A stretch of DNA of 64,000 bases, taken from the NCBI GenBank assembly GCA_034520215.1, contig JAXHNR010000002.1, positions 204,060 to 268,059 of the forward strand. Reading direction: 5' to 3'. The translations under genes were made by a program, and so were the position numbers. This document shows positions 1-64,000 of the stretch, piece after piece; position 1 is the stretch's first letter; each line of letters starts with the position of its first letter. This stretch comes from Candidatus Krumholzibacteriota bacterium. GTDB lineage: Bacteria; Krumholzibacteriota; Krumholzibacteriia; Krumholzibacteriales; WJIX01. The notes beneath the pieces were generated by a model. The model did not search any database. It was not told the DNA's origin and saw only the letters and a program-made list of their open reading frames with translations.

Positions 1-293
1 TTAAAGACACTGAAGGTTTAATAGAAAGTGCTCGTGAGGCGAAAGACCTGGGGTTTGCGGGAAAGGGAGTCATTCATCCTTCTCAGATTGAACCCGTACA
101 TGATGTTTTCGCCCCCGGGATTGAAGAGATTGAATACGCCAGGAAAGTCGTTTCCGCTATTGACGAGGCGCGGGAAAAGGGAAGTGGAGTTGCTACTATA
201 GGGAGGAAAATGATCGATGCTCCCATTGAAAAAAGAGCCAGGAAGGTTCTAAGTATCGCGGAGACTCTCGGTCTGATCGATAAAACAGGGTGA
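1..293 (+). CDS. citE: Citrate lyase beta subunit (CitE), C-terminal part
   Basis: Only the last 96 codons are present; the gene begins before the window. The CitE/HpcH aldolase family cleaves (3S)-citryl-CoA (or citryl-ACP) to acetyl thioester and oxaloacetate in the cytoplasm. The visible part carries the family's C-terminal signature: a GKGVIHPSQI stretch (residues about 20-29 of the fragment) followed by an A-rich helix and an IGRKMIDAP segment, which closes the TIM barrel in CitE-like proteins. The stop is followed 46 bp later by citF, consistent with a citDEF-type operon. A short perfect hairpin lies between the two genes. The fragment alone cannot separate CitE from other citrate-lyase-like CoA lyases; the citF neighbour decides it. 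Confidence 0.9.
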   Translation, partial: KDTEGLIESAREAKDLGFAGKGVIHPSQIEPVHDVFAPGIEEIEYARKVVSAIDEAREKGSGVATIGRKMIDAPIEKRARKVLSIAETLGLIDKTG

Positions 294-301
294 AATTCAA
301 C

Positions 302-318
302 AGCGGGCACAGCCCGCT
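302..318 (+). other. Intercistronic hairpin between citE and citF
   Basis: A perfect 7-bp inverted repeat (AGCGGGC / GCCCGCT) with an ACA loop lies 8 bp after the citE stop and 21 bp before the citF start. No T-run follows, so it is more likely an mRNA-stability or translation element than a terminator. Confidence 0.4.
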
Positions 319-339
319 AAGAAATATGGGGGATGGGGC

Positions 340-1884
340 ATGAAAATGATTCGAAACGCCGCGGGAAGAATGGTCCCGGATGAAATTGACGGGAAGAAGC
401 TCAAACCCTTTAAAGGGGCGCACGAAGATCACGGCGGCGGAAGGAAAATAGGACCGCCTATAAGAGCGATTGCCGACTATAAGACAAAAATCCGATCCTC
501 TCTGGATGAGGCGATTGATGACTGTAACCTGAAGAACGGTATGACGGTGTCGTTTCATCATCATCTGAGAAACGGAGATCACCTCGGCAACATGGTTGTT
601 GACAAGCTCGCCGAAAGGGGCTTGAAAGATATGGTTGTGGCTCCTTCGGCGCTCTTCCCTGTTCATGAACCGATTGTAAAACATATAGAAAACGGAGTTG
701 TCTCACATATTGAAGGGTCGATGAACGGCCCGGTGGGAAAGGCTTGCTCTCTTGGAAAGATGAACAAAACTTGTGTGCTTCGTTCTCACGGGGGTCGTTA
801 CAGGGCGATACAGGATGGGGATTTACATATAGACGCGGCGTTCATAGCGGCGCCGGTCGCCGATCCCCACGGTAACGCGAGCGGGCGGGGCGGGCCGTCA
901 GCGTGCGGTGTTCTGGGGTATTCGCTTGCCGATTCACTTTACGCGGATAATGTTATTGTTGTAACAGACAACCTTGTTCCTTTCCCCAATTATCCATGGA
1001 CAATAAGGGGCGGCAACGTGGATCATGTCTGCCAGGTGGAAAATCTGGGTGACCCTGAAAAGATACTGTCCGGAACCACGAGATTAACACGAAGCCCTAC
1101 ACGGCTCCTGATTGCCCAATACGCGGCGAGAGTTATCGAAGATACGGGGATTATGAATGAACCGGAATTTTCTTTCCAGGCGGGAGCGGGGGGAATTTCC
1201 CTGGCATTTTTAAAATATTTGGCTGAAATTATGAGGAAGCAGGGCGTTAAGGCTGATTTCGCGAGAGGCGGATCGACAAAATTCATGGTGGATATGCTTC
1301 AAGAGGGGCTTATAGATTATATTCTTGACCTTCAGTGTTTCGATATACCCGCTGTCGAGTCGGTTATAAAAAACCCCAGGCATATTGAATCGGATCCCTT
1401 TACATCATACAATTATCACACAAAGGGTAATCTGGCCACGCGGGCGAAAGCAGCTGTTCTCGGCGCGACTGAAGTCGACCTGGATTTTAACGTTAATGTG
1501 AACACCCATTCCGACGGATGGCTGCTTCACGGAACAGGCGGCTTCACCGATGTCTGTGACAGCGGCTGTACGATTATTACCGTGCCTCTTTTGAGGGGGC
1601 GGGTCTCCTCTATAGTCGACAGTGTTACAACTGTAACGTCACCCGGAGAACTAATTGATGTAATCGTTACAGAACGGGGAATCGCAGTTAATCCGAAGAG
1701 GAAGGACCTCATAGAAAATCTAAAAGGAAGCGATCTTCCGTTAAAACCGATTGAAGAATTAAGGCAAATGGCGGTCGATATTGCCGGTACGCCGAAGAAA
1801 CCGGAGTATGAAGACAGAATTGTGCCTCTTATAGAATATCGCGACGGAACAATTATAGATACCGTGAAGCAGTTGAAACTATAG
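340..1884 (+). CDS. citF: Citrate lyase alpha subunit (citrate:ACP/CoA transferase)
   Basis: The 514-aa product has the full length expected for CitF (about 500-520 aa). CitF swaps the acetyl group of the acetyl-ACP prosthetic group for citrate, so that CitE can cleave the citryl thioester. Family stretches visible are GRMVPDEI near the N-terminus, SFHHHLRNGDH (about 69-79), HGGRYRAIQDG (about 150), APVADPHGNASG (about 170), and the CoA-transferase-like end TERGIAVNP. The start follows a purine-rich GGGGGATGGGG stretch; a second ATG six bases later is possible. It sits 46 bp after citE, so probably co-transcribed. No citX/citG (prosthetic-group genes) or citrate carrier follows, so these would lie upstream of the window or elsewhere. 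With CitE it serves citrate fermentation or acetyl-CoA/oxaloacetate turnover. Confidence 0.93.
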   Translation: MKMIRNAAGRMVPDEIDGKKLKPFKGAHEDHGGGRKIGPPIRAIADYKTKIRSSLDEAIDDCNLKNGMTVSFHHHLRNGDHLGNMVVDKLAERGLKDMVVAPSALFPVHEPIVKHIENGVVSHIEGSMNGPVGKACSLGKMNKTCVLRSHGGRYRAIQDGDLHIDAAFIAAPVADPHGNASGRGGPSACGVLGYSLADSLYADNVIVVTDNLVPFPNYPWTIRGGNVDHVCQVENLGDPEKILSGTTRLTRSPTRLLIAQYAARVIEDTGIMNEPEFSFQAGAGGISLAFLKYLAEIMRKQGVKADFARGGSTKFMVDMLQEGLIDYILDLQCFDIPAVESVIKNPRHIESDPFTSYNYHTKGNLATRAKAAVLGATEVDLDFNVNVNTHSDGWLLHGTGGFTDVCDSGCTIITVPLLRGRVSSIVDSVTTVTSPGELIDVIVTERGIAVNPKRKDLIENLKGSDLPLKPIEELRQMAVDIAGTPKKPEYEDRIVPLIEYRDGTIIDTVKQLKL

Positions 1885-1947
1885 GGCGCCGGACGAGTGT
1901 TTTAGAATTTTAAAACCGGGGAAAGGGACCGGCCAGCGGACAGGGTT

Positions 1948-4875
1948 CTAAAATAGTTTATTTATCCCCACAGTCCATCTGAAATCCCATTTGTCCTCTC
2001 CGCCCACAATAGCGGGATTGCTGAGGTAGAGAGGGAATTCGGCTGTGACACCAAACAGGCTGATACCTATGCCGAAATCGCTGATCCCGTCCTTGAATAT
2101 ACCGGAGCTTACTCCCAGCTGGTCTATTTCCTCTCCGGAGAGCCCCGAGAACGGATCCTTGTCATATACCCCGCCCCAATCGTAGAAGAGATAGAGGTCC
2201 CGTTTAAATTTCATCTTCTCAGGCAGAGGAAAAGGCAGCTGAACTTCAAAGTTTGACGCGTAAACGCGTTTGAAGCTCAACGCGCAGTCGAAATAGCCCC
2301 GGAGATTAGCGCTTCCGGGAACACGGAAATTATTATAACTGTCTTTCCAGAAAGCCCCCTTGCTTCTGAGCCAGAAATAGTTTTCCCTGACGAGAGGCCC
2401 GGCGCCGCTGAGGCGGTATTTCTCCTGAAGTGGAGGATTGATAGAACTGTGGCCGGCGTAGAATCTCATCCTCGGCTTGAAGGGAACGGGAAATCTCTTC
2501 GACGGGCTGACTCTGAGCTCGAGTGAAGATTTTTCGTAGTTATAATCACTGCCCCAGAAAGAACGGTCGAAGGAGAACTTAAAGCCGGTATCAAACAGGT
2601 CTGTTTTCGGGTAAATGGAGACACTGAGTCCGCTTTTAATATTAACACCTTTTTCGTATGTGCCCCGATAGACATAGGACGTATCTGTAAGTTCATTGTA
2701 GGCGAATTTGAATGAGAGATGCTTCGCCCCGGGGTCATAGTAGCTTTTTCTTAGAATTTTGTTTAACCTCAATGAGGCGCCCTGCCTGCCTTCTCTGTAA
2801 TATCCTGTTAATTTTAATGATGCGTCCCGCCCCAGGTAACCTATGGGATGTTCGAAATCAGTGTAGAAATCGTATTTTTCACTCTCCGCGCTGTACAGTG
2901 ACTGAAGGGTAAATTTGCGGTACCTGTTGTCATAGCCGCCCTTTAATCTGAGGCCGAATTTCGCGCCGTCGATGTCGTTGTAGAAACCTATCGGAAGCCA
3001 GCGCAGCTGGTAAGCGTCCTGTGGATAACGGATGCCCGCGGGGTTGTCGAACGCGAGATCTCTTCTGCGCGGCTGAAAGTTATCGATCTGGTATATATCG
3101 AGTATTTCATTTGCCGGATTGACAGCCGCCGATACAGGGGGATTTTTAAAAGTGTAGCTCTTTTCTATAACCCTGAGCATTCCGTCAACGCGTTTTGAAA
3201 GGGTATTTCCGTTCGCGAATCTGAAAACCAGAGAAAGGGGGGTGATCATTTCCCCCTTTCGTTCGATATCAACAGTTGCTTCGTAGTCTTCCCCGGATTT
3301 TTCTACGTCAAAACGTTTGAGTTTATAATCGCACTCCTTTGTAGTATGGAGCCATTGTCTGAACAGTTCCTCCAGGTCCATCCCGGAGACTTCTTCACAC
3401 ACGGAGAGAAAGGCCTCTTCGTCGACGTGCTTGAATTTCCATCTTTCAAAATAAGTGTGTATGATTTCATCGAATTTTTGATCTCCCACTATATATCGAA
3501 TGTATCTTAGAAAGAGAGAACCTTTGAGATAGACCATTGTCCTCGCGTTATTTTTGAATTCGTGATAGGGAGTGGCGACACGTTCAGCGTAACCTGTGCG
3601 GTGAGCGGTAATAACGGGTTTTGAAATTCTTTCCCATAAATTGATACCGGAAGGGGAAAGCAGTCCGCTGTCTTTTCCGGCCCTGCCGAAAGGACCGTAA
3701 TTATCATAGGAGTAGCGCAGAGTCTGGTATTGAGTGAACCCTTCATCCATCCATGCTTCGGCGCGCTCGTCATTCGCGAGCATGCCGTAGAAATAGTTGT
3801 GGCCAACCTCATGAAGTATCAAATCTTCATCGGGGCTGCCGTTCATGACAAGCATTGGATATTCCATACCGCCGCCGGTTGGGCAATCGACTATGCTTAT
3901 CTGAGGGTATCCGTAGGGTCCGGCGAATTCTTCGAGCCACTTCATCGTTCTGAGTCCGCGGGCGAGAACAGAGTCTTTCCACGCCGAGCTTGACTTTCTG
4001 TAGAAACTCATGATTTGAATATTATGCCATGTAGTGTCCTGAACCACAAATTCGGGATCCGCGCACCAGGCGAAATCATGGACTTTCCGTGCTCTGAAAT
4101 GAACCGTTTTTTTCCCCGGGGAAGAATCATCTTTAAGGCTTTCTTTCAAACCGGATTTGCCCCAGCCCGGATCACCGGAGACGGGAACGCCCGTAGAGGC
4201 GACAACGTATTCATCAGGAAGAGTAATATAGACATCAAAATCGCAGAATTCACCGTAGAATTCTCCCTTTCTGAATTGATCCGGATGCCAGCCGTTCTTG
4301 TCGTAGACTGCAATTTTCGGATACCATTGAGCTATATCATAGTGATTGCCGCTAAAACCTGAGCGTCCGATTCTTTTCCTGATTTTTTCCTTAAATTCTA
4401 TTTCCAGAGTTTCTTTGCCGCCCGGAGGAAGGGGAGAGGGAAACTCTGCGGAGAGTATTGTGCCCTCGACATGGAACTTGATTTCCTCGCCCCCCGAGGA
4501 AAGTTTTGTTATATCTATCCATCCCCGGTTTGATTCCGGCAGGCCCGCTAGAAAATATTTAGTTCCAGGCATATGGTCTCTGACGAGTTGAGTGACTTTA
4601 TCCCTGTAGGCGTTCGGATAGAGGTGGAAGAAAAACCGGCTTAGAGTATCGGGAGAATTGTTTGTGTATACGATTTTTTCGCTGCCCGCGAGTGTATGGT
4701 CTTCGGTATCCAGGGTTACGCGGATCTCGCAATCAACCTCCTGCTGCCAGTATGGCCGGTCTAAGCCGGCATAGTATTTTCCCCGTTGAGATAAGGCGTC
4801 ATCGGGATTCAGGGCCGTCAAAAGAAAAGGGAGCAGGAAAGAGTTTATTATTGCGGTTGACCGGAGAATCTTCAT
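1948..4875 (-). CDS. M1 family metallopeptidase fused to an Omp85-like outer-membrane barrel
   Basis: 975 aa from an ATG at 4875 that follows GGAAGGA and opens a signal peptide (hydrophobic residues about 8-22). An in-frame upstream start at 4935 would spoil the signal and lacks a ribosome site. The M1 (gluzincin aminopeptidase) domain has GGGMEYP (GxMEN equivalent) and the zinc site HEVGH-x18-E (His355, Glu356, His359, Glu378). After about residue 640 the sequence changes to alternating amphipathic strands rich in Tyr/Arg/Gly. It includes FRVPG..NLRGY (about 849-860), then a LYLFYDWGGVYD strand, and ends in a terminal Phe (GINKLF). An LRGY/VRGY motif, a late D-x-G-x-V strand and a C-terminal Phe are Omp85/BamA barrel features. 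I infer a peptidase tethered to, or exported by, its own outer-membrane barrel. It is divergent from the M16 pair. The M1 call is firm; the Omp85 assignment is by eye. Confidence 0.85.
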   Translation of the reverse strand: MKILRSTAIINSFLLPFLLTALNPDDALSQRGKYYAGLDRPYWQQEVDCEIRVTLDTEDHTLAGSEKIVYTNNSPDTLSRFFFHLYPNAYRDKVTQLVRDHMPGTKYFLAGLPESNRGWIDITKLSSGGEEIKFHVEGTILSAEFPSPLPPGGKETLEIEFKEKIRKRIGRSGFSGNHYDIAQWYPKIAVYDKNGWHPDQFRKGEFYGEFCDFDVYITLPDEYVVASTGVPVSGDPGWGKSGLKESLKDDSSPGKKTVHFRARKVHDFAWCADPEFVVQDTTWHNIQIMSFYRKSSSAWKDSVLARGLRTMKWLEEFAGPYGYPQISIVDCPTGGGMEYPMLVMNGSPDEDLILHEVGHNYFYGMLANDERAEAWMDEGFTQYQTLRYSYDNYGPFGRAGKDSGLLSPSGINLWERISKPVITAHRTGYAERVATPYHEFKNNARTMVYLKGSLFLRYIRYIVGDQKFDEIIHTYFERWKFKHVDEEAFLSVCEEVSGMDLEELFRQWLHTTKECDYKLKRFDVEKSGEDYEATVDIERKGEMITPLSLVFRFANGNTLSKRVDGMLRVIEKSYTFKNPPVSAAVNPANEILDIYQIDNFQPRRRDLAFDNPAGIRYPQDAYQLRWLPIGFYNDIDGAKFGLRLKGGYDNRYRKFTLQSLYSAESEKYDFYTDFEHPIGYLGRDASLKLTGYYREGRQGASLRLNKILRKSYYDPGAKHLSFKFAYNELTDTSYVYRGTYEKGVNIKSGLSVSIYPKTDLFDTGFKFSFDRSFWGSDYNYEKSSLELRVSPSKRFPVPFKPRMRFYAGHSSINPPLQEKYRLSGAGPLVRENYFWLRSKGAFWKDSYNNFRVPGSANLRGYFDCALSFKRVYASNFEVQLPFPLPEKMKFKRDLYLFYDWGGVYDKDPFSGLSGEEIDQLGVSSGIFKDGISDFGIGISLFGVTAEFPLYLSNPAIVGGEDKWDFRWTVGINKLF

Positions 4876-5119
4876 AATTATTCCTTCCAGAATACTTTTG
4901 CATTCTATGCAGATTACATGAATATTATAAAACATCCGTATGCCATTAATTTATAACAGCTTTTTAAAAATAATCAAGTCTGTTAAATGATGTAAGGGTT
5001 TTTTGTTGTATACTTGACCGAATTGCTGATAGAATGCCGCTTATAAATTGTCAAACGTGAAAACAGGCAAGGGTATTTTCTGTTTTTTTCTGATGTCGCG
5101 ATACCTGAAAGGGGGAAAC

Positions 5120-7027
5120 GTGAATAGAGATCGAAGAAAAGTTTTCTTCATTGCCGTCTTTCTCGCGGTAGCTGTTTTTATGCAGTCTCCCGCCAGTGGG
5201 GCCAAGCTGGAGGAAAAGGTAAAAGAGTTTGAGCTTGAAAACGGAATGAAATTTCTGATTGTCAATCGTGACGAGGCGCCCGTGATGTTCGGCGCCATAG
5301 TTATGGATGTAGGTTCGGCAAATGAGTGGCCTAATGTTACGGGGATTTCTCATCTTCTTGAACATATGATGTTTAAAGGCACAAAGATGATGGGAACGGA
5401 GAATTATGAGGCAGAGATTCCCTATATCGAAAAAACAGACTCGCTCGGCGAAAGAAGCATTAAACTCAGAAAAGAAATTGGCGAGTGGCGGTTTAAAATA
5501 TTCGAAGATTTCAGCAAGGATGTAGTTTCCGGTTTTTCTGTGGAAGAAACCGGTGAAGCCGGAACGGATAAGTCCAGCCAGAACAGTCTCGTGGTAAAGA
5601 AGATCAAAGCCATGAAAACATTACCCGACAGCATTGCAGAAAGGGATTATCTGCTTGAGGATGGCGGAACTGATTATCTGAAGATGTACCTGGAGTATAA
5701 AACGGCGTGGGCCGAACTCTACAGGCTCCTTGAAGAGCAGAGGGAAAAATATATTGTAAATAATGAATTATGGGAAACTTATCAGAACAACGGAGTACGC
5801 TTTCTAAATGCCGGCACTTCTTACGATTTTACCGTGTATTTCGCCTACCTGCCGGCGAACAGGCTCGAGCTCTGGATGACAGCGGAATCCGACCGTATGG
5901 ATCAGCCTGTATTCAGAGAGTTCTGGACGGAACGCGATGTAGTTATGGAGGAGAGGAGGTTGGGAGAAAACGATCCGGACGATGTTATGAGAGAGAGTTT
6001 CTACGCGGCAGCATTCAAGGCCTGTCCGTATAAATGGCCTGTGGTAGGATGGATGAGTGATCTTCGGACTATCGACCGGAAGGAGCTTGCCGGGTACCAT
6101 AAAAAGTACTACTCACCCAATAACGCGACAGCTGTAATTGTCGGTGATGTTGATGTCGAAAAGGTAAAGAAGATGGCAGTGAAATATTTTGAGCCGATTC
6201 CCGCACAACCTCCCGTTCCTCCAATCGAAACAAGGGAGCCGGAGCAGCAGGGCGAAGTCAGAATAGAAATAGAACACAGCGCAAACCCGAAGCTTATGAT
6301 AGGTTATCACAAGCCGAATTATCCAGATCCCCGGGGACTGGCCTTTTCGGTAATGGCTGATATTCTCGGCGCCGGAAAGACGTCGCGTCTGTACAAATCT
6401 ATCTATGAAGAGCAGGAATTGACAGCGGACGCTCCAAGCGTATATATCGGTCCCTCGGAGCGTTATGATAATATGCTCGTTATCAGCGCGGCGCCGAGAC
6501 ACCCTCACACACTCAAGGAGGTTGAAGAGGCGATATACACCGAGCTGGACAAGCTAAAAGAAGAACTTGTTACCGAAAGAGAGCTGCAGCGCGTGAAGAA
6601 CAAGACCAACGCTTCTATGGTTCGTTCGATGGGATCTAATCTCGGGATAGGATTTCAGCTTCTTACAGGCGAGATCTACTATGGAGATTACGCCGAAATG
6701 TTCGAGATGATTGAAAAGCTCAAAAAAGTGGAGGCCGAGGAAATAAGAGACGCGGCAAGAGAATTCCTGAAAAAGAAGAATCGGGTTGTCGCGCGCAGGG
6801 TTCAGGTTAAAGAGGATGAGGATAAGTCCGGAGATGAAGAGATGAGCCCGATGAAGAAATATCAGAAGGATGTCATGAGATATATAAAATCTCTTCCTCC
6901 GCAGGAACAGATGGAAATAGGAAAGAAGTTCCAGAGCATGAGATCCAGGAAAGAAATGATGGAATTCGGGAAGGAATTGTTCGAGAGAGCAAAAGCCGCG
7001 GGTTATATTAAAGAGGAAGGAGAATGA
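5120..7027 (+). CDS. M16 family zinc peptidase (pitrilysin/PqqL-like), secreted
   Basis: 635 aa from a GTG at 5120 behind GGGGGA. This start gives a clean signal peptide (basic NRDRRK, a hydrophobic stretch, then a small-residue cleavage region near PASGA). A TTG at 5048 in frame has no ribosome site. The inverted zinc motif HLLEH is at residues 78-82. The matching family segment ERDVVMEERR, holding the third ligand Glu, comes at about 277, roughly 195 residues later instead of the usual 75-80, so an insertion of about 115 charged, helix-prone residues separates them. The C-terminal M16 subdomain has GAGKTSRLYKSI (about 420). The charged tail may be coiled-coil. It overlaps the next M16 gene, the usual active/inactive pair of periplasmic M16 proteases. 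Confidence 0.92.
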   Translation: MNRDRRKVFFIAVFLAVAVFMQSPASGAKLEEKVKEFELENGMKFLIVNRDEAPVMFGAIVMDVGSANEWPNVTGISHLLEHMMFKGTKMMGTENYEAEIPYIEKTDSLGERSIKLRKEIGEWRFKIFEDFSKDVVSGFSVEETGEAGTDKSSQNSLVVKKIKAMKTLPDSIAERDYLLEDGGTDYLKMYLEYKTAWAELYRLLEEQREKYIVNNELWETYQNNGVRFLNAGTSYDFTVYFAYLPANRLELWMTAESDRMDQPVFREFWTERDVVMEERRLGENDPDDVMRESFYAAAFKACPYKWPVVGWMSDLRTIDRKELAGYHKKYYSPNNATAVIVGDVDVEKVKKMAVKYFEPIPAQPPVPPIETREPEQQGEVRIEIEHSANPKLMIGYHKPNYPDPRGLAFSVMADILGAGKTSRLYKSIYEEQELTADAPSVYIGPSERYDNMLVISAAPRHPHTLKEVEEAIYTELDKLKEELVTERELQRVKNKTNASMVRSMGSNLGIGFQLLTGEIYYGDYAEMFEMIEKLKKVEAEEIRDAAREFLKKKNRVVARRVQVKEDEDKSGDEEMSPMKKYQKDVMRYIKSLPPQEQMEIGKKFQSMRSRKEMMEFGKELFERAKAAGYIKEEGE

Positions 7028-7029
7028 CA

Positions 7030-8451
7030 ATGAAGAGCAGACTATTTGTATTACTCCTTGCCGGTTTGACGGCTGTTTCGTGCGGAAAGCACAGGGCCGG
7101 GGTGAGCGTGGAGAGGACACATCCGAGTAATCTGGAGTATCCGAAGCTTAAAGTCGAGACGCCTGAATACACACTGGTCAAGCTTGATAATGGCATAGAA
7201 GGGTTTTTCATAGAAGATCATGAGGTGCCGGTTGTAAACATTACGATGCTGGTAAAGACTTATTATCCTGACAAAAACAAGCTTGGACGAAACGAGATGG
7301 CAAACTGGGTTATGAGAAACGGCGGAACGGAAAAGTGGCCGTCCGATAAGCTTAATGACGAATTGGAATTTCTCGCAGCCCACATAAACTTTAACGGCGG
7401 GGGGCTGAGCACCAGGATATCTCTTAACTGTCTTAAAAAGGATCTGCCGCGTGTGCTTGGTATATACGCCGACCTTATAATGAATCCGGTTTTCCCCGAG
7501 GAAAAAATTGAGATGAAGCGGAAAACCATGCTTGAAGAGTTAAGGCGTAAAAATGACAAGCCGATGAATATTGCCAGAAGAGAGTACCGAAAACTTGTAT
7601 ATAAAGGACACCCATACGGATGGAGCCGCACGGAGGAAGCGTGCAACAGGATTGCCAGGGAGGATCTTGTAAAATTCCACGAGAAATACTTCCATCCCGG
7701 CAACACTATAATAGGAATAAGCGGAGATGTGACAGAATCTGAAATAACAGATCTTCTCGAGGAGAATTTTTCCGGATGGGAAAGAAAAGATGTCGAGATT
7801 GAGGATTTTCCCCAGGTTCAGATAGATGAAAAAGAGAACTATAACTACGTTTATAAGGGGGACATGAATCAGGCTTATATTATGATAGGACATCTGGGCA
7901 TTAAGAATGATAATCCGGACAGATGCGCGATAGACATTATGAACTATATCCTCGGGGGAGGATCGTTCGCCTCATGGATCACGGAAGAAGTGAGGGTTAA
8001 AAGAGGCCTCGCGTATTCAGCGGGGTCATCTTTCAGTCCGGGAAGCTTCGCGAAGGGTACTTTCACCGCTTATTCTCAAACTAAAGCGGGCGAGTACAGC
8101 AGGACGATCAATCTGATTTACGATCAGATAGAGCGCATGAAAAATGAGGGGCCGACACAGAAAGAGTTCGACAAAGCTGTAGACTCATTTCTTAACAGCC
8201 ATGTTTTCGATTATGAGTCAAAGGAAGCTATAGTAAGAAGGCTAATCGATCTGAGATTTCAGGGAAGACCGCTTGACACACCCGAAAAGGATATGGAAAA
8301 ATACGCTTCTCTTACGATTGACGACGTAATCAGGGCCGCCGGGAAGTATCTCAGGCCGGAGGATTTTACGGTTCTTGTAGTAGGAGATAAGGAAAAGTTC
8401 GATAAGCCCTTAAGCACATTTGGAGAAGTGAATGAAATAGAGATCGAGTAA
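7030..8451 (+). CDS. M16 family peptidase-like lipoprotein, zinc site lost
   Basis: 473 aa. The first ATG (7024) overlaps the upstream stop, but the ATG at 7030 is better spaced from AAGGAGA and starts MKSRLFVLLLAG. The signal ends in the lipobox AVSC, so it should be a periplasmic lipoprotein. It aligns in pattern with M16 proteins (ELRRKNDKPMNIARREYRKLVYKGHPYG; GGGSFASWITEEVRVKRGLAYSAGSSF), but where HxxEH is expected it reads GRNEMANWV. It is therefore probably the non-catalytic partner that forms a closed chamber with the active subunit encoded just upstream. The pair is one translationally coupled operon, followed by a terminator at 8477. Confidence 0.9.
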   Translation: MKSRLFVLLLAGLTAVSCGKHRAGVSVERTHPSNLEYPKLKVETPEYTLVKLDNGIEGFFIEDHEVPVVNITMLVKTYYPDKNKLGRNEMANWVMRNGGTEKWPSDKLNDELEFLAAHINFNGGGLSTRISLNCLKKDLPRVLGIYADLIMNPVFPEEKIEMKRKTMLEELRRKNDKPMNIARREYRKLVYKGHPYGWSRTEEACNRIAREDLVKFHEKYFHPGNTIIGISGDVTESEITDLLEENFSGWERKDVEIEDFPQVQIDEKENYNYVYKGDMNQAYIMIGHLGIKNDNPDRCAIDIMNYILGGGSFASWITEEVRVKRGLAYSAGSSFSPGSFAKGTFTAYSQTKAGEYSRTINLIYDQIERMKNEGPTQKEFDKAVDSFLNSHVFDYESKEAIVRRLIDLRFQGRPLDTPEKDMEKYASLTIDDVIRAAGKYLRPEDFTVLVVGDKEKFDKPLSTFGEVNEIEIE

Positions 8452-8476
8452 TGCCGAGGCCGATCTTTTGATATTA

Positions 8477-8509
8477 AGCGGCGCCGCTAGAGATATCGGC
8501 GCCGCTTTT
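8477..8509 (+). terminator. Rho-independent terminator after the M16 pair
   Basis: Perfect 10-bp GC-rich stem (AGCGGCGCCG / CGGCGCCGCT) with a 10-base loop, followed by TTTTA, 25 bp after the M16 lipoprotein stop. It lies between convergent genes, so it may also limit read-through from nadE. Confidence 0.8.
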
Positions 8510-8556
8510 ATAAGAAGATATTATAATCGGCATAAGAGATTCGAACTTATAAGTTG

Positions 8557-10305
8557 TCAGGATTTCTTTTTATATTTGTTTGTTATCGGGAATCTGCTGT
8601 CCTTCCCGAAAGCCCTCGTCGTGATCTTTATCCCGGGCGCCCCCTGGCGCCTTTTGTATTCGTTCTTATCTATTTTTACAATCATTTCCCTGGCTGTTTT
8701 TGGATCCAGCCCCTTCGCTATAATCTCCTCAAGCCCCAGGTCCTCTTCGAGATAGAGTTCGACAATTCGATCAAGTACGGCGTAGGGAGGCAGCGAGTCC
8801 TGATCAAGCTGGCCGGGATGAAGCTCGGCGGAAGGTTTCCGGTGAATTATTGATTGAGGGATCAGGTGTCCTCCGGAAATACCGTTTTTATATCTGCTCA
8901 ATGAATATACTTTTGTTTTCGGGACATCCTTCAATACGGCAAACCCGCCAACCATATCACCGTATAGTGTGCAGTAGCCGACGGCAAGTTCGCTTTTATT
9001 TCCGGTGGCCAGTACCAGCCAGCCGTACTTGTTTGAGAATGCCATAAGTATGTTGCCCCTTATTCTGGCCTGGATATTTTCTTCTGTTTCAGTAATTTTT
9101 TTGTTACCCAGCAATTTCGGGAGATGCTCAATATAGGATTCGTAGATTGAATTGATAGGATATTCGAAAATCTTGATCTGGAGATTTTCCGCCAGAAGAT
9201 GGGAATCGCGAAGCGTTTCTTCAGATGTAAAAGCGGAAGGCATAGTTACGCAGACGACGTTCTCTTTCCCAACGGCGTCGACAGCTATAACCGCCGTGAG
9301 GGTTGAATCTATACCGCCGCTCAGTCCCAGAACAGCTTTTTGAAATCCGTTTTTGATTATATAGTCGCGTGTTCCGGTAACGAGGGCTTTATAGAGTTCC
9401 TCGTTATGGTCAAGACGTTTAGCCACATGAGCTTTGATCTTCTTTCGGGATTTGGAACGCGGGATTTTCGGAAGATTAATCGATTCGAGGTAGATTTTTT
9501 TGTCGTTAGACAGAACAGATGTTTTTTTGTTCTTCTTTTTCTTCTTTGGACTTATTTCCACGTCGGCTATGACAAGATCTTCTTCAAAAGGTCTGGCGCG
9601 GGCTACTGTTCTGCCGTCCGGGTCCGCGATCAAGCTCGTTCCGTCAAATACGAGCTCATCCTGACCGCCGACTGTGTTCACGAAGCAAAGAAGGGCGCCG
9701 GCGTTCTTTGCTCTTCTGCGCAAGAGTTTTTCCCTTTCCCGGCATTTGTTCTCTGTATACGGCGAGGCGGAAATGTTTATTATAATATTAGCGGAAAGTT
9801 CCTTTGATTCGATAAATGCGGGTCCGCCTTCTACCCAGATATCCTCGCAGATAGTCAGCCCGATATTCAGTCTTCCCGCGCTGGCCACAACTGCTTTATT
9901 CCCCGGGGAAAAATATCTCTTTTCATCGAAGACGCCGTAATTCGGAAGGTTTATCTTCCTGTATCGGGCGGCTATTTTCCCATTCAGCAGGATATAGGCG
10001 CAATTATACAGTTTTTTATCTCCGCGTGAACCTGAAAGTTCAGGCGCGCCGACAATAAGCGCTATTTCTTCAGAGTAAGCGGCGGCCTTACTCAAATACT
10101 TTTTGCATTCCCTGATGAAATGCTGTTTGAAGAGGAGGTCTTCAGGGGGGAACCCGCAAACGCACAGTTCCGGAAAAACGATTATTTGAGCGCCGGAACC
10201 CCGGGCTTTTTCTGTCATTTCCCTTATTTTCTCAAGATTGCCGGGAAAATCACCCACCGTGGGATTGATCTGCCCCATAGCTACGCGAATTTCATTTTTA
10301 TTCAA
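8557..10305 (-). CDS. nadE: Glutamine-dependent NAD+ synthetase
   Basis: 582 aa with a TTG start preceded by AAAGG; the next in-frame ATG (residue 10) would cut into the first strand. Residues 1 to about 270 form a nitrilase-type glutaminase with the Glu-Lys-Cys triad visible: FPELCVCGF (Glu46), KINLPNYGVFDE (Lys about 116) and GLTICEDIW (Cys about 150). Residues about 300-582 form the ATP-pyrophosphatase synthetase domain with the P-loop LGLSGGIDST (about 322-331) and later LATGNKSELAVGYCTLYGD. It amidates nicotinic acid adenine dinucleotide to NAD+ using ammonia from glutamine. Length fits the two-domain bacterial form. It stands alone, convergent with the M16 operon. Confidence 0.96.
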   Translation of the reverse strand: MNKNEIRVAMGQINPTVGDFPGNLEKIREMTEKARGSGAQIIVFPELCVCGFPPEDLLFKQHFIRECKKYLSKAAAYSEEIALIVGAPELSGSRGDKKLYNCAYILLNGKIAARYRKINLPNYGVFDEKRYFSPGNKAVVASAGRLNIGLTICEDIWVEGGPAFIESKELSANIIINISASPYTENKCREREKLLRRRAKNAGALLCFVNTVGGQDELVFDGTSLIADPDGRTVARARPFEEDLVIADVEISPKKKKKNKKTSVLSNDKKIYLESINLPKIPRSKSRKKIKAHVAKRLDHNEELYKALVTGTRDYIIKNGFQKAVLGLSGGIDSTLTAVIAVDAVGKENVVCVTMPSAFTSEETLRDSHLLAENLQIKIFEYPINSIYESYIEHLPKLLGNKKITETEENIQARIRGNILMAFSNKYGWLVLATGNKSELAVGYCTLYGDMVGGFAVLKDVPKTKVYSLSRYKNGISGGHLIPQSIIHRKPSAELHPGQLDQDSLPPYAVLDRIVELYLEEDLGLEEIIAKGLDPKTAREMIVKIDKNEYKRRQGAPGIKITTRAFGKDSRFPITNKYKKKS

Positions 10306-10549
10306 TTTACATGCCTTTCATCTAAACTTTCCTTACGTTATATTAGCAGTGAATAACGAAACTGAAAAGCTAAAATATTTACAAAAAATTGAAAAGGGAT
10401 TAAATCTAAATTCCCAGAAAGTTCTATATGGAAAACGGCGCAGTCTTAAAGTACAGATATTTGGCCAGTTCCATTCCTTCATAACCTTCCTCGTTGATGA
10501 CATGAGTTTTTCCAAGTATCTTTGCCTTCTCGCATTTCCTTATTAATCA

Positions 10550-11644
10550 TTAATTTTCTATCAATGTTTTTATTACTTTAAAGTAATTTTCACCGAGGAT
10601 CTTTTCTTCAGTATAATTATTTTGAAATGTTTTTTGAGCATTAAAGCAAAGTTTCTCATATAATTCTTTATCTAAAATTGATAACAATTTATCTAGAATT
10701 TGATTTGAAGAATTAGGCTTAACTAAAAATCCATTATTCAGGTCTTGTACTATCTCCGGTATCGCCTTCCACTTTGTGGCAAGAACAGGAGTGCCAGTGC
10801 TAAATGCTTCTAATATTACTGCAGGATACCCTTCACCTGGATGAAATGTTGGTAGGAGCAAGATGTCATATTGACTGATAATTTTACAAACTTCATCATG
10901 GCGTGCAATTCCCTTATACTTGGCATTATCTATATTGGCAATTTCCCTCAAAAATTTATTTTGATCTCTTGATAAAATAGGCCCGTAAAAATCACAATTA
11001 ACATTACCGGCAGATTTTAACATATCTATAACATCAAAGAGACCTTTTTCAGCTTTTAACTGAGCAATAAAAACGCATTTTATATTAGATTTATTTATCT
11101 TATTTATAGTAAAAGGCTCTTTCTTCACGCTTGCTATAAAATTTGGCAAATGATGAATTTTATTTTTGGGGAATTTCAATTTATTTATAAAATAATAACA
11201 TAAAAATTTAGTTTCAGGAGTAATAATATCAACAAATTTAATAATTCTAATTGCTATATTCTTATATATTCTCGGTAATTTTTCAAATTTATCATTAAAT
11301 GTTCCTCCAAACATTTTAATAGTAATGGGTTTTTTAAATAGTTTAGCTATCAAGATTATTAATAATCCTGCAGTATAAATAAACCTAGAATTCCCCCATA
11401 ATATTACCAGATCAACGTTATTAATTTTTTTAAGCATAGAAAACATTATGTTTATGACTTTTATAAAATCTTTTAACCCCAGGATTCTATTGGTTAGTTT
11501 AATTTCTGTTTTTTGTGAAGTATTTATTATCGTTTTTTCATAGTCATTTTTCTCCCAATATTTACTATGAACCAATCTATTAAATGAAACAGTATCTCCT
11601 CCAACTGGCGGAGGTAATGGTCCTATCAATAATACTTTAGCCAT
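10550..11644 (-). CDS. Glycosyltransferase family 4 (group 1)
   Basis: 364 aa from an ATG behind GGGGGAAAA. The N-terminus GPLPPPVGGDTVSFNRLV is a typical GT-B nucleotide-sugar transferase opening (GGxx near the start). The C-terminal half has the GT4 pattern KAEKGLFDVIDML and then the donor-binding E-x7-E type motif PTFHPGEGYPAVILEAFSTGTPVLATK. It probably adds a sugar to the lipid-linked surface polysaccharide repeat unit at the cytoplasmic membrane; donor and acceptor are not readable. It is the last gene of the minus arm (wzz-like, wzy-like, tupA-like, this gene). The coding sequence is clearly more AT-rich than the flanks, with many AAT/AAA/ATT codons, which suggests a transferred cassette. 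Confidence 0.9.
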   Translation of the reverse strand: MAKVLLIGPLPPPVGGDTVSFNRLVHSKYWEKNDYEKTIINTSQKTEIKLTNRILGLKDFIKVINIMFSMLKKINNVDLVILWGNSRFIYTAGLLIILIAKLFKKPITIKMFGGTFNDKFEKLPRIYKNIAIRIIKFVDIITPETKFLCYYFINKLKFPKNKIHHLPNFIASVKKEPFTINKINKSNIKCVFIAQLKAEKGLFDVIDMLKSAGNVNCDFYGPILSRDQNKFLREIANIDNAKYKGIARHDEVCKIISQYDILLLPTFHPGEGYPAVILEAFSTGTPVLATKWKAIPEIVQDLNNGFLVKPNSSNQILDKLLSILDKELYEKLCFNAQKTFQNNYTEEKILGENYFKVIKTLIEN

Positions 11645-11732
11645 ATGCTTTTCCCCCGGGAGTAGATGCTTTGCTGAATTAATGTCTCAAATCTTAAATT
11701 CTTCAAGGCTGACGGTACTCACCCGTTATTTT

Positions 11733-12608
11733 TTAAACTGATTCACTAAATTCTTTAATAAATTTCATTTTTTTGCCTATTTCAAAATCGAATTCTTTAG
11801 GATAAAAAGGCTCAAAGCCATTGCCCGGAGTATTTGTAAGTTCACCAAAATATACCGCGTTTGGTAATATGTACAAATCAACACGAATAAAATCAAAATC
11901 TTGAGATAATTTCTCGGCAATACTAACGGCATCATCAAATAGTTTTGGCTTAGGTATGTTATGACCTTGGTCATACATAAGTGCGGCATCAATACGGACG
12001 AAATTTTTATCATATAAATTCCTTTTATGTTCTTGAAATCTATTTAAATCTACTTGCACTAACTCAACCTTTCCATTAATACAAAAAAATTTATAATCTG
12101 GGGGTACTCCTGAATCAAAATATAAAAATTCTTCAATGATCAACTTCTTTTCCAATTTGTTATATACCCACTGTCTGGTTAGCAAAGCATAATCGGTCTC
12201 TTTCCATTTTTCTGTTATTGTAAAAATCTCATTAAAAGTATGTTTATTTTTATCAACCAACAAAACCATTCCAGAACCATGATTTGCTTTAATAACAAAC
12301 TCATTAGGCATTTGGTCATAAATATCGCGGGATATGGAGAACCCTGACCACAGTATATCTATCAAGCTACATTGGTCACTCTTTTGTTTAACATATTCTC
12401 TAACTTTCAGTCTATCGGTCACAAATTTTCTTAATTTATTTTTTGAATGCAACTTTATAAAATTAATTTTTTCATTCAGGCTGACGGGGTTTTTAAAGTT
12501 AGGGTAATATCTAACCTTAAACAAAAAGAGCACTTTATTAAAAAGATCGTCTGGGATTACTCTTAGAATTTTTAAAAAAAGATATTTTATTTTCAAAATC
12601 AACTCCAT
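11733..12608 (-). CDS. ATP-grasp protein, TupA (teichuronopeptide biosynthesis)-like
   Basis: 291 aa. The opening RVIPDDLFNKVLFLFK, then YYPNFKNPVSLNEKI and the ATP-grasp signature blocks EFVIKANHGSGM (about 100-112), KKLIIEEFL and PPDYKFFCINGKV are typical of the TupA-like ATP-grasp family common in capsule and O-antigen loci. The late block GELTNTPGNGFEP supplies the metal-binding region. Family members are thought to join an amino acid or similar amine to a carboxylate, for example on uronic-acid sugars. So the polysaccharide may carry an amide-linked substituent (inference). No clear ribosome site precedes the ATG at 12608. The gene is in the same AT-rich patch as the neighbouring GT4. 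Confidence 0.85.
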   Translation of the reverse strand: MELILKIKYLFLKILRVIPDDLFNKVLFLFKVRYYPNFKNPVSLNEKINFIKLHSKNKLRKFVTDRLKVREYVKQKSDQCSLIDILWSGFSISRDIYDQMPNEFVIKANHGSGMVLLVDKNKHTFNEIFTITEKWKETDYALLTRQWVYNKLEKKLIIEEFLYFDSGVPPDYKFFCINGKVELVQVDLNRFQEHKRNLYDKNFVRIDAALMYDQGHNIPKPKLFDDAVSIAEKLSQDFDFIRVDLYILPNAVYFGELTNTPGNGFEPFYPKEFDFEIGKKMKFIKEFSESV

Positions 12609-12637
12609 TAATATTGAATTATGTAAAGCAAATTATA

Positions 12638-13894
12638 TTAATATACAAGTTTATAATCGTGGGGGTCTTCTTTTTTTATGCGCGAGACGAAATATAAGGA
12701 TAAATATATTGGGAAGAAATTATTTGCCACTAAATCTCCGCTTGTTTGGGCAAATAAAAAGAATAAAACAACAGCAAAAAATATCCATGTTTTTTGTTGT
12801 TTGATGGTTGACCCGACCGCGTAGAAAATGGGTATAAAATAAATTATCATCCCCAGTAAGCCGACTTCATAGAGAAGCTCCAATAGTATATTATGCGGAT
12901 ACCAGCGGGTGTTATATCCAAAGGAAACAATTTGACTTATAGATGCCGGGCCGTTTCCGAAAAGGTATTTCCCGGAAGCGGCCATCTTTTTTATTGTAAG
13001 TTTATAACCGGCTAAACGAAATCCAATCGACGCGCTCTCGAGGCTGAACCTTCCGATAATGGCTTTTTGATTGAAAATCGCGAAAACAGCGATCCCCGCG
13101 CAAACGATCAGTATAATTAAAAACATTGTTTTAACTATGTGCACTTTTGCTTCTCTGCTGTCCCCCGTTTGCTGGAATCTATAGATTATTGCTATTGGGA
13201 TGGTAAAAAATAAAACTACTTTAGACCCCGGTAAAATCATTGTGATAAAAATAAATAAAATAATAAATAGCCCTACTATCCCTTTCCCGGGATATATGTC
13301 TTTGGAATTCGAAATCAGAAACCCAATACTCATAAACCGCGCTAACCAAATTGTATTAATTTCTCCTAGAGAATAACGTTCAAAAAAAGTACCGCCCACT
13401 ACGGCTTTATAATTCGGGATAAAAATTATTAAAAGCCATAATCCTAATATTAATGTGACGGATAGAATAAAATGTTTTATAAATTTTGTTTCACCGGTTT
13501 TTACTCTTCCAAAAAGAAGAATGAGTATTGACGGTAGATAAACCTGTAAAAAATACATTAATAATTTCCAATTGAAATAGGAATACCCGGCAGCGGGGGA
13601 CAGAAAATAGCCGCAAGCGAGATAATAGATTCCAAACAGTGTAAAGAAAAGAATGAGCACGGAATTCTTTGAATTTACAGCCAGCCTGTTTTTTTGCAAG
13701 ACAAACAGGAATATGATTAAAGAGTAGAGAATATATACGCTTAAAGTCTTTCCATGGCTTAATCCTACGGCGGATAACAAGAAACCCGCATAGGTGCTGA
13801 TTAATAGCAGCCCAATATAGTATTTGTTTTTTACTCCCCGGTATGCGGAATATAAAAAGAATACCAGAAAAACAATGATCATAGAAATCGTCAA
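12638..13894 (-). CDS. O-antigen polymerase/ligase family membrane protein (Wzy-like)
   Basis: 418 aa, mostly hydrophobic, with about 10-12 predicted membrane helices and a larger hydrophilic loop before GNGPASISQIVSFGYNTRWYPHNILLELLYEVGLLG (split over about 300-335). That H-N-x(3)-E-x(4)-G-x(2)-G pattern is the Wzy_C/O-antigen ligase signature. TTG start with AGAGGT about seven bases upstream; an ATG four codons in is an alternative. It would polymerise lipid-linked repeat units on the periplasmic face, working with the Wzx flippase (15362) and Wzz-like regulator (13943). Polymerase and ligase cannot be told apart from sequence pattern alone; the locus has only one such protein. Confidence 0.87.
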   Translation of the reverse strand: MTISMIIVFLVFFLYSAYRGVKNKYYIGLLLISTYAGFLLSAVGLSHGKTLSVYILYSLIIFLFVLQKNRLAVNSKNSVLILFFTLFGIYYLACGYFLSPAAGYSYFNWKLLMYFLQVYLPSILILLFGRVKTGETKFIKHFILSVTLILGLWLLIIFIPNYKAVVGGTFFERYSLGEINTIWLARFMSIGFLISNSKDIYPGKGIVGLFIILFIFITMILPGSKVVLFFTIPIAIIYRFQQTGDSREAKVHIVKTMFLIILIVCAGIAVFAIFNQKAIIGRFSLESASIGFRLAGYKLTIKKMAASGKYLFGNGPASISQIVSFGYNTRWYPHNILLELLYEVGLLGMIIYFIPIFYAVGSTIKQQKTWIFFAVVLFFLFAQTSGDLVANNFFPIYLSLYFVSRIKKEDPHDYKLVY

Positions 13895-13942
13895 TTAATA
13901 ACCTCTGGAGACAGTTGGATAAAACGCCCTGAATAAATATTG

Positions 13943-15034
13943 TTACAGATACTTTTCATGTAACAATACACCCGCGATAATTAAAAAGGAAGAAATCACG
14001 AGTGATAATAGTGTAATAATTTTTCTCTTCGGAGAGCACCTTTTTTCGGGCCTAATCGCTTTATCCAAAATTTGAACGGTTTCCACATCCTTTTTCTCTT
14101 GTATCTTTGCTTTTTCATATTGAGGGGCCAAATATTCTAATAGTTTTGTAAAATAAATAACTTTTCTTTGGAGTTGTGAATATTCCTTTTTAATTTTCGG
14201 AACATTTCCCAAATTGATAAAAAGAGAATCCAGATTTGAATAATCAAAAAATTCATTATATTTATTTTTTATTGATTTCAGAGCAATTTCCGAGTTTATC
14301 AAAAGCTGGTTGCTAGGGTTTAAACTTGTTTTCATGACATCAATTCGCGCTTCTTTTTCCATAATATCAGCTTTCATGTCGGCTGCTTTTTTAACTTCAA
14401 CGATTAATTGTTCTTCCAGGCTTTTTATTCCGTATTTTTTCATGAAATCACAAACTCTGGCTTCATAATAAAGCAAACTGTCATTAACAATCCGCAGCCT
14501 TTGTTGCAGAAATTTCCTGTTACTCTTTGCCTTTTGAGTTGATAAATTTATATTTATACTGTCCGCGCAATAAATCGCGTAATTGGCCATCTTCGCGACC
14601 AGATCCTGTTCTTTGTCTTTAATGGAAAACGAAATTTGCATCTCGTCTTCAACGGAGACGGTGATATTGTTTCTCAAAGCGGCGTAAGTCTGCTGTTTGT
14701 TCTCCAAGTCATAACGTTTTTGATAATTGTACTTATTGTTCATCGCCTCGAGCAACGATCTGCTTTTCATAATTGCCAATAGCTTTACTTGATTCTGATC
14801 GCCGCCGAATCTTCCCAGAAATCCGAAAGTCGGCAGATCAGTTCCCAAATTACTCAAGACTGAACTATTTTTCTCTGGAGGCATGATAACGGCGGTTGCT
14901 CTGTACCATTTTGGCAACACCATAGTTATGCCGGCAGTTACAATTGAAATAGCCAGCACCGAAATTATTATAAATTTTTTATGTTTCCAGATTATATTCA
15001 AATAATCAATAAGGGCGATTTCTTTTTCCATCAT
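13943..15034 (-). CDS. Polysaccharide chain-length determinant (Wzz/GumC-type)
   Basis: 363 aa. It begins with the Wzz-domain opening LIDYLNIIWKHKK followed by a membrane helix (about 20-40), then the proline-containing PKWYRATAVIMPPEKN loop. A long charged, coiled-coil-prone periplasmic section (about 100-320) follows, then a second helix near the C-terminus after the Pro-rich AIRPEKRCSPKRK. No tyrosine-kinase (BY-kinase) domain is attached, so this is the Wzz/co-polymerase form. It sets chain length for the Wzy-like polymerase. First gene of the minus arm, with a sigma-70-like promoter at 15101-15129. Two adjacent ATG codons start it; the ribosome site is weak. Confidence 0.9.
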   Translation of the reverse strand: MMEKEIALIDYLNIIWKHKKFIIISVLAISIVTAGITMVLPKWYRATAVIMPPEKNSSVLSNLGTDLPTFGFLGRFGGDQNQVKLLAIMKSRSLLEAMNNKYNYQKRYDLENKQQTYAALRNNITVSVEDEMQISFSIKDKEQDLVAKMANYAIYCADSININLSTQKAKSNRKFLQQRLRIVNDSLLYYEARVCDFMKKYGIKSLEEQLIVEVKKAADMKADIMEKEARIDVMKTSLNPSNQLLINSEIALKSIKNKYNEFFDYSNLDSLFINLGNVPKIKKEYSQLQRKVIYFTKLLEYLAPQYEKAKIQEKKDVETVQILDKAIRPEKRCSPKRKIITLLSLVISSFLIIAGVLLHEKYL

Positions 15035-15100
15035 AATAGTTTCTTTCTTTTATCCCGGATAATTTAAGACCGCACAGTATTATTTTCTTAATTAGAGGTA

Positions 15101-15129
15101 ATAATACAAAAATTTTCAACAATATTCAA
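15101..15129 (-). promoter_or_regulatory. Sigma-70-like promoter for the wzz-wzy-tupA-GT4 arm
   Basis: On the minus strand TTGAAT (15129-15124), a 17-bp spacer and TATTAT (15106-15101), 67 bp upstream of the wzz-like start. Motif match only. Confidence 0.5.
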
Positions 15130-15283
15130 ATATAGTGTAAAGAGACGGAGCATTTTTTTGCGGGACCGCCCTATTTTTATCTTCCCGGTTCGAGGAAAAA
15201 TAACGGCCGGGATGTCCGGGAAGTTAACTCGGCGGAATCCGTTCAGCTTCATAGAAAAGAGGAAAGTTCAAATAAATAACGTT

Positions 15284-15312
15284 TTGACTCATAATTATTG
15301 TTAATCTATACT
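15284..15312 (+). promoter_or_regulatory. Sigma-70-like promoter for the wzx arm
   Basis: TTGACT, 17-bp spacer, TATACT, ending 49 bp before the wzx-like start. Both boxes match consensus at five of six positions. Confidence 0.6.
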
Positions 15313-15361
15313 ATTGCAAACATTCCAAAACGAAACGCCGCGGCGGTAAGGTAATGAAATT

Positions 15362-16804
15362 ATGAACGTTGTGCAAAGAATAGCAAGAAACGCGGGCATG
15401 CTGCTTGTTTCAAGGATAGTAAGTCGTGTGTTGGCTTTCTTTTATATAATGTACGTTGCTCGCTATTTGGGGGCGGAAGGATTCGGGATTTTATCATTCG
15501 CTCTTGCTTTTACCGGCATGTTCGGAATTATTTCTGATTTGGGGTTAAGCAGGTTAATTGTACGGGAAGTTTCGAGGGACAGGTTCCTCGCGAGTAAATA
15601 TCTGAATAATATTATTGTAATGAACTGCATTTTGGCGGTAACAACTTTCGGATTGATTGCTTTAACGATCAATCTGCTGGATTACCCCGCGCAGACGGTA
15701 AATGTTGTTTATTTGATAGCCCTATCTGTTATTTTAAATGCCTTCTCCCGTATTTTTTATTCAATATTCCAGGCTTATGAAAAGATGGAATATCAGGCGA
15801 TTGGCTATGTTTTGGGGGATTTTTTAAAACTCCCTATTGCTCTGTTTGCTATAAAACAGGGGTTTGGCATCGAAGTATTTGCTTCAATTTACTTGTTTGT
15901 TAACGCGGTTGTTTTGGCGTACAGCTTCACTGTTTTAATATGGCATTTTGTCAAACCGAAATTTGCCGTCGATTTAGCTTTTTGGAAGCCTATGCTTAAA
16001 GAAGCAATTCCATTCGGGCTGAGCGGAATTTTTATTACCGTTTATTACTGGATAGATTCAATTATGCTCTCTCTAATGGAAGGAAACGAAATAGTAGGTT
16101 GGTATAATGCGGCCTATAGATTAATCGTTGTTCTGCTATTTATCCCCGTTGCCCTTAATACTACAGTTTTCCCGGCCATGTCAAAATTTTATGTTTCTTC
16201 ACGGCACTCCCTGTCTTTGATATTTAGGAAATACTTTAAGTTTATGCTGATAATCAGTATCCCGATGGGGGTGGGGGTTACGCTTCTGGCAGACAGGGGG
16301 ATACTGCTGATATTCGGCGAAGGGTATACGCAGTCGATAATCGCACTTAAGATACTTATATGGGCGCCGGTTTTTATCTTTATTAACGCTGCTTTTGTAA
16401 GATTATTTGAATCTATAAACAGGCAGATGATTGTAACAAAAATAACGGGCGTTTGTATGATAGAAAATGTTGTTCTCAATTTGTTGATAATTCCGCGGTT
16501 TAGTTATATTGGCGCAAGTATTACGACAGTTATAACGGAGTTGACTATAGTTGTTCTTCTTGTAATTTTTGCTTACAGAGTCGGATATGGTTTTAAAAGA
16601 GGGGAGTTTCTGGCAGCTGTATCCAGAGTAGCTGTTTCCAGTTTAATAATGGGAGTTTTTATTTGGAAATTAAGGGATTTGAATCTGTTAATATTAGTAT
16701 TAATATCATCGTTGTTATATACCAGCATATTATTTATAGTTGGCGGGATTGATAAGGATGATATTAAAATATTTAAAAAGGTGACAGGTAAAACTTGTGA
16801 ATAG
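15362..16804 (+). CDS. Lipid-linked oligosaccharide flippase (Wzx, polysaccharide export MATE-like)
   Basis: 480 aa with about 12-14 hydrophobic helices. The N-terminus IARNAGMLLVSRIVSRVLAFFY followed by VARYLGAEGFGILSFALAF is the classic Polysacc_synt/Wzx opening. It moves undecaprenyl-diphosphate-linked repeat units across the inner membrane for the Wzy-like polymerase. A sigma-70-like promoter lies 50 bp upstream. The last codons overlap the following methyltransferase, whose GTG start is at 16797, so translation is probably coupled. Base composition is closer to the rest of the window than that of the AT-rich GT4/TupA genes across the locus. Confidence 0.93.
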   Translation: MNVVQRIARNAGMLLVSRIVSRVLAFFYIMYVARYLGAEGFGILSFALAFTGMFGIISDLGLSRLIVREVSRDRFLASKYLNNIIVMNCILAVTTFGLIALTINLLDYPAQTVNVVYLIALSVILNAFSRIFYSIFQAYEKMEYQAIGYVLGDFLKLPIALFAIKQGFGIEVFASIYLFVNAVVLAYSFTVLIWHFVKPKFAVDLAFWKPMLKEAIPFGLSGIFITVYYWIDSIMLSLMEGNEIVGWYNAAYRLIVVLLFIPVALNTTVFPAMSKFYVSSRHSLSLIFRKYFKFMLIISIPMGVGVTLLADRGILLIFGEGYTQSIIALKILIWAPVFIFINAAFVRLFESINRQMIVTKITGVCMIENVVLNLLIIPRFSYIGASITTVITELTIVVLLVIFAYRVGYGFKRGEFLAAVSRVAVSSLIMGVFIWKLRDLNLLILVLISSLLYTSILFIVGGIDKDDIKIFKKVTGKTCE

Positions 16805-17474
16805 CCGAAAATTCTCATCACGGTTCATTAAACATAAAATAATAAAACCGTTATATAAAAGAGTTTTTCAAACTTCCTTTGATTGTTTGAGAAGAGAGCT
16901 TTTAAATTGCGGTTCAGTTTTAGATCTGGGCTGTGGTTTTAACTCTCCGGTTAAGAGGTGCGGAGTCCCCTTTTCAGTTGGTGTTGATTTGTTCGATTCG
17001 TACCTGCGGGAAAGCAGTGATAAAAGGCATCACAGCCAATATGTAAAAGCGGATATCAGGAAAGTGGAATTTCAGCCGAAGGCTTTTGATGCTGTTATCA
17101 TACTGGAGGTTTTAGAACACTTAACGAAGGATGACGGACAAAAACTGCTCGAGAAAGCGGAAACATGGGCCTGTAAAAAAATAATAATTTCAACACCGAA
17201 CGGGTATTTGAGCCAGAACGGTTATCATAGTAACCCTCTCCAAAAACATATTTCCGGCTGGACTACAAAAGAGCTGGAAGAACTTGATTTTAAAGTATAC
17301 GGAATGAAGGGCTGGAAAAAACTGAGGGGGTATAAGGGGGAAATAGTAAATAAGCCGGCTTTTCTCTGGGAGAGATTTTCAGATATTACTCAAAAGATAA
17401 CCTGTCGTTATCCGGGAAAGGCATTCCAATTATTCGCGGTAAAAAATGTAATGAAAAAAAATAAAGATAGCTAA
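16797..17474 (+). CDS. Class I SAM-dependent methyltransferase
   Basis: 225 aa; GTG start overlapping the wzx stop by 8 bp. SAM-binding motif I is VLDLGCGFNSP (about 41-51), with an acidic end of strand 2 (GVDLFDS) and motif IV DAVIILEVLEHL (about 95-108), typical of the Methyltransf_11/UbiE-like fold. The sequence after FISTPNGY-like strand 5 (IIISTPNGYLSQNGYHSNP) resembles methyltransferases found with glycan genes. It probably methylates a sugar or the end of the glycan chain, which can act as a chain-length cap (inference from context). Second gene of the plus arm. Confidence 0.85.
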   Translation: MNSRKFSSRFIKHKIIKPLYKRVFQTSFDCLRRELLNCGSVLDLGCGFNSPVKRCGVPFSVGVDLFDSYLRESSDKRHHSQYVKADIRKVEFQPKAFDAVIILEVLEHLTKDDGQKLLEKAETWACKKIIISTPNGYLSQNGYHSNPLQKHISGWTTKELEELDFKVYGMKGWKKLRGYKGEIVNKPAFLWERFSDITQKITCRYPGKAFQLFAVKNVMKKNKDS

Positions 17475-17620
17475 GCCTGAACTAATAGTTATATACAATT
17501 TTACGCGCGGCAAGAACCGATCATTCTTGGCTTTTGCCGGACCCGAGGTCTTTGTATTTAATATATTTTACTTTTCGCTGTACGGCTGAGGGAAACCGGG
17601 GTTTGCGCGAAGGGGATTCA

Positions 17621-18649
17621 ATGAACGTTTTTGTGGCACGTAAAGGGGAGTCGGTAAACATTGTGGAATCACAGATGATACCGGTAATTAATAGATTAAA
17701 TGAATTAAATCTGAATACAAAATTGGCGGTACATAGCTATGATAAAAATAAGTATAGGCCATCCGGTGATATTATTGTCTATAAAAATATCATCGCCCTT
17801 TCCCGAATGGATGATATAGATTATTTCTATATCAGAACAGTATTTGAATTTCTGAAATTATTTTGCTTTAGATGGATTTTCAACAGGGGTTTCAAATTGC
17901 TGTTTGATTTCAGGGCGCTTGTTTCCGAAGAGAGTTTTTTACTGCACAAATCACGAATCAGAAAAGCCGTGTTGGCTCAAATTGAAAAATTTATCTATTT
18001 AAAAGCGGACAGAGTTCATGCCGTGTCACATGTTTTGCGGAAACATCTTAATAGTAAGTACGGCATAAGAGAAGTTAAAGTAATACCTTGTTGTACAAGC
18101 AAGAATTACTTAAAAGATATAAAAAAGAGTGATGAAATCAAATTTGTGTATGTCGGAGGAATGTCAAAATGGCAACGCTTTGACGCTATCCTCGATGTTT
18201 TTAAAGGGATATCAGAGGACATGAAAAACACATCCTTGACTGTAATTACGACAAGAAAAGAACACGCGGAAAGACTATTGAAAGATAAAAAGATCGCCTC
18301 AGCTGAAGTTAAATCTTTATCCCACGCAGAGGTGATTGAAGACCTGCGGAAATATGATTTCGGTTTTCTCCTTAGAGATAACATCTTGCTTAATAATGTA
18401 GCTTCTCCGATAAAATTTATTGAATATATTTCACAGGGGCTGATTCCAATAATTAGCATAGGCGTAGGCGATTATTCAGAATTGGTGAATTCTAATAGTA
18501 TTGGCGCGGTCCTAAATTTAAAAAACAAAAAGCTCGATACCGAATTATTGAACACGTTAATTCATGATCAGCAGATACATAAAAAACTATACGAATTGTC
18601 CGGGGAATTTCTGTGGGAGGAAAATATAAACAAGGACTTTTTCCAATAA
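17621..18649 (+). CDS. GT-B fold glycosyltransferase (GT4-like)
   Basis: 342 aa from an ATG at 17621 preceded by AAGGGGA; an in-frame start at 17534 would add a poorly conserved leader without a ribosome site. The N-terminal half shows YFYIRTVFEFLKL and the Rossmann-like FDFRALVSEE. The C-terminal half has IKFVYVGGMSKWQRFD (start of the donor domain), a VKSLSHAEVIEDLRKYDFGFLLRDN segment and SPIKFIEYISQGLIPI, the GT4-type donor region with Glu. It probably adds a sugar to the repeat unit or the glycan in the cytoplasm. It follows the methyltransferase by 146 bp and converges with the GT2 gene at 18675. Substrate unknown. Confidence 0.8.
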   Translation: MNVFVARKGESVNIVESQMIPVINRLNELNLNTKLAVHSYDKNKYRPSGDIIVYKNIIALSRMDDIDYFYIRTVFEFLKLFCFRWIFNRGFKLLFDFRALVSEESFLLHKSRIRKAVLAQIEKFIYLKADRVHAVSHVLRKHLNSKYGIREVKVIPCCTSKNYLKDIKKSDEIKFVYVGGMSKWQRFDAILDVFKGISEDMKNTSLTVITTRKEHAERLLKDKKIASAEVKSLSHAEVIEDLRKYDFGFLLRDNILLNNVASPIKFIEYISQGLIPIISIGVGDYSELVNSNSIGAVLNLKNKKLDTELLNTLIHDQQIHKKLYELSGEFLWEENINKDFFQ

Positions 18650-18674
18650 GTTAACTTGTTGATATAAATAATGT

Positions 18675-19592
18675 TCAGTTTTTAAAAACCCAAACTTTGA
18701 AACATATTTTCCAAAGGCTTTTAGCATATATCCTCTTAGTTTCTTTCCGTGTCAGAAGGAATTCCGCCCCGTTCTTCAGAAAACGAATGAAAACGGTAAC
18801 GCTAACGGCCGGCTTTATGGAATTGATAAGAACGCTATTCCAATATTTATATAAGAATTGAAAATTAGCTCTATATAACTGAACCAAGGCTTTTTCCCGC
18901 GTGCTGCTCTGCCCGTGTTTGTGGATTATTTTTAAATCGGGGATATATGCCAAGTTAAAACCGCTTTTGACGGCCCGATAAGAAAAATCCATATCTTCAC
19001 TATAGAAAAAGAATCTCTCGTCAAAAACCCCGAGTTTCCTGATAACTCCCTTTTTAATTAACATTGCCGCCCCGCTGATATAGTAATTGTTAAAGATCAG
19101 GTTGCCGCTGATTTTATTTAAATCAGGATTGCGGGTTAAGCGGAACAGCCATAAAAGAAAATTCGCGGGTGTTTTTATCGGGACTATAGATTGCTGAACG
19201 CTTTGATCATTGTTTAAGAGTTTCGGCGCGGCGATTCCTATGGTTTTATTTTGTTCACTGATTTTAATCAATTTACTTAATACGGGCTCGGTAAATACCG
19301 TGTCGTTATTTAAAATAAAGATATAGTCACTGCCGTTTTTAAGGGCGTATTTTATACCGGGGTTATTTCCGGCGGCAAACCCCAGATTTTTATTATTACG
19401 CATAAAAACACACTGAGAAAATTCTTCTTGGAGTTTTTGAAAGGAGTTATCGTTCGAATCATTGTCTATAACAACGATTTCTTTATGGGGATAGTTTTCC
19501 TTTTTTAACAAAGATTCAAGGCATATTTTAGTATCTTTATAATTGTTCCAGGTCAGAATTATTATGGATACTTTTGGATAATTCATTATCAT
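18675..19592 (-). CDS. Glycosyltransferase family 2 (rhamnosyltransferase-like)
   Basis: 305 aa GT-A enzyme. Motifs in order: VSIIILTWNNYKDTKICLESL (about 7-27, nucleotide binding), VVIDNDSNDNS (about 40-50), NLGFAAGNN, FILNNDTVF (about 92-100; the NND takes the place of the DxD metal site) and the FFYSEDMDFSYRA acceptor/catalytic ED motif (about 193-205). The ordering matches WcaA/RfbN-like rhamnosyl- or galactofuranosyl-transferases of surface polysaccharides. It is transcribed toward the plus arm and ends 25 bp from it. The donor sugar cannot be read. Upstream (19593-19797) I see no gene. Confidence 0.9.
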   Translation of the reverse strand: MIMNYPKVSIIILTWNNYKDTKICLESLLKKENYPHKEIVVIDNDSNDNSFQKLQEEFSQCVFMRNNKNLGFAAGNNPGIKYALKNGSDYIFILNNDTVFTEPVLSKLIKISEQNKTIGIAAPKLLNNDQSVQQSIVPIKTPANFLLWLFRLTRNPDLNKISGNLIFNNYYISGAAMLIKKGVIRKLGVFDERFFFYSEDMDFSYRAVKSGFNLAYIPDLKIIHKHGQSSTREKALVQLYRANFQFLYKYWNSVLINSIKPAVSVTVFIRFLKNGAEFLLTRKETKRIYAKSLWKICFKVWVFKN

Positions 19593-19797
19593 ATTTCGTT
19601 AAAAATTTAATAACAGTGAATTTTATCTTTTAAGAAATAGATAAATTGATTCAGTTCCATTGATTGATTAAGAAACAAGTATTTAGCAAATTCAATTTGA
19701 AAGCAAGTCATTTCCGGCGGGGCAGGGCTGTAAGGTTTTATTAACTCGCACGGTGAATCCGGAGCGATGATCTGTTACACGGGAGGCCGCGATATTG

Positions 19798-20565
19798 TTA
19801 TTTGAGTTCAAAGAGATCCTCCATCGAGTACAAACCGGGCGGCTTCGAGACAATATACTTCACGGCTGAGAGGGTGCCGCTGACAAAGGCGCGCCTTGAA
19901 TGAGCGCGGTGCGTGATTTCAAATCTCTCCCCCGGGCCGGAAAATATAACGCTGTGCTCGCCGGTTACATCACCTCCTCTGAGAGAATGTATGCCGATTT
20001 CATTTTTGTTTCTGGGGCCGGCTTCTCCTTCCCTTCCGTAAACCAGACGGGATCCCTTTCTGATTTTTTTCAGCTTTTCCGCGATATTCGCCGCTGTTCC
20101 GCTCGGGGCGTCCTTCTTTCTGTTATGATGGATTTCGGTGATCTCAATATCGAAGCCGCTCAGTGAACGGGCGGCCTGGGCGGCCAGCCGTAACATGAGA
20201 TTTATTCCGGATGACATGTTTGGGCTTAAGAGAACCGGTATATTATCCGAGGCCTTTTCTATCTGTTCCCTCTGGCTCAAAGTAAACCCTGTTGTGCCTA
20301 TTACGATCGGCTTACCGGCGAGCAGGCAGGCTTCAGTGTGGACAAGCGCCGCAGAGGGGGCCGTAAAATCGATCACCGCGTCTGTGTTTGAAATAATATC
20401 CTCGAGCGATGAAGTGACTGAAATGCCGCCAAGCTTCTTTCCCAGGCCGGGGTGGCCGGGGGCTTCAACGGCGCCTGAAAGCTTAAATTCTCTGCTCGCG
20501 GTTAGTTCTCCTGTGATTTCAGCGCCCATCTTGCCAAGTGCGCCGCAAATTATTGTATTTATCAA
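19798..20565 (-). CDS. dapB: 4-hydroxy-tetrahydrodipicolinate reductase
   Basis: 255 aa; TTG start behind GGAGGT. N-terminal nucleotide-binding motif CGALGKMG (about 7-14) and the catalytic/substrate loop EIHHNRKKDAPSGTA (about 146-160), with the His-His and Lys expected of DapB. It reduces the DapA product with NAD(P)H in the lysine/meso-diaminopimelate pathway that feeds peptidoglycan. It follows dapA by 34 bp on the same strand, so the two form a dapAB operon. Confidence 0.96.
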   Translation of the reverse strand: MINTIICGALGKMGAEITGELTASREFKLSGAVEAPGHPGLGKKLGGISVTSSLEDIISNTDAVIDFTAPSAALVHTEACLLAGKPIVIGTTGFTLSQREQIEKASDNIPVLLSPNMSSGINLMLRLAAQAARSLSGFDIEITEIHHNRKKDAPSGTAANIAEKLKKIRKGSRLVYGREGEAGPRNKNEIGIHSLRGGDVTGEHSVIFSGPGERFEITHRAHSRRAFVSGTLSAVKYIVSKPPGLYSMEDLFELK

Positions 20566-20599
20566 TTTCGATTACCTCCGTTAATATTTAATATTTTGA

Positions 20600-21481
20600 T
20601 TATTTTCCGAGCAGCCCGAAATCAGTTAATACCTCTCTTAATTTTATTCTATTTTCCTCGCGCAATCCTACCAGAGGCAGCCTTGGGCCGCCTATTTCCT
20701 TTCCGATCATATTCATAGCTTCTTTTACGGGAACTGGATTTGTCTCAAGGAACATCGCCTGGCAGAGAGGCAGAAGTTTGAGGTGAAGTTCAGTTGCTTC
20801 AGCCTGATTCCCCTCATTGAAGAGAGAGATCAGTTTGAGCATAAGCCCGGGGATAATATTGCCGACGACACTTACGACTCCTCTGCCTCCGGCGGAAAGT
20901 ACAGGCAATGTTATTGCGTCGTCACCCGAAAGAAGATCTATCCTTTCGCCGCAGCGGGCAATGATTTCCGAGACCTGTTCCACATCGCCGCTTGCCTCCT
21001 TGACGGCAACAATATTTTCATGATCGCATAGACGTTCCACGGTGACGGGGTCTATGTTGACTCCGGTTCTGCCGGGAACATTGTATAACATCAGGGGTAA
21101 TCCGCCCTCGTCTGCGAGTTTTCTGAAATGAGCGTATAACCCCTCCTGTGTTGGTTTGTTGTAATAGGGAGACGCGGTCATGGCGGCGTCCGCTCCTAGA
21201 GAACGGGCTCTTCTGATATTCTCTATAGAGCCTTCAGTGGAATTCGTGCCGCATCCTGCTACTACTTTCATCCTTCCCGATGAGTGCTTCACTGCAATTT
21301 TGATCATTCTGTCCTGCTCATCTCTCGAGAGAGCCGGGCTTTCACTCGTCGTGGCGCAAGGAACCAGGCCGTCTGTTCCCGCGGAGGAGTGGAATTTAAC
21401 CAGCTCCGCGAGCTTCTCTTCGTTTAGAGAGCCGTTATCTTTAAATGGAGTGACAAGAGCTATATACAATCCTTTAAGCAT
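20600..21481 (-). CDS. dapA: 4-hydroxy-tetrahydrodipicolinate synthase
   Basis: 293 aa from an ATG at 21481 behind GGAGGG; this matches the usual DapA start (LKGLYIALVTPF), while an upstream in-frame start at 21538 lacks support. TIM-barrel lyase with MLYNVPGRTG (catalytic Tyr, about 132) and the Schiff-base Lys in VAVKEASGD (about 160). The N-terminal Thr-Thr pair is in ATTSESPALS, where many DapA proteins read GTTGE. It condenses pyruvate with aspartate semialdehyde. First gene of a dapA-dapB operon. Confidence 0.96.
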   Translation of the reverse strand: MLKGLYIALVTPFKDNGSLNEEKLAELVKFHSSAGTDGLVPCATTSESPALSRDEQDRMIKIAVKHSSGRMKVVAGCGTNSTEGSIENIRRARSLGADAAMTASPYYNKPTQEGLYAHFRKLADEGGLPLMLYNVPGRTGVNIDPVTVERLCDHENIVAVKEASGDVEQVSEIIARCGERIDLLSGDDAITLPVLSAGGRGVVSVVGNIIPGLMLKLISLFNEGNQAEATELHLKLLPLCQAMFLETNPVPVKEAMNMIGKEIGGPRLPLVGLREENRIKLREVLTDFGLLGK

Positions 21482-21661
21482 TGTGTATCCCTCCAATTTC
21501 ATGCTTTCGGGTTGAGCGATTATTATCTGGAGAAGCATTTTGTTTAGTTTTCAAGCTACAAGACGTGATGATTCTATGCTCGAAAAGCAGAGGTGTCAAG
21601 GAGATTAGAAGCCGGGAGTTTCCCCTACAGCAGAATTACTCAGAAAAAAAGAAAAAAGCCC

Positions 21662-21712
21662 TTGCATAATTATAATATTATTGTATTATAATATTATAAT
21701 ATGATAATTAAC
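21662..21712 (+). promoter_or_regulatory. AT-rich palindromic operator/promoter of the arsR-trx operon
   Basis: TATAATATTATA, itself a perfect 12-bp palindrome, lies at 21687-21698, and its first ten bases recur 16 bp upstream at 21671-21680. The region also offers TATAAT -10 boxes and TTGCAT/TTGTAT -35-like boxes, so the exact promoter is ambiguous. A dyad over the promoter fits autoregulation by the ArsR-family protein encoded 20 bp downstream. Confidence 0.55.
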
Positions 21713-21729
21713 TTTGCGGAAGATAAGGC

Positions 21730-22020
21730 ATGATTGAATTATTAAGTGACGAAGAAGTTAAGGAATTTACCGAGGTTTTAAAGATCCTGTCAAACCCGGC
21801 CCGCCTGAAACTCTTGAATTTACTCAGCAGGGGTGAGTTTACGGTTTCAGAGCTCTGCGAGGAAACTAATCTTAAACAATCTCTGGTTTCACAGCAGCTT
21901 AAAAATTTGCGTTTGAATAATATTGTTGACAGAAGAAAGGAGGCGCCGCGAGTATATTATAAACTGAAGGAAGAGAGAATCATAAAATTTATGAAGTGTA
22001 TTAAAAAATGTGGAAAGTAA
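21730..22020 (+). CDS. ArsR/SmtB-family transcriptional regulator
   Basis: 96 aa, the family's usual length. Winged helix-turn-helix: LSNPARLKLLNLLSRGEFTV (about 20-39), then SELCEETNLKQSLVSQQLKNL (recognition helix about 48-62) and a wing RRKEAPRVYYKL. Cys residues are at the ELCEE position, close to the ELCVC metal site of ArsR, and in a C-terminal CIKKC pair. A metal or thiol signal is therefore possible, though the classical Cys-x-Cys is not present. It precedes thioredoxin by 36 bp and probably represses the pair through the AT-rich dyad at 21671-21698. Confidence 0.9.
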   Translation: MIELLSDEEVKEFTEVLKILSNPARLKLLNLLSRGEFTVSELCEETNLKQSLVSQQLKNLRLNNIVDRRKEAPRVYYKLKEERIIKFMKCIKKCGK

Positions 22021-22056
22021 GATAGAATGTTTTAATTTTATTTAAGGAGGTATAAG

Positions 22057-22389
22057 ATGAGCGACAAGATTCTGGATGTGTCGAATGAGAATTTTCAATC
22101 AGAGGTAGTTGATTCAGATATTCCGGTACTCGTTGATTTCTGGGCACCGTGGTGCGGGCCCTGCAAGATGGTTGCTCCCGTAATGGAAGAACTTGTTGGA
22201 GAATACGAAGGCAAGGTGAAATTTGTTAAGGTAAACACGGAACAGGCCCGTGATGTAGCCGCAAAATATGGAATTATGAGCATACCGAACCTGAAGATCT
22301 TTAAGGACGGGGAAGTTGTCGATTCGATGGCAGGCGCGGCGCCTAAGGAGTACTTGATGGAATTTATCAACAAAGCTCTGGGTATTTAA
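22057..22389 (+). CDS. trxA: Thioredoxin
   Basis: 110 aa, full thioredoxin fold with the active site WAPWCGPCKM (about 28-37), the buried Asp at VDFWA, and the cis-Pro in MSIPNLKIF (about 75). It reduces protein disulfides in the cytoplasm; no signal peptide is present. Strong ribosome site AAGGAGG. It is the second gene after an ArsR-family regulator and is followed by a rho-independent terminator, so this looks like a two-gene redox-responsive unit. Confidence 0.96.
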   Translation: MSDKILDVSNENFQSEVVDSDIPVLVDFWAPWCGPCKMVAPVMEELVGEYEGKVKFVKVNTEQARDVAAKYGIMSIPNLKIFKDGEVVDSMAGAAPKEYLMEFINKALGI

Positions 22390-22414
22390 GAAGAAGTGTG
22401 AAAATTTTCAGCGA

Positions 22415-22458
22415 GGCGGCAGCAGCTTGGATTCTACCTATGTGCTGCCGCCTTTATT
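22415..22458 (+). terminator. Rho-independent terminator after trxA
   Basis: Perfect 10-bp stem GGCGGCAGCA / TGCTGCCGCC with an 18-base loop followed by TTTATT, 25 bp after the thioredoxin stop. Confidence 0.8.
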
Positions 22459-22492
22459 GTTGTCTGTTTTATGTGATATAAAAATGATGCCT

Positions 22493-22521
22493 TTGCAAAA
22501 ACTTTCTCTCTGATTTATAAT
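22493..22521 (+). promoter_or_regulatory. Sigma-70-like promoter before the ArnT-like gene
   Basis: TTGCAA, 17-bp spacer, TATAAT (22516-22521), 96 bp before the TTG start at 22617 and just after the trxA terminator. Confidence 0.6.
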
Positions 22522-22616
22522 TGCCTTTAGATTATCAGAGCTGTAGAACTCCGGATTGAAGAGCTGTCCGGAAAATCTATCCCGGCTTGGTCACCGGAGG
22601 TACTAAGGGGGGCAAA

Positions 22617-24131
22617 TTGATAGAACTTCCCTTTCTCACAGGAGAACGCGGCAGAGGTCCTTTTCTTGTTATTCTTTTTTTTGTAAGTATATCCGTTATA
22701 ACGTTGTGGGGTATCTGGATAGGCTCTCTTTCTCCCAGCGAAGAAGCCGTCGCCGCTGAAATAGCAAAAGAAGTTCTTGAAACCGGCGACCTGCGGGTTA
22801 TGCACTTTGATTCTGAACCTGTTTATGATGTCCCTCCTCTGCCCGCGGTGTTCGCGGCGGTTTTTATCAAGGTTCTGGGAACAAACGAAATTGCCGCGCG
22901 CCTGCCTTTTGTTCTATTTTCAATTGCGATTCTTTATCTTATTTTTATAGCGGGGGGCGCCGAGCGAGGCGAGAGTAGTAATTCCGAAGAGTGGATAACA
23001 GGCAGGCACGCGCTGGGACTGCTTTCCGCTGTAATTCTGGCGGCAAACCCCGTATTTGCTAAATATTCTCCTCACATCAACTTTAATATTCCTTTCGCCA
23101 TGTTTACAACTCTTTCGCTGACGGGGTGGCTGTTGTTACCCCGGAAGAGGAGGCAAGGTTTGTTACTATGGGGTCTTGGTATCGCGGGGGGAATGCTGAG
23201 CGCCGGAACAGCGGGAGTTTTTCCAATAGCCGCGGGAGTGGCGGCGGCATCATTTGACAGTGAAAGAAGGGGGTTTCTGAAAAGTCTGAAATTCTGGTTA
23301 ACAACAGCTGTCTTCGCGGCCATTGGAAGTATCTGGGTTTTCCCGGCCATATTAAAGTCGGGCTCAGCTGTCTCTTTTGACTTTCTCGTCTGGTTTGGTT
23401 TTGGCGATTTTGCGGGATTTTCAAACGTATTAAACAGGATTCTCGAACACGGGGGAAAACTATGGTTGGGATTTCTTCCCTGGTCGATTCCGGCTGCGGC
23501 CGCGGCGGTAAGAATCCTGTTTGCACATAAAAAAAAGAATAGCTATCGGGGAGTTTCAGGAACCGATTTGAGCCTCTTCGTTTTTGCCGTTGTTTTATTT
23601 GTTTTTATTGTTCTTGTAAAGCCCTCTCAATCCGGTGCTTTTCTTCCCCTTATCCCGGTCCTCTCGGTACTCTCCGCGAGGGAAATGGCCAGATGGCTCA
23701 GAAGCCTTGAAAGACTCTGGTCCTTTAATCAAGTCATGGTAGGAGTGTTGTGTTTACTTATGCTCCTTCTCTTTATTACCCCGCTTAGTTTCCATAGAAG
23801 GGAGACAGATTCGGTTAAGATCATATCCGAGGCCAAAGAGAAACTGATGGAGAAGAGCAGCCCCGTGTACAGTTACAGAATGGATATTAATAGATATCAG
23901 AAAGCAATGTTTCTCTTTTACGGTGGATGGTCGCCAAAAGGGAAATACACGAACCCGGGGGAAATATTACGGATCGCAAAGAAAGACCCCGGCGCGGCAT
24001 TTGTCTCAACACCTGAGAGGTTGCATGATTTTGATGAAACAGAGTTAAAGGGCAAGATCAATATAATTTATCCGGCAAGAGATATGGTTCTTTTTTCGCT
24101 TCCGTCAGCTCGAGAGATGATGTTAGAGTAG
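22617..24131 (+). CDS. ArnT/PMT-type membrane glycosyltransferase (GT-C)
   Basis: 504 aa from a TTG at 22617 with AAGGGGGG seven bases upstream; a TTG at 22587 is in frame but less well placed. GT-C architecture: a first helix (about 18-35), then a periplasmic loop with the acidic SPSEEAVAAEIAKEVLETGDLRV stretch (split about 42-63) and PLPAVFAAVFIKVLGTNEIAARLP, the usual PMT_2 pattern. About ten further helices and a C-terminal soluble domain follow. Such enzymes move a sugar from a polyprenyl-phosphate carrier to lipid A, protein or another envelope acceptor on the periplasmic side. It is 113 bp upstream of the metallo-beta-lactamase-fold lipoprotein. The acceptor is unknown. Confidence 0.85.
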   Translation: MIELPFLTGERGRGPFLVILFFVSISVITLWGIWIGSLSPSEEAVAAEIAKEVLETGDLRVMHFDSEPVYDVPPLPAVFAAVFIKVLGTNEIAARLPFVLFSIAILYLIFIAGGAERGESSNSEEWITGRHALGLLSAVILAANPVFAKYSPHINFNIPFAMFTTLSLTGWLLLPRKRRQGLLLWGLGIAGGMLSAGTAGVFPIAAGVAAASFDSERRGFLKSLKFWLTTAVFAAIGSIWVFPAILKSGSAVSFDFLVWFGFGDFAGFSNVLNRILEHGGKLWLGFLPWSIPAAAAAVRILFAHKKKNSYRGVSGTDLSLFVFAVVLFVFIVLVKPSQSGAFLPLIPVLSVLSAREMARWLRSLERLWSFNQVMVGVLCLLMLLLFITPLSFHRRETDSVKIISEAKEKLMEKSSPVYSYRMDINRYQKAMFLFYGGWSPKGKYTNPGEILRIAKKDPGAAFVSTPERLHDFDETELKGKINIIYPARDMVLFSLPSAREMMLE

Positions 24132-24243
24132 CCCCATGGAAGCAGGCAGTAAGCCGAATTCTCCGCGAACAGTTTGTCTGAGCGGCGCGCGTAAGCTCAG
24201 AGCAGGCGATTACACGGTAAACTTACGCGAGGAGGAAAGTGAA

Positions 24244-25668
24244 ATGAAAACGCGAACCGCAGCAGCAGTTTTATTAACGGTGATGGTTATCTGCGGATGT
24301 GAAAGAGGTGTGGACAGGGAGCAGACCGGGTTGGTCAAACTGAATGAAGAAACTTACGCTTATATAGCGGAGAGCCCTTCGTTTGAGAATGGTCTCGGTG
24401 CTAACGCTGGTTTTGTAGTTGGAGAGGAAGGCGTTCTTGTTGTTGATTCGAGGTATACACCAGAACTTGCCGGCGAGTTGCTCCGGTCAATTAGAACTGT
24501 CACAGACCTCCCGGTTAAATACCTGGTGAATACTCATTATCACCCTGTCAATGTCTGGGGAAACTCGGTTTTCAGGGAAGAGGGCGCGGTTATAATCGCG
24601 CGCCCCGAAACAAAGCGCGACATTAAAAAATATTCTCCCATGTATAAGAATTACTACATGAAAAAGACCCCGAAAAAATATAAAGAGCTTCAGGATATTG
24701 AAATTGTTCCTCCGGATTCTGTCATGGGGAAAAGATTGTCGCTGGATTTGGGGGGGACGGCGGTTACCCTGGATTATTTCGGCCCGGCTCACACGGAAGG
24801 GGATTGTATCGTCTCGGTCGGGGAAGGCGAAATAATATTTACGGGCGGAATTCTCAGTAAAGGTTATCACCCAAACCTCGCGGATCCAAACGCCGATTAT
24901 GATAATTGGTTAACTGTGCTTGAAAAGCTAATAGGAATGAATCCCGCCTACCTTGTTCCCGGCGAAGGTAAAGTATGTTTGACAGATGATATAGAACCCC
25001 AGAGGGAGTATATCACCTCTCTGAGGAATATGTGCAGAGAAAAAATAAGAAGGGGGGTTCCGGTAGAGGCCGCGGTATCTTCAATAACCGCGGAAGGGGT
25101 AATTCAGGGCTCAGAAGATTATCATCAGGAAAATATTCTATCTTTCAATATTCGTTCTCTCTTTCGGAAGGAGGCTTTTTCTACGATTAATCCTGATTTT
25201 AAATTCGTTCTCCCTTCTGATTTTCGTGTTGGCGGAGGGGGCGGAAATAGAAAGGCGGGCAGTATCTACTGGATGAAGGCAACGGGAAAGAAATATGAGG
25301 AGATCGAAGTTCAGTGGCAGCCGACAGCTCGCAGGCAGATAATAATGCCGGATATTTACGATCTGGCCGGCAATTTTGAGTGCACTGCCGGGCATAGAGA
25401 GCTTAAAATAAAGGGAAAAAAAGAAGTTCTTATTGGAGCAAAGCCGGTTAAAGCTGTTCATGGAGCCTGGTTTCAAAAGACAAAAACAGTAAGCCTAAGA
25501 GGGATGTGGACGTTGACGGCAGTTATTGAAAACGGCAAATTATATACTATTCTCTGCGCCGCGACCGCCGGAGGAAAACAAGAGATAGAGAAAGAAAGTA
25601 TAAGAGATCTTGAAGAGATAGTATCTACATTTCTGACGATTTCTGAAGAACGGGCAAGCCGGAACTGA
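24244..25668 (+). CDS. Metallo-beta-lactamase-fold lipoprotein with degenerate metal site
   Basis: 474 aa from an ATG behind GAGGAGG; an in-frame start at 24136 adds an unrelated leader. The lipobox ICGC gives a periplasmic lipoprotein. The MBL fold is plain: GANAGFVVGEEGVLVVDSR (split, about 58-76), NTHYHPVNVWGN (about 96-107), GPAHTEGDCIVSV (about 180) and LVPGEGKV (about 237). Only three ligand positions remain (His98, His100, His183). The Asp and His of HxHxDH are Val102 and Asn103, the bridging Asp of TGD is Gly202, and the final PGHG His is Glu241. A binuclear zinc hydrolase activity is therefore doubtful. Residues about 310-470 form an extra domain, possibly DUF3471-like, that I do not recognise. 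Neighbour: the ArnT-like transferase. Confidence 0.85.
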   Translation: MKTRTAAAVLLTVMVICGCERGVDREQTGLVKLNEETYAYIAESPSFENGLGANAGFVVGEEGVLVVDSRYTPELAGELLRSIRTVTDLPVKYLVNTHYHPVNVWGNSVFREEGAVIIARPETKRDIKKYSPMYKNYYMKKTPKKYKELQDIEIVPPDSVMGKRLSLDLGGTAVTLDYFGPAHTEGDCIVSVGEGEIIFTGGILSKGYHPNLADPNADYDNWLTVLEKLIGMNPAYLVPGEGKVCLTDDIEPQREYITSLRNMCREKIRRGVPVEAAVSSITAEGVIQGSEDYHQENILSFNIRSLFRKEAFSTINPDFKFVLPSDFRVGGGGGNRKAGSIYWMKATGKKYEEIEVQWQPTARRQIIMPDIYDLAGNFECTAGHRELKIKGKKEVLIGAKPVKAVHGAWFQKTKTVSLRGMWTLTAVIENGKLYTILCAATAGGKQEIEKESIRDLEEIVSTFLTISEERASRN

Positions 25669-25691
25669 TAAGATTATATAAAAACCGCCGC

Positions 25692-26897
25692 TTACGCGCC
25701 GTATTTTTTGAGCATCCCCGCGTTGGCAAGAGCCAGCCTCATAATTGAAACAGCCGGGAAGATACCAAGACTTCCCCTGTCGCATTCAGCCTCGCTGAAA
25801 CCTTCTGCGTTATCCCTTCCGCACGCTTTTGATCTTATCAGGAAAGGAACGGGATGCCACGAGTGACTTTTAAGGGCGCAAGGTGTTGAATGATCTCCCG
25901 TTACAATTAGCACATCAGGGTTGAGGTCGAGAATGGCGGGCAGGTTGGAATCGACATCTTCGATCACCTCTTTTTTCTTCCGGAGATTTCCGTCTTCTCC
26001 ATAAGAGTCAGTTTTTTTGATGTGTATGAAGAAAAAGTTGTATCGGTCATTGTAAATAGAACGAAGGGTTTCAAATTCCTCTGCCGGACTGAATCCTGTG
26101 TCTACCAGCTTCATTCCGCACAATTTGGCGACGCCCCGGTATAGCGGGTAGGCGGCTATGGCGACGGGGTTGAGGTTGTATTTGTCCTGAAAGGGAACTA
26201 TGTCGGGCTTTCGGGATATCCCCCTCATAAGAACAGTATTTGCCCTTTCTTCGTCAGAGAGAAGTTCGTTGGCGCGCCGGATTAATTTTTTGATTATTTC
26301 GGCTGTGTGTTCTGCCTTATCGGAGAGAGGTTTTGGCGGATAAGGCTTTTTGCCTGTAAGCTGAGGGTCGGTTTCTTCTATGTCCGGATCAAGATCTTTG
26401 CCTCTTAAAACAACGCCGAATCTGTATTCCCGGACAGGCATTATGATAATTTCCACACCGTCAATCTCTTTTATATTATTGTTCAGTTTGTCACAGATCC
26501 GAACGCCTTCATCATGAGGTATGCGCCCCGCCCGTCTGTCTGTTATTATCCCTTCACCGCTCATTGTGGCAAAGTTTCCCCTGATTGCCACGTCGCTTTT
26601 CTCGAGGTCAAAATCAACACCGGTAACTTCCACGGCGCCCCTGCCCACTGAGTTTTCCGGGGATAAAGGGTCGTAGCCGAAGAGGGCAAAATGAGCGGGT
26701 CCGCTTCCCGGTGTTATTCCAATTGACACAGGCAGGCTGCGGCCGCAAGCTCCCTCAGCTGCGAGTCTGTCCAGGTTGGGAGTATCGGCGGCTTCAAGGG
26801 CCGTAGCTTCGAACTGGCCGTTTCTTATTCCGCCGAGTCCGTCTAGAATCAGCATCACTATTTTCGCGTCCGAGGGTCTGAGCAGATCATGAATCAT
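25692..26897 (-). CDS. apgM: 2,3-bisphosphoglycerate-independent phosphoglycerate mutase, archaeal type
   Basis: 401 aa, the length of the archaeal/ApgM form rather than the 510-aa GpmI. The N-terminal VMLILDGLGG supplies the first metal-binding Asp, and ITPGSGPAHFALFGYDP holds the phosphoryl-accepting Ser (about 62). GRGAVEVTGVDFDL follows, then late metal motifs HIKKTDSYGEDG, VTGDHSTPC and KSHSWHPVPFL. It interconverts 3- and 2-phosphoglycerate in glycolysis. ATG with AAGGAAA upstream. It complements the phosphofructokinase at 40460 in central carbon flow but is not linked to it. Confidence 0.95.
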   Translation of the reverse strand: MIHDLLRPSDAKIVMLILDGLGGIRNGQFEATALEAADTPNLDRLAAEGACGRSLPVSIGITPGSGPAHFALFGYDPLSPENSVGRGAVEVTGVDFDLEKSDVAIRGNFATMSGEGIITDRRAGRIPHDEGVRICDKLNNNIKEIDGVEIIIMPVREYRFGVVLRGKDLDPDIEETDPQLTGKKPYPPKPLSDKAEHTAEIIKKLIRRANELLSDEERANTVLMRGISRKPDIVPFQDKYNLNPVAIAAYPLYRGVAKLCGMKLVDTGFSPAEEFETLRSIYNDRYNFFFIHIKKTDSYGEDGNLRKKKEVIEDVDSNLPAILDLNPDVLIVTGDHSTPCALKSHSWHPVPFLIRSKACGRDNAEGFSEAECDRGSLGIFPAVSIMRLALANAGMLKKYGA

Positions 26898-27001
26898 AAC
26901 AGTTTCCTTTTTAAAAATAATAGATTTGGTTTTGTAAGTTACCGAATATCCGATTATCCAGATTAAACTGACTTGCGCCTGTTGTCAAGCACCACTGTTT
27001 G

Positions 27002-27034
27002 GTGGAGTACCCCCAATTTTTATAACCTATAAGG
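27002..27034 (-). repeat. Short copy of the dispersed repeat (end module)
   Basis: On the minus strand this begins CCTTATAGGTTATAAAAATT and ends with ACTCCAC. It nearly matches the outer end module of the repeats at 38881-38915 and 60561-60593. It sits between the MFS gene and apgM. Neither the 23-bp inverted repeat nor the GC-rich core is present here. Confidence 0.7.
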
Positions 27035-27108
27035 ACCGGATAGATCTGCCCGGGCTGAGTATTATTACACGGAAGAACAGCAGACAATCCTGAACCGATC
27101 TTTTAGGA

Positions 27109-28743
27109 TCAATTGCTGAGGGCTTTAAATTCACCGAGCATCCATTTTCGGGCAAGCAGTAATCCGATCGGGCTTATAACGGCAATAGACCCGTAGATTA
27201 ACCACATGAAACCCGTACTCATTTCAGCGGGAGAGGTATCCAGGGGGCAATACTGTACAAGGAACCAGCCGGAGTAAAATCCGGTTACAACTTTTGTCAA
27301 AAACCAGGGGAATTGTCCTACTCCCATGTAGAGTCCGGTTTTGCCTTCCGGAGCAATTTCGGCAATCCATTGCAGGAAGCGTGGCTGCCACATAGCTTCA
27401 CCTATGGTCATAAGCAATATGTATGTCAGAAAGAGGATCACATTCGGCCCGAAAGACAGCAGAAATGTCGGCAAAGCCATTACGAAAGTGCCGAGGATCA
27501 TCATCTTGTAGATATTTGCCTTGGCGGTCAATCCCGCGACGAGAGGAGTTAAGAAGAAGATCAAAATGGGATTGAGATTGGTAAAAACTTCGAAGTACTC
27601 AGAGACCACGGTTCCTTCGAACGCCCTGTCTAAATAATAGGGGAGCGTTAACCAGTTGTGGGCAAAGAGTGTCTGAACCGGAATGAGTATGAAAATAAAA
27701 AATGAAAAATACTTGTTTCTGAACGGGTGATAGGGGCGTCTTTTCAGAAAATCAGCCGCGGCAAGAACCGCCGTTAAAATAAAGAGTGTGAAAACTGTGT
27801 CAATTCTAACTTCCAGGCCGAAAAGCTTGAAAAGGAAGATTTTGTTGAATGAAAGTCCAAGCCCCGGACCTGAGATCAGAAATAGACCAATCGCGGCGGT
27901 TATATATACTATGAGAGGAATATTATTGATTTTTTCCTCTGGGCGCTCTTCACCTTTGCTTTCAGCTTCTTTCTCTTCTTCACCGGAGGATATTTCGTCA
28001 TTTTCTCTGGCGATTCTTTTGACCGCGTTTTTATCCGTCTTCTTAGTAAGGATCAAAGCCGTGATTATCAACGCGAGAACTGTGAGAATAACGTATACCC
28101 AGAATACAGCCGTCAATCCGTTGGGAGGAAAGGCGGATTCGGATTTCTGTCTTGTAAAAGAGGAGAGAAATCCGGAGAAAAAAGCGCCGAGATTCATAAG
28201 TCCGTAAACTACAGCATATCCCATAGCCGCGGTTCTTTTATTTGTGTACCTTTTTACACCCGCGTAGGCCGCCGGCTGATATAGACCGTATCCTATAACC
28301 ATGATCAAGAGGCCGCTGTTCATTACAAAAAACATCGGAGACCACAGCCCGGATCCGAGGTTGAGGGTGCCGGACAGAGCCACCATAGTCCTGCCGATGG
28401 CCATCGTAGCGAAAGCGAGAAGGAGTGATTTTCTGACTCCTATCTTATCCGTAAACCCCCCAAGCAGGAGCATCGCGAGAGTAATTCCGCCGGTTACAAA
28501 ACTGTAGATCAAGCTCGCCTGGGTATCAAGAAGGGAGAGGTTTTCCGATGAAAATTTCCCTAAAATAGTTAATATTCCGAAATATACAAGCCCCTCAACG
28601 ATGTAGGGAATATTGATACCCCAAAGGGCTTTGGGGGCTTTTAAGAAAGCTGTTAATGTTTCTTTAAGTTCACGGAAAGAGTCCTTGACGATTTTACCGA
28701 ATGGTTTCCTGATCTTCTCTTCTGCTTCTGCCTGTTCTTTCAT
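27109..28743 (-). CDS. Major facilitator superfamily transporter
   Basis: 544 aa from an ATG at 28743 with AAGGAG upstream; the in-frame start at 28818 adds a basic leader without a ribosome site. About 12 hydrophobic helices. The loop after helix 2 reads GGFTDKIGVRKSLLLAF, the MFS GxxxD(R/K)xGRR-type motif. A highly charged central loop (acidic EEEKEAESKGEERPEEK, about 265-285) separates the two halves, and a short N-terminal cytoplasmic extension precedes helix 1. The overall look is that of POT/oligopeptide-type or UhpC-like MFS carriers, but no substrate motif (for example ExxERFxYY) is seen. Substrate unknown. Single-gene unit on the minus strand. Confidence 0.85.
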   Translation of the reverse strand: MKEQAEAEEKIRKPFGKIVKDSFRELKETLTAFLKAPKALWGINIPYIVEGLVYFGILTILGKFSSENLSLLDTQASLIYSFVTGGITLAMLLLGGFTDKIGVRKSLLLAFATMAIGRTMVALSGTLNLGSGLWSPMFFVMNSGLLIMVIGYGLYQPAAYAGVKRYTNKRTAAMGYAVVYGLMNLGAFFSGFLSSFTRQKSESAFPPNGLTAVFWVYVILTVLALIITALILTKKTDKNAVKRIARENDEISSGEEEKEAESKGEERPEEKINNIPLIVYITAAIGLFLISGPGLGLSFNKIFLFKLFGLEVRIDTVFTLFILTAVLAAADFLKRRPYHPFRNKYFSFFIFILIPVQTLFAHNWLTLPYYLDRAFEGTVVSEYFEVFTNLNPILIFFLTPLVAGLTAKANIYKMMILGTFVMALPTFLLSFGPNVILFLTYILLMTIGEAMWQPRFLQWIAEIAPEGKTGLYMGVGQFPWFLTKVVTGFYSGWFLVQYCPLDTSPAEMSTGFMWLIYGSIAVISPIGLLLARKWMLGEFKALSN

Positions 28744-29155
28744 TCCGGCTCCTTGGAGAAAAGTAAATTCGACTGGTCTGATAAACAGCTGGCGTACTCT
28801 TCGATAAAGACTGAGCATAAAGTAGTGTTATTTCCCTGTATTATCAAGAGGTCTTTATAAATATTCCAACCTGATTTTTCCTGTGGGGAGAAAGTGTATT
28901 TGGCAGAGTACCTTTTTAGGGTTTATTATTACCAGCTGATGAAAGTATTGCCCGGCCCTTTTTGCTCATTAAGGCCGGAGTTGCCGCGGGCGAACAGAAA
29001 TTCGTCCTGTAAGCTTCGAGCGGAGCTTGTAAAGTTGTGTAGAGTGTCACGGGTCTCGCCTAACTGTACGCATCTTATTCCTCGCGAGATAGTTTCTGCA
29101 GAAACGGATCAGTTGTTCCCCGTAGATGTACGGTTGGAACATCAGGCGGGAAGAA
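28744..29155. other. Non-coding gap before the CMD-family gene
   Basis: 412 bp with no convincing gene on either strand. It contains a hairpin at 28952-28978 (CCGGCC / GGCCGG) and a perfect 14-bp palindrome GTTTCTGCAGAAAC at 29092-29105, which could be an operator for the upstream-reading MFS gene. No strong promoter was recognised. Confidence 0.4.
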
Positions 29156-29545
29156 TCAACTCTTTCCCTTTTGATCACGGCCCCGGAATATTCCCCGCGC
29201 TGTATACAGGGCGTTTATCGCCACGGGGAATCCCGCGTAGACTGACATCTGCAGAATCACTTCGACTACTTCCTGACGTGTAGCCCCGTTATTCAGAGCG
29301 GAGTGAATGTGTACCTTCAGCTGAGGCTCGGCGTTTCCCATCGCCGTTAGAGCTGAAATAGCTGCCAGTTCCCTGATTTTAAGATCCAGACCGGGACGCG
29401 AATAAATATCGCCGAAAGGATACTCTACTATATAACGTTCAATTTCGGGGATAATTTCTTTCAGATCGTCTACCGCTTTTTTGCCGCTCTTTCCGTCAAC
29501 AGCGCGGAATTTTTCAAGTCCTCTTTTATATCTGCTGCTTTCCAT
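29156..29545 (-). CDS. Carboxymuconolactone decarboxylase (CMD/AhpD-like) family protein
   Basis: 129 aa, ATG behind GGGAGGGAG. The CMD signature runs KIRELAAISALTAMGNAEPQLKVHIHSALNNGATRQEVVEVILQMSVYAGFPVAINAL (split, about 55-112). It is the helical gamma-CMD pattern with His in VHIHSALNNGAT. The AhpD CxxC is absent (position reads QLKV), so a thiol peroxidase role is unlikely; it is closer to PcaC-like decarboxylases. The exact substrate is unknown and no aromatic-degradation genes are nearby. Transcribed alone on the minus strand. Confidence 0.88.
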   Translation of the reverse strand: MESSRYKRGLEKFRAVDGKSGKKAVDDLKEIIPEIERYIVEYPFGDIYSRPGLDLKIRELAAISALTAMGNAEPQLKVHIHSALNNGATRQEVVEVILQMSVYAGFPVAINALYTARGIFRGRDQKGKS

Positions 29546-29803
29546 GCTCCCTCCCGTATTTTAAGCGTTCTTAATTAGAACGACAGAGATAGTTACATAT
29601 GTATTGCATATAAAGGCTATGCTGTAAACAATAAATCTTCGCCAGTTGATTTTAGGAAATGAAATGTATAATCCTCGGGGCTGGAGAGACAAGTATGAAA
29701 CAAATACTCTTAGAATTTCGTAAATAAAAGGTATTAAGGCCCTGCCGGCAGTATAACGGGAGGGGAAAAAGGGAAAATTACCAATAACAACGGTGGTGAA
29801 AAC

Positions 29804-30913
29804 GTGAAAAACAAGAAGAAAAGCGGGGGAAAGAAAAAGCTGTGGATAACCATAACGGTGGTTGTTGTCCTAGCAGCATCGGGATTTATAGTGAAGTTGA
29901 TGAGCGGGGGAGAGGATACTCTCGGTCCCGTCGTAAAGGTTAAGCGAGGGGAAATAGTAGAAAAAGCGCTTGCGGTTGGTTCTATTGAACCGGACAGGGA
30001 AATTTCAGTTAAGTCGAAGGTGTCAGGGGTTGTTAAAGAGATATTCGTGGATCCGCCGGAGAGTGTAGAAAAGGGGGAACCTATTCTTGAAATAGCTCCA
30101 AATCCTACACCCATCGAGATCGCGAAGGCTAAACGGCAGGTCGAAATGGATATGATAACCCTTGAAACTGCCGAAAAGGAAATTGAAAGAAGCAGAGAAC
30201 TTTTCAAGAAAAATCTTATTTCAGAAAAGGATTTTGAAGAAACCCGGAGGAATTTCAAACAGGCGAGGTTGCAGCTGAAGATAAGCAACGAACAGCTCGA
30301 TCTGCTCGAAGAGGGAAAAGTCACTATTGCCGGGAAAAAAATAGAATCGGTCATAAAGGCGCCGGTCACCGGGAAGATTCTCGAGAAGATGATCAATATA
30401 GGCGATCCCGTTGTCCCCCTTACCTCTTACCAGGAGGGAACAGTCCTTATGACGATAGCGGATATGGACAGCCTGCTTTTCAAAGGGACGGTAGATGAGA
30501 TCGATGTAGGCAAGCTGGATTTAGGACTTCCGGCGAAAATAAAAATCGGGGCCCTCCCTGACATTGAGATTTTTGGACTGCTGGAAAAAATTTCACTGAA
30601 GGCGAAAAAAGAAAACAGTTCGAGTATGTTCCCGGTGGAAATATCATTGGAAGACGCCGGAAGGACGGTTCTCAGGGCGGGATATTCGGCTAACGCCGAC
30701 ATAATCATTAATAGAGCGGACAGTGTGCTTAATATACCGGAGCGGGTCGTATATTACCGCGGCGATTCCGTATATGTTGAAATTCCGGGGAAAAATAAAA
30801 CGCGCAAGAAGGTCATGATAGAAACCGGACTCTCTGACGCGATAAGAGTTGAAGTAAAATCAGGACTTGAAGAGGGGCAGGAAGTGCTTGAAAAACCCCG
30901 GAAGGAAATCTAG
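29804..30913 (+). CDS. HlyD/MacA-type periplasmic adaptor protein
   Basis: 369 aa; GTG start. A single N-terminal membrane anchor (KKLWITITVVVVLAASGFIV, about 9-28) follows a basic leader. Then comes a biotinyl-lipoyl-like beta domain (GEIVEKALAVGSIEPDREISVKSKVSG), a coiled-coil hairpin (about 105-170), the second lipoyl half (IKAPVTGKILE) and the beta-barrel/membrane-proximal domains ending in IRVEVKSGLEEGQEVL. This is the membrane fusion protein layout of MacA. It would link the inner-membrane permeases encoded 8 bp and about 1.3 kb downstream to an outer-membrane channel. No TolC-like gene is in the window. Confidence 0.92.
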   Translation: MKNKKKSGGKKKLWITITVVVVLAASGFIVKLMSGGEDTLGPVVKVKRGEIVEKALAVGSIEPDREISVKSKVSGVVKEIFVDPPESVEKGEPILEIAPNPTPIEIAKAKRQVEMDMITLETAEKEIERSRELFKKNLISEKDFEETRRNFKQARLQLKISNEQLDLLEEGKVTIAGKKIESVIKAPVTGKILEKMINIGDPVVPLTSYQEGTVLMTIADMDSLLFKGTVDEIDVGKLDLGLPAKIKIGALPDIEIFGLLEKISLKAKKENSSSMFPVEISLEDAGRTVLRAGYSANADIIINRADSVLNIPERVVYYRGDSVYVEIPGKNKTRKKVMIETGLSDAIRVEVKSGLEEGQEVLEKPRKEI

Positions 30914-30921
30914 CGAAGCTG

Positions 30922-32190
30922 ATGAAATTACTTTTTGTTAATCTAAGTTATCTCTTTATGCTCCTCGGAGAATTTTTCCGGGATATGAAATCTCAGAAGA
31001 AACGCACAATGCTGACTCTTTTCGGGATAGTGTGGGGCACAGCCGCGGTAGTCCTGATGATGGCCGTAGGGACCAGCACAAGAAGACAGAACATCAAGAA
31101 TTTCAAAGGGCTCGGAGACAATATCATCCTTGTTTTCCCCGGCACAACAACGAAGCCCTATCGCGGTTTTGGTGTTGACAGAGATATCAGACTGGAAAGA
31201 TCCGATGTGGAATTACTTAAAACCCGGATTCCACAAATAGAAAGAATAAGCGAAGAATTTTCAACGTGGAGATCCTGGGTCCGTGTCGGGAAGAAGACAA
31301 GAACCCCGCTTGTAGCGGGAGTTGCCCCTTCATATTGGAAGATGCGTAATGTAATACCACAGAGAGGGGGCCGCTTTATAAATGAGAGGGATCAAAGGGA
31401 AAAAAGGAGAGTCGTTTTTCTGGGAAATGAATTGAAGGATTTCCTCTTCGGCGAAGAATCACCGGCGGTGGGACGATTCGTCAATATCAACAACATTCCA
31501 TTCAGAGTGATAGGCGTTTTGAGGAAAAAGGTCCAGAACTCAAGTTATAATTCTAGAGATAAGGACAGAGCGTATATTCCTTCTGAAACCTTCCAGACTA
31601 TGTTCGGGCATCGGCATTTGAATGACATGATTATTCAACACGGGGAAGAAGCCGCGAATTCTCATCAAATCGTCCAGGGCATCAGGGAAGTTCTCGGGGA
31701 TAAGTATATATTCGACTCTGCAGATGAAGACGCTCTTCACATATGGGATACCGCGGAATTCTTCAATGAATTCATGATGTTCTTTACCGGGTTCAACATA
31801 TTTCTCCTCGTAATGGGAGCGGCGACACTTTGCGTGGGAGGGCTTGGAGTATCGAATATCATGTATGTTGTCGTGAGGGAAAGGACGAGAGAAATTGGCA
31901 TCAAAAGAGCGGTGGGAGCTAAGAGCTGGGTGATTCAGTCGCAGTTTTTCGCGGAAACGTTTTTGATAACAATAATAGGGGCCTCAATAGGGTTTACTAT
32001 CGCGTGGGGGATTATATCGCTTCTCGCGAATATGCCTGAAGCGGTAAAGAACTCTATTGGAATCCCGACTATCGATCCGCTAGTTGCCGTTGTCTCGGGG
32101 TTAATTATACTATTCGTCGGACTGATAGCGGGGTATTTCCCGGCCAGAAAGGCATCGAGGCTCGACCCTGTGGATTGTCTCAACTACTAG
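30922..32190 (+). CDS. ABC transporter permease, MacB/FtsX type (first)
   Basis: 422 aa, starting 8 bp after the adaptor. One N-terminal helix (MLTLFGIVWGTAAVVLMMAVG), a large periplasmic MacB_PCD domain (about 60-280), then three helices in the FtsX domain beginning FNIFLLVMGAATLCVGGLGVSNIMYVVVRERTREIGIKRAVGA (split, about 285-330). That last stretch is the coupling-helix signature that contacts an ATPase. The ATP-binding domain found at the N-terminus of E. coli MacB is not fused here and no separate ABC ATPase gene is in the cluster. Paralogue of the next gene. Confidence 0.92.
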   Translation: MKLLFVNLSYLFMLLGEFFRDMKSQKKRTMLTLFGIVWGTAAVVLMMAVGTSTRRQNIKNFKGLGDNIILVFPGTTTKPYRGFGVDRDIRLERSDVELLKTRIPQIERISEEFSTWRSWVRVGKKTRTPLVAGVAPSYWKMRNVIPQRGGRFINERDQREKRRVVFLGNELKDFLFGEESPAVGRFVNINNIPFRVIGVLRKKVQNSSYNSRDKDRAYIPSETFQTMFGHRHLNDMIIQHGEEAANSHQIVQGIREVLGDKYIFDSADEDALHIWDTAEFFNEFMMFFTGFNIFLLVMGAATLCVGGLGVSNIMYVVVRERTREIGIKRAVGAKSWVIQSQFFAETFLITIIGASIGFTIAWGIISLLANMPEAVKNSIGIPTIDPLVAVVSGLIILFVGLIAGYFPARKASRLDPVDCLNY

Positions 32191-32197
32191 GAGTGAT

Positions 32198-33439
32198 ATG
32201 TGGCGTACACTTTTTCAGGAATTCGTTTTTGATCTGAAGAATCAGAGAACGCGCCTCGTATTGACTCTGGTTTCAATAATCTGGGGGACGATGTCTGTTG
32301 TCCTTCTTCTGGCTTTCGGTTTCGGACTTGAAAAGAGAATGCGTGAAGGGCAAATGAACGCGAGAGACGCCGTTGTAAGTGTATGGTCGGGAGAGACTTC
32401 AAAGAAATTTCAGGGATTGGGGCTGGGGCGGAATATATATATGCACAAGGAGGATATCGCTCTGCTGAAAAACAATATTCCCCTCGTCGATTTGATCAGT
32501 CCAAGCTTCGGAAAGGGGGTTCGCGTCAGCAAAGGGGATAACCGCACTACGACATACGCTGAAGGCGTCAGTGTTGATTTTAAGGATATGAGGCACATGT
32601 TTCCGCGGAGCGGGGGCAGGTTTCTGAATGAAAATGATATAAGGAAATCAAGGAGAGTTGTGTTTATAGGTGATGAGTTGGCTTTGAGTCTATTCGGAGA
32701 CGAGGAGCCTGTGGGAGATAATATATTGATCGATGATATACCCTATACCGTAGTAGGTGTAATGCAGCCGAAACTTCAGACCTCTATGAGTAATGGGCCC
32801 GATTCGGAAAGGGTGATAATTCCTTATACGACATTTTCAGTTTCATACCAGCGAAGATGGATAAATCATATGCTTGTAAGACCCTCCGTGAAATCCAGAT
32901 CGAAGGAGCTTGTAAGGGATATAAGGCATATTTTGGGGAAAAAATACAGATTTGATCCGACCGACAAGTATGCCCTGTCTGTCTGGGACGATATTGAGAT
33001 GGAAAAGATCGCTTCCAAGATATTCCTGGGACTGAACATATTTTTTGGAGTTATTGGAACGCTGACGCTTGTTATCGCGGGAGTGGGGGTTGCCAATATC
33101 ATGTATGTCGTGGTAAAAGAAAGGACAAGAGAACTTGGAATAAAGAGAGCGGCGGGAGCGAAAAGAAAACATATCGTATACCATTTTGTAGGCGAAGCAT
33201 TTCTGATAACAGGGGGGGGAGGTGTTCTTGGTATTATTTTTTCACTTGGCGTAATAGGGCTCGCGAGTTTGATCCCAATAGATTCAGGCGTCATGAAATA
33301 TATGGGCCATCCGATTTTCTCCTGGCATATTGCCGTTGTTACAGTTACTATGCTTGTTCTGATAGCTCTTCTTTCCGGGATTTTCCCGGCTCGTCAGGCC
33401 GCGGATATAGAACCGGTAGAAGCGCTGAGGTATGAGTGA
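32198..33439 (+). CDS. ABC transporter permease, MacB/FtsX type (second)
   Basis: 413 aa; ATG with AGGAG seven bases upstream, 7 bp after the first permease. Same layout: a first helix (LVLTLVSIIWGTMSVVLLLAFG), a periplasmic PCD domain, then GVANIMYVVVKERTRELGIKRAAGAKRKHI and two terminal helices ending FPARQAADIEPVEALRYE. It is clearly paralogous to the preceding permease, so the two probably form a heterodimer served by one adaptor (29804) and an ATPase encoded elsewhere. Likely cargo for such systems includes lipids, peptides or lipoproteins; nothing here specifies it. Confidence 0.92.
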   Translation: MWRTLFQEFVFDLKNQRTRLVLTLVSIIWGTMSVVLLLAFGFGLEKRMREGQMNARDAVVSVWSGETSKKFQGLGLGRNIYMHKEDIALLKNNIPLVDLISPSFGKGVRVSKGDNRTTTYAEGVSVDFKDMRHMFPRSGGRFLNENDIRKSRRVVFIGDELALSLFGDEEPVGDNILIDDIPYTVVGVMQPKLQTSMSNGPDSERVIIPYTTFSVSYQRRWINHMLVRPSVKSRSKELVRDIRHILGKKYRFDPTDKYALSVWDDIEMEKIASKIFLGLNIFFGVIGTLTLVIAGVGVANIMYVVVKERTRELGIKRAAGAKRKHIVYHFVGEAFLITGGGGVLGIIFSLGVIGLASLIPIDSGVMKYMGHPIFSWHIAVVTVTMLVLIALLSGIFPARQAADIEPVEALRYE

Positions 33440-33444
33440 TTGCT

Positions 33445-34446
33445 CTACTTCTTCCCCTTGAGAATATCAAGCAGATTTAAAATGCCGCCCTCTTCAGAGA
33501 ATTTTCCGAGTTTTGCCAGAATACCGGAAAAGCGTTCATCTTCGCGTATCTTTACGCGAAGGGTGAAGTGTCCTCCTTCGAGGTTGTCGGGAGGTTTGAT
33601 GACCGCGTCTTTGGGAAGACCCGCGCTTTTTATGATTGATGAAATTTTTTTAAGGTCCTCCCCGAGCACGGGGTAACAGGCGTTGTGAAGTGATTCGACA
33701 AGTGAATCTTTTCCTCGGCGAAACCCGGACAGAAATTTATCCCATTTCCCCCCGCCCTGATCCGCGAGATACAGCATAAGACGGACGGCTTTTTTTTGCT
33801 TGCCTCGGTTTAGCCCTTCACCGGCGAGAAGATACGCGGCCTCTGCCGGATCAATAGAGGGATGTTCTGAAAGAGCGAGGAGGTCTCCGGTGGAAATGTC
33901 ACCTCTGTGCAAAAATTGGAGAATATTGTCCGGAAGCTTCAGTAACTCTAAGAGACGGTGAGCATAGCCGGCAGAGATCTGTCTTTTAAAAATCCCAAAG
34001 AGAAGAGGCAAAATTTCTTCCGCACTTAACCCGGAAAAAGAAGCGGTTTTATCGATGGCGATTATTCTTTCAAGTTCGGAGAGCTCTTTTCCGAACGATA
34101 ATTCTTCGACGCGCAGCTTGAGTATTTCAAGGGCTTCATACCGCGGGGCCGGAAGAACAACGGCGCTGATTTTTTTCAATCCTGCCTTGGCCGCGGCGGC
34201 AAGACGCCTGTGTCCGAAAATGACAACACTGTCTTCTATACTTCCGCCTTCTGTTTTCATAAGCGCGGGAGGGTGCAGCAGTCCCAGGCCGGCTACAGAT
34301 TCTGAGAGCTGCTGGTCGCTTTTGCTTTCAGCTTTTTCTCCCGGAAGGTGTCTTCTTACCCTCAGGGGAGCGTCTCTTCCGATATTAATATCGCCGGGGT
34401 TTATCCTGATTGATTCTTTGTAAAAATGCTCGAGGTCGATTTTCAT
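33445..34446 (-). CDS. ParB/Srx-like nuclease-fold protein, orphan
   Basis: 333 aa from ATG 34446 (an ATG at 34482 gives 345 aa; neither has a clear ribosome site). Residues about 10-110 look like the ParB N-terminal CTP-binding domain: PGDINIGRDAPLRVRRHLP, then SESVAGLGLLHPPALMK and the GHRRLAAAAKAG motif (GHRR, about 78-81; usual ParB GERRxxA). The middle carries ALEILKLRVEELSFGKELSELERIIAI and a helix-turn-helix-like GIFKRQISAGYAHRLLELLKLP. There is no parA partner and no parS-like site was seen. The true chromosomal ParB is normally beside parA, so this is more likely a ParB-family regulator of unknown role. Convergent with the permeases, 5 bp apart. Confidence 0.75.
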   Translation of the reverse strand: MKIDLEHFYKESIRINPGDINIGRDAPLRVRRHLPGEKAESKSDQQLSESVAGLGLLHPPALMKTEGGSIEDSVVIFGHRRLAAAAKAGLKKISAVVLPAPRYEALEILKLRVEELSFGKELSELERIIAIDKTASFSGLSAEEILPLLFGIFKRQISAGYAHRLLELLKLPDNILQFLHRGDISTGDLLALSEHPSIDPAEAAYLLAGEGLNRGKQKKAVRLMLYLADQGGGKWDKFLSGFRRGKDSLVESLHNACYPVLGEDLKKISSIIKSAGLPKDAVIKPPDNLEGGHFTLRVKIREDERFSGILAKLGKFSEEGGILNLLDILKGKK

Positions 34447-34683
34447 AATATTATTAAAACAGTTTATATATACTTTTTCCATATTAAACAGGAAAAAATT
34501 TTCTTCTATGTTGCGGATAAGCTTGAATTTATTATCTTTAATATAGTAAATTGTGTAATAATAGGACAGTCAATATTTGTGGAGTCAAGAGGCTCAGTGT
34601 TTGCGCTTTTATGCCTTTGGAAAATTAGAATATTCAGCCGAGAGATATTATAACGGACAGTTTATTCGGAAGGAGGAGATGAA

Positions 34684-35739
34684 GTGAGGAGTTTGAATTT
34701 CAAAGTAACAACAATTTTAGTTTTATCTGTTTGCGCTGTTTTAGTTTACGGCTGCAGTGAAGAGAATATGATTAAGCCGCCGGCTCCCGCGGAACAAATG
34801 TGGGAAGCGCTAGATAACAAGATCGAGAATAGCGGCGGTATTCTTTCAATGAAATTTAATTCCAGCGATGATCTTTATGTCCTTACGCTACGCGACAGCA
34901 GAGCTTTGTATTACAAGGATCACAACAGCCAGATATGGGGGAAGACAGACTCTGTGAATGTTGACAGCGTGCTCTACACAATAAGATCCTTTGCATTTAA
35001 TAACAGCGACGAGTTATTTGTAGGCACGAAAGAAGGAGTTATTTTCTCCTCCGTAGATTACCCGGACAATTTATCCGTTATAGATACTCTTGGTGTTGGG
35101 CTTTTTATCGATGTCCGGTCGATGATAAGCACGGATGAAGGTTATATTTTTGCCGCTGTAAGCGGGGCCGGGATATACCGTTCTGAGGATAAAGGGGGAA
35201 GCTGGACTAATGTTGGTCTCGGTCTTGAGAACAAGGACTTCATAAGAAGAGGGCTGGTAGCCAATTCTGCGGGAGATATCTATTCTGCGAGCTGGGGAGG
35301 AGATGTCTACAAGGGCGAGAATAACGGCAGTGACTGGAATTCCCTTAATACATTCATAACAGAGTACTTTCCTGACTTCATAAATTGTATTGATATCAGA
35401 GAAGACGACAAGCTTATAGGCGGGTATGAAGGTTTTTTCTGTTATTATGAAACTGATCCCGCTGTAGTTGACAGCAGTATGTGGATACCTCAGAATAACG
35501 GTTTTCCTGAGAATTCCGGACAATCAGTGGATATAAGGTGTCTTGCAGTGAATTCGGACGGAACAATCTACGCCGGCAATTATGGCAGCGGAATATTCAG
35601 ATCGACAGACCATGGAGTTTCATGGGAAGCAATAAACGGCAGGTTGACCGACCTGCAAATTCAGGACATAGCTATAAGAAGTGACGGCAAAGTGTTTATA
35701 GCGAACTTGAACGGAGACATATACAGGAGTATCTGGTAG
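34684..35739 (+). CDS. Lipoprotein with BNR/beta-propeller-like repeats
   Basis: 351 aa; GTG start behind AGGAGGAG. Signal peptide with lipobox VYGC (about 21-24). The rest is built of repeats of about 45-50 residues with Asp-box-like turns, such as GIYRSEDKGGSWTNVG (about 165), VYKGENNGSDWNSL (about 208) and GIFRSTDHGVSWEAI (about 305). This S-x-D-x-G-x-x-W pattern is typical of BNR/sialidase-type and Ycf48-like propellers. It is probably a periplasmic or surface-anchored seven-bladed propeller; no catalytic residues can be assigned and the ligand is unknown. It stands alone between the ParB-like gene and the rhodanese/MauE pair. Confidence 0.85.
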   Translation: MRSLNFKVTTILVLSVCAVLVYGCSEENMIKPPAPAEQMWEALDNKIENSGGILSMKFNSSDDLYVLTLRDSRALYYKDHNSQIWGKTDSVNVDSVLYTIRSFAFNNSDELFVGTKEGVIFSSVDYPDNLSVIDTLGVGLFIDVRSMISTDEGYIFAAVSGAGIYRSEDKGGSWTNVGLGLENKDFIRRGLVANSAGDIYSASWGGDVYKGENNGSDWNSLNTFITEYFPDFINCIDIREDDKLIGGYEGFFCYYETDPAVVDSSMWIPQNNGFPENSGQSVDIRCLAVNSDGTIYAGNYGSGIFRSTDHGVSWEAINGRLTDLQIQDIAIRSDGKVFIANLNGDIYRSIW

Positions 35740-35831
35740 AGGAAAGCTATGTTGAATTAAAGCATTTTTCGAGGCAGATGTTTTTTCTTATATAACCCCC
35801 GCGGAGTCTAAGGAAGCATGGCTGTCCTATC

Positions 35832-35863
35832 TTAAAAATTAAATACACATTTAATTTTTTAAT
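35832..35863 (+). repeat. AT-rich inverted repeat before the rhodanese gene
   Basis: TTAAAAATTAAAT and its complement (with one extra T) flank a 4-base ACAC loop. It ends 13 bp before the rhodanese ATG and about 95 bp after the lipoprotein stop. It could be an operator, or act as a terminator with its built-in T-run. Confidence 0.45.
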
Positions 35864-35876
35864 AAACGGATCAGTG

Positions 35877-36368
35877 ATGGAAATAAAGAGAACAATAATA
35901 CAGGCAATAGCAGTTTGCTGCGCGAGCACTTTAATTGCTTTTACATACAACGCTTTTTCTGATAATGGAATAAACCCGTTTCGCCAGGCCGCCTCGGAGA
36001 AAATCGCGGAAAATATCGATAACAGTGCCGGAAATATAACAGTAATCGATCTGAAAAAATTCAGGGAGATGAAGGAAGAAGGAATCCTTCTTATAGATGC
36101 CAGGACGGAAAGTGAATATATAAATGGGCATATTCCAGGCGCGTTGTTATTTGATTATTATAAATTCGGAAGTTTTGCGGACAAAGTTATTCCGCTTATC
36201 TATCCATGGAGCAGTTTGGTCATATATTGTTCGTCACCAGCCTGTGATTCATCTGATTTGCTGGCCGCCGAGCTTTACCAGCTGGGGTATAAAAATATTT
36301 TTGTGTTCGAAGGTGGTTTTTCAAATTGGAAAGAAGAAGGACTTCCTGTTGAAAAAGGATTGGAATGA
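35877..36368 (+). CDS. Membrane-anchored rhodanese-like sulfurtransferase
   Basis: 163 aa (ATG 35877; GTG one codon earlier also possible). An N-terminal hydrophobic segment (about 7-25) is a signal or anchor. The rhodanese domain follows from about 50: LLIDARTESEYINGHIPGA (CH2A-like motif) and VIYCSSPACDSSDLLAAELYQLGYKNIFVFEGGFSNWKEEGLPV. The active-site loop begins at the Cys of YCSSPACDS (about 117). The family moves sulfane sulfur or acts as a protein-interaction module. The stop overlaps the start of the MauE/DoxX gene (ATGA), so the two products probably act together at the cytoplasmic membrane, on the periplasmic side if the helix is an anchor. Confidence 0.88.
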   Translation: MEIKRTIIQAIAVCCASTLIAFTYNAFSDNGINPFRQAASEKIAENIDNSAGNITVIDLKKFREMKEEGILLIDARTESEYINGHIPGALLFDYYKFGSFADKVIPLIYPWSSLVIYCSSPACDSSDLLAAELYQLGYKNIFVFEGGFSNWKEEGLPVEKGLE

Positions 36369-36931
36369 AGAATAAGCGGATATTCAAAACGGATGGTTCA
36401 GCTTTGAAAGAATTACTGTTAGAACCCCCTCTGTCAACAGATTTCAGAAGAAAAAAGAGTTGCCGTCAGTATCTTGTAATACTCGCCAGAATAATTCTTG
36501 CCGCCGTTTTTATTTACGCCGCTTTTGGAAAGATAAATAAGCCGATGTTGTTTTCCCAGCAGATAAAGGAGTACGGGATATTCGATGGTTCATTTCTTCT
36601 CTATACTGTTGCTGTAGTACTGCCGTGGATTGAGCTTTTATGCGGAATTTCTCTTATTACCGGAATATTCATTCGGGGGACTTCACTTGTTCTAACAGCT
36701 ATAAATATTATGTTTTTGATTTTTATAATCTATAGAGTCTTAAATGTAATGAGTTCCGGGGATACAGCTTTTTTCGAAGTATTTTTTGACTGCGGGTGCG
36801 GGTTCAAACCAACTTATGCCTGGAAGAAAATACTGGAAAACACTGCTTTAGTGGGTCTTTCCCTGATTTTGCTTTTTTCGCGTGAATACAGGTTCGTTTC
36901 TTTGCGCTCAAGAGACAGGCAGGAGGGCTAA
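36365..36931 (+). CDS. MauE/DoxX-family membrane protein
   Basis: 188 aa with four hydrophobic helices (about 35-52, 80-100, 108-130, 163-180). YAAFGKINKPMLFSQQIKEYGIF and the later DCGCGFKP loop are typical of the MauE/DoxX redox-associated group. It starts inside the stop codon of the rhodanese gene. MauE helps disulfide formation in methylamine dehydrogenase and DoxX relatives occur with thiosulfate/sulfur enzymes, so a role in thiol or sulfur handling with the rhodanese is plausible (inference). A Cys pair in CGC could be redox active. Confidence 0.82.
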   Translation: MKNKRIFKTDGSALKELLLEPPLSTDFRRKKSCRQYLVILARIILAAVFIYAAFGKINKPMLFSQQIKEYGIFDGSFLLYTVAVVLPWIELLCGISLITGIFIRGTSLVLTAINIMFLIFIIYRVLNVMSSGDTAFFEVFFDCGCGFKPTYAWKKILENTALVGLSLILLFSREYRFVSLRSRDRQEG

Positions 36932-37037
36932 GATGGAGGGAGGCGCGCGCGCCGGCATCAATTGAGAGGCAAACAATTAAACAGGTCGAGATAAACGAAT
37001 AAATTCAAAATTTTTATTGTAAGAAAGGCTTAACATA

Positions 37038-38726
37038 ATGACGGAGAAGAAATTAAGTTATGCGTTTACGGGCTCTGAAGAGCCATTGATTGGTGAAACG
37101 ATTGGAGATATGTTCGAGAGGATAGCGGATAAATATCCCGACAATGAAGCACTTGTTTATGTCCCCGACGATCTGCGATATACATACGCTGAATTCTACG
37201 ATATTTGCCGGCGGGCGGCAAAGAGCCTCATGGCTATGGGCGTTCGCAAGGGAGACCGTGTGGCAATTTGGGCTACCAATCATCCGGAATGGGTGATAAC
37301 CCAGTTTTCAACCGCTTTGGCAGGCGCGATACTGGTAACGGTAAACCCCGCGTACAGAACGCATGAACTGGAGTACGGACTCAAAGACTCTGAAACACAG
37401 ACCCTTTTTCTTATACCTGAATTTAAATCTTCCAAGTACCTTGACATGATTTGTGAAGTTGCCGTTGAGATTAAGAACTGTGTGCCGGGAGAAATTAATT
37501 CTGAAAAACTCCCTTATTTAGAAAATGTTGTTTTAATCGGCGGCAGAGAACATCCCGGAATGTTCTCCTGGAAGGATTTTATGGAGTTGGGTGAGGAGAT
37601 AAGCGACGAGGAGTTTCAGGCCCGCCGCGCGGAATGTGATTTTGATGATGTTATTAATGTTCAATATACTTCCGGAACAACAGGGCTTCCCAAGGGGGCA
37701 AGTCTTACCCATCACAATATTCTTAATAACGGATACCACGTTGGAGAAACCATGGGTTTCACAGATCAGGACAGACTCTGTATACCGGTGCCTTTCTATC
37801 ATTGCTTCGGAATGGTTCTTTCCAATCTCGCGTGCCTTACTCACGGAGCGACTATGGTAATCCCGTCAGAATACTTTGACGCTGAAGATGTGCTGAAAAC
37901 AGTTGAGAAGGAACACTGCACCGCTCTTCACGGTGTGCCGACAATGTTCATAGCAGAACTGTCCAGTTCTGAATTTTCGAAAACTGATTTCAGAAGTTTA
38001 AGGACCGGCATAATGGCCGGCGCGCCCTGTCCGGTCGAAGTTATGAAGCGCGTTAATGATGAAATGAATATGAAGGAAGTTACAATAGCATACGGGCAGA
38101 CGGAGACATCTCCCGTTATAACACAGACCCCTAATCACGCTTCTTTGGGAAAACGCACAGAAACAGTGGGTCCCCCAATCCCTCATACGGAAGTAAAGAT
38201 TGTTTCTCCGGAGACCGGGAAGATTGTGGCTGTGGGGGAACAAGGGGAGCTTTGCTGCCGCGGCTATCAGGTAATGCGGGGATATTATAACAAACCTGAA
38301 GCCACAGCGGAAACTATTGACAGGGCGGGGTGGATTCATACCGGCGATCTGGCCGTTATGGATGAAGACGGCGTTTTCAAAATAACCGGGCGCATAAAGA
38401 ATATGATCATACGCGGGGGAGAAAATGTTTATCCCCGTGAGATAGAGGAGTTCCTTTTTACGAATCCCAAGATAAGGGACGCTCAGGTCTTCGGCGTGCC
38501 GTCAGAGAAAATGGGAGAAGAAATCTGTGTCTGGATACAGCTCAAAGAGGGAGAATCGGCAACAGAAGATGGAATCAAGGAGTTCTGTAAGGGCAAAATT
38601 GCTCATTACAAAATCCCTCGTTATATAAAGTTTGTTGACGAATTTCCCATGACCGTCACAGGAAAGATTCAGAAATTCAAAATGAGGAAAATGGCAGTCG
38701 AAGAGTTGGGATTAAAGAATAAATAG
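37038..38726 (+). CDS. Acyl-CoA synthetase (AMP-forming, fatty-acid-CoA ligase family)
   Basis: 562 aa ANL superfamily enzyme. The P-loop YTSGTTGLPKGASLTH is at about 210-225, the A5 motif AYGQTETSPV at about 352-361, A7 GWIHTGDLAVMDEDG at about 432-446, and the hinge/A8 region GRIKNMIIRGGENVYPREIEEF at about 451-472. The catalytic Lys is in PMTVTGKIQKFKMR near the C-terminus (A10). The sequence is closest in feel to the medium-chain AcsF/FadD3-type ligases. It activates a fatty or other carboxylic acid to acyl-AMP and then acyl-CoA in the cytoplasm. ATG start with GAAAGGC upstream. No beta-oxidation partners are adjacent. Confidence 0.95.
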   Translation: MTEKKLSYAFTGSEEPLIGETIGDMFERIADKYPDNEALVYVPDDLRYTYAEFYDICRRAAKSLMAMGVRKGDRVAIWATNHPEWVITQFSTALAGAILVTVNPAYRTHELEYGLKDSETQTLFLIPEFKSSKYLDMICEVAVEIKNCVPGEINSEKLPYLENVVLIGGREHPGMFSWKDFMELGEEISDEEFQARRAECDFDDVINVQYTSGTTGLPKGASLTHHNILNNGYHVGETMGFTDQDRLCIPVPFYHCFGMVLSNLACLTHGATMVIPSEYFDAEDVLKTVEKEHCTALHGVPTMFIAELSSSEFSKTDFRSLRTGIMAGAPCPVEVMKRVNDEMNMKEVTIAYGQTETSPVITQTPNHASLGKRTETVGPPIPHTEVKIVSPETGKIVAVGEQGELCCRGYQVMRGYYNKPEATAETIDRAGWIHTGDLAVMDEDGVFKITGRIKNMIIRGGENVYPREIEEFLFTNPKIRDAQVFGVPSEKMGEEICVWIQLKEGESATEDGIKEFCKGKIAHYKIPRYIKFVDEFPMTVTGKIQKFKMRKMAVEELGLKNK

Positions 38727-38759
38727 GCAAAGCATTCCGGCTGTTTTGTATGAGAATAA

Positions 38760-38915
38760 TCGCTCGTTCTGCACTTCGGGTTCGCTCTTTCTGCCCCTTC
38801 GGGTCAGAAATCCTTGTCCGCTCGCCCTGCGGAGGATTTTGAAAATATCAATCAGCCGCATACTATTACAAATCATCGACTACCTTATAGGTTGTAAAAA
38901 TTGGGAACACTCCAA
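38760..38915 (+). repeat. Dispersed repeat copy 1 (core inverted, one inverted end)
   Basis: Positions 38837-38859 hold the 23-bp sequence beginning TTTTGAAAATATCAATC that also ends repeat copy 2. The outer flank 38860-38903 matches copy 2 at all but two positions. The core 38760-38836, with a TTTCTG...CAGAAA hairpin at 38789-38811, matches copy 2 only as its reverse complement. The left 23-bp end is missing or decayed. Confidence 0.85.
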
Positions 38916-39254
38916 TTTAAAACCACTTATTGAACAGCAGGCCTCTTTCCGACAGGAGAAAACCCTCTTAAGCCTTCAGAATTTGGTGGTTCTTGTATAT
39001 TGCAACACTCAATTGCCAATATTGGGAGAGAATTCCGGTAAATCGTTGTTGAAATTGGGAGGAATTGATCTTCAGCGATTCTAAAGATAGGCGGTTCTAT
39101 TCATTATAGGACCTGGCCTTTTTACTCCCTGTCTTTAACGGCAATGCGAGAGGCGGCTTACCCTCTGTTAATAAAACAATTAGGCGGCAAACAGTTTATC
39201 CTCTTAAAGAACAGCCGGAGGTCTCATAATTCAGTGAATTTTAATCGTCTTAGA

Positions 39255-39270
39255 AGGCACATATATTGCG
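39255..39270 (+). promoter_or_regulatory. Sigma-54-like (-24/-12) promoter before the GAF gene
   Basis: AGGCAC, 5 bases, TTGCG: the near-invariant GG and GC are present with correct spacing, 124 bp before the ATG at 39394. The first base of the -24 box and the last of the -12 box differ from consensus. Confidence 0.5.
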
Positions 39271-39393
39271 AAACAATTTGTTAGAAAATAAGTTAACTGG
39301 AGAATAGGTTTCCCGGTCTCACAATAATGTTTGTTTTTATTACAGGTGTTATTAATAAATCCGGGATAGTCTTTCTAATAAGAGGATTAAATA

Positions 39394-40299
39394 ATGAATA
39401 CGAAAATTAATATATCCGGATACAGCTCGAATCCATCCGGAAAGAGGCTTGATAAACGTTTCTGGCGAAACTGGATTTTTCTGTCAACTGTTCTGTTTAT
39501 AGCTATAGCCGGGCTTACGACGGCGATCCCTCCGCTTCTAAGCGGAAGGGTCAGCAGCCCTTGGCCGTGGGTAAAGACCGACCTCGTTCTGATAGTAGGT
39601 CTTTCAGTTGTAGTGCTGGCATTTATAGGCTACCTGACTCAACAGCAGCGGAAAGTCGATAAGATGCGCAGGGCTGTGTATGAGCTGATAGAGTACCAGG
39701 GAGAACGGTTCAAGCGCGATAATGCCCGACTCCGCGCCCTTCTTAGTGTGAGTCAGAAGATGTCGATGGAAACCGACAATAAATATGTTTTCAACGCCAT
39801 AACAGACGCCTGTGTTGAAACATTCGGCTGCCAGAGAGCTTCCCTTATGCTTTTGGACAATGAAACGCAGGAACTTGTAGTTGATTCAGTGAGCGGCGAG
39901 ATGGAAAGTCCGATTCTGAAGACGAGGGTCAAGATGGGAGAATCGATAGCGGGGTGGGTGGCGGAGACAAGGAAATCTGTTCTGATAAGCGACGCGGGAG
40001 ATTTGGAAAAATATCCGGAATTGGATTTCAAGAACCCTTCTCTTAGCTCGGCTATGATTGTTCCTATAATTCTCAGGGATGAAGTAATCGGCGTGATGAA
40101 TATAAGCGCCAAATCTGAAGAGATAAGGTACAGCGAAGAAGACCTGAGCACTTTGCAGGTTTTTTCAGAGAACGTCGGGGCCTCCATAAGGCACAAAGAG
40201 CAGACGGACTGGCTCAAGTCGATGGTACAGACACTTTCAAAGAGACTGTCAGAGAGTTATGACAGTGAACTTGGAGAAGAAGTTAAGCCGCGGGGTTGA
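39394..40299 (+). CDS. Membrane-bound GAF-domain sensor protein
   Basis: 301 aa; ATG behind AGAGGA. Two N-terminal helices (about 27-49 and 64-83) enclose a short loop. A charged linker (QQQRKVDKMRRAVYELIEYQGERFKRDNARLRALL) looks like a coiled coil. The GAF domain covers about 125-275: AITDACVETFGCQRASLMLLD, GESIAGWVAETRKSVLISD and IVPIILRDEVIGVMNIS. No histidine kinase, cyclase or sigma-54 activator domain follows, so it must pass its signal to another protein. A sigma-54-like site lies upstream, and the large DUF11 cluster begins 2 kb downstream beyond pfkA. Ligand unknown. Confidence 0.88.
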   Translation: MNTKINISGYSSNPSGKRLDKRFWRNWIFLSTVLFIAIAGLTTAIPPLLSGRVSSPWPWVKTDLVLIVGLSVVVLAFIGYLTQQQRKVDKMRRAVYELIEYQGERFKRDNARLRALLSVSQKMSMETDNKYVFNAITDACVETFGCQRASLMLLDNETQELVVDSVSGEMESPILKTRVKMGESIAGWVAETRKSVLISDAGDLEKYPELDFKNPSLSSAMIVPIILRDEVIGVMNISAKSEEIRYSEEDLSTLQVFSENVGASIRHKEQTDWLKSMVQTLSKRLSESYDSELGEEVKPRG

Positions 40300-40459
40300 G
40301 CTGCCCTGGTGTGTTGAAGAATTATTCCGCCTGATTTACATTATGATATGTCCTTTATGGCTTGAAGCAAACCGCCTGACAGCCGTTTTGTCTGGAAGAT
40401 TTACGACCTTGAAGACCCATTTTTCAAAGAAATAGCCGGAAAACTCTTTTTAGAGACTC

Positions 40460-41608
40460 CTAATCCGGCCTTCCCAATGAAACGCCGAGAGCCTCGGCGG
40501 TCTTAACGGTCTGCCCGTCTGGATTTACGTGTTTTAGTTCTTTGATAGCTGATTTAATATCAACTGATTTGATGGCTCGCCCTTTAAGACACACCATCTT
40601 GCCGAATTTTCCCTCAGCGATGAGGTTTGCCGCTTCTACTCCGAATCTTGTAGCCAGTATACGGTCGAATGTGGTTGGAGTTCCGCCGCGCTGAAGGTGG
40701 CCCAGGACCGCTACGCGGGTTTCGAGCCCCGTGCTTTGGCAAATTCTGTCCGAGACCCAGTTACCAAGCCCGCCGAGTTTGCCTGGAGTTCCGTCCGGGC
40801 CTGGAGGGGTTACATAAACCTTGTTTCCTCCTTTTGGATAAGCGCCCTCGGAAACCGCGACGATGCTGAATTTCTTGCCGGCACGTTTGCGGTTATGTAT
40901 ATGTTTACAAATCTCATTAATCTCAAAGGGAATTTCCGGTATAAGGATGACGTCGGCGCCTCCGGCTATTCCAGCCTCCAGCGCTATCCATCCGCAGTCT
41001 CTCCCCATAACTTCCAGTACCAAAACCCGGTGGTGGCTTTCGGCTGTTGTGTGGAGTTTATCAAGGGCGCATGTGGCGCACGCGACAGCGCTATTGTAGC
41101 CGAAGGTGACATCTGTCACACCGAGATCATTATCTATAGTTTTAGGGACACCAATTACGTTTACGCCTTTTTCTCGAAGCGACTGGGTTATCTTCATTGT
41201 TCCATCACCCCCGACCGCGACAACAACATCAATTTTCTGCTTCTTTATATTCTTTACGATATCCGGGGTAACATCTTCAAACACAACGATCCCATCCTTT
41301 TTTACCGGATAACGCAGAGGGTTGCCTCTATTGGATGTTCCGAGTATAGTCCCGCCGCGGAGCTGAAGGCCGCCAACATCGCTTGAGGATAATTCGATGA
41401 ATTCATTTTTCAGCAGGCCGTCGAATCCGTCCATAATGCCGAATACCTTCCAGCCGTATATATTTACAGAAGCGCGGACAAAACCGCGTATGACGGCGTT
41501 CAGCCCCGGGCAGTCTCCTCCTCCCGTAAGGATGGAAACTCTCTCTATCTTCTTTCTCCGTGCTTTTCTGTTTTCAGGTCCATGACTGTCTCTTTTCGCA
41601 GATCCCAT
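40460..41608 (-). CDS. pfkA: 6-phosphofructokinase
   Basis: 382 aa from an ATG at 41608 with AAAGGAG upstream; a more distal in-frame start at 41728 is not supported. PFK blocks: ILTGGGDCPGLNAVIRG (about 29-45), VVAVGGDGTMK (about 125), VIGVPKTIDNDLGVTDVTFGYNSA (split, about 146-169), LVLEVMGRDCGWIALEAGIAGGAD (about 198-221) and LGHLQRGGTPTTFDR (about 308). It phosphorylates fructose 6-phosphate in glycolysis. At the two donor-selecting positions it has Gly (GGDGT, ATP-like) and Lys (PKTIDND, common in PPi-dependent and group III enzymes), so ATP versus PPi use is open. Length fits the longer group III type. Convergent with the GAF gene. Confidence 0.94.
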   Translation of the reverse strand: MGSAKRDSHGPENRKARRKKIERVSILTGGGDCPGLNAVIRGFVRASVNIYGWKVFGIMDGFDGLLKNEFIELSSSDVGGLQLRGGTILGTSNRGNPLRYPVKKDGIVVFEDVTPDIVKNIKKQKIDVVVAVGGDGTMKITQSLREKGVNVIGVPKTIDNDLGVTDVTFGYNSAVACATCALDKLHTTAESHHRVLVLEVMGRDCGWIALEAGIAGGADVILIPEIPFEINEICKHIHNRKRAGKKFSIVAVSEGAYPKGGNKVYVTPPGPDGTPGKLGGLGNWVSDRICQSTGLETRVAVLGHLQRGGTPTTFDRILATRFGVEAANLIAEGKFGKMVCLKGRAIKSVDIKSAIKELKHVNPDGQTVKTAEALGVSLGRPD

Positions 41609-42246
41609 ATTAGCTCCTTTCGATTTTCCCGACTGCTTGAATATTCCGGAACAAAACGCAGACCGTAATATTGACGCAACGGCGTTTGAGCCGAAAGGAG
41701 ACATGCCCTTTCTAACTTTGCGGGGCACGCCTCAAAATGCCATAAAAGCATTATATATTATATACCTGAAGAATTCATCAAAATGTTGCGTAAATCAAGA
41801 ACAAGGATAATAGAATATAGCTGATAGAAAAAAATCCGGAGAAAACAACATCTTTTTATTCAGAATCGATCGCGTGAAGGCTGTTTTTTGAGCGCAAATT
41901 TCTAAATATTTTGCATAGGACTATAGGCAGGGTGCATTTTGTTTCTCTTTCAACTTGAGAATTGACGCCCCCTAAGCTTCACTGAATTTTTTTTAAATTA
42001 ATAAAATATGGAATAACTGGTTATTAACGTTAGAAATATAGAAGTTCAGCCCGAGACGGGAATTGCCTGGGTGTATCTGCTCATGACTTAAGTCCCAGCT
42101 TATGGCACAGGATTTGCAAATGATTCAACCAAGAAATTGAAAAATGAGTGTTTATACCTAGGAATTTTTAATAAATTCCTCCGCCGGCAATGAACGCGGC
42201 AAGAAATTTGAGCGCGAAGCGGCGGAAAGAAAGGGGGGAAGATTGA
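41609..42246. other. Regulatory gap before the DUF11 cluster
   Basis: 638 bp with no gene recognised. It includes a small AATGC/GCATT inverted repeat near 41737, AT-rich stretches around 41970-42010, and a strong sigma-54-type promoter at 42103-42118. The roughly 500 bp upstream of that promoter is long enough for activator-binding sites, but I could not recognise a specific one. Confidence 0.55.
42103..42118 (+). promoter_or_regulatory. Sigma-54 (-24/-12) promoter of the DUF11 cluster
   Basis: TGGCAC, five bases (AGGAT), TTGCA: a full match to the sigma-54 core with correct GG-to-GC spacing, 128 bp before the first DUF11 gene. Transcription would start near 42129. Confidence 0.75.
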
Positions 42247-42735
42247 ATGAAAACTGTTTTTAACCTGATCGTTTTTTCTCTTCTTCTATCAGTTTCAGTA
42301 AGCGCTTTTGCTCAGGAGCCTTTGCTCAGGGGCAGCATGGAAGCACATAAAATAGTAGCTGATAAAAGGAAAGATGAAACTGCCGTTCCGGCAGATAAGG
42401 TCGTACCGGATGATGTTGTCGAATATACGCTGAGATACCGTAACGAGGGGAAAAATTCTGCTTCGGGCGTGGAGCTGATTGGTCCGGTGCCTCCGGGAAC
42501 TGCCTATATCGACGATTCCATATCGAGCAGCAGAGTCTTTACGGCATTGCTTAGTATTGATGGCGGAAAATCTTATCATCAACCGCCCGTCACATTTACT
42601 GTCGTGAATGAGGACGGCAAAGAAGAAAAAAGAGAAGCAACTCCCGAGATGGTTACCCACTTGAAGTGGAAAATGAACGAGGACCTGGAAGCCTCGGGCA
42701 TTGTCACTGCCTCATACCGTGTGCTGGTAGAGTAA
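42247..42735 (+). CDS. Small secreted DUF11-domain protein
   Basis: 162 aa; ATG behind AAAGGGGGG. Signal peptide (about 1-22, cleaving near AFAQE). The rest is a single DUF11-type Ig-like domain: a VEYTLRYRNEGKNSASGVELIGPVPPGTAYI stretch (split, about 57-88) has the characteristic N-x-G-x-x-x-A-x-x-V and D/P-x-G-x-x-Y patterns, followed by the TPEMVTHLKWKM strand pair seen at the end of such domains. First gene of the cluster and directly downstream of the sigma-54-type promoter. It may be a periplasmic or surface subunit that pairs with the larger DUF11 proteins; function unknown. Confidence 0.82.
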   Translation: MKTVFNLIVFSLLLSVSVSAFAQEPLLRGSMEAHKIVADKRKDETAVPADKVVPDDVVEYTLRYRNEGKNSASGVELIGPVPPGTAYIDDSISSSRVFTALLSIDGGKSYHQPPVTFTVVNEDGKEEKREATPEMVTHLKWKMNEDLEASGIVTASYRVLVE

Positions 42736-42845
42736 CTCGATAGGGGAGCGTATGATGTTATCCGGAGTGACAATTTTTCGGATAACGGAAAGAAATCTAG
42801 GGATTCGATTTAAAAAAAGCGGCTATTTACAAGGAAGGTGAAATT

Positions 42846-45548
42846 ATGGTAGGAAGGAAACTGGCTGGCCCGGCGATTATGGCCTTTATCGCATTATCGC
42901 TTATGATCGGCACTTCGGCAGAGGCTCAAACTCCGGCTGGAACAACGATACGGAACCAGGCCTCCGCGACATTTCAGGATCAGATAGGTAATACTTATAC
43001 GGCTACTTCAAACGAAGTTATTACTATAGTGCTGCCCGTATACGGTGTTTCAGTTCTTCCCGATGATTCCGGAGAAACACCGCCTGTAACACCGTCGATG
43101 GTGCAGACGGCCATACCGGGCCAGACGATGTATTACAGCTATAATCTTTCGAACAGCGGTAATGATGATGACACTTATTCCGTTGAACCTCTTCTCGATG
43201 GTGCTAATACAACCATGGCTATCGGGATAGGCGATGTTACTATATACCAGGATTTGAACTTCAACGGAGTTCTTGACGGCGGAGAACCCGCGATTTCTTC
43301 AGGGGGTACTCCGGGGAATATCGGTCCTGTAGCCGCGGGGACTACCGTTAATCTCCTGGTATCTTATCAAGTTCCGGCGGGCGCTTCTGCCGGTGAAGCA
43401 GGTTACGTTGGAATGCGGGCAACTTCAGCAGGCGACGGCTCACAGGTTGACACTGGAAACTATCACAGAACAGACGTTGTAAGTGATGCCTCAGTTACGG
43501 CTTCAATGTCGGCAGTACCGGCCAGTGTGGATCCGGGAAATACAGCGGCATATACTATAAACGGAGCGAATGTGGGTAATGACACTGCCAATGGTGTAAC
43601 GGTTCCGTCCGTAAGCCTTACCGGTGTTCTTATTTACGATATTCTTCCTACAGACCCCTCGAGCAGTAATCCGCTTGCTTTGTCAGGTTCTCCCTCGGGA
43701 GCTCCTTCAGGCGGCACTGTGCTCTATTTGCCGGCGGGAAGTTCTACTGCCGGATCTCCTGAAAGCTGGAACTGGTCACTCAGCAGCGCCGCGGGAGATA
43801 TAGCTGTCGCGTACATAACAAACGGAAATATGGCAATAGGGCAAAACTATAATTTCAGCTATGATATTGTTATTCCCTCCGGTATGCCCGCCGGAATAAT
43901 CAATAATGACGCCTCCGTGGCGTATGTGGACAACAATCCGGGCACACCGGATCCGACCCAGGTTACAACCAACAACACGCAGATCAATGTCAATATTAAC
44001 TCTGATGTGCTGATTGGTCCGGACGGATCACCGGGAGCGGGAACACCGCCTGATTATGATGATGATTCACAGGCAGTAGCACAAGCATACGCGAATACAT
44101 CGGTCGATTTTATTAACACAGTGATAAATAACGGGAATAGCGCTGATGAGATAAATATTATACTGGATGGTACTTCAACCATCCCCGCCGGGTGGAGCGT
44201 TCAGTTCTTCAGAAACGACGGGTCAATCCCCCTTTCTGATTCGGGAAGTGACGGCATAATTGATGTCGGCTCTGTAGCCTCCGGCGCGTCGGTTGATTTT
44301 ATAGTCAGAGTTTTGATTCCGGGCGACGCGGCTTCCGGCGGTCCATATACGGCAGTTATTAGATCACAATCCACTAATGACCCGACGGTATCGAACCTGA
44401 CGACAGATGAAATCACTCAAGTTAATCCGTCCGTGGTAGATATCGGAAATTATGACGGGGCGCCCGGTATAAACGATACTCCGGTAAACCAGAACACCGA
44501 TCCCGGGAACAATGTCGATTTTGCTTTAGACATTGTAAATACAGGCGGTTCGAGTGACAATTACAACCTTTCAGCAAATTATCCGGCCGGTTGGGGAGTG
44601 GTTTACTACGAAGACACTAATAATAACGGTCTTCTTGACGTGCCGGAATTGACAGTTATAACAGGTATCGGACCGGTAGTTGCCGGCGGAGAAGTTTCTG
44701 TTATAGCGCGCGTAACTGTACCCGGCGGTGAAGTCCCCGGAGTCAATAATATCGGTTTAACCGCGACTTCAAATAATAACGGGGCTGTTTTCGATGAGAT
44801 TATAAATACGGTTACTATTAATAGTGCAGCTTCAGTTACGATCAGTCCCGATAGAAGTGGGACGGGGACTGCCGGAGGCGCAATAAGATACGATCATACT
44901 GTTACAAACACGGGAAACGTCGATGACACCTTTATGCTGAGTTTTGTAAGTTCAAACGGATGGAGTTACTCCTTCTTTGATACTTCGAACAATCCAATCA
45001 GCTCGGTAACATTGACAGCCGGAACAGCTGAGAATATCATCGTGCAGGTTTCTATTCCGGGCGGAAGTACCAATGGTACGGTGGAAAACGGTACGGTTAC
45101 TGTTACCGGAAACGGGACCGCCGCGGCGGACTCGCTACTCGATGTTACTACGATTGTAGCCGGCAATCTTGTGCTTAACAAATCTGTTAATCCCACGGGG
45201 GACCAGGTTCCCGGAACTGAATTGACTTACAGAACGGACTATTCCAATGTGGGGACCGCTGATTTGGATACGGTCGTAATTTATGACGCGATACCCGGCT
45301 GGACTCAATATCGTGTGGGTTCAGCGAATTCCGGAACTCTTACCGCCGGCATTTCATCAATTGCAATAGAATTTTCGAATGACAGCGGAACGACCTGGAC
45401 CTATACACCCGCAAGCGGCGCCGGTGGCGCTCCAGCGAATTTCGACGCGACTGTTACCGACATCCGGTGGGTTTTGACGGGAAGCCTGGCCGGCGGTGAC
45501 GGCACTACGGATGGTGTTGGCTTTGTAGTCAGGATCATCGCGGAGTAG
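42846..45548 (+). CDS. Secreted multi-domain DUF11 repeat protein
   Basis: 900 aa; ATG behind GGAAGGTG, signal peptide cleaving near AEAQT (about 27). The N-terminal module (PAGTTIRNQASATF..., ending near VSVLPDD, about 75) is shared with the next protein. About six DUF11-like Ig modules follow, recognised by N-x-G repeats: YSYNLSNSGNDDDTY (about 100), YTINGANVGND (about 238), TVINNGNSADE (about 425), LDIVNTGGSSDNY (about 562), HTVTNTGNVDDT (about 682) and RTDYSNVGTADLD (about 800). EF-hand-like loops (YQDLNFNGVLD about 132; YEDTNNNGLLD about 587) suggest calcium. Thr/Ser/Asn/Gly-rich, typical of extracellular adhesive or structural proteins. No anchor or sorting tail is seen. A strong hairpin follows. 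Confidence 0.85.
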   Translation: MVGRKLAGPAIMAFIALSLMIGTSAEAQTPAGTTIRNQASATFQDQIGNTYTATSNEVITIVLPVYGVSVLPDDSGETPPVTPSMVQTAIPGQTMYYSYNLSNSGNDDDTYSVEPLLDGANTTMAIGIGDVTIYQDLNFNGVLDGGEPAISSGGTPGNIGPVAAGTTVNLLVSYQVPAGASAGEAGYVGMRATSAGDGSQVDTGNYHRTDVVSDASVTASMSAVPASVDPGNTAAYTINGANVGNDTANGVTVPSVSLTGVLIYDILPTDPSSSNPLALSGSPSGAPSGGTVLYLPAGSSTAGSPESWNWSLSSAAGDIAVAYITNGNMAIGQNYNFSYDIVIPSGMPAGIINNDASVAYVDNNPGTPDPTQVTTNNTQINVNINSDVLIGPDGSPGAGTPPDYDDDSQAVAQAYANTSVDFINTVINNGNSADEINIILDGTSTIPAGWSVQFFRNDGSIPLSDSGSDGIIDVGSVASGASVDFIVRVLIPGDAASGGPYTAVIRSQSTNDPTVSNLTTDEITQVNPSVVDIGNYDGAPGINDTPVNQNTDPGNNVDFALDIVNTGGSSDNYNLSANYPAGWGVVYYEDTNNNGLLDVPELTVITGIGPVVAGGEVSVIARVTVPGGEVPGVNNIGLTATSNNNGAVFDEIINTVTINSAASVTISPDRSGTGTAGGAIRYDHTVTNTGNVDDTFMLSFVSSNGWSYSFFDTSNNPISSVTLTAGTAENIIVQVSIPGGSTNGTVENGTVTVTGNGTAAADSLLDVTTIVAGNLVLNKSVNPTGDQVPGTELTYRTDYSNVGTADLDTVVIYDAIPGWTQYRVGSANSGTLTAGISSIAIEFSNDSGTTWTYTPASGAGGAPANFDATVTDIRWVLTGSLAGGDGTTDGVGFVVRIIAE

Positions 45549-45560
45549 ATTTTTAGGGTT

Positions 45561-45597
45561 GGTTGGTGAAGGTGGATTTACTCCACTTTCACCAACC
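45561..45597 (+). terminator. Large hairpin after the 900-aa DUF11 gene
   Basis: A 16-bp stem with a single G-T wobble and a 5-base loop starts 12 bp after the stop. No U-run follows (next bases GCGGCTT), so it may reduce rather than end transcription into the downstream barrel gene, or protect the mRNA 3' end. Confidence 0.6.
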
Positions 45598-45719
45598 GCG
45601 GCTTAAATCAAAATTGAAGTATAGAAAACAGTTTGGCGGCAATCGACATTTGCCCCTCGCGTAAATGGAATGGCAAGCGAGAACGCGTGAGGGAAAAAGG
45701 CGAACGGTTATAGCTATCA

Positions 45720-48700
45720 GTGTCTATTAATTTTGTTATGTTAAAGAGTTTCAACAGCCGGCTGGGAAGCGCCGTGGAATACAGGAATGAGAAGAAATTA
45801 ATCCGCGAGGGGTTGCTTAAACGGAAAACCCTTTTTTTGATGATATTCTTTGTCCTCTTTTGGTTCCCTTCAGGCATTTCAGCTCAGATTCCGCCCGCAG
45901 GCGAAACTGTATCGAGCCAGTCATACGCCACATATTCTTTTGAAGGAAGCAGTTGCTCGGCTTTTTCAAATGAAATCCTTTTAGAGATATTGCCCATTTT
46001 TAATCTCCTTGTCTTACCGGACGGGACGGTTTCCTCGCCCGCTGTAATCGACTCAGCTTTCAGCGGGGAGAAAGCGCTTTTCGAGTACACAATTACAAAT
46101 TCGGGGAATACTCCGGGTGAATACACTCTGAATATAATACAGCTTCCCCCTTCAGACTTTTCCTTCCGGGCAGCAGAGCTCTATATGGATGATAACAAAA
46201 ACGGAGCGGTAGATCCCGGTGAGGATGCAATAAATTCATCTGTTCTTCTGGATCCTTCAGAATCTTTAGCGGTCATCCTCGAGGCGGAATTGCCGGCGGG
46301 GGCCCGCGGAGGAGAAACCGCTCATTTGAATTTGGAAGTTCTGTCTCAAAGTGACACGTCGGTGACCGACTCAGACAACGTAGTCAGAGTGGCGGCGCGT
46401 GAAGAAGCTAGAATATCACTTCTTATGAGTTCTGACAGGACAACTGTCATGCCTGAGGATAGCGTTACCTTTACCGTTGATTACTCAAACGAAGGTGACA
46501 GGGAAGCCAGGGATGTAACAATTACAGAGTTTATTGATTACAGAGGGAATATAGAAAACACCGAATTTATAGAGGGTTCCGTTGTCAGCACATTACCAGG
46601 TGAAATAGAGTTTTATGATGTTACTTATCCTGATTGGATTAAATCACAACCGCAGGCGAGCGACATAAAGGGAATTCGGCTGAAACTGGATTATTTGCCT
46701 CCGGACGCGGCTGGAAGTTTTTCTTTTATGGTCAGAGTCAATGAAGATCATGAAAGTGGCCAGATCGAAAATTCCTCCTTCGCGGAGTACACCGCCGGTG
46801 ATTCAGCGGACTATAATGTCTATTCAGATAAAATTTCAGTTTTTGTCGGAAGAAAAAGTTCGATCTCAATCGGGCCTTTAAGGCCGGAGATGATGGAAAA
46901 TGAAAATGACGAAAATGTAATTACTATGAACGTGGATGGAAGCACTGCAAGTTATACCTTCTGGCACGAAGTATTAAGTGAAGGCAATTTCGTCGATACA
47001 GTCGCGGTTTCTATAAGCGATTCGGTGCTTATCCCGGATAGGTGGAGTGTGGAATTTGTTGACTCAGGCGGCACTGTGATAACAGAGGGCTCCGGTTATA
47101 CGGCGATCATAGGCGCTCTCGGTATTGAAGAAAGCGCCACAGTTGGTATAAGGTATAACGCGGCGCCTGAAGCATTCAGGAGTTTCACCGGCAGCACCCT
47201 GGGGCTTGAAGTGAGAGCAAATTCACTGGTTGATGTTGATTCACAGGATATGGTGACCGATCTTTTCGTCAAAACCGATTTACCCCTTGTTTCAGTTGAG
47301 CAATCGATCAAAGAGCCAGTCGCTTCAATAGGGGATGTTTTAAGCTGCATTCTTACTGTAAATAATCTCACGGAGGATACATCAGTTGACAGCTTGACAG
47401 TGGTGGAGACCCTTTGTCCCGGACTCGGTTTTGCCGGAGGAAGTATCGAGCCGACAATAAACGGCAACAAGCTTAGCTGGGATATTGAAAGCCTCGAGGC
47501 AGGTGAAAAGAAAGAAATAGTATTCAGGGTGAGAGTCAAAGCTGGCCAGCAGCGGGGAAGACTCGTCAGCCGGGCAAAAGTATATGGAGTGTCTGAATAT
47601 GGAGAAAAGACCGCGGCGGGTCCCGCGTCGGCTTCAATCAGAATCGTGGAAGGGATTTTCACGAGAAAGGGTATTATAACGGGGAGTGTGTTTTTCGATT
47701 CGGACAGCAGCGGAAGACGCGGTGAGAATGAGGACGGAATCTTTGGAGTTTCCGTGTTTTTGGAGAATGGAACTTACAGCATTACTGATTCGTCGGGGGC
47801 CTATTCAATTCCGGGGGTAATCGAAGGAACTCATGTTTTGAGAGTTGATCCGGAGTCATTGCCCGACACCTTGATTTCGAGTGAAACCGGGCATTTTGGA
47901 ATGGGAGTGGGCGGTGAAGCGATTGTTGATTTACCCCCTTCGGGAAACCGCCGCGTTGATTTCCCGCTCGTATTGAAAATGAACGAACAAAGAGAACACC
48001 CTCCGTCTAACCGCGGGGAGAAAGATGTAAAGGAGTATGGGAAGAGGAGAACTTCAGCGGTTAAAAATTCAGCCGGAACTTACGGGCCGGCAGTAAATGC
48101 TGAAATTGAGGGAAAAGAGAAAAACTATATTAAAGCTGCCGATAACAGAAGAATTGATGTAGAACTTGCAGCGCCGGAGGATTCTCAGGTAGAAGAATCT
48201 CAACCAGATACTATGCTGAAAGGGACAAAGGGGGAAGAAAGGTTTATCAGCGGGACCGAAGTATGTTCTGAAATCGTAGAACCCGAAGAGGGTGCCCTCT
48301 TCAGGCAAAGAGACAGAGTAGAAGTTGTAGTAAGTTCGCCCCTTGGTTCGGTTGTGAATCTTTACGTGAATAATATTCCTGTCGGCAGAGAAAAGATAGG
48401 GAAAAAGAAGATTGATATAGGCAGAAAAACTATCGTTCAAGCCTTTTACGGAGTCAAGATTGAACCGGGTGAAAATGAACTGCTGGTCGTTTCCAAAGAG
48501 TATGGAGGGAAAAAGAATACTTGTGTGAGACATGTCTATCTTGCCGGGAATCCGGCCCGAATAATTCCCGAAAAAGCGGAGGTTTCAATACCCGCCGACG
48601 GGAAGAGTTCTGAAGAACTCGTATTTCTTGTAAAAGACAGAAATGGTCTCTCAGTAAGAGACGGGATCTTCGTTGATGTGGAAGGACCAGGCGCGCTGAT

Positions 48701-51251
48701 TGAAGGGATCGACGCCAATCCCCAGAGAAACGGTGTGCAGGTCGCGACAGCAGGCGGTAAGGCGGTTATAAATATACCTCCCTCAATTGAGACTGAGAAA
48801 ACGAGAATATCCGTCCGCTATGATGATATACGCGCCGGTTCGCTCATCTCCTACGAATCTCTTATTCGCGACTGGTTCCTGTTTGGTTATGGAGAGACGG
48901 ATATCGGCATAAATAATATAACGGGCAGCGGCGCCTGGGACCGTTCGGGAAGAAGCTGGCATAAAGGCCTTTTCGCGGAAGGGAAAATCGCTTTTTACGG
49001 TCAGGGGGAAATAGCTCAGGGACACCTTATGACCGTCGCGGTCGATACTCGTCCAGCCGGGTATGACAAGCTGCTCGACAGGATTGAACCCGAAAAGTTT
49101 TATCCAATATACGGAGACGCCAGCCGCCTTAGATTCAACTCTTCTTCGAGACGCGGAACTTATCTAAAGATGGAGCACAAGAAGTATTCGGCGATGTTCG
49201 GTGATTTCAGAACAGAGTTGGGCGGAATGCAGTTTAATCGCTATGAAAGGACTTTTACGGGATTTAAAGGGAAGGCCGAATTCAAAGGAGGAAGTATAAA
49301 TGCTTTTGTTACCAGAACCGATCAGGCCACGTTTCAGGAAGAAATCCCGGCAGATGGAACGAGCGGGTTCTATTTCCTGGAGAATTATCCTCTTATAGAA
49401 AACAGCGAAAAAATAAGAATAGAGGTTCGTGACAGGTATCAGCCGGAGAAAATAGTCAAGGTGGATTATAAGGCCGTAAACAGAGATTACGATATTAATT
49501 ATAACGACGGCACAATTCTCTTTAAGGAACCGCTGCCCACGGTTGATGAAAATCTAAATCCGGTAGTGATAATCGTCAGCTATGAAAGCGCCGATTCAAA
49601 GGACAGCAATTTTATATACGGAGCAAGATATTCAATTTCTGTGACCGATAGTTTAAAAGCCGGCGTTACCGCTGTTCTTGAGGAGGAGGGAGATGAAAAT
49701 TCGTCACTTTTCGGGGTGGACTTGAAAGGAAAAATACTGCCCGGCGTCAGGGTCGAAGGAGAATTCGGCCACAGCGAAAAATTCCTTCTCGGGGCGGGAG
49801 ATGCCTTCAGGGTTAAATTTGAAGGGAGAAAGAAAAACTTTCCGCTCTGGAATGTTTACTACAGGCGAATAGACAAGACATTCTTCAATCCTTCGTTTTC
49901 AGGCGGCAAGAATGAACTTGGAAGCGAGAAGTTTGGAGCGGGGCTTGACTGGAAGCTGAACACAAAATTTTCCCTGAAATCAAAGGGGTACACTCATAGT
50001 TTTATGGAAAGGGATGAGAAAAAGAAATATTTGGATGTAGCGGGCGTTTACAGAAAAGGCTCGCTGCGCGGCGAGGCCGGCCTGGCGGGGATCACCCACA
50101 GCAGCATAACAGACCCGCCGCATTCGGCTGTTATGCTGACAACTTCAGTTTCGGCTGAGAGAAAAGGATTCGAAGGGGAAGTGACATACGATCAGAAATT
50201 ATCGGGAATGGAGGTAGAAGAATATCCCAACCGTCTTGAAGGCAGGTTGTCTCGAACTATCTGGAAAGATATAAGCGCTGAATTGATACATGAATACCGT
50301 ACGGGAAGCAGAAGCGGCACAAGACACAGGACACGATTCGGAGTGGAGTCTAAGATAAACAGGAATCTGAATGTCTATTCCAGGTACAGTCTCGAAGGAG
50401 CGATGAGCGGCAAGCGCGGACAGGCGACAATCGGACTTAATAACCGTTTCAGTTTTTCGAATGACCTATCGGGAACGATCGCGGCGGAAAGGCTCTCGAC
50501 TGTTTCAGGGGTTGAAAAGAATGATTTTACTTCACTGTCTGTATCGGGAAATTACACTCCGGATAAAAAGGACTACCGGCTTAAGGGTGATTATGAAATC
50601 AGGTTTGACAGTGACAGAACAAAACACCTCTTTTCCGCCGGAGGGATAAAGAGAATGGATGACAGGTGGTCGGGACTTACCAAGGGTGATATCTGGTTCT
50701 CCGACGAGGATAATAAAAGTGACAGAGTGAAGGCCAGTTCGACCTTCGGGTTGTCTCTGCGTCCAGAATCAGCAGACGCGCTCGTTCTTCTGGCATTTCT
50801 TAAAACGAGATATGAAAAGAACAGCCCGGCCCATCCCGGCGGTGTTGACAAGGAGCTTCTCTTTTCGACCGAAGCCGTCTATGATCTTAATCCGGAATGG
50901 AAACTCGAGGGAAAAGTGGCCGCGAAATGGGTAAGGAACACTTTCAGGAAATATTCGGCAAGCGCGTCCACATTTATGTATCAGACCCAGGTGATAAAAC
51001 TTCTCCCCGGCGAATGGGATGTTACGCTGACCGGAAGGATTGTCAGCCAGCGTGAAACGGGTACCGTGAGATTCAGCGCGGGTATTGAAGCCGGAAAGAT
51101 CGTCGCTAAGAATATCTGGCTCGGGGCCGGTTATGACTTCTCGGGACATCAGGATGACGGTGTCGAAGAAAATGATTTCCTGCAGAATGGATTTCATGTT
51201 GGAATGAAGATGAAATTCAATGAAAAACTGATGAATTATTTTTACAGATAG
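45720..51251 (+). CDS. Giant DUF11/SdrD-type protein with outer-membrane beta-barrel
   Basis: 1843 aa from a GTG; an ATG at 45738 is also possible and no start has a good ribosome site. A signal-like hydrophobic stretch ends FPSGISAQ (about 58). Layout: N-terminal module shared with the previous protein (to about 100); DUF11-type Ig modules (about 115-640), including YMDDNKNGAVDPGED (about 155); SdrD-B-like GSVFFDSDSSGRRGENEDG with FSIP-type turn (about 652-710); a charged linker; an invasin/Big-1-like module VSIPADGKSSEELVFLVKDRNG (about 955); then about 760 residues of amphipathic strands from GKIAFYGQGEIAQGH (about 1085). That last part includes FYPIYGDASRLRF, IPADGTSGFYFLE and IRIEVRDRYQPE, and looks like a large outer-membrane barrel. 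I infer an outer-membrane anchor or channel that displays, or serves, the other DUF11 proteins. Confidence 0.82.
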   Translation: MSINFVMLKSFNSRLGSAVEYRNEKKLIREGLLKRKTLFLMIFFVLFWFPSGISAQIPPAGETVSSQSYATYSFEGSSCSAFSNEILLEILPIFNLLVLPDGTVSSPAVIDSAFSGEKALFEYTITNSGNTPGEYTLNIIQLPPSDFSFRAAELYMDDNKNGAVDPGEDAINSSVLLDPSESLAVILEAELPAGARGGETAHLNLEVLSQSDTSVTDSDNVVRVAAREEARISLLMSSDRTTVMPEDSVTFTVDYSNEGDREARDVTITEFIDYRGNIENTEFIEGSVVSTLPGEIEFYDVTYPDWIKSQPQASDIKGIRLKLDYLPPDAAGSFSFMVRVNEDHESGQIENSSFAEYTAGDSADYNVYSDKISVFVGRKSSISIGPLRPEMMENENDENVITMNVDGSTASYTFWHEVLSEGNFVDTVAVSISDSVLIPDRWSVEFVDSGGTVITEGSGYTAIIGALGIEESATVGIRYNAAPEAFRSFTGSTLGLEVRANSLVDVDSQDMVTDLFVKTDLPLVSVEQSIKEPVASIGDVLSCILTVNNLTEDTSVDSLTVVETLCPGLGFAGGSIEPTINGNKLSWDIESLEAGEKKEIVFRVRVKAGQQRGRLVSRAKVYGVSEYGEKTAAGPASASIRIVEGIFTRKGIITGSVFFDSDSSGRRGENEDGIFGVSVFLENGTYSITDSSGAYSIPGVIEGTHVLRVDPESLPDTLISSETGHFGMGVGGEAIVDLPPSGNRRVDFPLVLKMNEQREHPPSNRGEKDVKEYGKRRTSAVKNSAGTYGPAVNAEIEGKEKNYIKAADNRRIDVELAAPEDSQVEESQPDTMLKGTKGEERFISGTEVCSEIVEPEEGALFRQRDRVEVVVSSPLGSVVNLYVNNIPVGREKIGKKKIDIGRKTIVQAFYGVKIEPGENELLVVSKEYGGKKNTCVRHVYLAGNPARIIPEKAEVSIPADGKSSEELVFLVKDRNGLSVRDGIFVDVEGPGALIEGIDANPQRNGVQVATAGGKAVINIPPSIETEKTRISVRYDDIRAGSLISYESLIRDWFLFGYGETDIGINNITGSGAWDRSGRSWHKGLFAEGKIAFYGQGEIAQGHLMTVAVDTRPAGYDKLLDRIEPEKFYPIYGDASRLRFNSSSRRGTYLKMEHKKYSAMFGDFRTELGGMQFNRYERTFTGFKGKAEFKGGSINAFVTRTDQATFQEEIPADGTSGFYFLENYPLIENSEKIRIEVRDRYQPEKIVKVDYKAVNRDYDINYNDGTILFKEPLPTVDENLNPVVIIVSYESADSKDSNFIYGARYSISVTDSLKAGVTAVLEEEGDENSSLFGVDLKGKILPGVRVEGEFGHSEKFLLGAGDAFRVKFEGRKKNFPLWNVYYRRIDKTFFNPSFSGGKNELGSEKFGAGLDWKLNTKFSLKSKGYTHSFMERDEKKKYLDVAGVYRKGSLRGEAGLAGITHSSITDPPHSAVMLTTSVSAERKGFEGEVTYDQKLSGMEVEEYPNRLEGRLSRTIWKDISAELIHEYRTGSRSGTRHRTRFGVESKINRNLNVYSRYSLEGAMSGKRGQATIGLNNRFSFSNDLSGTIAAERLSTVSGVEKNDFTSLSVSGNYTPDKKDYRLKGDYEIRFDSDRTKHLFSAGGIKRMDDRWSGLTKGDIWFSDEDNKSDRVKASSTFGLSLRPESADALVLLAFLKTRYEKNSPAHPGGVDKELLFSTEAVYDLNPEWKLEGKVAAKWVRNTFRKYSASASTFMYQTQVIKLLPGEWDVTLTGRIVSQRETGTVRFSAGIEAGKIVAKNIWLGAGYDFSGHQDDGVEENDFLQNGFHVGMKMKFNEKLMNYFYR

Positions 51252-51272
51252 CAGGATCGGAACGAAAAGAAG

Positions 51273-54200
51273 ATGAAAAGAAGAAAAAATAAATTTCCAA
51301 TCAGTGTAATATACGCCGTGTTCTCTTTGCTGGTTGTTTGCCTGGCAATTCCGGTAAGTTCGGGCGAGCTCATTTCCGGAGGAGGTTTTGAATCAGGGTC
51401 TTTCTCATCCGGCTGGGTTCATAACGCCGGCAATTTGTTCGGAAACACAAACCCTTCCTGGGCCGATCATGTTGTCGTAGCGGATCTTCCATACAGCGGA
51501 AATTATTCAGCACTGCTTGGGTTTAAGTATACCGCGCAGAGACGGAACCGTTTCGGCTTTATGTACCAGGATATAGCGGTCCCGGCGAATATATCGAGAG
51601 CGGTATTAAATTTTAAATTCCGTCAACAGGGGTATGACGGGTTGAACTATGATCCCTTCACGGCGGAAGTGAAAAACCTTTCCGGAAGCACTCTGGAAAC
51701 GATAATCAGTTATTCCTTCTCGGAATGGAATAATCAATTTAAGGACAGCGGCTGGATAGATGACGACGGGGCAGGCCCGGCGGGTGTTGATATGACATCG
51801 TATGCGGGGCAGGATATCAGAATATATTTTCAGCAGATAAACAGCTGGGATAATCAATATGAGACATGGACCTTTATAGACGATGTTTCTTTTGTATATA
51901 AAAAGTTTGTAGATCTTACGGTTGATTTTAATGGGGAAGATGTCTTCGGCGATCCTGGAAGCGGAGACGGGGGATATTCGCTGCTCAGCGGAAAAGGGGG
52001 AGAAACGCTTGTCTACAATTTAGATGTCGAAAACGAAGGACTCGATTCAGACTCCTATGCCATTACAGTTTCTCCACCTTCGAGTTGGACGGTATTAGTG
52101 AATTATCAGGGAACTGACTATTCGCCTCCGTGGACAACCCCCGCGTTGGCGCCCGGAGAAGATCTGTCGGCCGAAGTAAGAATAGATATCCCAGAGGGTC
52201 AAGCGGCGGGAAAGTATTTGACTGTGCTTGACGCTGTTTCTACTTCAGCGGGCAACAGGTTCGACAGCGTTACGCTGGGAACGTATGTTGTGCCCTCTTT
52301 CTATCTCGCGGACCTCGCTATAGATGACAACGGCTTCGGAATAATAGATCCCTCTGGAGGCGGAGGGATATCTTATAAAGAAAGCCCGGCTGACACGACG
52401 ATTTCTTATGACCTCGAACTTTTAAACGGCGGGATTGAGGCAGATTCCTTCAGAATACGGTTTTCCCCCGCCGACTATCTTTCTTGTGTAATTGAGGAAA
52501 ACTCAATTACTCACAGCGGCCAGTTTACGACGGGACCTGTAAACCCCTCGGAGACAAAAGAATTTACTCTTAAAGTTACAATACCCAATGGCATAAGGGG
52601 AGGAGATTATAAGAGTTTCGTTTTTGCCCAGTCTTTGAGCGACACACTTAAAAAGGACGGAGTCAGCGCTGTAACAAGAGTGATAGCTCCCGCCGTAGAT
52701 GTTATAATAGGCGGTTCGGGTGATGATATTGTTGATGCCTCGGGCTCCGGGCTCGGAGGAAGCAGTACGATTGCAGGGACAAGAGGAAACACTGTCAGCT
52801 TTCCCGTGACGCTTCAGAATGAAGGTGGGGTGGCGGATTCGTTCAGTGTAGACTGGAACTCGCCGGGAAACGATTGGTCGGCAGTAATCAAAGACGGAAC
52901 ATCTGATCATAATTTCCCATGGACGACTCCGGTATTTGAACCGTTCAGCGGGAAAAACTATTATTTGGCGGTGACAATTCCAGCAGGAGCGGGATACGAT
53001 ACGTATAATTCACTTCTTGATTTTGTGAGCATCAATGAAAGTAATATATCGGAGAGCGTTACCGCTTCGATAAGCGTAACTTCGGTAAATGAAAATGATC
53101 TTCTTATAGATGGAAATGGAAATGATACATTTGGTCCCCTCGGTACCGGGTTGGGAGGGAGTTCGCAGAAGACCGCGCAGCCGGGTGATACCTTGACCTT
53201 TCAGATAGAGGCCCAGAACGAAAGCGGCGAGAATCTGTTTGATTTGGCGTGGACAACTCCCGCCGGATGGGAGGTTGTAATAGGAGATTCATCGTCGACC
53301 CTGTCGGGGGTGCCGTCTGGAATTTATACTCTTGAAGTCAGAATTCCAGCCTCGTGTACTGGAGGGACATTCGATATCATTATTGATGGAATGAAAACGA
53401 ACAAAAAATACTTGGTTGACAGTGTTAGGGGAAGAGTAATCGTTTCTTCTCCGCATATTGTCGATGCTCTTATAGATGGAAATGGAAACGAAATCTTCGG
53501 CGCTCCTGGAACGGGCGCCGGAGGACACTCGATTCAAAGCACTATAGGGGGACAGCGCGTAAATTTTACGCTTGAACTTCAGAATCAGGGTGGTGAAGCG
53601 GAAAGCTATACCGCTTCATGGAACACTTTTTCCGGTTGGAGCGCTTCTGTCGAAGGCGCGTCATCCGGATATACTACGCCGGATATTCCGCCTGGGGGCG
53701 CGGACCTCTATACATTTGAAGTGATTATTCCGGCATCCGCGGAAGAGGGCGATTATAATTACATTATTGATTTTGAATCGACAGTTGATTCAACGAACGC
53801 CGAGAGTGTCACTGCCGGCGTGCATATAAATCAGCCGCCCCGCGTAGACCTTGTAATAGAGGCAAGCGGAAACTATCTGTATGGCATCGAGGGTTCCGGG
53901 GATGGAGGGTCTGCTCTTTGTTACGGCGGGGCCGGCTCTCTCGTAACAGCGTCGCTGGAGGTAGTAAACAGGGGAGGATTTCCCGACTCCTTCGTAATAA
54001 CCTGGAGTCCGCCCGCGGGATGGCCTTCGGGATCTGTTGTCCTGTCAGACGGAACGGATGATTATTCTTCTCCTTTTGTAACGAGGGTTCTCGATTCCGG
54101 CAATTCTGTAATTTATACTGTGAAAGCGGCTGTTCCGGTTAATGCCGATCTTAGAAACAGGCTGATAATTAACGCGGAAGGTTTATCGCTGGATCTTGAA

Positions 54201-55259
54201 GACAGTATTCTGCTTGAGATAGGGACAGGATGTGTATTTACCGGAAGAGTGTATGAAGATTCCAATCATGATGGAATATGTGGAATTGATGAAAAAGGGT
54301 TTGAGGGGGTCGAAGTGGTTCTGAGTGATCCAGCCGGAGAGATAAAGACGCTTACACGAGCTGGCGGGAATTTTCTCTTCGAAGAAGCTTCAGATATCAG
54401 CAGAAATATTATCGAGAAAACCCCCGCCGGAATGATGTCTGTTACTCCGGATACTGTCAGTATGGCTGCCGCGGGTGCCGGAGACACAGTCTGGGTATTT
54501 TTCGGCGACGTAAGGCTATCGTCTATAATGCCGGTTAGCAGCAAAAACGCGCCCGCGGGAGGGATAGTCGATATAGCGCACACAATAACAGCGGGTACGG
54601 CCGGGCAGGCGTCTCTTGACGCGGGAGTTCCCGTGAGCTGGACGGCAGTATTTTACCGGGATCAGAATCAGGACGGCGTGCTGGACAGCGGTGACACAAG
54701 ACTCACCAGCTCGGATCTCTCCCTGGATCCGGCAGTACCCGGAAGTGATATAGTTCCAGTGATAACAAGGATATTTGTGCCGTCCTCGGCTCCGGCTGGA
54801 AACAGTTTTGAGATCGAATTTATTCTAAGGCAAACTCTGAGCGGAACCGCGTTTGTCTCTGAATCAAGTGTCACGAGCAGTGTTGTTATACTGGCCAGCG
54901 CGACAGGTATGATGAATCTTGTCAAAGAAGTGGATCTGGCGCGGGCGAGACCGGGTGAAATAGTAACATACGCCATAACTCTTTCCAATCCGGGTGTAGA
55001 AGGCGTAAAAGATATAGAAATAGTTGATCCTGTTTCAGAATCTGTAGATTTTGTTACAGACGCTTACGGCGCGGAGCGAGACATTGCCTGGACAAGCGGC
55101 GGCGCTACCGCCTATTTTACAGCGGATACTATGGACGCGGACGAGGGGATGTACGATTTATCAGATAGAAAGCTTCGGGTTATACTGTCCAGACAAAATC
55201 CGTTTACACTCGAAAGCGGCCAGGAGGGAATAATAGAATACAAGGTACGAATAAAATAA
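51273..55259 (+). CDS. Secreted protein with six tandem Gly/Asp-rich modules, SdrD-like and DUF11 domains
   Basis: 1328 aa, 21 bp after the barrel gene, so co-transcribed. Signal peptide about 1-31. Residues about 32-205 form a carbohydrate-binding-like jelly-roll (NSWDNQYETWTFIDDVSFVY closes it). Then six modules of about 120-135 residues begin near 212, 346, 474, 608, 729 and 858, each opening with D-x-x-[IV]-D-x-[NS]-G-[ND]-[DE]-type text (for example LIDGNGNDTFGPLGTGLGG) followed by an N-x-G Ig-like half. An SdrD-B-like module with YEDSNHDGICG (about 990) and YRDQNQDGVLD (about 1128) precedes a last DUF11 module (LVKEVDLARARPGEIVTY, about 1215). No transmembrane anchor or sorting tail. 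Likely an extracellular calcium-stabilised filament or surface-layer component; function inferred only from architecture. Confidence 0.82.
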   Translation: MKRRKNKFPISVIYAVFSLLVVCLAIPVSSGELISGGGFESGSFSSGWVHNAGNLFGNTNPSWADHVVVADLPYSGNYSALLGFKYTAQRRNRFGFMYQDIAVPANISRAVLNFKFRQQGYDGLNYDPFTAEVKNLSGSTLETIISYSFSEWNNQFKDSGWIDDDGAGPAGVDMTSYAGQDIRIYFQQINSWDNQYETWTFIDDVSFVYKKFVDLTVDFNGEDVFGDPGSGDGGYSLLSGKGGETLVYNLDVENEGLDSDSYAITVSPPSSWTVLVNYQGTDYSPPWTTPALAPGEDLSAEVRIDIPEGQAAGKYLTVLDAVSTSAGNRFDSVTLGTYVVPSFYLADLAIDDNGFGIIDPSGGGGISYKESPADTTISYDLELLNGGIEADSFRIRFSPADYLSCVIEENSITHSGQFTTGPVNPSETKEFTLKVTIPNGIRGGDYKSFVFAQSLSDTLKKDGVSAVTRVIAPAVDVIIGGSGDDIVDASGSGLGGSSTIAGTRGNTVSFPVTLQNEGGVADSFSVDWNSPGNDWSAVIKDGTSDHNFPWTTPVFEPFSGKNYYLAVTIPAGAGYDTYNSLLDFVSINESNISESVTASISVTSVNENDLLIDGNGNDTFGPLGTGLGGSSQKTAQPGDTLTFQIEAQNESGENLFDLAWTTPAGWEVVIGDSSSTLSGVPSGIYTLEVRIPASCTGGTFDIIIDGMKTNKKYLVDSVRGRVIVSSPHIVDALIDGNGNEIFGAPGTGAGGHSIQSTIGGQRVNFTLELQNQGGEAESYTASWNTFSGWSASVEGASSGYTTPDIPPGGADLYTFEVIIPASAEEGDYNYIIDFESTVDSTNAESVTAGVHINQPPRVDLVIEASGNYLYGIEGSGDGGSALCYGGAGSLVTASLEVVNRGGFPDSFVITWSPPAGWPSGSVVLSDGTDDYSSPFVTRVLDSGNSVIYTVKAAVPVNADLRNRLIINAEGLSLDLEDSILLEIGTGCVFTGRVYEDSNHDGICGIDEKGFEGVEVVLSDPAGEIKTLTRAGGNFLFEEASDISRNIIEKTPAGMMSVTPDTVSMAAAGAGDTVWVFFGDVRLSSIMPVSSKNAPAGGIVDIAHTITAGTAGQASLDAGVPVSWTAVFYRDQNQDGVLDSGDTRLTSSDLSLDPAVPGSDIVPVITRIFVPSSAPAGNSFEIEFILRQTLSGTAFVSESSVTSSVVILASATGMMNLVKEVDLARARPGEIVTYAITLSNPGVEGVKDIEIVDPVSESVDFVTDAYGAERDIAWTSGGATAYFTADTMDADEGMYDLSDRKLRVILSRQNPFTLESGQEGIIEYKVRIK

Positions 55260-55262
55260 AGA

Positions 55263-56396
55263 TTAGAAGGTATGAATAATATCTTCGACAGATTCAATTA
55301 CATATTCGATTTCTTCGTCCTTCAATTTGGGATAGAAGGGGAGGCTTATTGTCCGGGCGCCGATCTCTTCCGCTACCGGGAACATACCGCGCCTGTATCC
55401 GAATCTTTTTCTATAATAGGTCATAAGGTGAAGGGGATGAAAATTGATAGATACTCCCACTCCCCGATTCTGAAGTTCACTGAGCACTTTATCGCGTATA
55501 TCGGGGTCGACAAGAATTGTTATGAGATGGTAGGCGTGGTCAGCTTCAGGCTTTACCGCGTGAAGCTCAATTCCGTCTATTCTACTGAAGGCGTCATGAT
55601 ATTTTTTGTAGATAGCCGCCCTGCGTTTATTCATTGTGTCGATCTTCTTTAATTGTTCTATGAGTATTGCCGCGTGGATATTATCCATGTTGTATTTCCA
55701 TCCCAGTATATCCACGTCGTACTGCTTGAAATGGCCGGTGTATCTGTCCGCGGCGGTTTTGTCAAATCCATGCAGACGCAGTTTTTTAAGCAGTTCGTAT
55801 TGTTCTTCGCTCTTGACGGAGACTGCTCCCCCTTCGCCGCTCGTGATATTTTTTGTCGCGTAGAAACTAAAGCAGGCGTAATCTCCCCACCCGCCCGAAT
55901 GTTTTCCCATCCACCTGCCCTCAAGCGAATGAGCCGCGTCCTCGATTACTACAAGCCCGTGTTTGTCCGCTATCTTCCGTATTTTATCCATATCACAGAG
56001 GTGGCCGTAGAGGTGAACCGGAAGAATGGCTTTTGTGTTGGAAGTAACGGCGGTTTCAACAGCGTCGGGGTTTATATTGCCCGTTGATCTTTCCGCGTCG
56101 GCAAGAACGGGAGTCGCGCCTGACATAAGAATACTGTTAGCCGTGCCGATAAAGGTGAGGGGTGTTGTTATAACTTCATCGCCGGGACCGATTCCGGCCG
56201 CGAGAAGAGACAGATGCATCGCCGCTGTTCCGCTGGTCAATCCCACGGCATGAGGAACTTGAAGATATTGAGCGAGGCTTTCCTCAAATTCCGAAACTTC
56301 ACCCCCGGTTGTGATAAACAGGGAACCTAAAACATTCCGAACCCGTCTGATCTCTTCTTCGCCGATATTGTGTTTAAAAAATTCTATCTTTTTCAA
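55263..56396 (-). CDS. DegT/DnrJ/EryC1/StrS family PLP aminotransferase
   Basis: 377 aa; TTG start behind GGGGAT. Fold type I sugar aminotransferase: GLTSGTAAMHLSLLAAGIGPGDEV (about 52-75), a DAAHSLEGRWMGKHSG stretch with the PLP-binding Asp (about 155), the Schiff-base Lys in FYATKNITSGEGGA (about 182), and WKYNMDNIHAAI. Close in pattern to ArnB/WecE-type enzymes that make amino sugars such as 4-amino-4-deoxy sugars from nucleotide-keto sugars. It probably supplies the surface polysaccharide locus or the ArnT-like transferase, although it is 30-40 kb away. It lies downstream of the C1 peptidase gene but separated by that gene's terminator. Confidence 0.93.
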   Translation of the reverse strand: MKKIEFFKHNIGEEEIRRVRNVLGSLFITTGGEVSEFEESLAQYLQVPHAVGLTSGTAAMHLSLLAAGIGPGDEVITTPLTFIGTANSILMSGATPVLADAERSTGNINPDAVETAVTSNTKAILPVHLYGHLCDMDKIRKIADKHGLVVIEDAAHSLEGRWMGKHSGGWGDYACFSFYATKNITSGEGGAVSVKSEEQYELLKKLRLHGFDKTAADRYTGHFKQYDVDILGWKYNMDNIHAAILIEQLKKIDTMNKRRAAIYKKYHDAFSRIDGIELHAVKPEADHAYHLITILVDPDIRDKVLSELQNRGVGVSINFHPLHLMTYYRKRFGYRRGMFPVAEEIGARTISLPFYPKLKDEEIEYVIESVEDIIHTF

Positions 56397-56410
56397 TATA
56401 TCCCCTTTTG

Positions 56411-56440
56411 AAAAAAGGCGGCATCACATAGGATGCCGCC
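56411..56440 (-). terminator. Rho-independent terminator of the C1 peptidase gene
   Basis: Read on the minus strand: 9-bp perfect stem GGCGGCATC / GATGCCGCC, 6-base loop, then six T. It lies 85 bp after the C1 peptidase stop and ends 15 bp before the aminotransferase start. Confidence 0.85.
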
Positions 56441-56524
56441 TGGTGTTCTCTTTTTCCTGATTCAGGGTTAACTCGGTCATTTTTCATTAATCCGTGATAC
56501 TGAATCAAATATCTACCAGACAGG

Positions 56525-59500
56525 TTACCGCAGATAAATTATCTTCCTGCTCTGCGTGAATTTACTAATTTTGATCCGGCAGAAATAAACCCCTGAAGAA
56601 GTTGCGCGTCCTGATTCATCTTTGCCGTTCCAGATAACTGAGTAATTGCCCGGTGTTCGTGTTTTATTTTCAAGAACACGGACAAGGCGGCCGGCGGTAT
56701 CAAAGATGCGCAGATCAACAGTGCCGGACTCCCCTACTGAATATGTGATCGTCGTTGTTCCGTTGAACGGATTGGGATAGTTCTGCTGAAGGGCGTTGAC
56801 GAAATTCGGTATGTCATTACCTTCTTCTCCGTCAGTTCCTGTCGTATTTTTAATAGAGAACAGGCTGTCGCTTGTGTCGGCCCCTGTTAAAAGAGAGGGG
56901 TCGTAGGCGATTACTCTTACGAGACAGGAATCAGAAAGAGTGGAAGGCACTATCCATTTATAAAGTGAATCGTTCGGCTCTGAGCTTGAAATCACCGAAT
57001 AATCTCCGCCGCCGTTTGTTGAATAGAAAATGTTTACAGAATCCACGCCGGCGTTGTCAGTGGCGATCCACCGCAGATCGAGTGTGTCGCCTGCTTCCGC
57101 TGTTTCCGACCCGTTAGGATATATCACAGTAACATCCGGAGGAATAAGATCTTCACCGGAAGTGCATGCTTCACCCTGTTCTGAATATCCTCCCGCGTAT
57201 CCTGATGTATTTACACCTGATACACGGTAGTACCAGCAGCTTTCCACGGGGTGATGCGAGAAGCTGGAAGTTCCGGCCGGCACCGAACCGAGAAATAAAG
57301 ACGCGGCGGGCAAAAATCCGTCGGAAGTATCACCGTAAACGGCGTAGTAATCGAGGTTGCCTTCGGAAAGTTCATCCCAGTTGAGCGAGATAGTAGTATC
57401 GCCTGCCGCACTCGCTATGAGATTTTTGACATATTCGGGAGACGCGGTAATAGCGCTTGCCCCCCCGTATAATCCCTGATCCGCCCTGGAACCGTCAGGG
57501 TCGGCAAAGGCCGGGTCACCTGCGTCAATCGAGCCGGAATGCAGAGCGAGATGATAGTCGGCGCTGGTTGTGTCGGAATAAACCGGATTTCTGCTGACAT
57601 TTGTTGAATCGGGAGAAAGTGATACGACATCTTCCGGCGTGTTTCCGAAAGAGTTGTTATATTGAAACGTCAGACTGTCTGTACTGCTGAAGAATATTCC
57701 GTTTTGCGAACCGTACGAAATAATATTGTTCTTTATTTCCAGATCGACGGGTGTAGTTATGAAGATGTTGCCTCCGTTATAAGCTGCCGAGTTGCGGTCA
57801 AATGTACTGTTTGTTATATCTCCGCCGATCGAAGGCGCGTAAAGCCCTCCGCCCAGCATGCCGGATTCATTCAGATAGAAGAGGGAATTTTCGAAATGAC
57901 ATATTCCCTCTTGAAAGTAGATTCCTCCGCCCATGGAAGCGGCGATGTTCTCAGCTATAACACAATTATCAGTTGTTGTTGGTGAATCAGCGGAATATAA
58001 AGCTCCTCCTGAACCGCTGCATTCATTAGACTTTATAGTATCGCCTGAGAGGGTGACCGGGGCGAATTCTGAATATATTCCGCCTCCGTCGGCATACCCC
58101 GTGTTGCCGCCTATAAAGTTATCGCTTAAATCAATTGAAGAATAGGAGGCGTAAATTCCGCCGCCTTTCTTTGTGCCGCTGAATGACGGATCCGGCAGAG
58201 ATCCCGTGATTCTGTTTCCGTTTATTACGGCATCGGACTGGTAGAGGAAAACTCCGCCTCCGCTCTGCGCCTCGCTTGAGGAGATGTCGTTTCCAGATAT
58301 CATGACAGAGTCTGTGTTAACGCAGGCAACGGCGCCCCCTCCTGAAAAGTTGGTTCCGTTAATGTATCCGCAGCCGGAAAAAGTATTATTTTTTACCACG
58401 CAGTAGGGAGCATTGTAAAACAGAATTCCCCCTCCGTAATTTCCGCTTTGCGGGGTTGCAAGCGATGTTCCTGTTCCGCCGCTGAGGGTGAAACCTTCCA
58501 CACCGCAGGTTCCTGACGGGATCGAGGAGAAAAGAATGAGACTCCCAGATGAATTAAGGGATGTAACGTAGGTGGAAGGGTCGTTGAATTCGAATCCGCT
58601 GTCCCATCCGCCGTATATATAAACGGGCGCGGGCACAGATAGCGAGCTGCTGTATGTTCCTTCGGCAACAAATACTGTGTCTCCGCTGTTTGCCGCGTCC
58701 AGGGCGTCCTGAATTGAATGGGCCGCCCAGACGGGAATTGAATACGGGTAGGTGTTGCTACCCGAAGAAGAAACATATCTTCTCGGGAGACCTGAAATAG
58801 TAAAATCAGCGTCACTGTGATCGTAGCCGCCGACAGATCCTCCATAATAAGCTACTACTTTCAGGCGGGCCGTTTCAACAGGCAGGTTTGAAACATTCCA
58901 TGAGTAGGATGTGCTCGAGCCGGAAAGGCCTGAGACGATCGTTTCTGAATAGCTGTCTCCGCTGTCAAGACTGAGCAGAATACTTATAGAATCAGCTGCT
59001 GAACGGCTTGTCTCCCAGTTTATCTGATACCCCGTGTCTACATCCAGTGTTTCGCCTCCATTGGGATTCTGGACATAGACAAAGACGTTGCTTGGAATGT
59101 AATCGATAGTGTATGTTCCGCTTCCTATACTGCATACTCCATATTGAATTCTGCCGAAACCGTTGCTTCCCCAGCCTTCGCCCCAGCTGTTCTTTATTAT
59201 CCATGCTCCGTTTCCCGCGCATCCGCTGTCGTCCCATCCGACGATTAAGACGCCGTGGTTTGGGCTGTCTGGGTAATCCGCGTTGTAGCAGCCGCTTGTG
59301 TAGCTGCCGAGATTATCATGCGCGAAAAGAGAAGTATAGACCGGGCCGTCATTATAGATTGCGGTTTTGATAGCGGTTATTGAATTAGAAACGCTCGAAT
59401 AATTTGACATTTTAGCGAGAGATTCGCACGACGTCTGAGTGCAGGGGTGCGGACTGCTGGCCAGATAAGGAATGCATGATTCAGCTACCGCTCCGTAATC

Positions 59501-60001
59501 CATGAAAACGCCGTAGGCGCTTACAGCCCATCCTCCGCCGCATCCCTGATCCCATGAGTTGCAATCCATAACCGCCTGCTCTGAATAGTCTTCTATACGT
59601 CCGTCGTATATATAGGTATGAGCTTCCATCTGTGCTGTAGCCGCGAAGGCCCAGCAGGAACCGCAGGAGCCCTGGTTTTTAGCGGGTGTAGTTCCGTTTT
59701 GATCTCTCCAGTCAAAAGACTCCGGAAGCGCGACGGGTTCTGAGGGAGAATAGAGGGGGATTCTGCTCTTCATGTGATCAGGTAAGGGCAGGAGCCCTCT
59801 CATTTTCTGGTTTTCTTCGTGTGAAAGCCCCGACAAACCGGTTTTCCCCGCTTTCCAGAGCCATCCCTTTTCTTCTATCTCCCGGTTCAGGCGGGCGATC
59901 TTTTCTTCCGCCGTCTCTTCGGCTTTTGCTCCGGAGGAAAGGGTGAAAATCGCAAACAGATTTATTACTATTAAAGTTAATATAATCAACCGTTTTTTCA
60001 T
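56525..60001 (-). CDS. Secreted C1 (papain-type) cysteine peptidase with beta-helix and T9SS/FlgD-like C-terminal domain
   Basis: 1158 aa. Signal peptide about 1-27 (ends SGAKAEE) and a short prodomain-like region. The papain domain runs from PESFDWRDQNGTTPAKNQGSCGSCWAF (split, about 92-119): Gln of NQGS, catalytic Cys116, His249 (SPNHGVLIVGWDD), Asn271 (IIKNSWGEGWG). After an Ig-like region comes a Pro/Ser/Gly-rich right-handed parallel beta-helix (about 420-830) with GGGIYxxxxxV rungs, then two fibronectin/Ig-like modules. The C-terminal domain has QQNYPNPFNGTTTI and GRLVRVLENKTRTPGNYSVIWNGKDESG..SSGVYFCRI, the FlgD-Ig/T9SS type A pattern. Thus probably exported by type IX or a related route and surface-bound. 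A terminator follows; a weak sigma-54-like site lies upstream. Confidence 0.92.
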   Translation of the reverse strand: MKKRLIILTLIVINLFAIFTLSSGAKAEETAEEKIARLNREIEEKGWLWKAGKTGLSGLSHEENQKMRGLLPLPDHMKSRIPLYSPSEPVALPESFDWRDQNGTTPAKNQGSCGSCWAFAATAQMEAHTYIYDGRIEDYSEQAVMDCNSWDQGCGGGWAVSAYGVFMDYGAVAESCIPYLASSPHPCTQTSCESLAKMSNYSSVSNSITAIKTAIYNDGPVYTSLFAHDNLGSYTSGCYNADYPDSPNHGVLIVGWDDSGCAGNGAWIIKNSWGEGWGSNGFGRIQYGVCSIGSGTYTIDYIPSNVFVYVQNPNGGETLDVDTGYQINWETSRSAADSISILLSLDSGDSYSETIVSGLSGSSTSYSWNVSNLPVETARLKVVAYYGGSVGGYDHSDADFTISGLPRRYVSSSGSNTYPYSIPVWAAHSIQDALDAANSGDTVFVAEGTYSSSLSVPAPVYIYGGWDSGFEFNDPSTYVTSLNSSGSLILFSSIPSGTCGVEGFTLSGGTGTSLATPQSGNYGGGILFYNAPYCVVKNNTFSGCGYINGTNFSGGGAVACVNTDSVMISGNDISSSEAQSGGGVFLYQSDAVINGNRITGSLPDPSFSGTKKGGGIYASYSSIDLSDNFIGGNTGYADGGGIYSEFAPVTLSGDTIKSNECSGSGGALYSADSPTTTDNCVIAENIAASMGGGIYFQEGICHFENSLFYLNESGMLGGGLYAPSIGGDITNSTFDRNSAAYNGGNIFITTPVDLEIKNNIISYGSQNGIFFSSTDSLTFQYNNSFGNTPEDVVSLSPDSTNVSRNPVYSDTTSADYHLALHSGSIDAGDPAFADPDGSRADQGLYGGASAITASPEYVKNLIASAAGDTTISLNWDELSEGNLDYYAVYGDTSDGFLPAASLFLGSVPAGTSSFSHHPVESCWYYRVSGVNTSGYAGGYSEQGEACTSGEDLIPPDVTVIYPNGSETAEAGDTLDLRWIATDNAGVDSVNIFYSTNGGGDYSVISSSEPNDSLYKWIVPSTLSDSCLVRVIAYDPSLLTGADTSDSLFSIKNTTGTDGEEGNDIPNFVNALQQNYPNPFNGTTTITYSVGESGTVDLRIFDTAGRLVRVLENKTRTPGNYSVIWNGKDESGRATSSGVYFCRIKISKFTQSRKIIYLR

Positions 60002-60389
60002 GGATTGTTCAACTCCTCTGTGGTGTTACGTCCTGTTGATGCTTCTCGCTTAAAAGCGGAAAATCTGTCAGGTTGTTATGTTGCAAATAACATACCTGCT
60101 TAAATTTCCTGACTATTAAATAGGTTGCAACTCCTGTTTTTTTAAAAAAAGCCTTTTTAAGCGACGAAAAATTTAATAAGTAGATGCTGATAACTTCTGC
60201 TTATAAATATAGCACTTTCGAACCTTTTCTTCAAGACGTGGAAAAATAATTTGTGTTAGTACTTGATAAGGGGTTGCTCTCATATATCAGGTCTTTCCCC
60301 AAAAATTTAGCAATAAATCCACTAAATCGTGGATTGTCTATTAGTTACAGGGGAAAACAGCTGGAATAAATCTATCAACGTTATTTAAG
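60002..60389. other. Upstream region of the C1 peptidase gene
   Basis: 388 bp with no gene. It is AT-rich, with TTTTTTTAAAAAAA around 60138-60151 and one weak sigma-54-like site (60081-60097, minus). The right side runs into repeat copy 2. I see nothing else. Confidence 0.5.
60081..60097 (-). promoter_or_regulatory. Weak sigma-54-like site before the C1 peptidase gene
   Basis: On the minus strand AGGTATG, four bases, TTGCA: GG and GC are correctly spaced, but the CAC part of the -24 box reads TAT. About 80 bp upstream of the ATG. Confidence 0.3.
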
Positions 60390-60593
60390 GCGGCTGATTG
60401 ATATTTTCAAAACCCTCCGGAGGGCGAGCGGGCAAGGATTTCTGGCCCGAAGGGGCAGAAAGAGCGAGCCCGAGGCGGGAGTGGCGATTTCCTCGCCGGG
60501 GAAATCGACAACGATTTTGAAAATATCAATCAGCCGCATACTGTTACAAATCATCGACTACCTTATAGGTTATAAAAATTGAGGAAACTCCAC
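60390..60593 (+). repeat. Dispersed repeat copy 2 (both inverted ends)
   Basis: A 23-bp perfect inverted repeat (60390-60412 and 60515-60537) encloses a GC-rich core of about 100 bp. The core holds two hairpins (TTTCTG/CAGAAA near 60440-60462; CGATTTCC/GGAAATCG at 60485-60507). The right flank 60538-60593 is shared with copy 1 and its end also with the short copy at 27002-27034. No open frame of note. The form is MITE-like; no target-site duplication could be recognised. Confidence 0.85.
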
Positions 60594-60605
60594 TCTATTA
60601 ATAGG

Positions 60606-60633
60606 TTGACAAATTTATCAGCCAAAGTATAAT
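60606..60633 (+). promoter_or_regulatory. Consensus sigma-70-type promoter of the NifU-like gene
   Basis: TTGACA, 16-bp spacer, TATAAT: both boxes perfect. It lies 13 bp after repeat copy 2 and ends 27 bp before the ATG, leaving a short leader with AAAGGAG. Confidence 0.8.
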
Positions 60634-60660
60634 TCATTTAAGATTAAAGGAGCTGAGGAT

Positions 60661-60879
60661 ATGAGAGAAAAAGTAGAGAAGATAATAGAACAGATAAGAC
60701 CTAACCTTCAGGCCGATGGAGGGGATATCGAGCTTGTCGGCATAGAGGATTTTGTGGTAAAGGTCAGGCTCAAAGGTGCCTGCGCGGGTTGTCCCATGTC
60801 TCAAATGACACTCGCGATGGGTGTAGAAAAGGTATTAAAAGAAAATATTCCGGAGATTAAAAAGGTTGTATCTGTATAA
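60661..60879 (+). CDS. NifU C-terminal-domain iron-sulfur scaffold protein
   Basis: 72 aa, a stand-alone Nfu-type domain. EQIRPNLQADGGDIELVGIE (about 10-29) and LKGACAGCPMSQMTLAMGVE (about 38-57) with the CxxC pair that binds a [4Fe-4S] cluster. It carries iron-sulfur clusters to target proteins in the cytoplasm. Monocistronic behind a consensus promoter (60606-60633), with AAAGGAG before the ATG. Length is typical of the short Nfu form. Confidence 0.93.
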   Translation: MREKVEKIIEQIRPNLQADGGDIELVGIEDFVVKVRLKGACAGCPMSQMTLAMGVEKVLKENIPEIKKVVSV

Positions 60880-61192
60880 TATTTGATTAGATATAATCTG
60901 CCAGCCCGAATTTTGGTTCAGAAAGCGGAACAGACCGGATTATACTTTCCCGTTTTTAATTGAACGAGTGACCCCCGCCCGGTTTTTCCAACGTGTTTCA
61001 TCTTAAGAGCTTTCAAAGGCACACTGGAGCAAAGACAAACAACCGCGAGTGTGATATCTGTCGCCGTTTATAGTAAATAAGCGGTTATTAATGGGAAGTG
61101 TCACGTTTTTTGCTCGTAGTAGATTCAGAAATAATTTGAATTTATCCTTACTCTTCAGGGAGTGCATGATGCGAGGTTCAGGAGGAGTTATA
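60880..61192. other. Gap between nfu and prepilin genes
   Basis: 313 bp without a gene; it contains the sigma-54-like candidate at 61099-61114. No clear terminator was seen after the NifU-like gene. The open frame from 61091 is the 5' extension of the prepilin frame and is not needed. Confidence 0.45.
61099..61114 (+). promoter_or_regulatory. Sigma-54-like site before the prepilin gene
   Basis: TGTCAC, five bases, TTGCT. All core bases match except the second G of the -24 GG, which is T. About 80 bp before the TTG start. Confidence 0.4.
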
Positions 61193-61684
61193 TTGAAGTT
61201 TGCAAATTTTGCCGAAAAAATCAAAAACGCCGGCAAATTTATCAAGAGAAAAACCGGAATACGCGGGTTTACTCTGTTAGAACTTTTTATCGTTATTGAA
61301 ATAATCGGATTTCTATCCACAATAGTAATATCCAATTTTTACCGCTCAAAGAAAGCGGCCCAAGTGGCTGTATTCGTTCAGAATGTAAAGAACGTGCAGA
61401 CAGCGCTGGCTTCGTATTACGCAATGGAGAGAGAATACCCGGCTTCGCTTAATACAATATGGCTTCAGTTCTATAACGGAAAAGTAATAGAGGATTTAGA
61501 ATATATTGGAGGGGCTACGGCGGATCAGCAGGGGGGATGGAGCTTTTTCGCTAGTAACAGCAAGGATATACAGTTGGCAGGGCCTAAAAGTGGTCAATAT
61601 GCTATAAGGAGCACCGGAAACCTTCTGCCGTATGCCAGATTTGTTTACGGTGATCCGATAACCTCCGCTAAAATAGTCCACTAG
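61193..61684 (+). CDS. Type IV pilin/pseudopilin-like protein
   Basis: 163 aa from a TTG at 61193 placed five bases after GGAGGAG; earlier in-frame ATGs lack ribosome sites. A 25-residue leader with basic residues (KFIKRKTGIRG) ends at Gly, followed by FTLLELF: prepilin peptidase site with Glu at +5, then the hydrophobic IVIEIIGFLSTIVISNF helix, which carries an extra Glu. The globular part (AQVAVFVQNVKNVQTALASYYAMEREYPASLNTI) resembles major pseudopilins (GspG-like) or minor pilins. Positioned alone, without assembly ATPase, peptidase or secretin genes, so its machinery is elsewhere. A sigma-54-like site upstream would fit known pilA control. Confidence 0.85.
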   Translation: MKFANFAEKIKNAGKFIKRKTGIRGFTLLELFIVIEIIGFLSTIVISNFYRSKKAAQVAVFVQNVKNVQTALASYYAMEREYPASLNTIWLQFYNGKVIEDLEYIGGATADQQGGWSFFASNSKDIQLAGPKSGQYAIRSTGNLLPYARFVYGDPITSAKIVH

Positions 61685-61931
61685 ATTTTACGCGTCTGTG
61701 TCCGCGACATCATTCTTTCGCCCATTTATATTTTCTTGTCTACTTCACTTGAAGCGGGCCGGAAGATTTACCGTAAGCATAGAGTAAAAACCCAAACCCC
61801 TTATAATGGTGCACAGTTAACTCACCGCATATCTCTGTTAAAAAACGACATTTAGATACACTAATCCTGATAAGTGGTGTAGCATGATTCAGAGTGGAGT
61901 AAGAATTGGAAGAACGAAGGGGCTGATAATT

Positions 61932-63050
61932 ATGGAAGATGAAAAATTCAGGCCTGTTTTTGACGGACATTGCGATACTGCCACAAGAATAGCCGCCGAC
62001 ACAGATTTCGATATTGGAAAAAGACACACAGACGGCCATATCGATATTCCGCGTATGAAAGAGGGCGGGCTCAACGTCCAGATATTCGCGATTCATACAG
62101 ACCCCGATTATCCGGAGGAGTTGTGGGAAGAGAAAACGTTCAGGTCTATAGAGATCTTCAAAAGAGCTGTTGAAGCTAACAGCGAAGAGATCAAGACCGC
62201 TCTGCGGGGAAGTGATATAGCGAGGGTTGTTGGCGGGGGGAGGATCGCGGCGGTGATCGGTGTTGAGGGTGGACATGTTGTTTCATCACTTGACGCGCTG
62301 GAGAGATTGTACGAAGAGGGTGTGCGGTGTTTGACGATAACCTGGAAAAACACCAACACTATAGCGGATTCCTCGGAGGACAGAGAGAGGTGGGGCGGAT
62401 TGAGCGGGTTCGGGGGTGAAATTATAGAGAGAATGGATAGACTCGGAATGATAATAGATTGCTCTCACGCTTCCCGCGGCGCTTTTTTTGATGTGCTGGA
62501 GCATTCTGCCAATCCGGTTATACTTTCACATTCCTGTATGAGCGCGCTCTGCGATATTCCGAGAAACGCGGACGACAGCCAGCTTTTAGCCCTAGCTGAA
62601 AACGGCGGTGTTGTTTGTGTTAATTATTTCCCCGCTTTTTTAGAAGAAAAGAGCCACAGGGATATCATGAAAATATGGAGTGTTTACAGAAATAAAAAGA
62701 GTATTCTTTCCCGCCGATACGGGGGAGATCCAGGTAGAGCGAGCAATGAATTGCGTTGGGACGCCATTAGAAAACTGCGGAAACTGACTATGCCCGGGCT
62801 TTCTCTGGTCGCTGATCATATCGACCACGCGGCCGGTGTCGCGGGAGTAGATCATGTCGGCATTGGATCTGATTTTGACGGAATTCCCCTTACTCCGTCC
62901 GGGCTCGACGACGTTTCCTTCCTGCCTGACCTTAGAGATGAACTCGTAAAAAGGGGTTATTCAGCCGGTGATATTGGAAAGATTATGGGCGGCAATTTGT
63001 TCAGGGTTACAAGCACGGTATGCGGCTCAGCTCGGTCAAAACCGTCATGA
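61932..63050 (+). CDS. Membrane dipeptidase (peptidase M19, renal-dipeptidase family)
   Basis: 372 aa from an ATG at 61932 (AAGGGG upstream, spacing a little long); an ATG at 61884 is possible. Zinc ligands visible: DGHCD (His-x-Asp, about 12-16), the bridging Glu in IGVEGGH (about 114), and later His in VILSHSCMSALCDIPRN. GIGSDFDG supplies the catalytic Asp (about 316). It is an amidohydrolase-fold enzyme that cleaves dipeptides, including those with D-residues. No signal peptide is evident, so it is probably cytoplasmic. Ends 86 bp from the convergent transketolase gene. Confidence 0.93.
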   Translation: MEDEKFRPVFDGHCDTATRIAADTDFDIGKRHTDGHIDIPRMKEGGLNVQIFAIHTDPDYPEELWEEKTFRSIEIFKRAVEANSEEIKTALRGSDIARVVGGGRIAAVIGVEGGHVVSSLDALERLYEEGVRCLTITWKNTNTIADSSEDRERWGGLSGFGGEIIERMDRLGMIIDCSHASRGAFFDVLEHSANPVILSHSCMSALCDIPRNADDSQLLALAENGGVVCVNYFPAFLEEKSHRDIMKIWSVYRNKKSILSRRYGGDPGRASNELRWDAIRKLRKLTMPGLSLVADHIDHAAGVAGVDHVGIGSDFDGIPLTPSGLDDVSFLPDLRDELVKRGYSAGDIGKIMGGNLFRVTSTVCGSARSKPS

Positions 63051-63088
63051 TCAGTTGAATCAAGATGCTTTCTAACGAGGAAAATGAA

Positions 63089-63119
63089 GCGGCGGGAATA
63101 TTTAAGAGTTTCCCGCCGC
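63089..63119 (-). terminator. Hairpin between convergent M19 and transketolase genes
   Basis: 10-bp perfect stem GCGGCGGGAA / TTCCCGCCGC with an 11-base loop. On the minus strand it is followed by TTCATTTTCC, so it best serves the transketolase-like gene, and it may also stop the M19 transcript. Confidence 0.6.
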
Positions 63120-63136
63120 CGGTAATCTCAATGGAT

Positions 63137-64000
63137 TTATCTGTTTTTCATCCAGCCGGCATATTCTTTGATTGCTTTCCACTGTCCTTCAGGGTCAAGG
63201 TTGGCTTCTTCAAAGACCTTATCGGCCTTTCCGCTTCCCAGATAATGTCCTTGTTTGAAAGCGTGGATGCTGTGGTTTCTGCCATCACGTGATGTAACCC
63301 AGCGGTATAATGTAGGCAGAGTAAACCCCGTTATACCCATTGCTTCTCCCGCGAGTTTGTCAGGATAAATTTCCGACTGTTCTTTTTCGGAAAGTCTTGA
63401 AAAAAGCTCCGCGCTGCTCACGTAGAAAACATTCATGTTAAGCCCGGCTTCAACTATTCTGGGCAGAACGCCGTTTACAAAGGTGTTCGTGATTCCGCTG
63501 CCCTGGAGAACCAGTGTGCCGTGATAGGGTTCTTTTGAGGGATCCGCTTTTCTCATAGCGTAAACTCCCTTCACCGCGGCTGTGACAGGCGGCAGATTAA
63601 GAGCTTTTCTGTCTATGATTTTCTCCTTCGGGCGTGTCACGAATGGAGCCAGAATAGCCGGGCGTTTCTTAAGGGCGGCGACAACCATGGGATACATTTC
63701 GTTTGGGTCCCAGGGGGTCAGCGTGATCATAACGTCGCGGGGGAAGTTTTCCTGAATTTCCTGCAGGCATTGAGGGTCGGCGTGCGTTGGTCCGTCCTCG
63801 CCGGTTTTCAGCCCGGCGTGCGCGTTTATAATCATAAAGGTGTTATACGGAAGGTCCAAGTAAGCCTTCTTTGCCTGCTGTCCGATTCCATGCAGTCTGG
63901 CCGTTATATGCTCAAGCGATGTAATAAAAGCGCCGTAGGAAGATCCCGCGCCGATCGCCTTACCGTAAGTGGATATTCCGGCCATAAGCCCGCCCATACA
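63137..64000 (-). CDS. Transketolase-like protein, C-terminal part (runs off the window)
   Basis: At least 288 codons, minus strand, with the 5' part beyond position 64000. IINAHAGLKTGEDGPTHADPQCLQEIQ is the conserved pyrimidine-binding (PYR) domain segment of transketolase, with the His of THAD. Preceding text (GGLMAGISTYGKAIGAGSSYGAFITSLEHI) and the C-terminal domain (VLQGSGITNTFVNGVLPRIVEAGLNMNVFYVSS..., WVTSRDGRNHSIHAFKQGHYLGSG) fit a TPP enzyme of the transketolase family. It would work in the pentose phosphate pathway. The TPP-binding domain is not visible, so the function is by family only; an ATG at 63997 is not taken as the real start. Confidence 0.85.
   Translation of the reverse strand, partial: CMGGLMAGISTYGKAIGAGSSYGAFITSLEHITARLHGIGQQAKKAYLDLPYNTFMIINAHAGLKTGEDGPTHADPQCLQEIQENFPRDVMITLTPWDPNEMYPMVVAALKKRPAILAPFVTRPKEKIIDRKALNLPPVTAAVKGVYAMRKADPSKEPYHGTLVLQGSGITNTFVNGVLPRIVEAGLNMNVFYVSSAELFSRLSEKEQSEIYPDKLAGEAMGITGFTLPTLYRWVTSRDGRNHSIHAFKQGHYLGSGKADKVFEEANLDPEGQWKAIKEYAGWMKNR

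Follow-up and report, generated by a model that had tools for sequence, protein, structure and literature searches.

A predicted sigma-54 promoter of a DUF11 surface-protein cluster is kept in related uncultured bacteria and adjoins a dyad that recurs before flagellar genes of relatives

Here we describe a predicted promoter of the sigma-54 type that stands before a cluster of DUF11 surface-protein genes in an uncultured Candidatus Krumholzibacteriota bacterium (GenBank assembly GCA_034520215.1), together with a dyad beside it that recurs at flagellar genes of related genomes. The window, by which we mean the whole stretch of DNA that was analysed, is 64,000 nucleotides long (contig JAXHNR010000002.1, positions 204,060 to 268,059). 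From sequence comparison, the -24/-12 core at 42103-42118 is predicted to be the working promoter of the DUF11 surface cluster and to have been maintained by selection. The best explanation of the whole, to which we give a probability of roughly 0.8, is a conserved sigma-54 promoter combined with a dyad-binding regulator that would belong to the flagellar circuit. The features of the region are as follows.

40460-41728, minus strand: divergent phosphofructokinase-like ORF that bounds the gap, named from its sequence and not by family search; its start ATG is probably near 41609
42083-42096, plus strand: dyad ATGACTTAAGTCCC, a two-mismatch copy of GGGAC-N4-GTCCC centred at about -39.5, a position shared by 11 of 20 order-level loci
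42103-42118, plus strand: sigma-54 -24/-12 core TGGCACAGGATTTGCA, an exact match, with GG-N8-TTGC kept in 24 of 24 orthologous upstreams
about 42129, plus strand: predicted transcription start, placed by core spacing
42129-42246, plus strand: predicted 5′ leader of about 118 nt, placed by the promoter position
42180-42226, plus strand: possible leader helix, TCCGCCG (42180-42186) with CGGCGGA (42220-42226), upstream of the ribosome-binding site
42247-42735, plus strand: first gene, 162 aa, DUF11, with a signal-like N-terminus judged by eye
42846-45548, plus strand: 900-aa repeat protein, no Pfam family above cut-off, weak DUF7507
45720-51251, plus strand: DUF11 protein of 1843 aa, with an SdrD_B-like match below threshold
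51273-55259, plus strand: 1328-aa protein with NEW3 (NPCBM_assoc), SdrD_B and DUF11

The original prediction had placed a core at 42103-42118, in a gap of 638 bp before a 13-kb cluster, and our reading agrees: the sequence is exactly as claimed with GG-N10-GC spacing, and we measure a gap of about 637 bp and a cluster of 13.0 kb (42247-55259). Its further claim, that such a match would seldom arise by chance, does not survive the counts when the motif is taken alone. A scan of the window at up to two mismatches returned seven core matches, one of them exact, against 10.5 expected from shuffles, and a scan of the 2.6-Mb genome at up to one mismatch returned 20, two of them exact, against 15 in the reversed control. 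Since both counts lie near control, the motif count was dropped as proof of a promoter, and evidence beyond the motif was required. The same counts favour the possibility that the core is a chance match and that the cluster is transcribed from a sigma-70-type promoter, for which one site, at 41978-42007 on the plus strand, could be proposed; however, that single sigma-70-like site compares with 2.5 from shuffles, and the conservation of the core at a single spacing in 24 of 24 upstreams makes this explanation very improbable.

It is this conservation upstream of orthologues that lifts the core above chance. A search with the first cluster protein gave matches in 38 of 98 genomes, and upstreams were read for 25 loci (L046-L070), of which 24 had sequence, L059 being cut; L071-L075 and the weaker matches were left out of this reading. 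At all 24 loci the 250 bp before the orthologue of the first gene contain GG-N8-TTGC; the opposite strand has it at one locus, the reversed motif occurs at two, and 200 dinucleotide shuffles of the 24 upstreams give a mean of 1.95 (maximum 8). When spacings from 2 to 15 were compared at these loci, only N8 stood out, the runner-up reaching 7. The four class-level loci, where protein identity is down to 36-38%, also carry GG-N8-TTGC, and the typical order-level form of the core is TTGGAACACCCCTTGCGC. The columns that define the sites are conserved by choice of pattern, so the controls and not a logo bear the argument. We conclude that 42103-42118 is almost certainly a sigma-54 promoter, and that the predicted promoter of the surface cluster is kept in related uncultured bacteria.

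The genome also encodes the machinery that such a promoter would need. The check for rpoN that had been proposed with the original prediction found the gene (PF04552, 210 bits), and its ORF contains ARRTVAKYR, which we take to be the RpoN box. PF00158, the family of enhancer-binding proteins (EBPs), has 19 matches in the genome, 15 of them strong (E ≤ 2.4e-38), and no match within C2:204060-268059, in agreement with the original prediction. With rpoN, the 15 strong EBP matches and the core in 24 of 24 upstreams, the sequence gives good support to the proposed control of the cluster by sigma-54. RNA polymerase with RpoN would occupy the -24/-12 core and wait, until an EBP encoded outside the window would open the complex.

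As to how far the promoter reaches, that all 13 kb are served by this one promoter is plausible only. The genes of the cluster are separated by 110, 171 and 21 bp, in none of which a forward terminator stood out convincingly, and joint transcription of all four genes is likewise plausible. The nearest named relatives of the 1843-aa protein (five loci) lie in MAGs labelled Latescibacterota, Krumholzibacteriota/Krumholzibacteriia or bacterium. Homologues of this protein in L042 and L043 have an OmpA domain; Pfam found none in the window's protein, which keeps a short stretch resembling the end of OmpA (NRRIDVEL), as if by internal deletion.

The predicted leader was also compared. Eight relatives have a CCTCC/GGAGG-type helix at a similar place. 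Helices of at least six pairs are present in 12 of the 20 leaders compared, where mononucleotide shuffling gives 2.45 on average and 6 at most, a comparison in which shared ancestry is uncontrolled. Nine of these 12 leaders bear the same kind of helix, namely the eight with CCTCC/GGAGG and the window's own. RNAalifold gave no consensus pairs on the leaders, and single folds of eight leaders had z-scores from -2.07 to 0.18 (-1.77 for the window's). At gathering score Rfam matched nothing in the window; for the gap it gave a single match, weak and unrelated.

Of the 20 sites found in the genome at up to one mismatch, 18 were read, L015 and L016 repeating the sequence of L008, with no control set for this reading: five lie inside long ORFs, nine have an ORF start within 400 bp downstream, and four have neither. 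The one-mismatch core TGGCACATTAATTGCT stands 187 bp before lptC (L017:1501-3014), which is followed by a gene for an LptB-like ATPase and then by rpoN itself, an arrangement that may place LPS export and the gene of sigma-54 itself under common sigma-54 control. Two other one-mismatch cores (L009, L020) stand 79 bp before a PilM gene and 41 bp before a gene with a type IV pilin methylation motif. The site TGGCACCCGGGCTGCA is present in three identical copies (L008, L015, L016), probably within a repeated element.

Beside the core lies a second element. Of 20 order-level loci, 11 have GGGAC-N4-GTCCC, at up to two mismatches, directly against the -24 box, ten of them at an identical offset (-20). 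Elsewhere in the same upstreams the rate of such copies is 21 per 10,190 positions. The dyad sits 5-6 nt from the core. A second, distal copy is found in 8 of 20 order-level loci, seven of these copies 42-46 bp above the proximal position and one at 33 bp; a distance of 42-46 bp is about four helical turns, and in most cases about 49 nt separate the end of the distal dyad from the core. A conserved dyad of the kind expected of an enhancer is thus found upstream of the core (in 11 of 20 order-level loci, distal in 8 of 20), and it is weak in the window, where the proximal copy has two mismatches and no good distal copy was found. Two-mismatch copies alone are no rarity in the window, with 10 against 18 expected, and the dyad is absent or degenerate in 9 of 20 order-level and in all four class-level loci. 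A loose dyad-core pattern was not enriched in the window's own genome, where it matched 10 times against 26 for the control. For an enhancer, a position of -39 would be unusually near. Such a dyad, in some relatives with its distal copy, would be the site of a specific regulator.

The arrangement of dyad and core recurs before flagellar genes. We built a sequence-only model of the two elements (R1) on 13 DUF11 promoters and scored at most 150 first-look candidates per genome. Among the 150 of 351 candidates so scored in its own genome, the window site has an E-value of 2.1e-7 and the next site 0.109. Across 25 order genomes at E ≤ 0.02, R1 returned the 13 training promoters and six others, where about 0.5 would be expected by chance; three of the six stand before flgF, one before cheR, and two elsewhere with half the module. 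FlgF and FlhA are found in the same 7 of 25 genomes, and the window's genome (G000) is without FlgF at 1e-20 and without FlhA at 0.001. When the flgF upstreams were read directly, the core was present in 7 of 7 genomes and the dyad in five (G003, G006, G008, G013, G016; missing in G004 and G023), the dyads of G008 and G016 coming from this direct reading and neither being an R1 match. At flgF the dyad lies about 3-4 bp nearer the core than at the DUF11 promoters. The association of flagella with the dyad has p = 0.044 with 13 dyads, partly assigned by eye, and p = 0.12 with the strict 11, relatedness being uncorrected in both, and is a hint only.

Because dyad and core are common to flgF, cheR (in one genome) and DUF11 promoters, we infer that the regulator is one of the flagellar circuit, and on these site comparisons the surface cluster and the flagella are probably under a shared regulator. 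It would couple surface proteins to motility, like FleQ in Pseudomonas. The DUF11 promoter is retained in the window's genome despite the missing flagellar markers.

Which protein would bind the dyad is a matter of weaker preference. That it is an EBP at all we put at somewhat under even odds, and we hold equally tentatively the specific proposal that a flagellar EBP binds the dyad, either the FleQ-like protein at L257:9642-11126, whose receiver is apparently degenerate, or its NtrC-like neighbour at L257:8166-9527. Both are retained in the non-flagellated window genome, and the L257 pair corresponds to a locus that in flagellated G006, G008 and G013 reads EBP-HK-EBP-FliA-like-EBP (FliA family membership confirmed in G006 alone), so that the pair flanks the HK-EBP-FliA block. 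The window's genome (L257:8166-11126) and G012 have no such block, and their two outer EBPs adjoin in a scar-like arrangement. GG-N8-TTGC sites are found upstream of the middle block in all three of G006, G008 and G013. The flagellar-EBP proposal also gains from the available parts of a report in which FleQ of Pseudomonas putida governs flagellar genes as well as the adhesin gene lapA (PMC5026340), and from the distal dyads, whose distance of mostly about 49 nt recalls the PrsR spacer averaging 62.8 nt (PMC1569441, available in part). However, both L257 EBPs have orthologues in dyad-less G005 and G012. The reciprocal best hits of the middle, third EBP are confined to flagellated genomes, a restriction that holds for the full sets, those of G003, G008, G013 and G016 being partial; this EBP is absent from dyad-keeping G000 and G011. 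NCBIfam gives neither L257 EBP a name above cut-off among the matches listed, and the four EBPs that were scanned, two of them own and two from G006, reach 314-440, below the TIGR02915 (PrsR) cut-off of 502.6. Assignment by phylogenetic profile, with full EBP sets for five genomes and partial sets for seven, failed. None of the own EBPs is distributed like the dyad: for 13 of the 15, a reciprocal best hit exists in each of the two full-set genomes that lack it (G005, G012), so that the profile points to no binder. No autoregulatory dyads were found at own EBP genes in the loci parsed (the 15 minus L026, L028, L030, L033 and L036).

A different binder would leave the core a sigma-54 promoter and make the dyad the site of a LuxR/NarL-type regulator of DosR-like specificity. 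That regulator would repress or assist from -40, with opening of the complex left to a separate EBP. We judge this unlikely. It draws on the identity of GGGACTAAAGTCCC / GGGACTTTAGTCCC with the core of a DosR gel-shift oligonucleotide in the available part of PMC5999986, the only paper in which the dyad spellings were matched. A GerE-domain protein in the window's own genome (L293, G000:C1:427300-429500) has KTVKN with the spacing of DosR K179, K182 and N183, and a site at -40 would suit such a regulator better than an enhancer. Among the 50 of 53 GerE matches read, however, the presence of a KTVKN protein does not track the dyad (9 of 13 genomes with it, 3 of 7 without, p = 0.25), and G011, with two perfect dyads, has no KTVKN among its two GerE matches. 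We know of no case in which DosR acts with sigma-54, which counts against this regulator too. L293 has no receiver family by Pfam, and just after its HTH stands a C-x-C motif that relatives share. A fuller version, in which a DosR-like KTVKN protein on a DosR-type palindrome gates sigma-54 promoters with an EBP and ties the DUF11 cluster to flagellar genes, the surface branch surviving without flagella, is less likely still.

Returning to the preferred reading of a conserved sigma-54 promoter with a flagellar-circuit regulator, several known systems resemble it. One view of sigma-54 is that it governs the exterior of the bacterial cell (Francke et al. 2011, PMC3162934); judging by the available parts of that review, its systems share with ours the -24/-12 core and surface genes, and here other near-exact sites precede PilM and LptC genes, whereas DUF11 clusters are unnamed in those parts and ours belongs to an uncultured lineage. 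PrsR and sigma-54 control PEP-CTERM genes, where, in the parts of PMC1569441 available, an upstream motif, sometimes repeated, and a -24/-12 core likewise occupy a large gap before surface-protein genes; unlike our GGGAC-N4-GTCCC at 5-6 nt from the core, with distal copies mostly about 49 nt away, the PrsR motif ends in TTTACA and lies a mean of 62.8 nt (SD 10.6) from the core. FleQ of Pseudomonas putida is, as far as PMC5026340 was available, one EBP for flagellar and adhesin genes, and here too there is an EBP with an apparently degenerate receiver; yet the window's genome is without FlgF and FlhA. With the DosR box of Mycobacterium tuberculosis the likeness is one of sequence, the palindrome of the test oligonucleotide being the dyad of some relatives (GGGACTAAAGTCCC), but the available part of PMC5999986 has no sigma-54 context, regulator family and phylum differ, and the window's copy is ATGACTTAAGTCCC. 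Among papers mentioning both sigma-54 and DUF11, as far as these were available, no title concerns sigma-54 control of DUF11 genes. What appears to be new here is a dyad abutting the -24 box that is common to DUF11 and flagellar promoters.

The predicted promoter, with a DNA site that can be tested, offers a regulatory handle on surface proteins of the DUF11 type whose function is unknown and whose lineage is uncultured. If a flagellar regulator binds the dyad, the DUF11 proteins probably act in a switch between swimming and attachment, and a promoter kept without flagella would show which part of the flagellar regulon serves surface biology.
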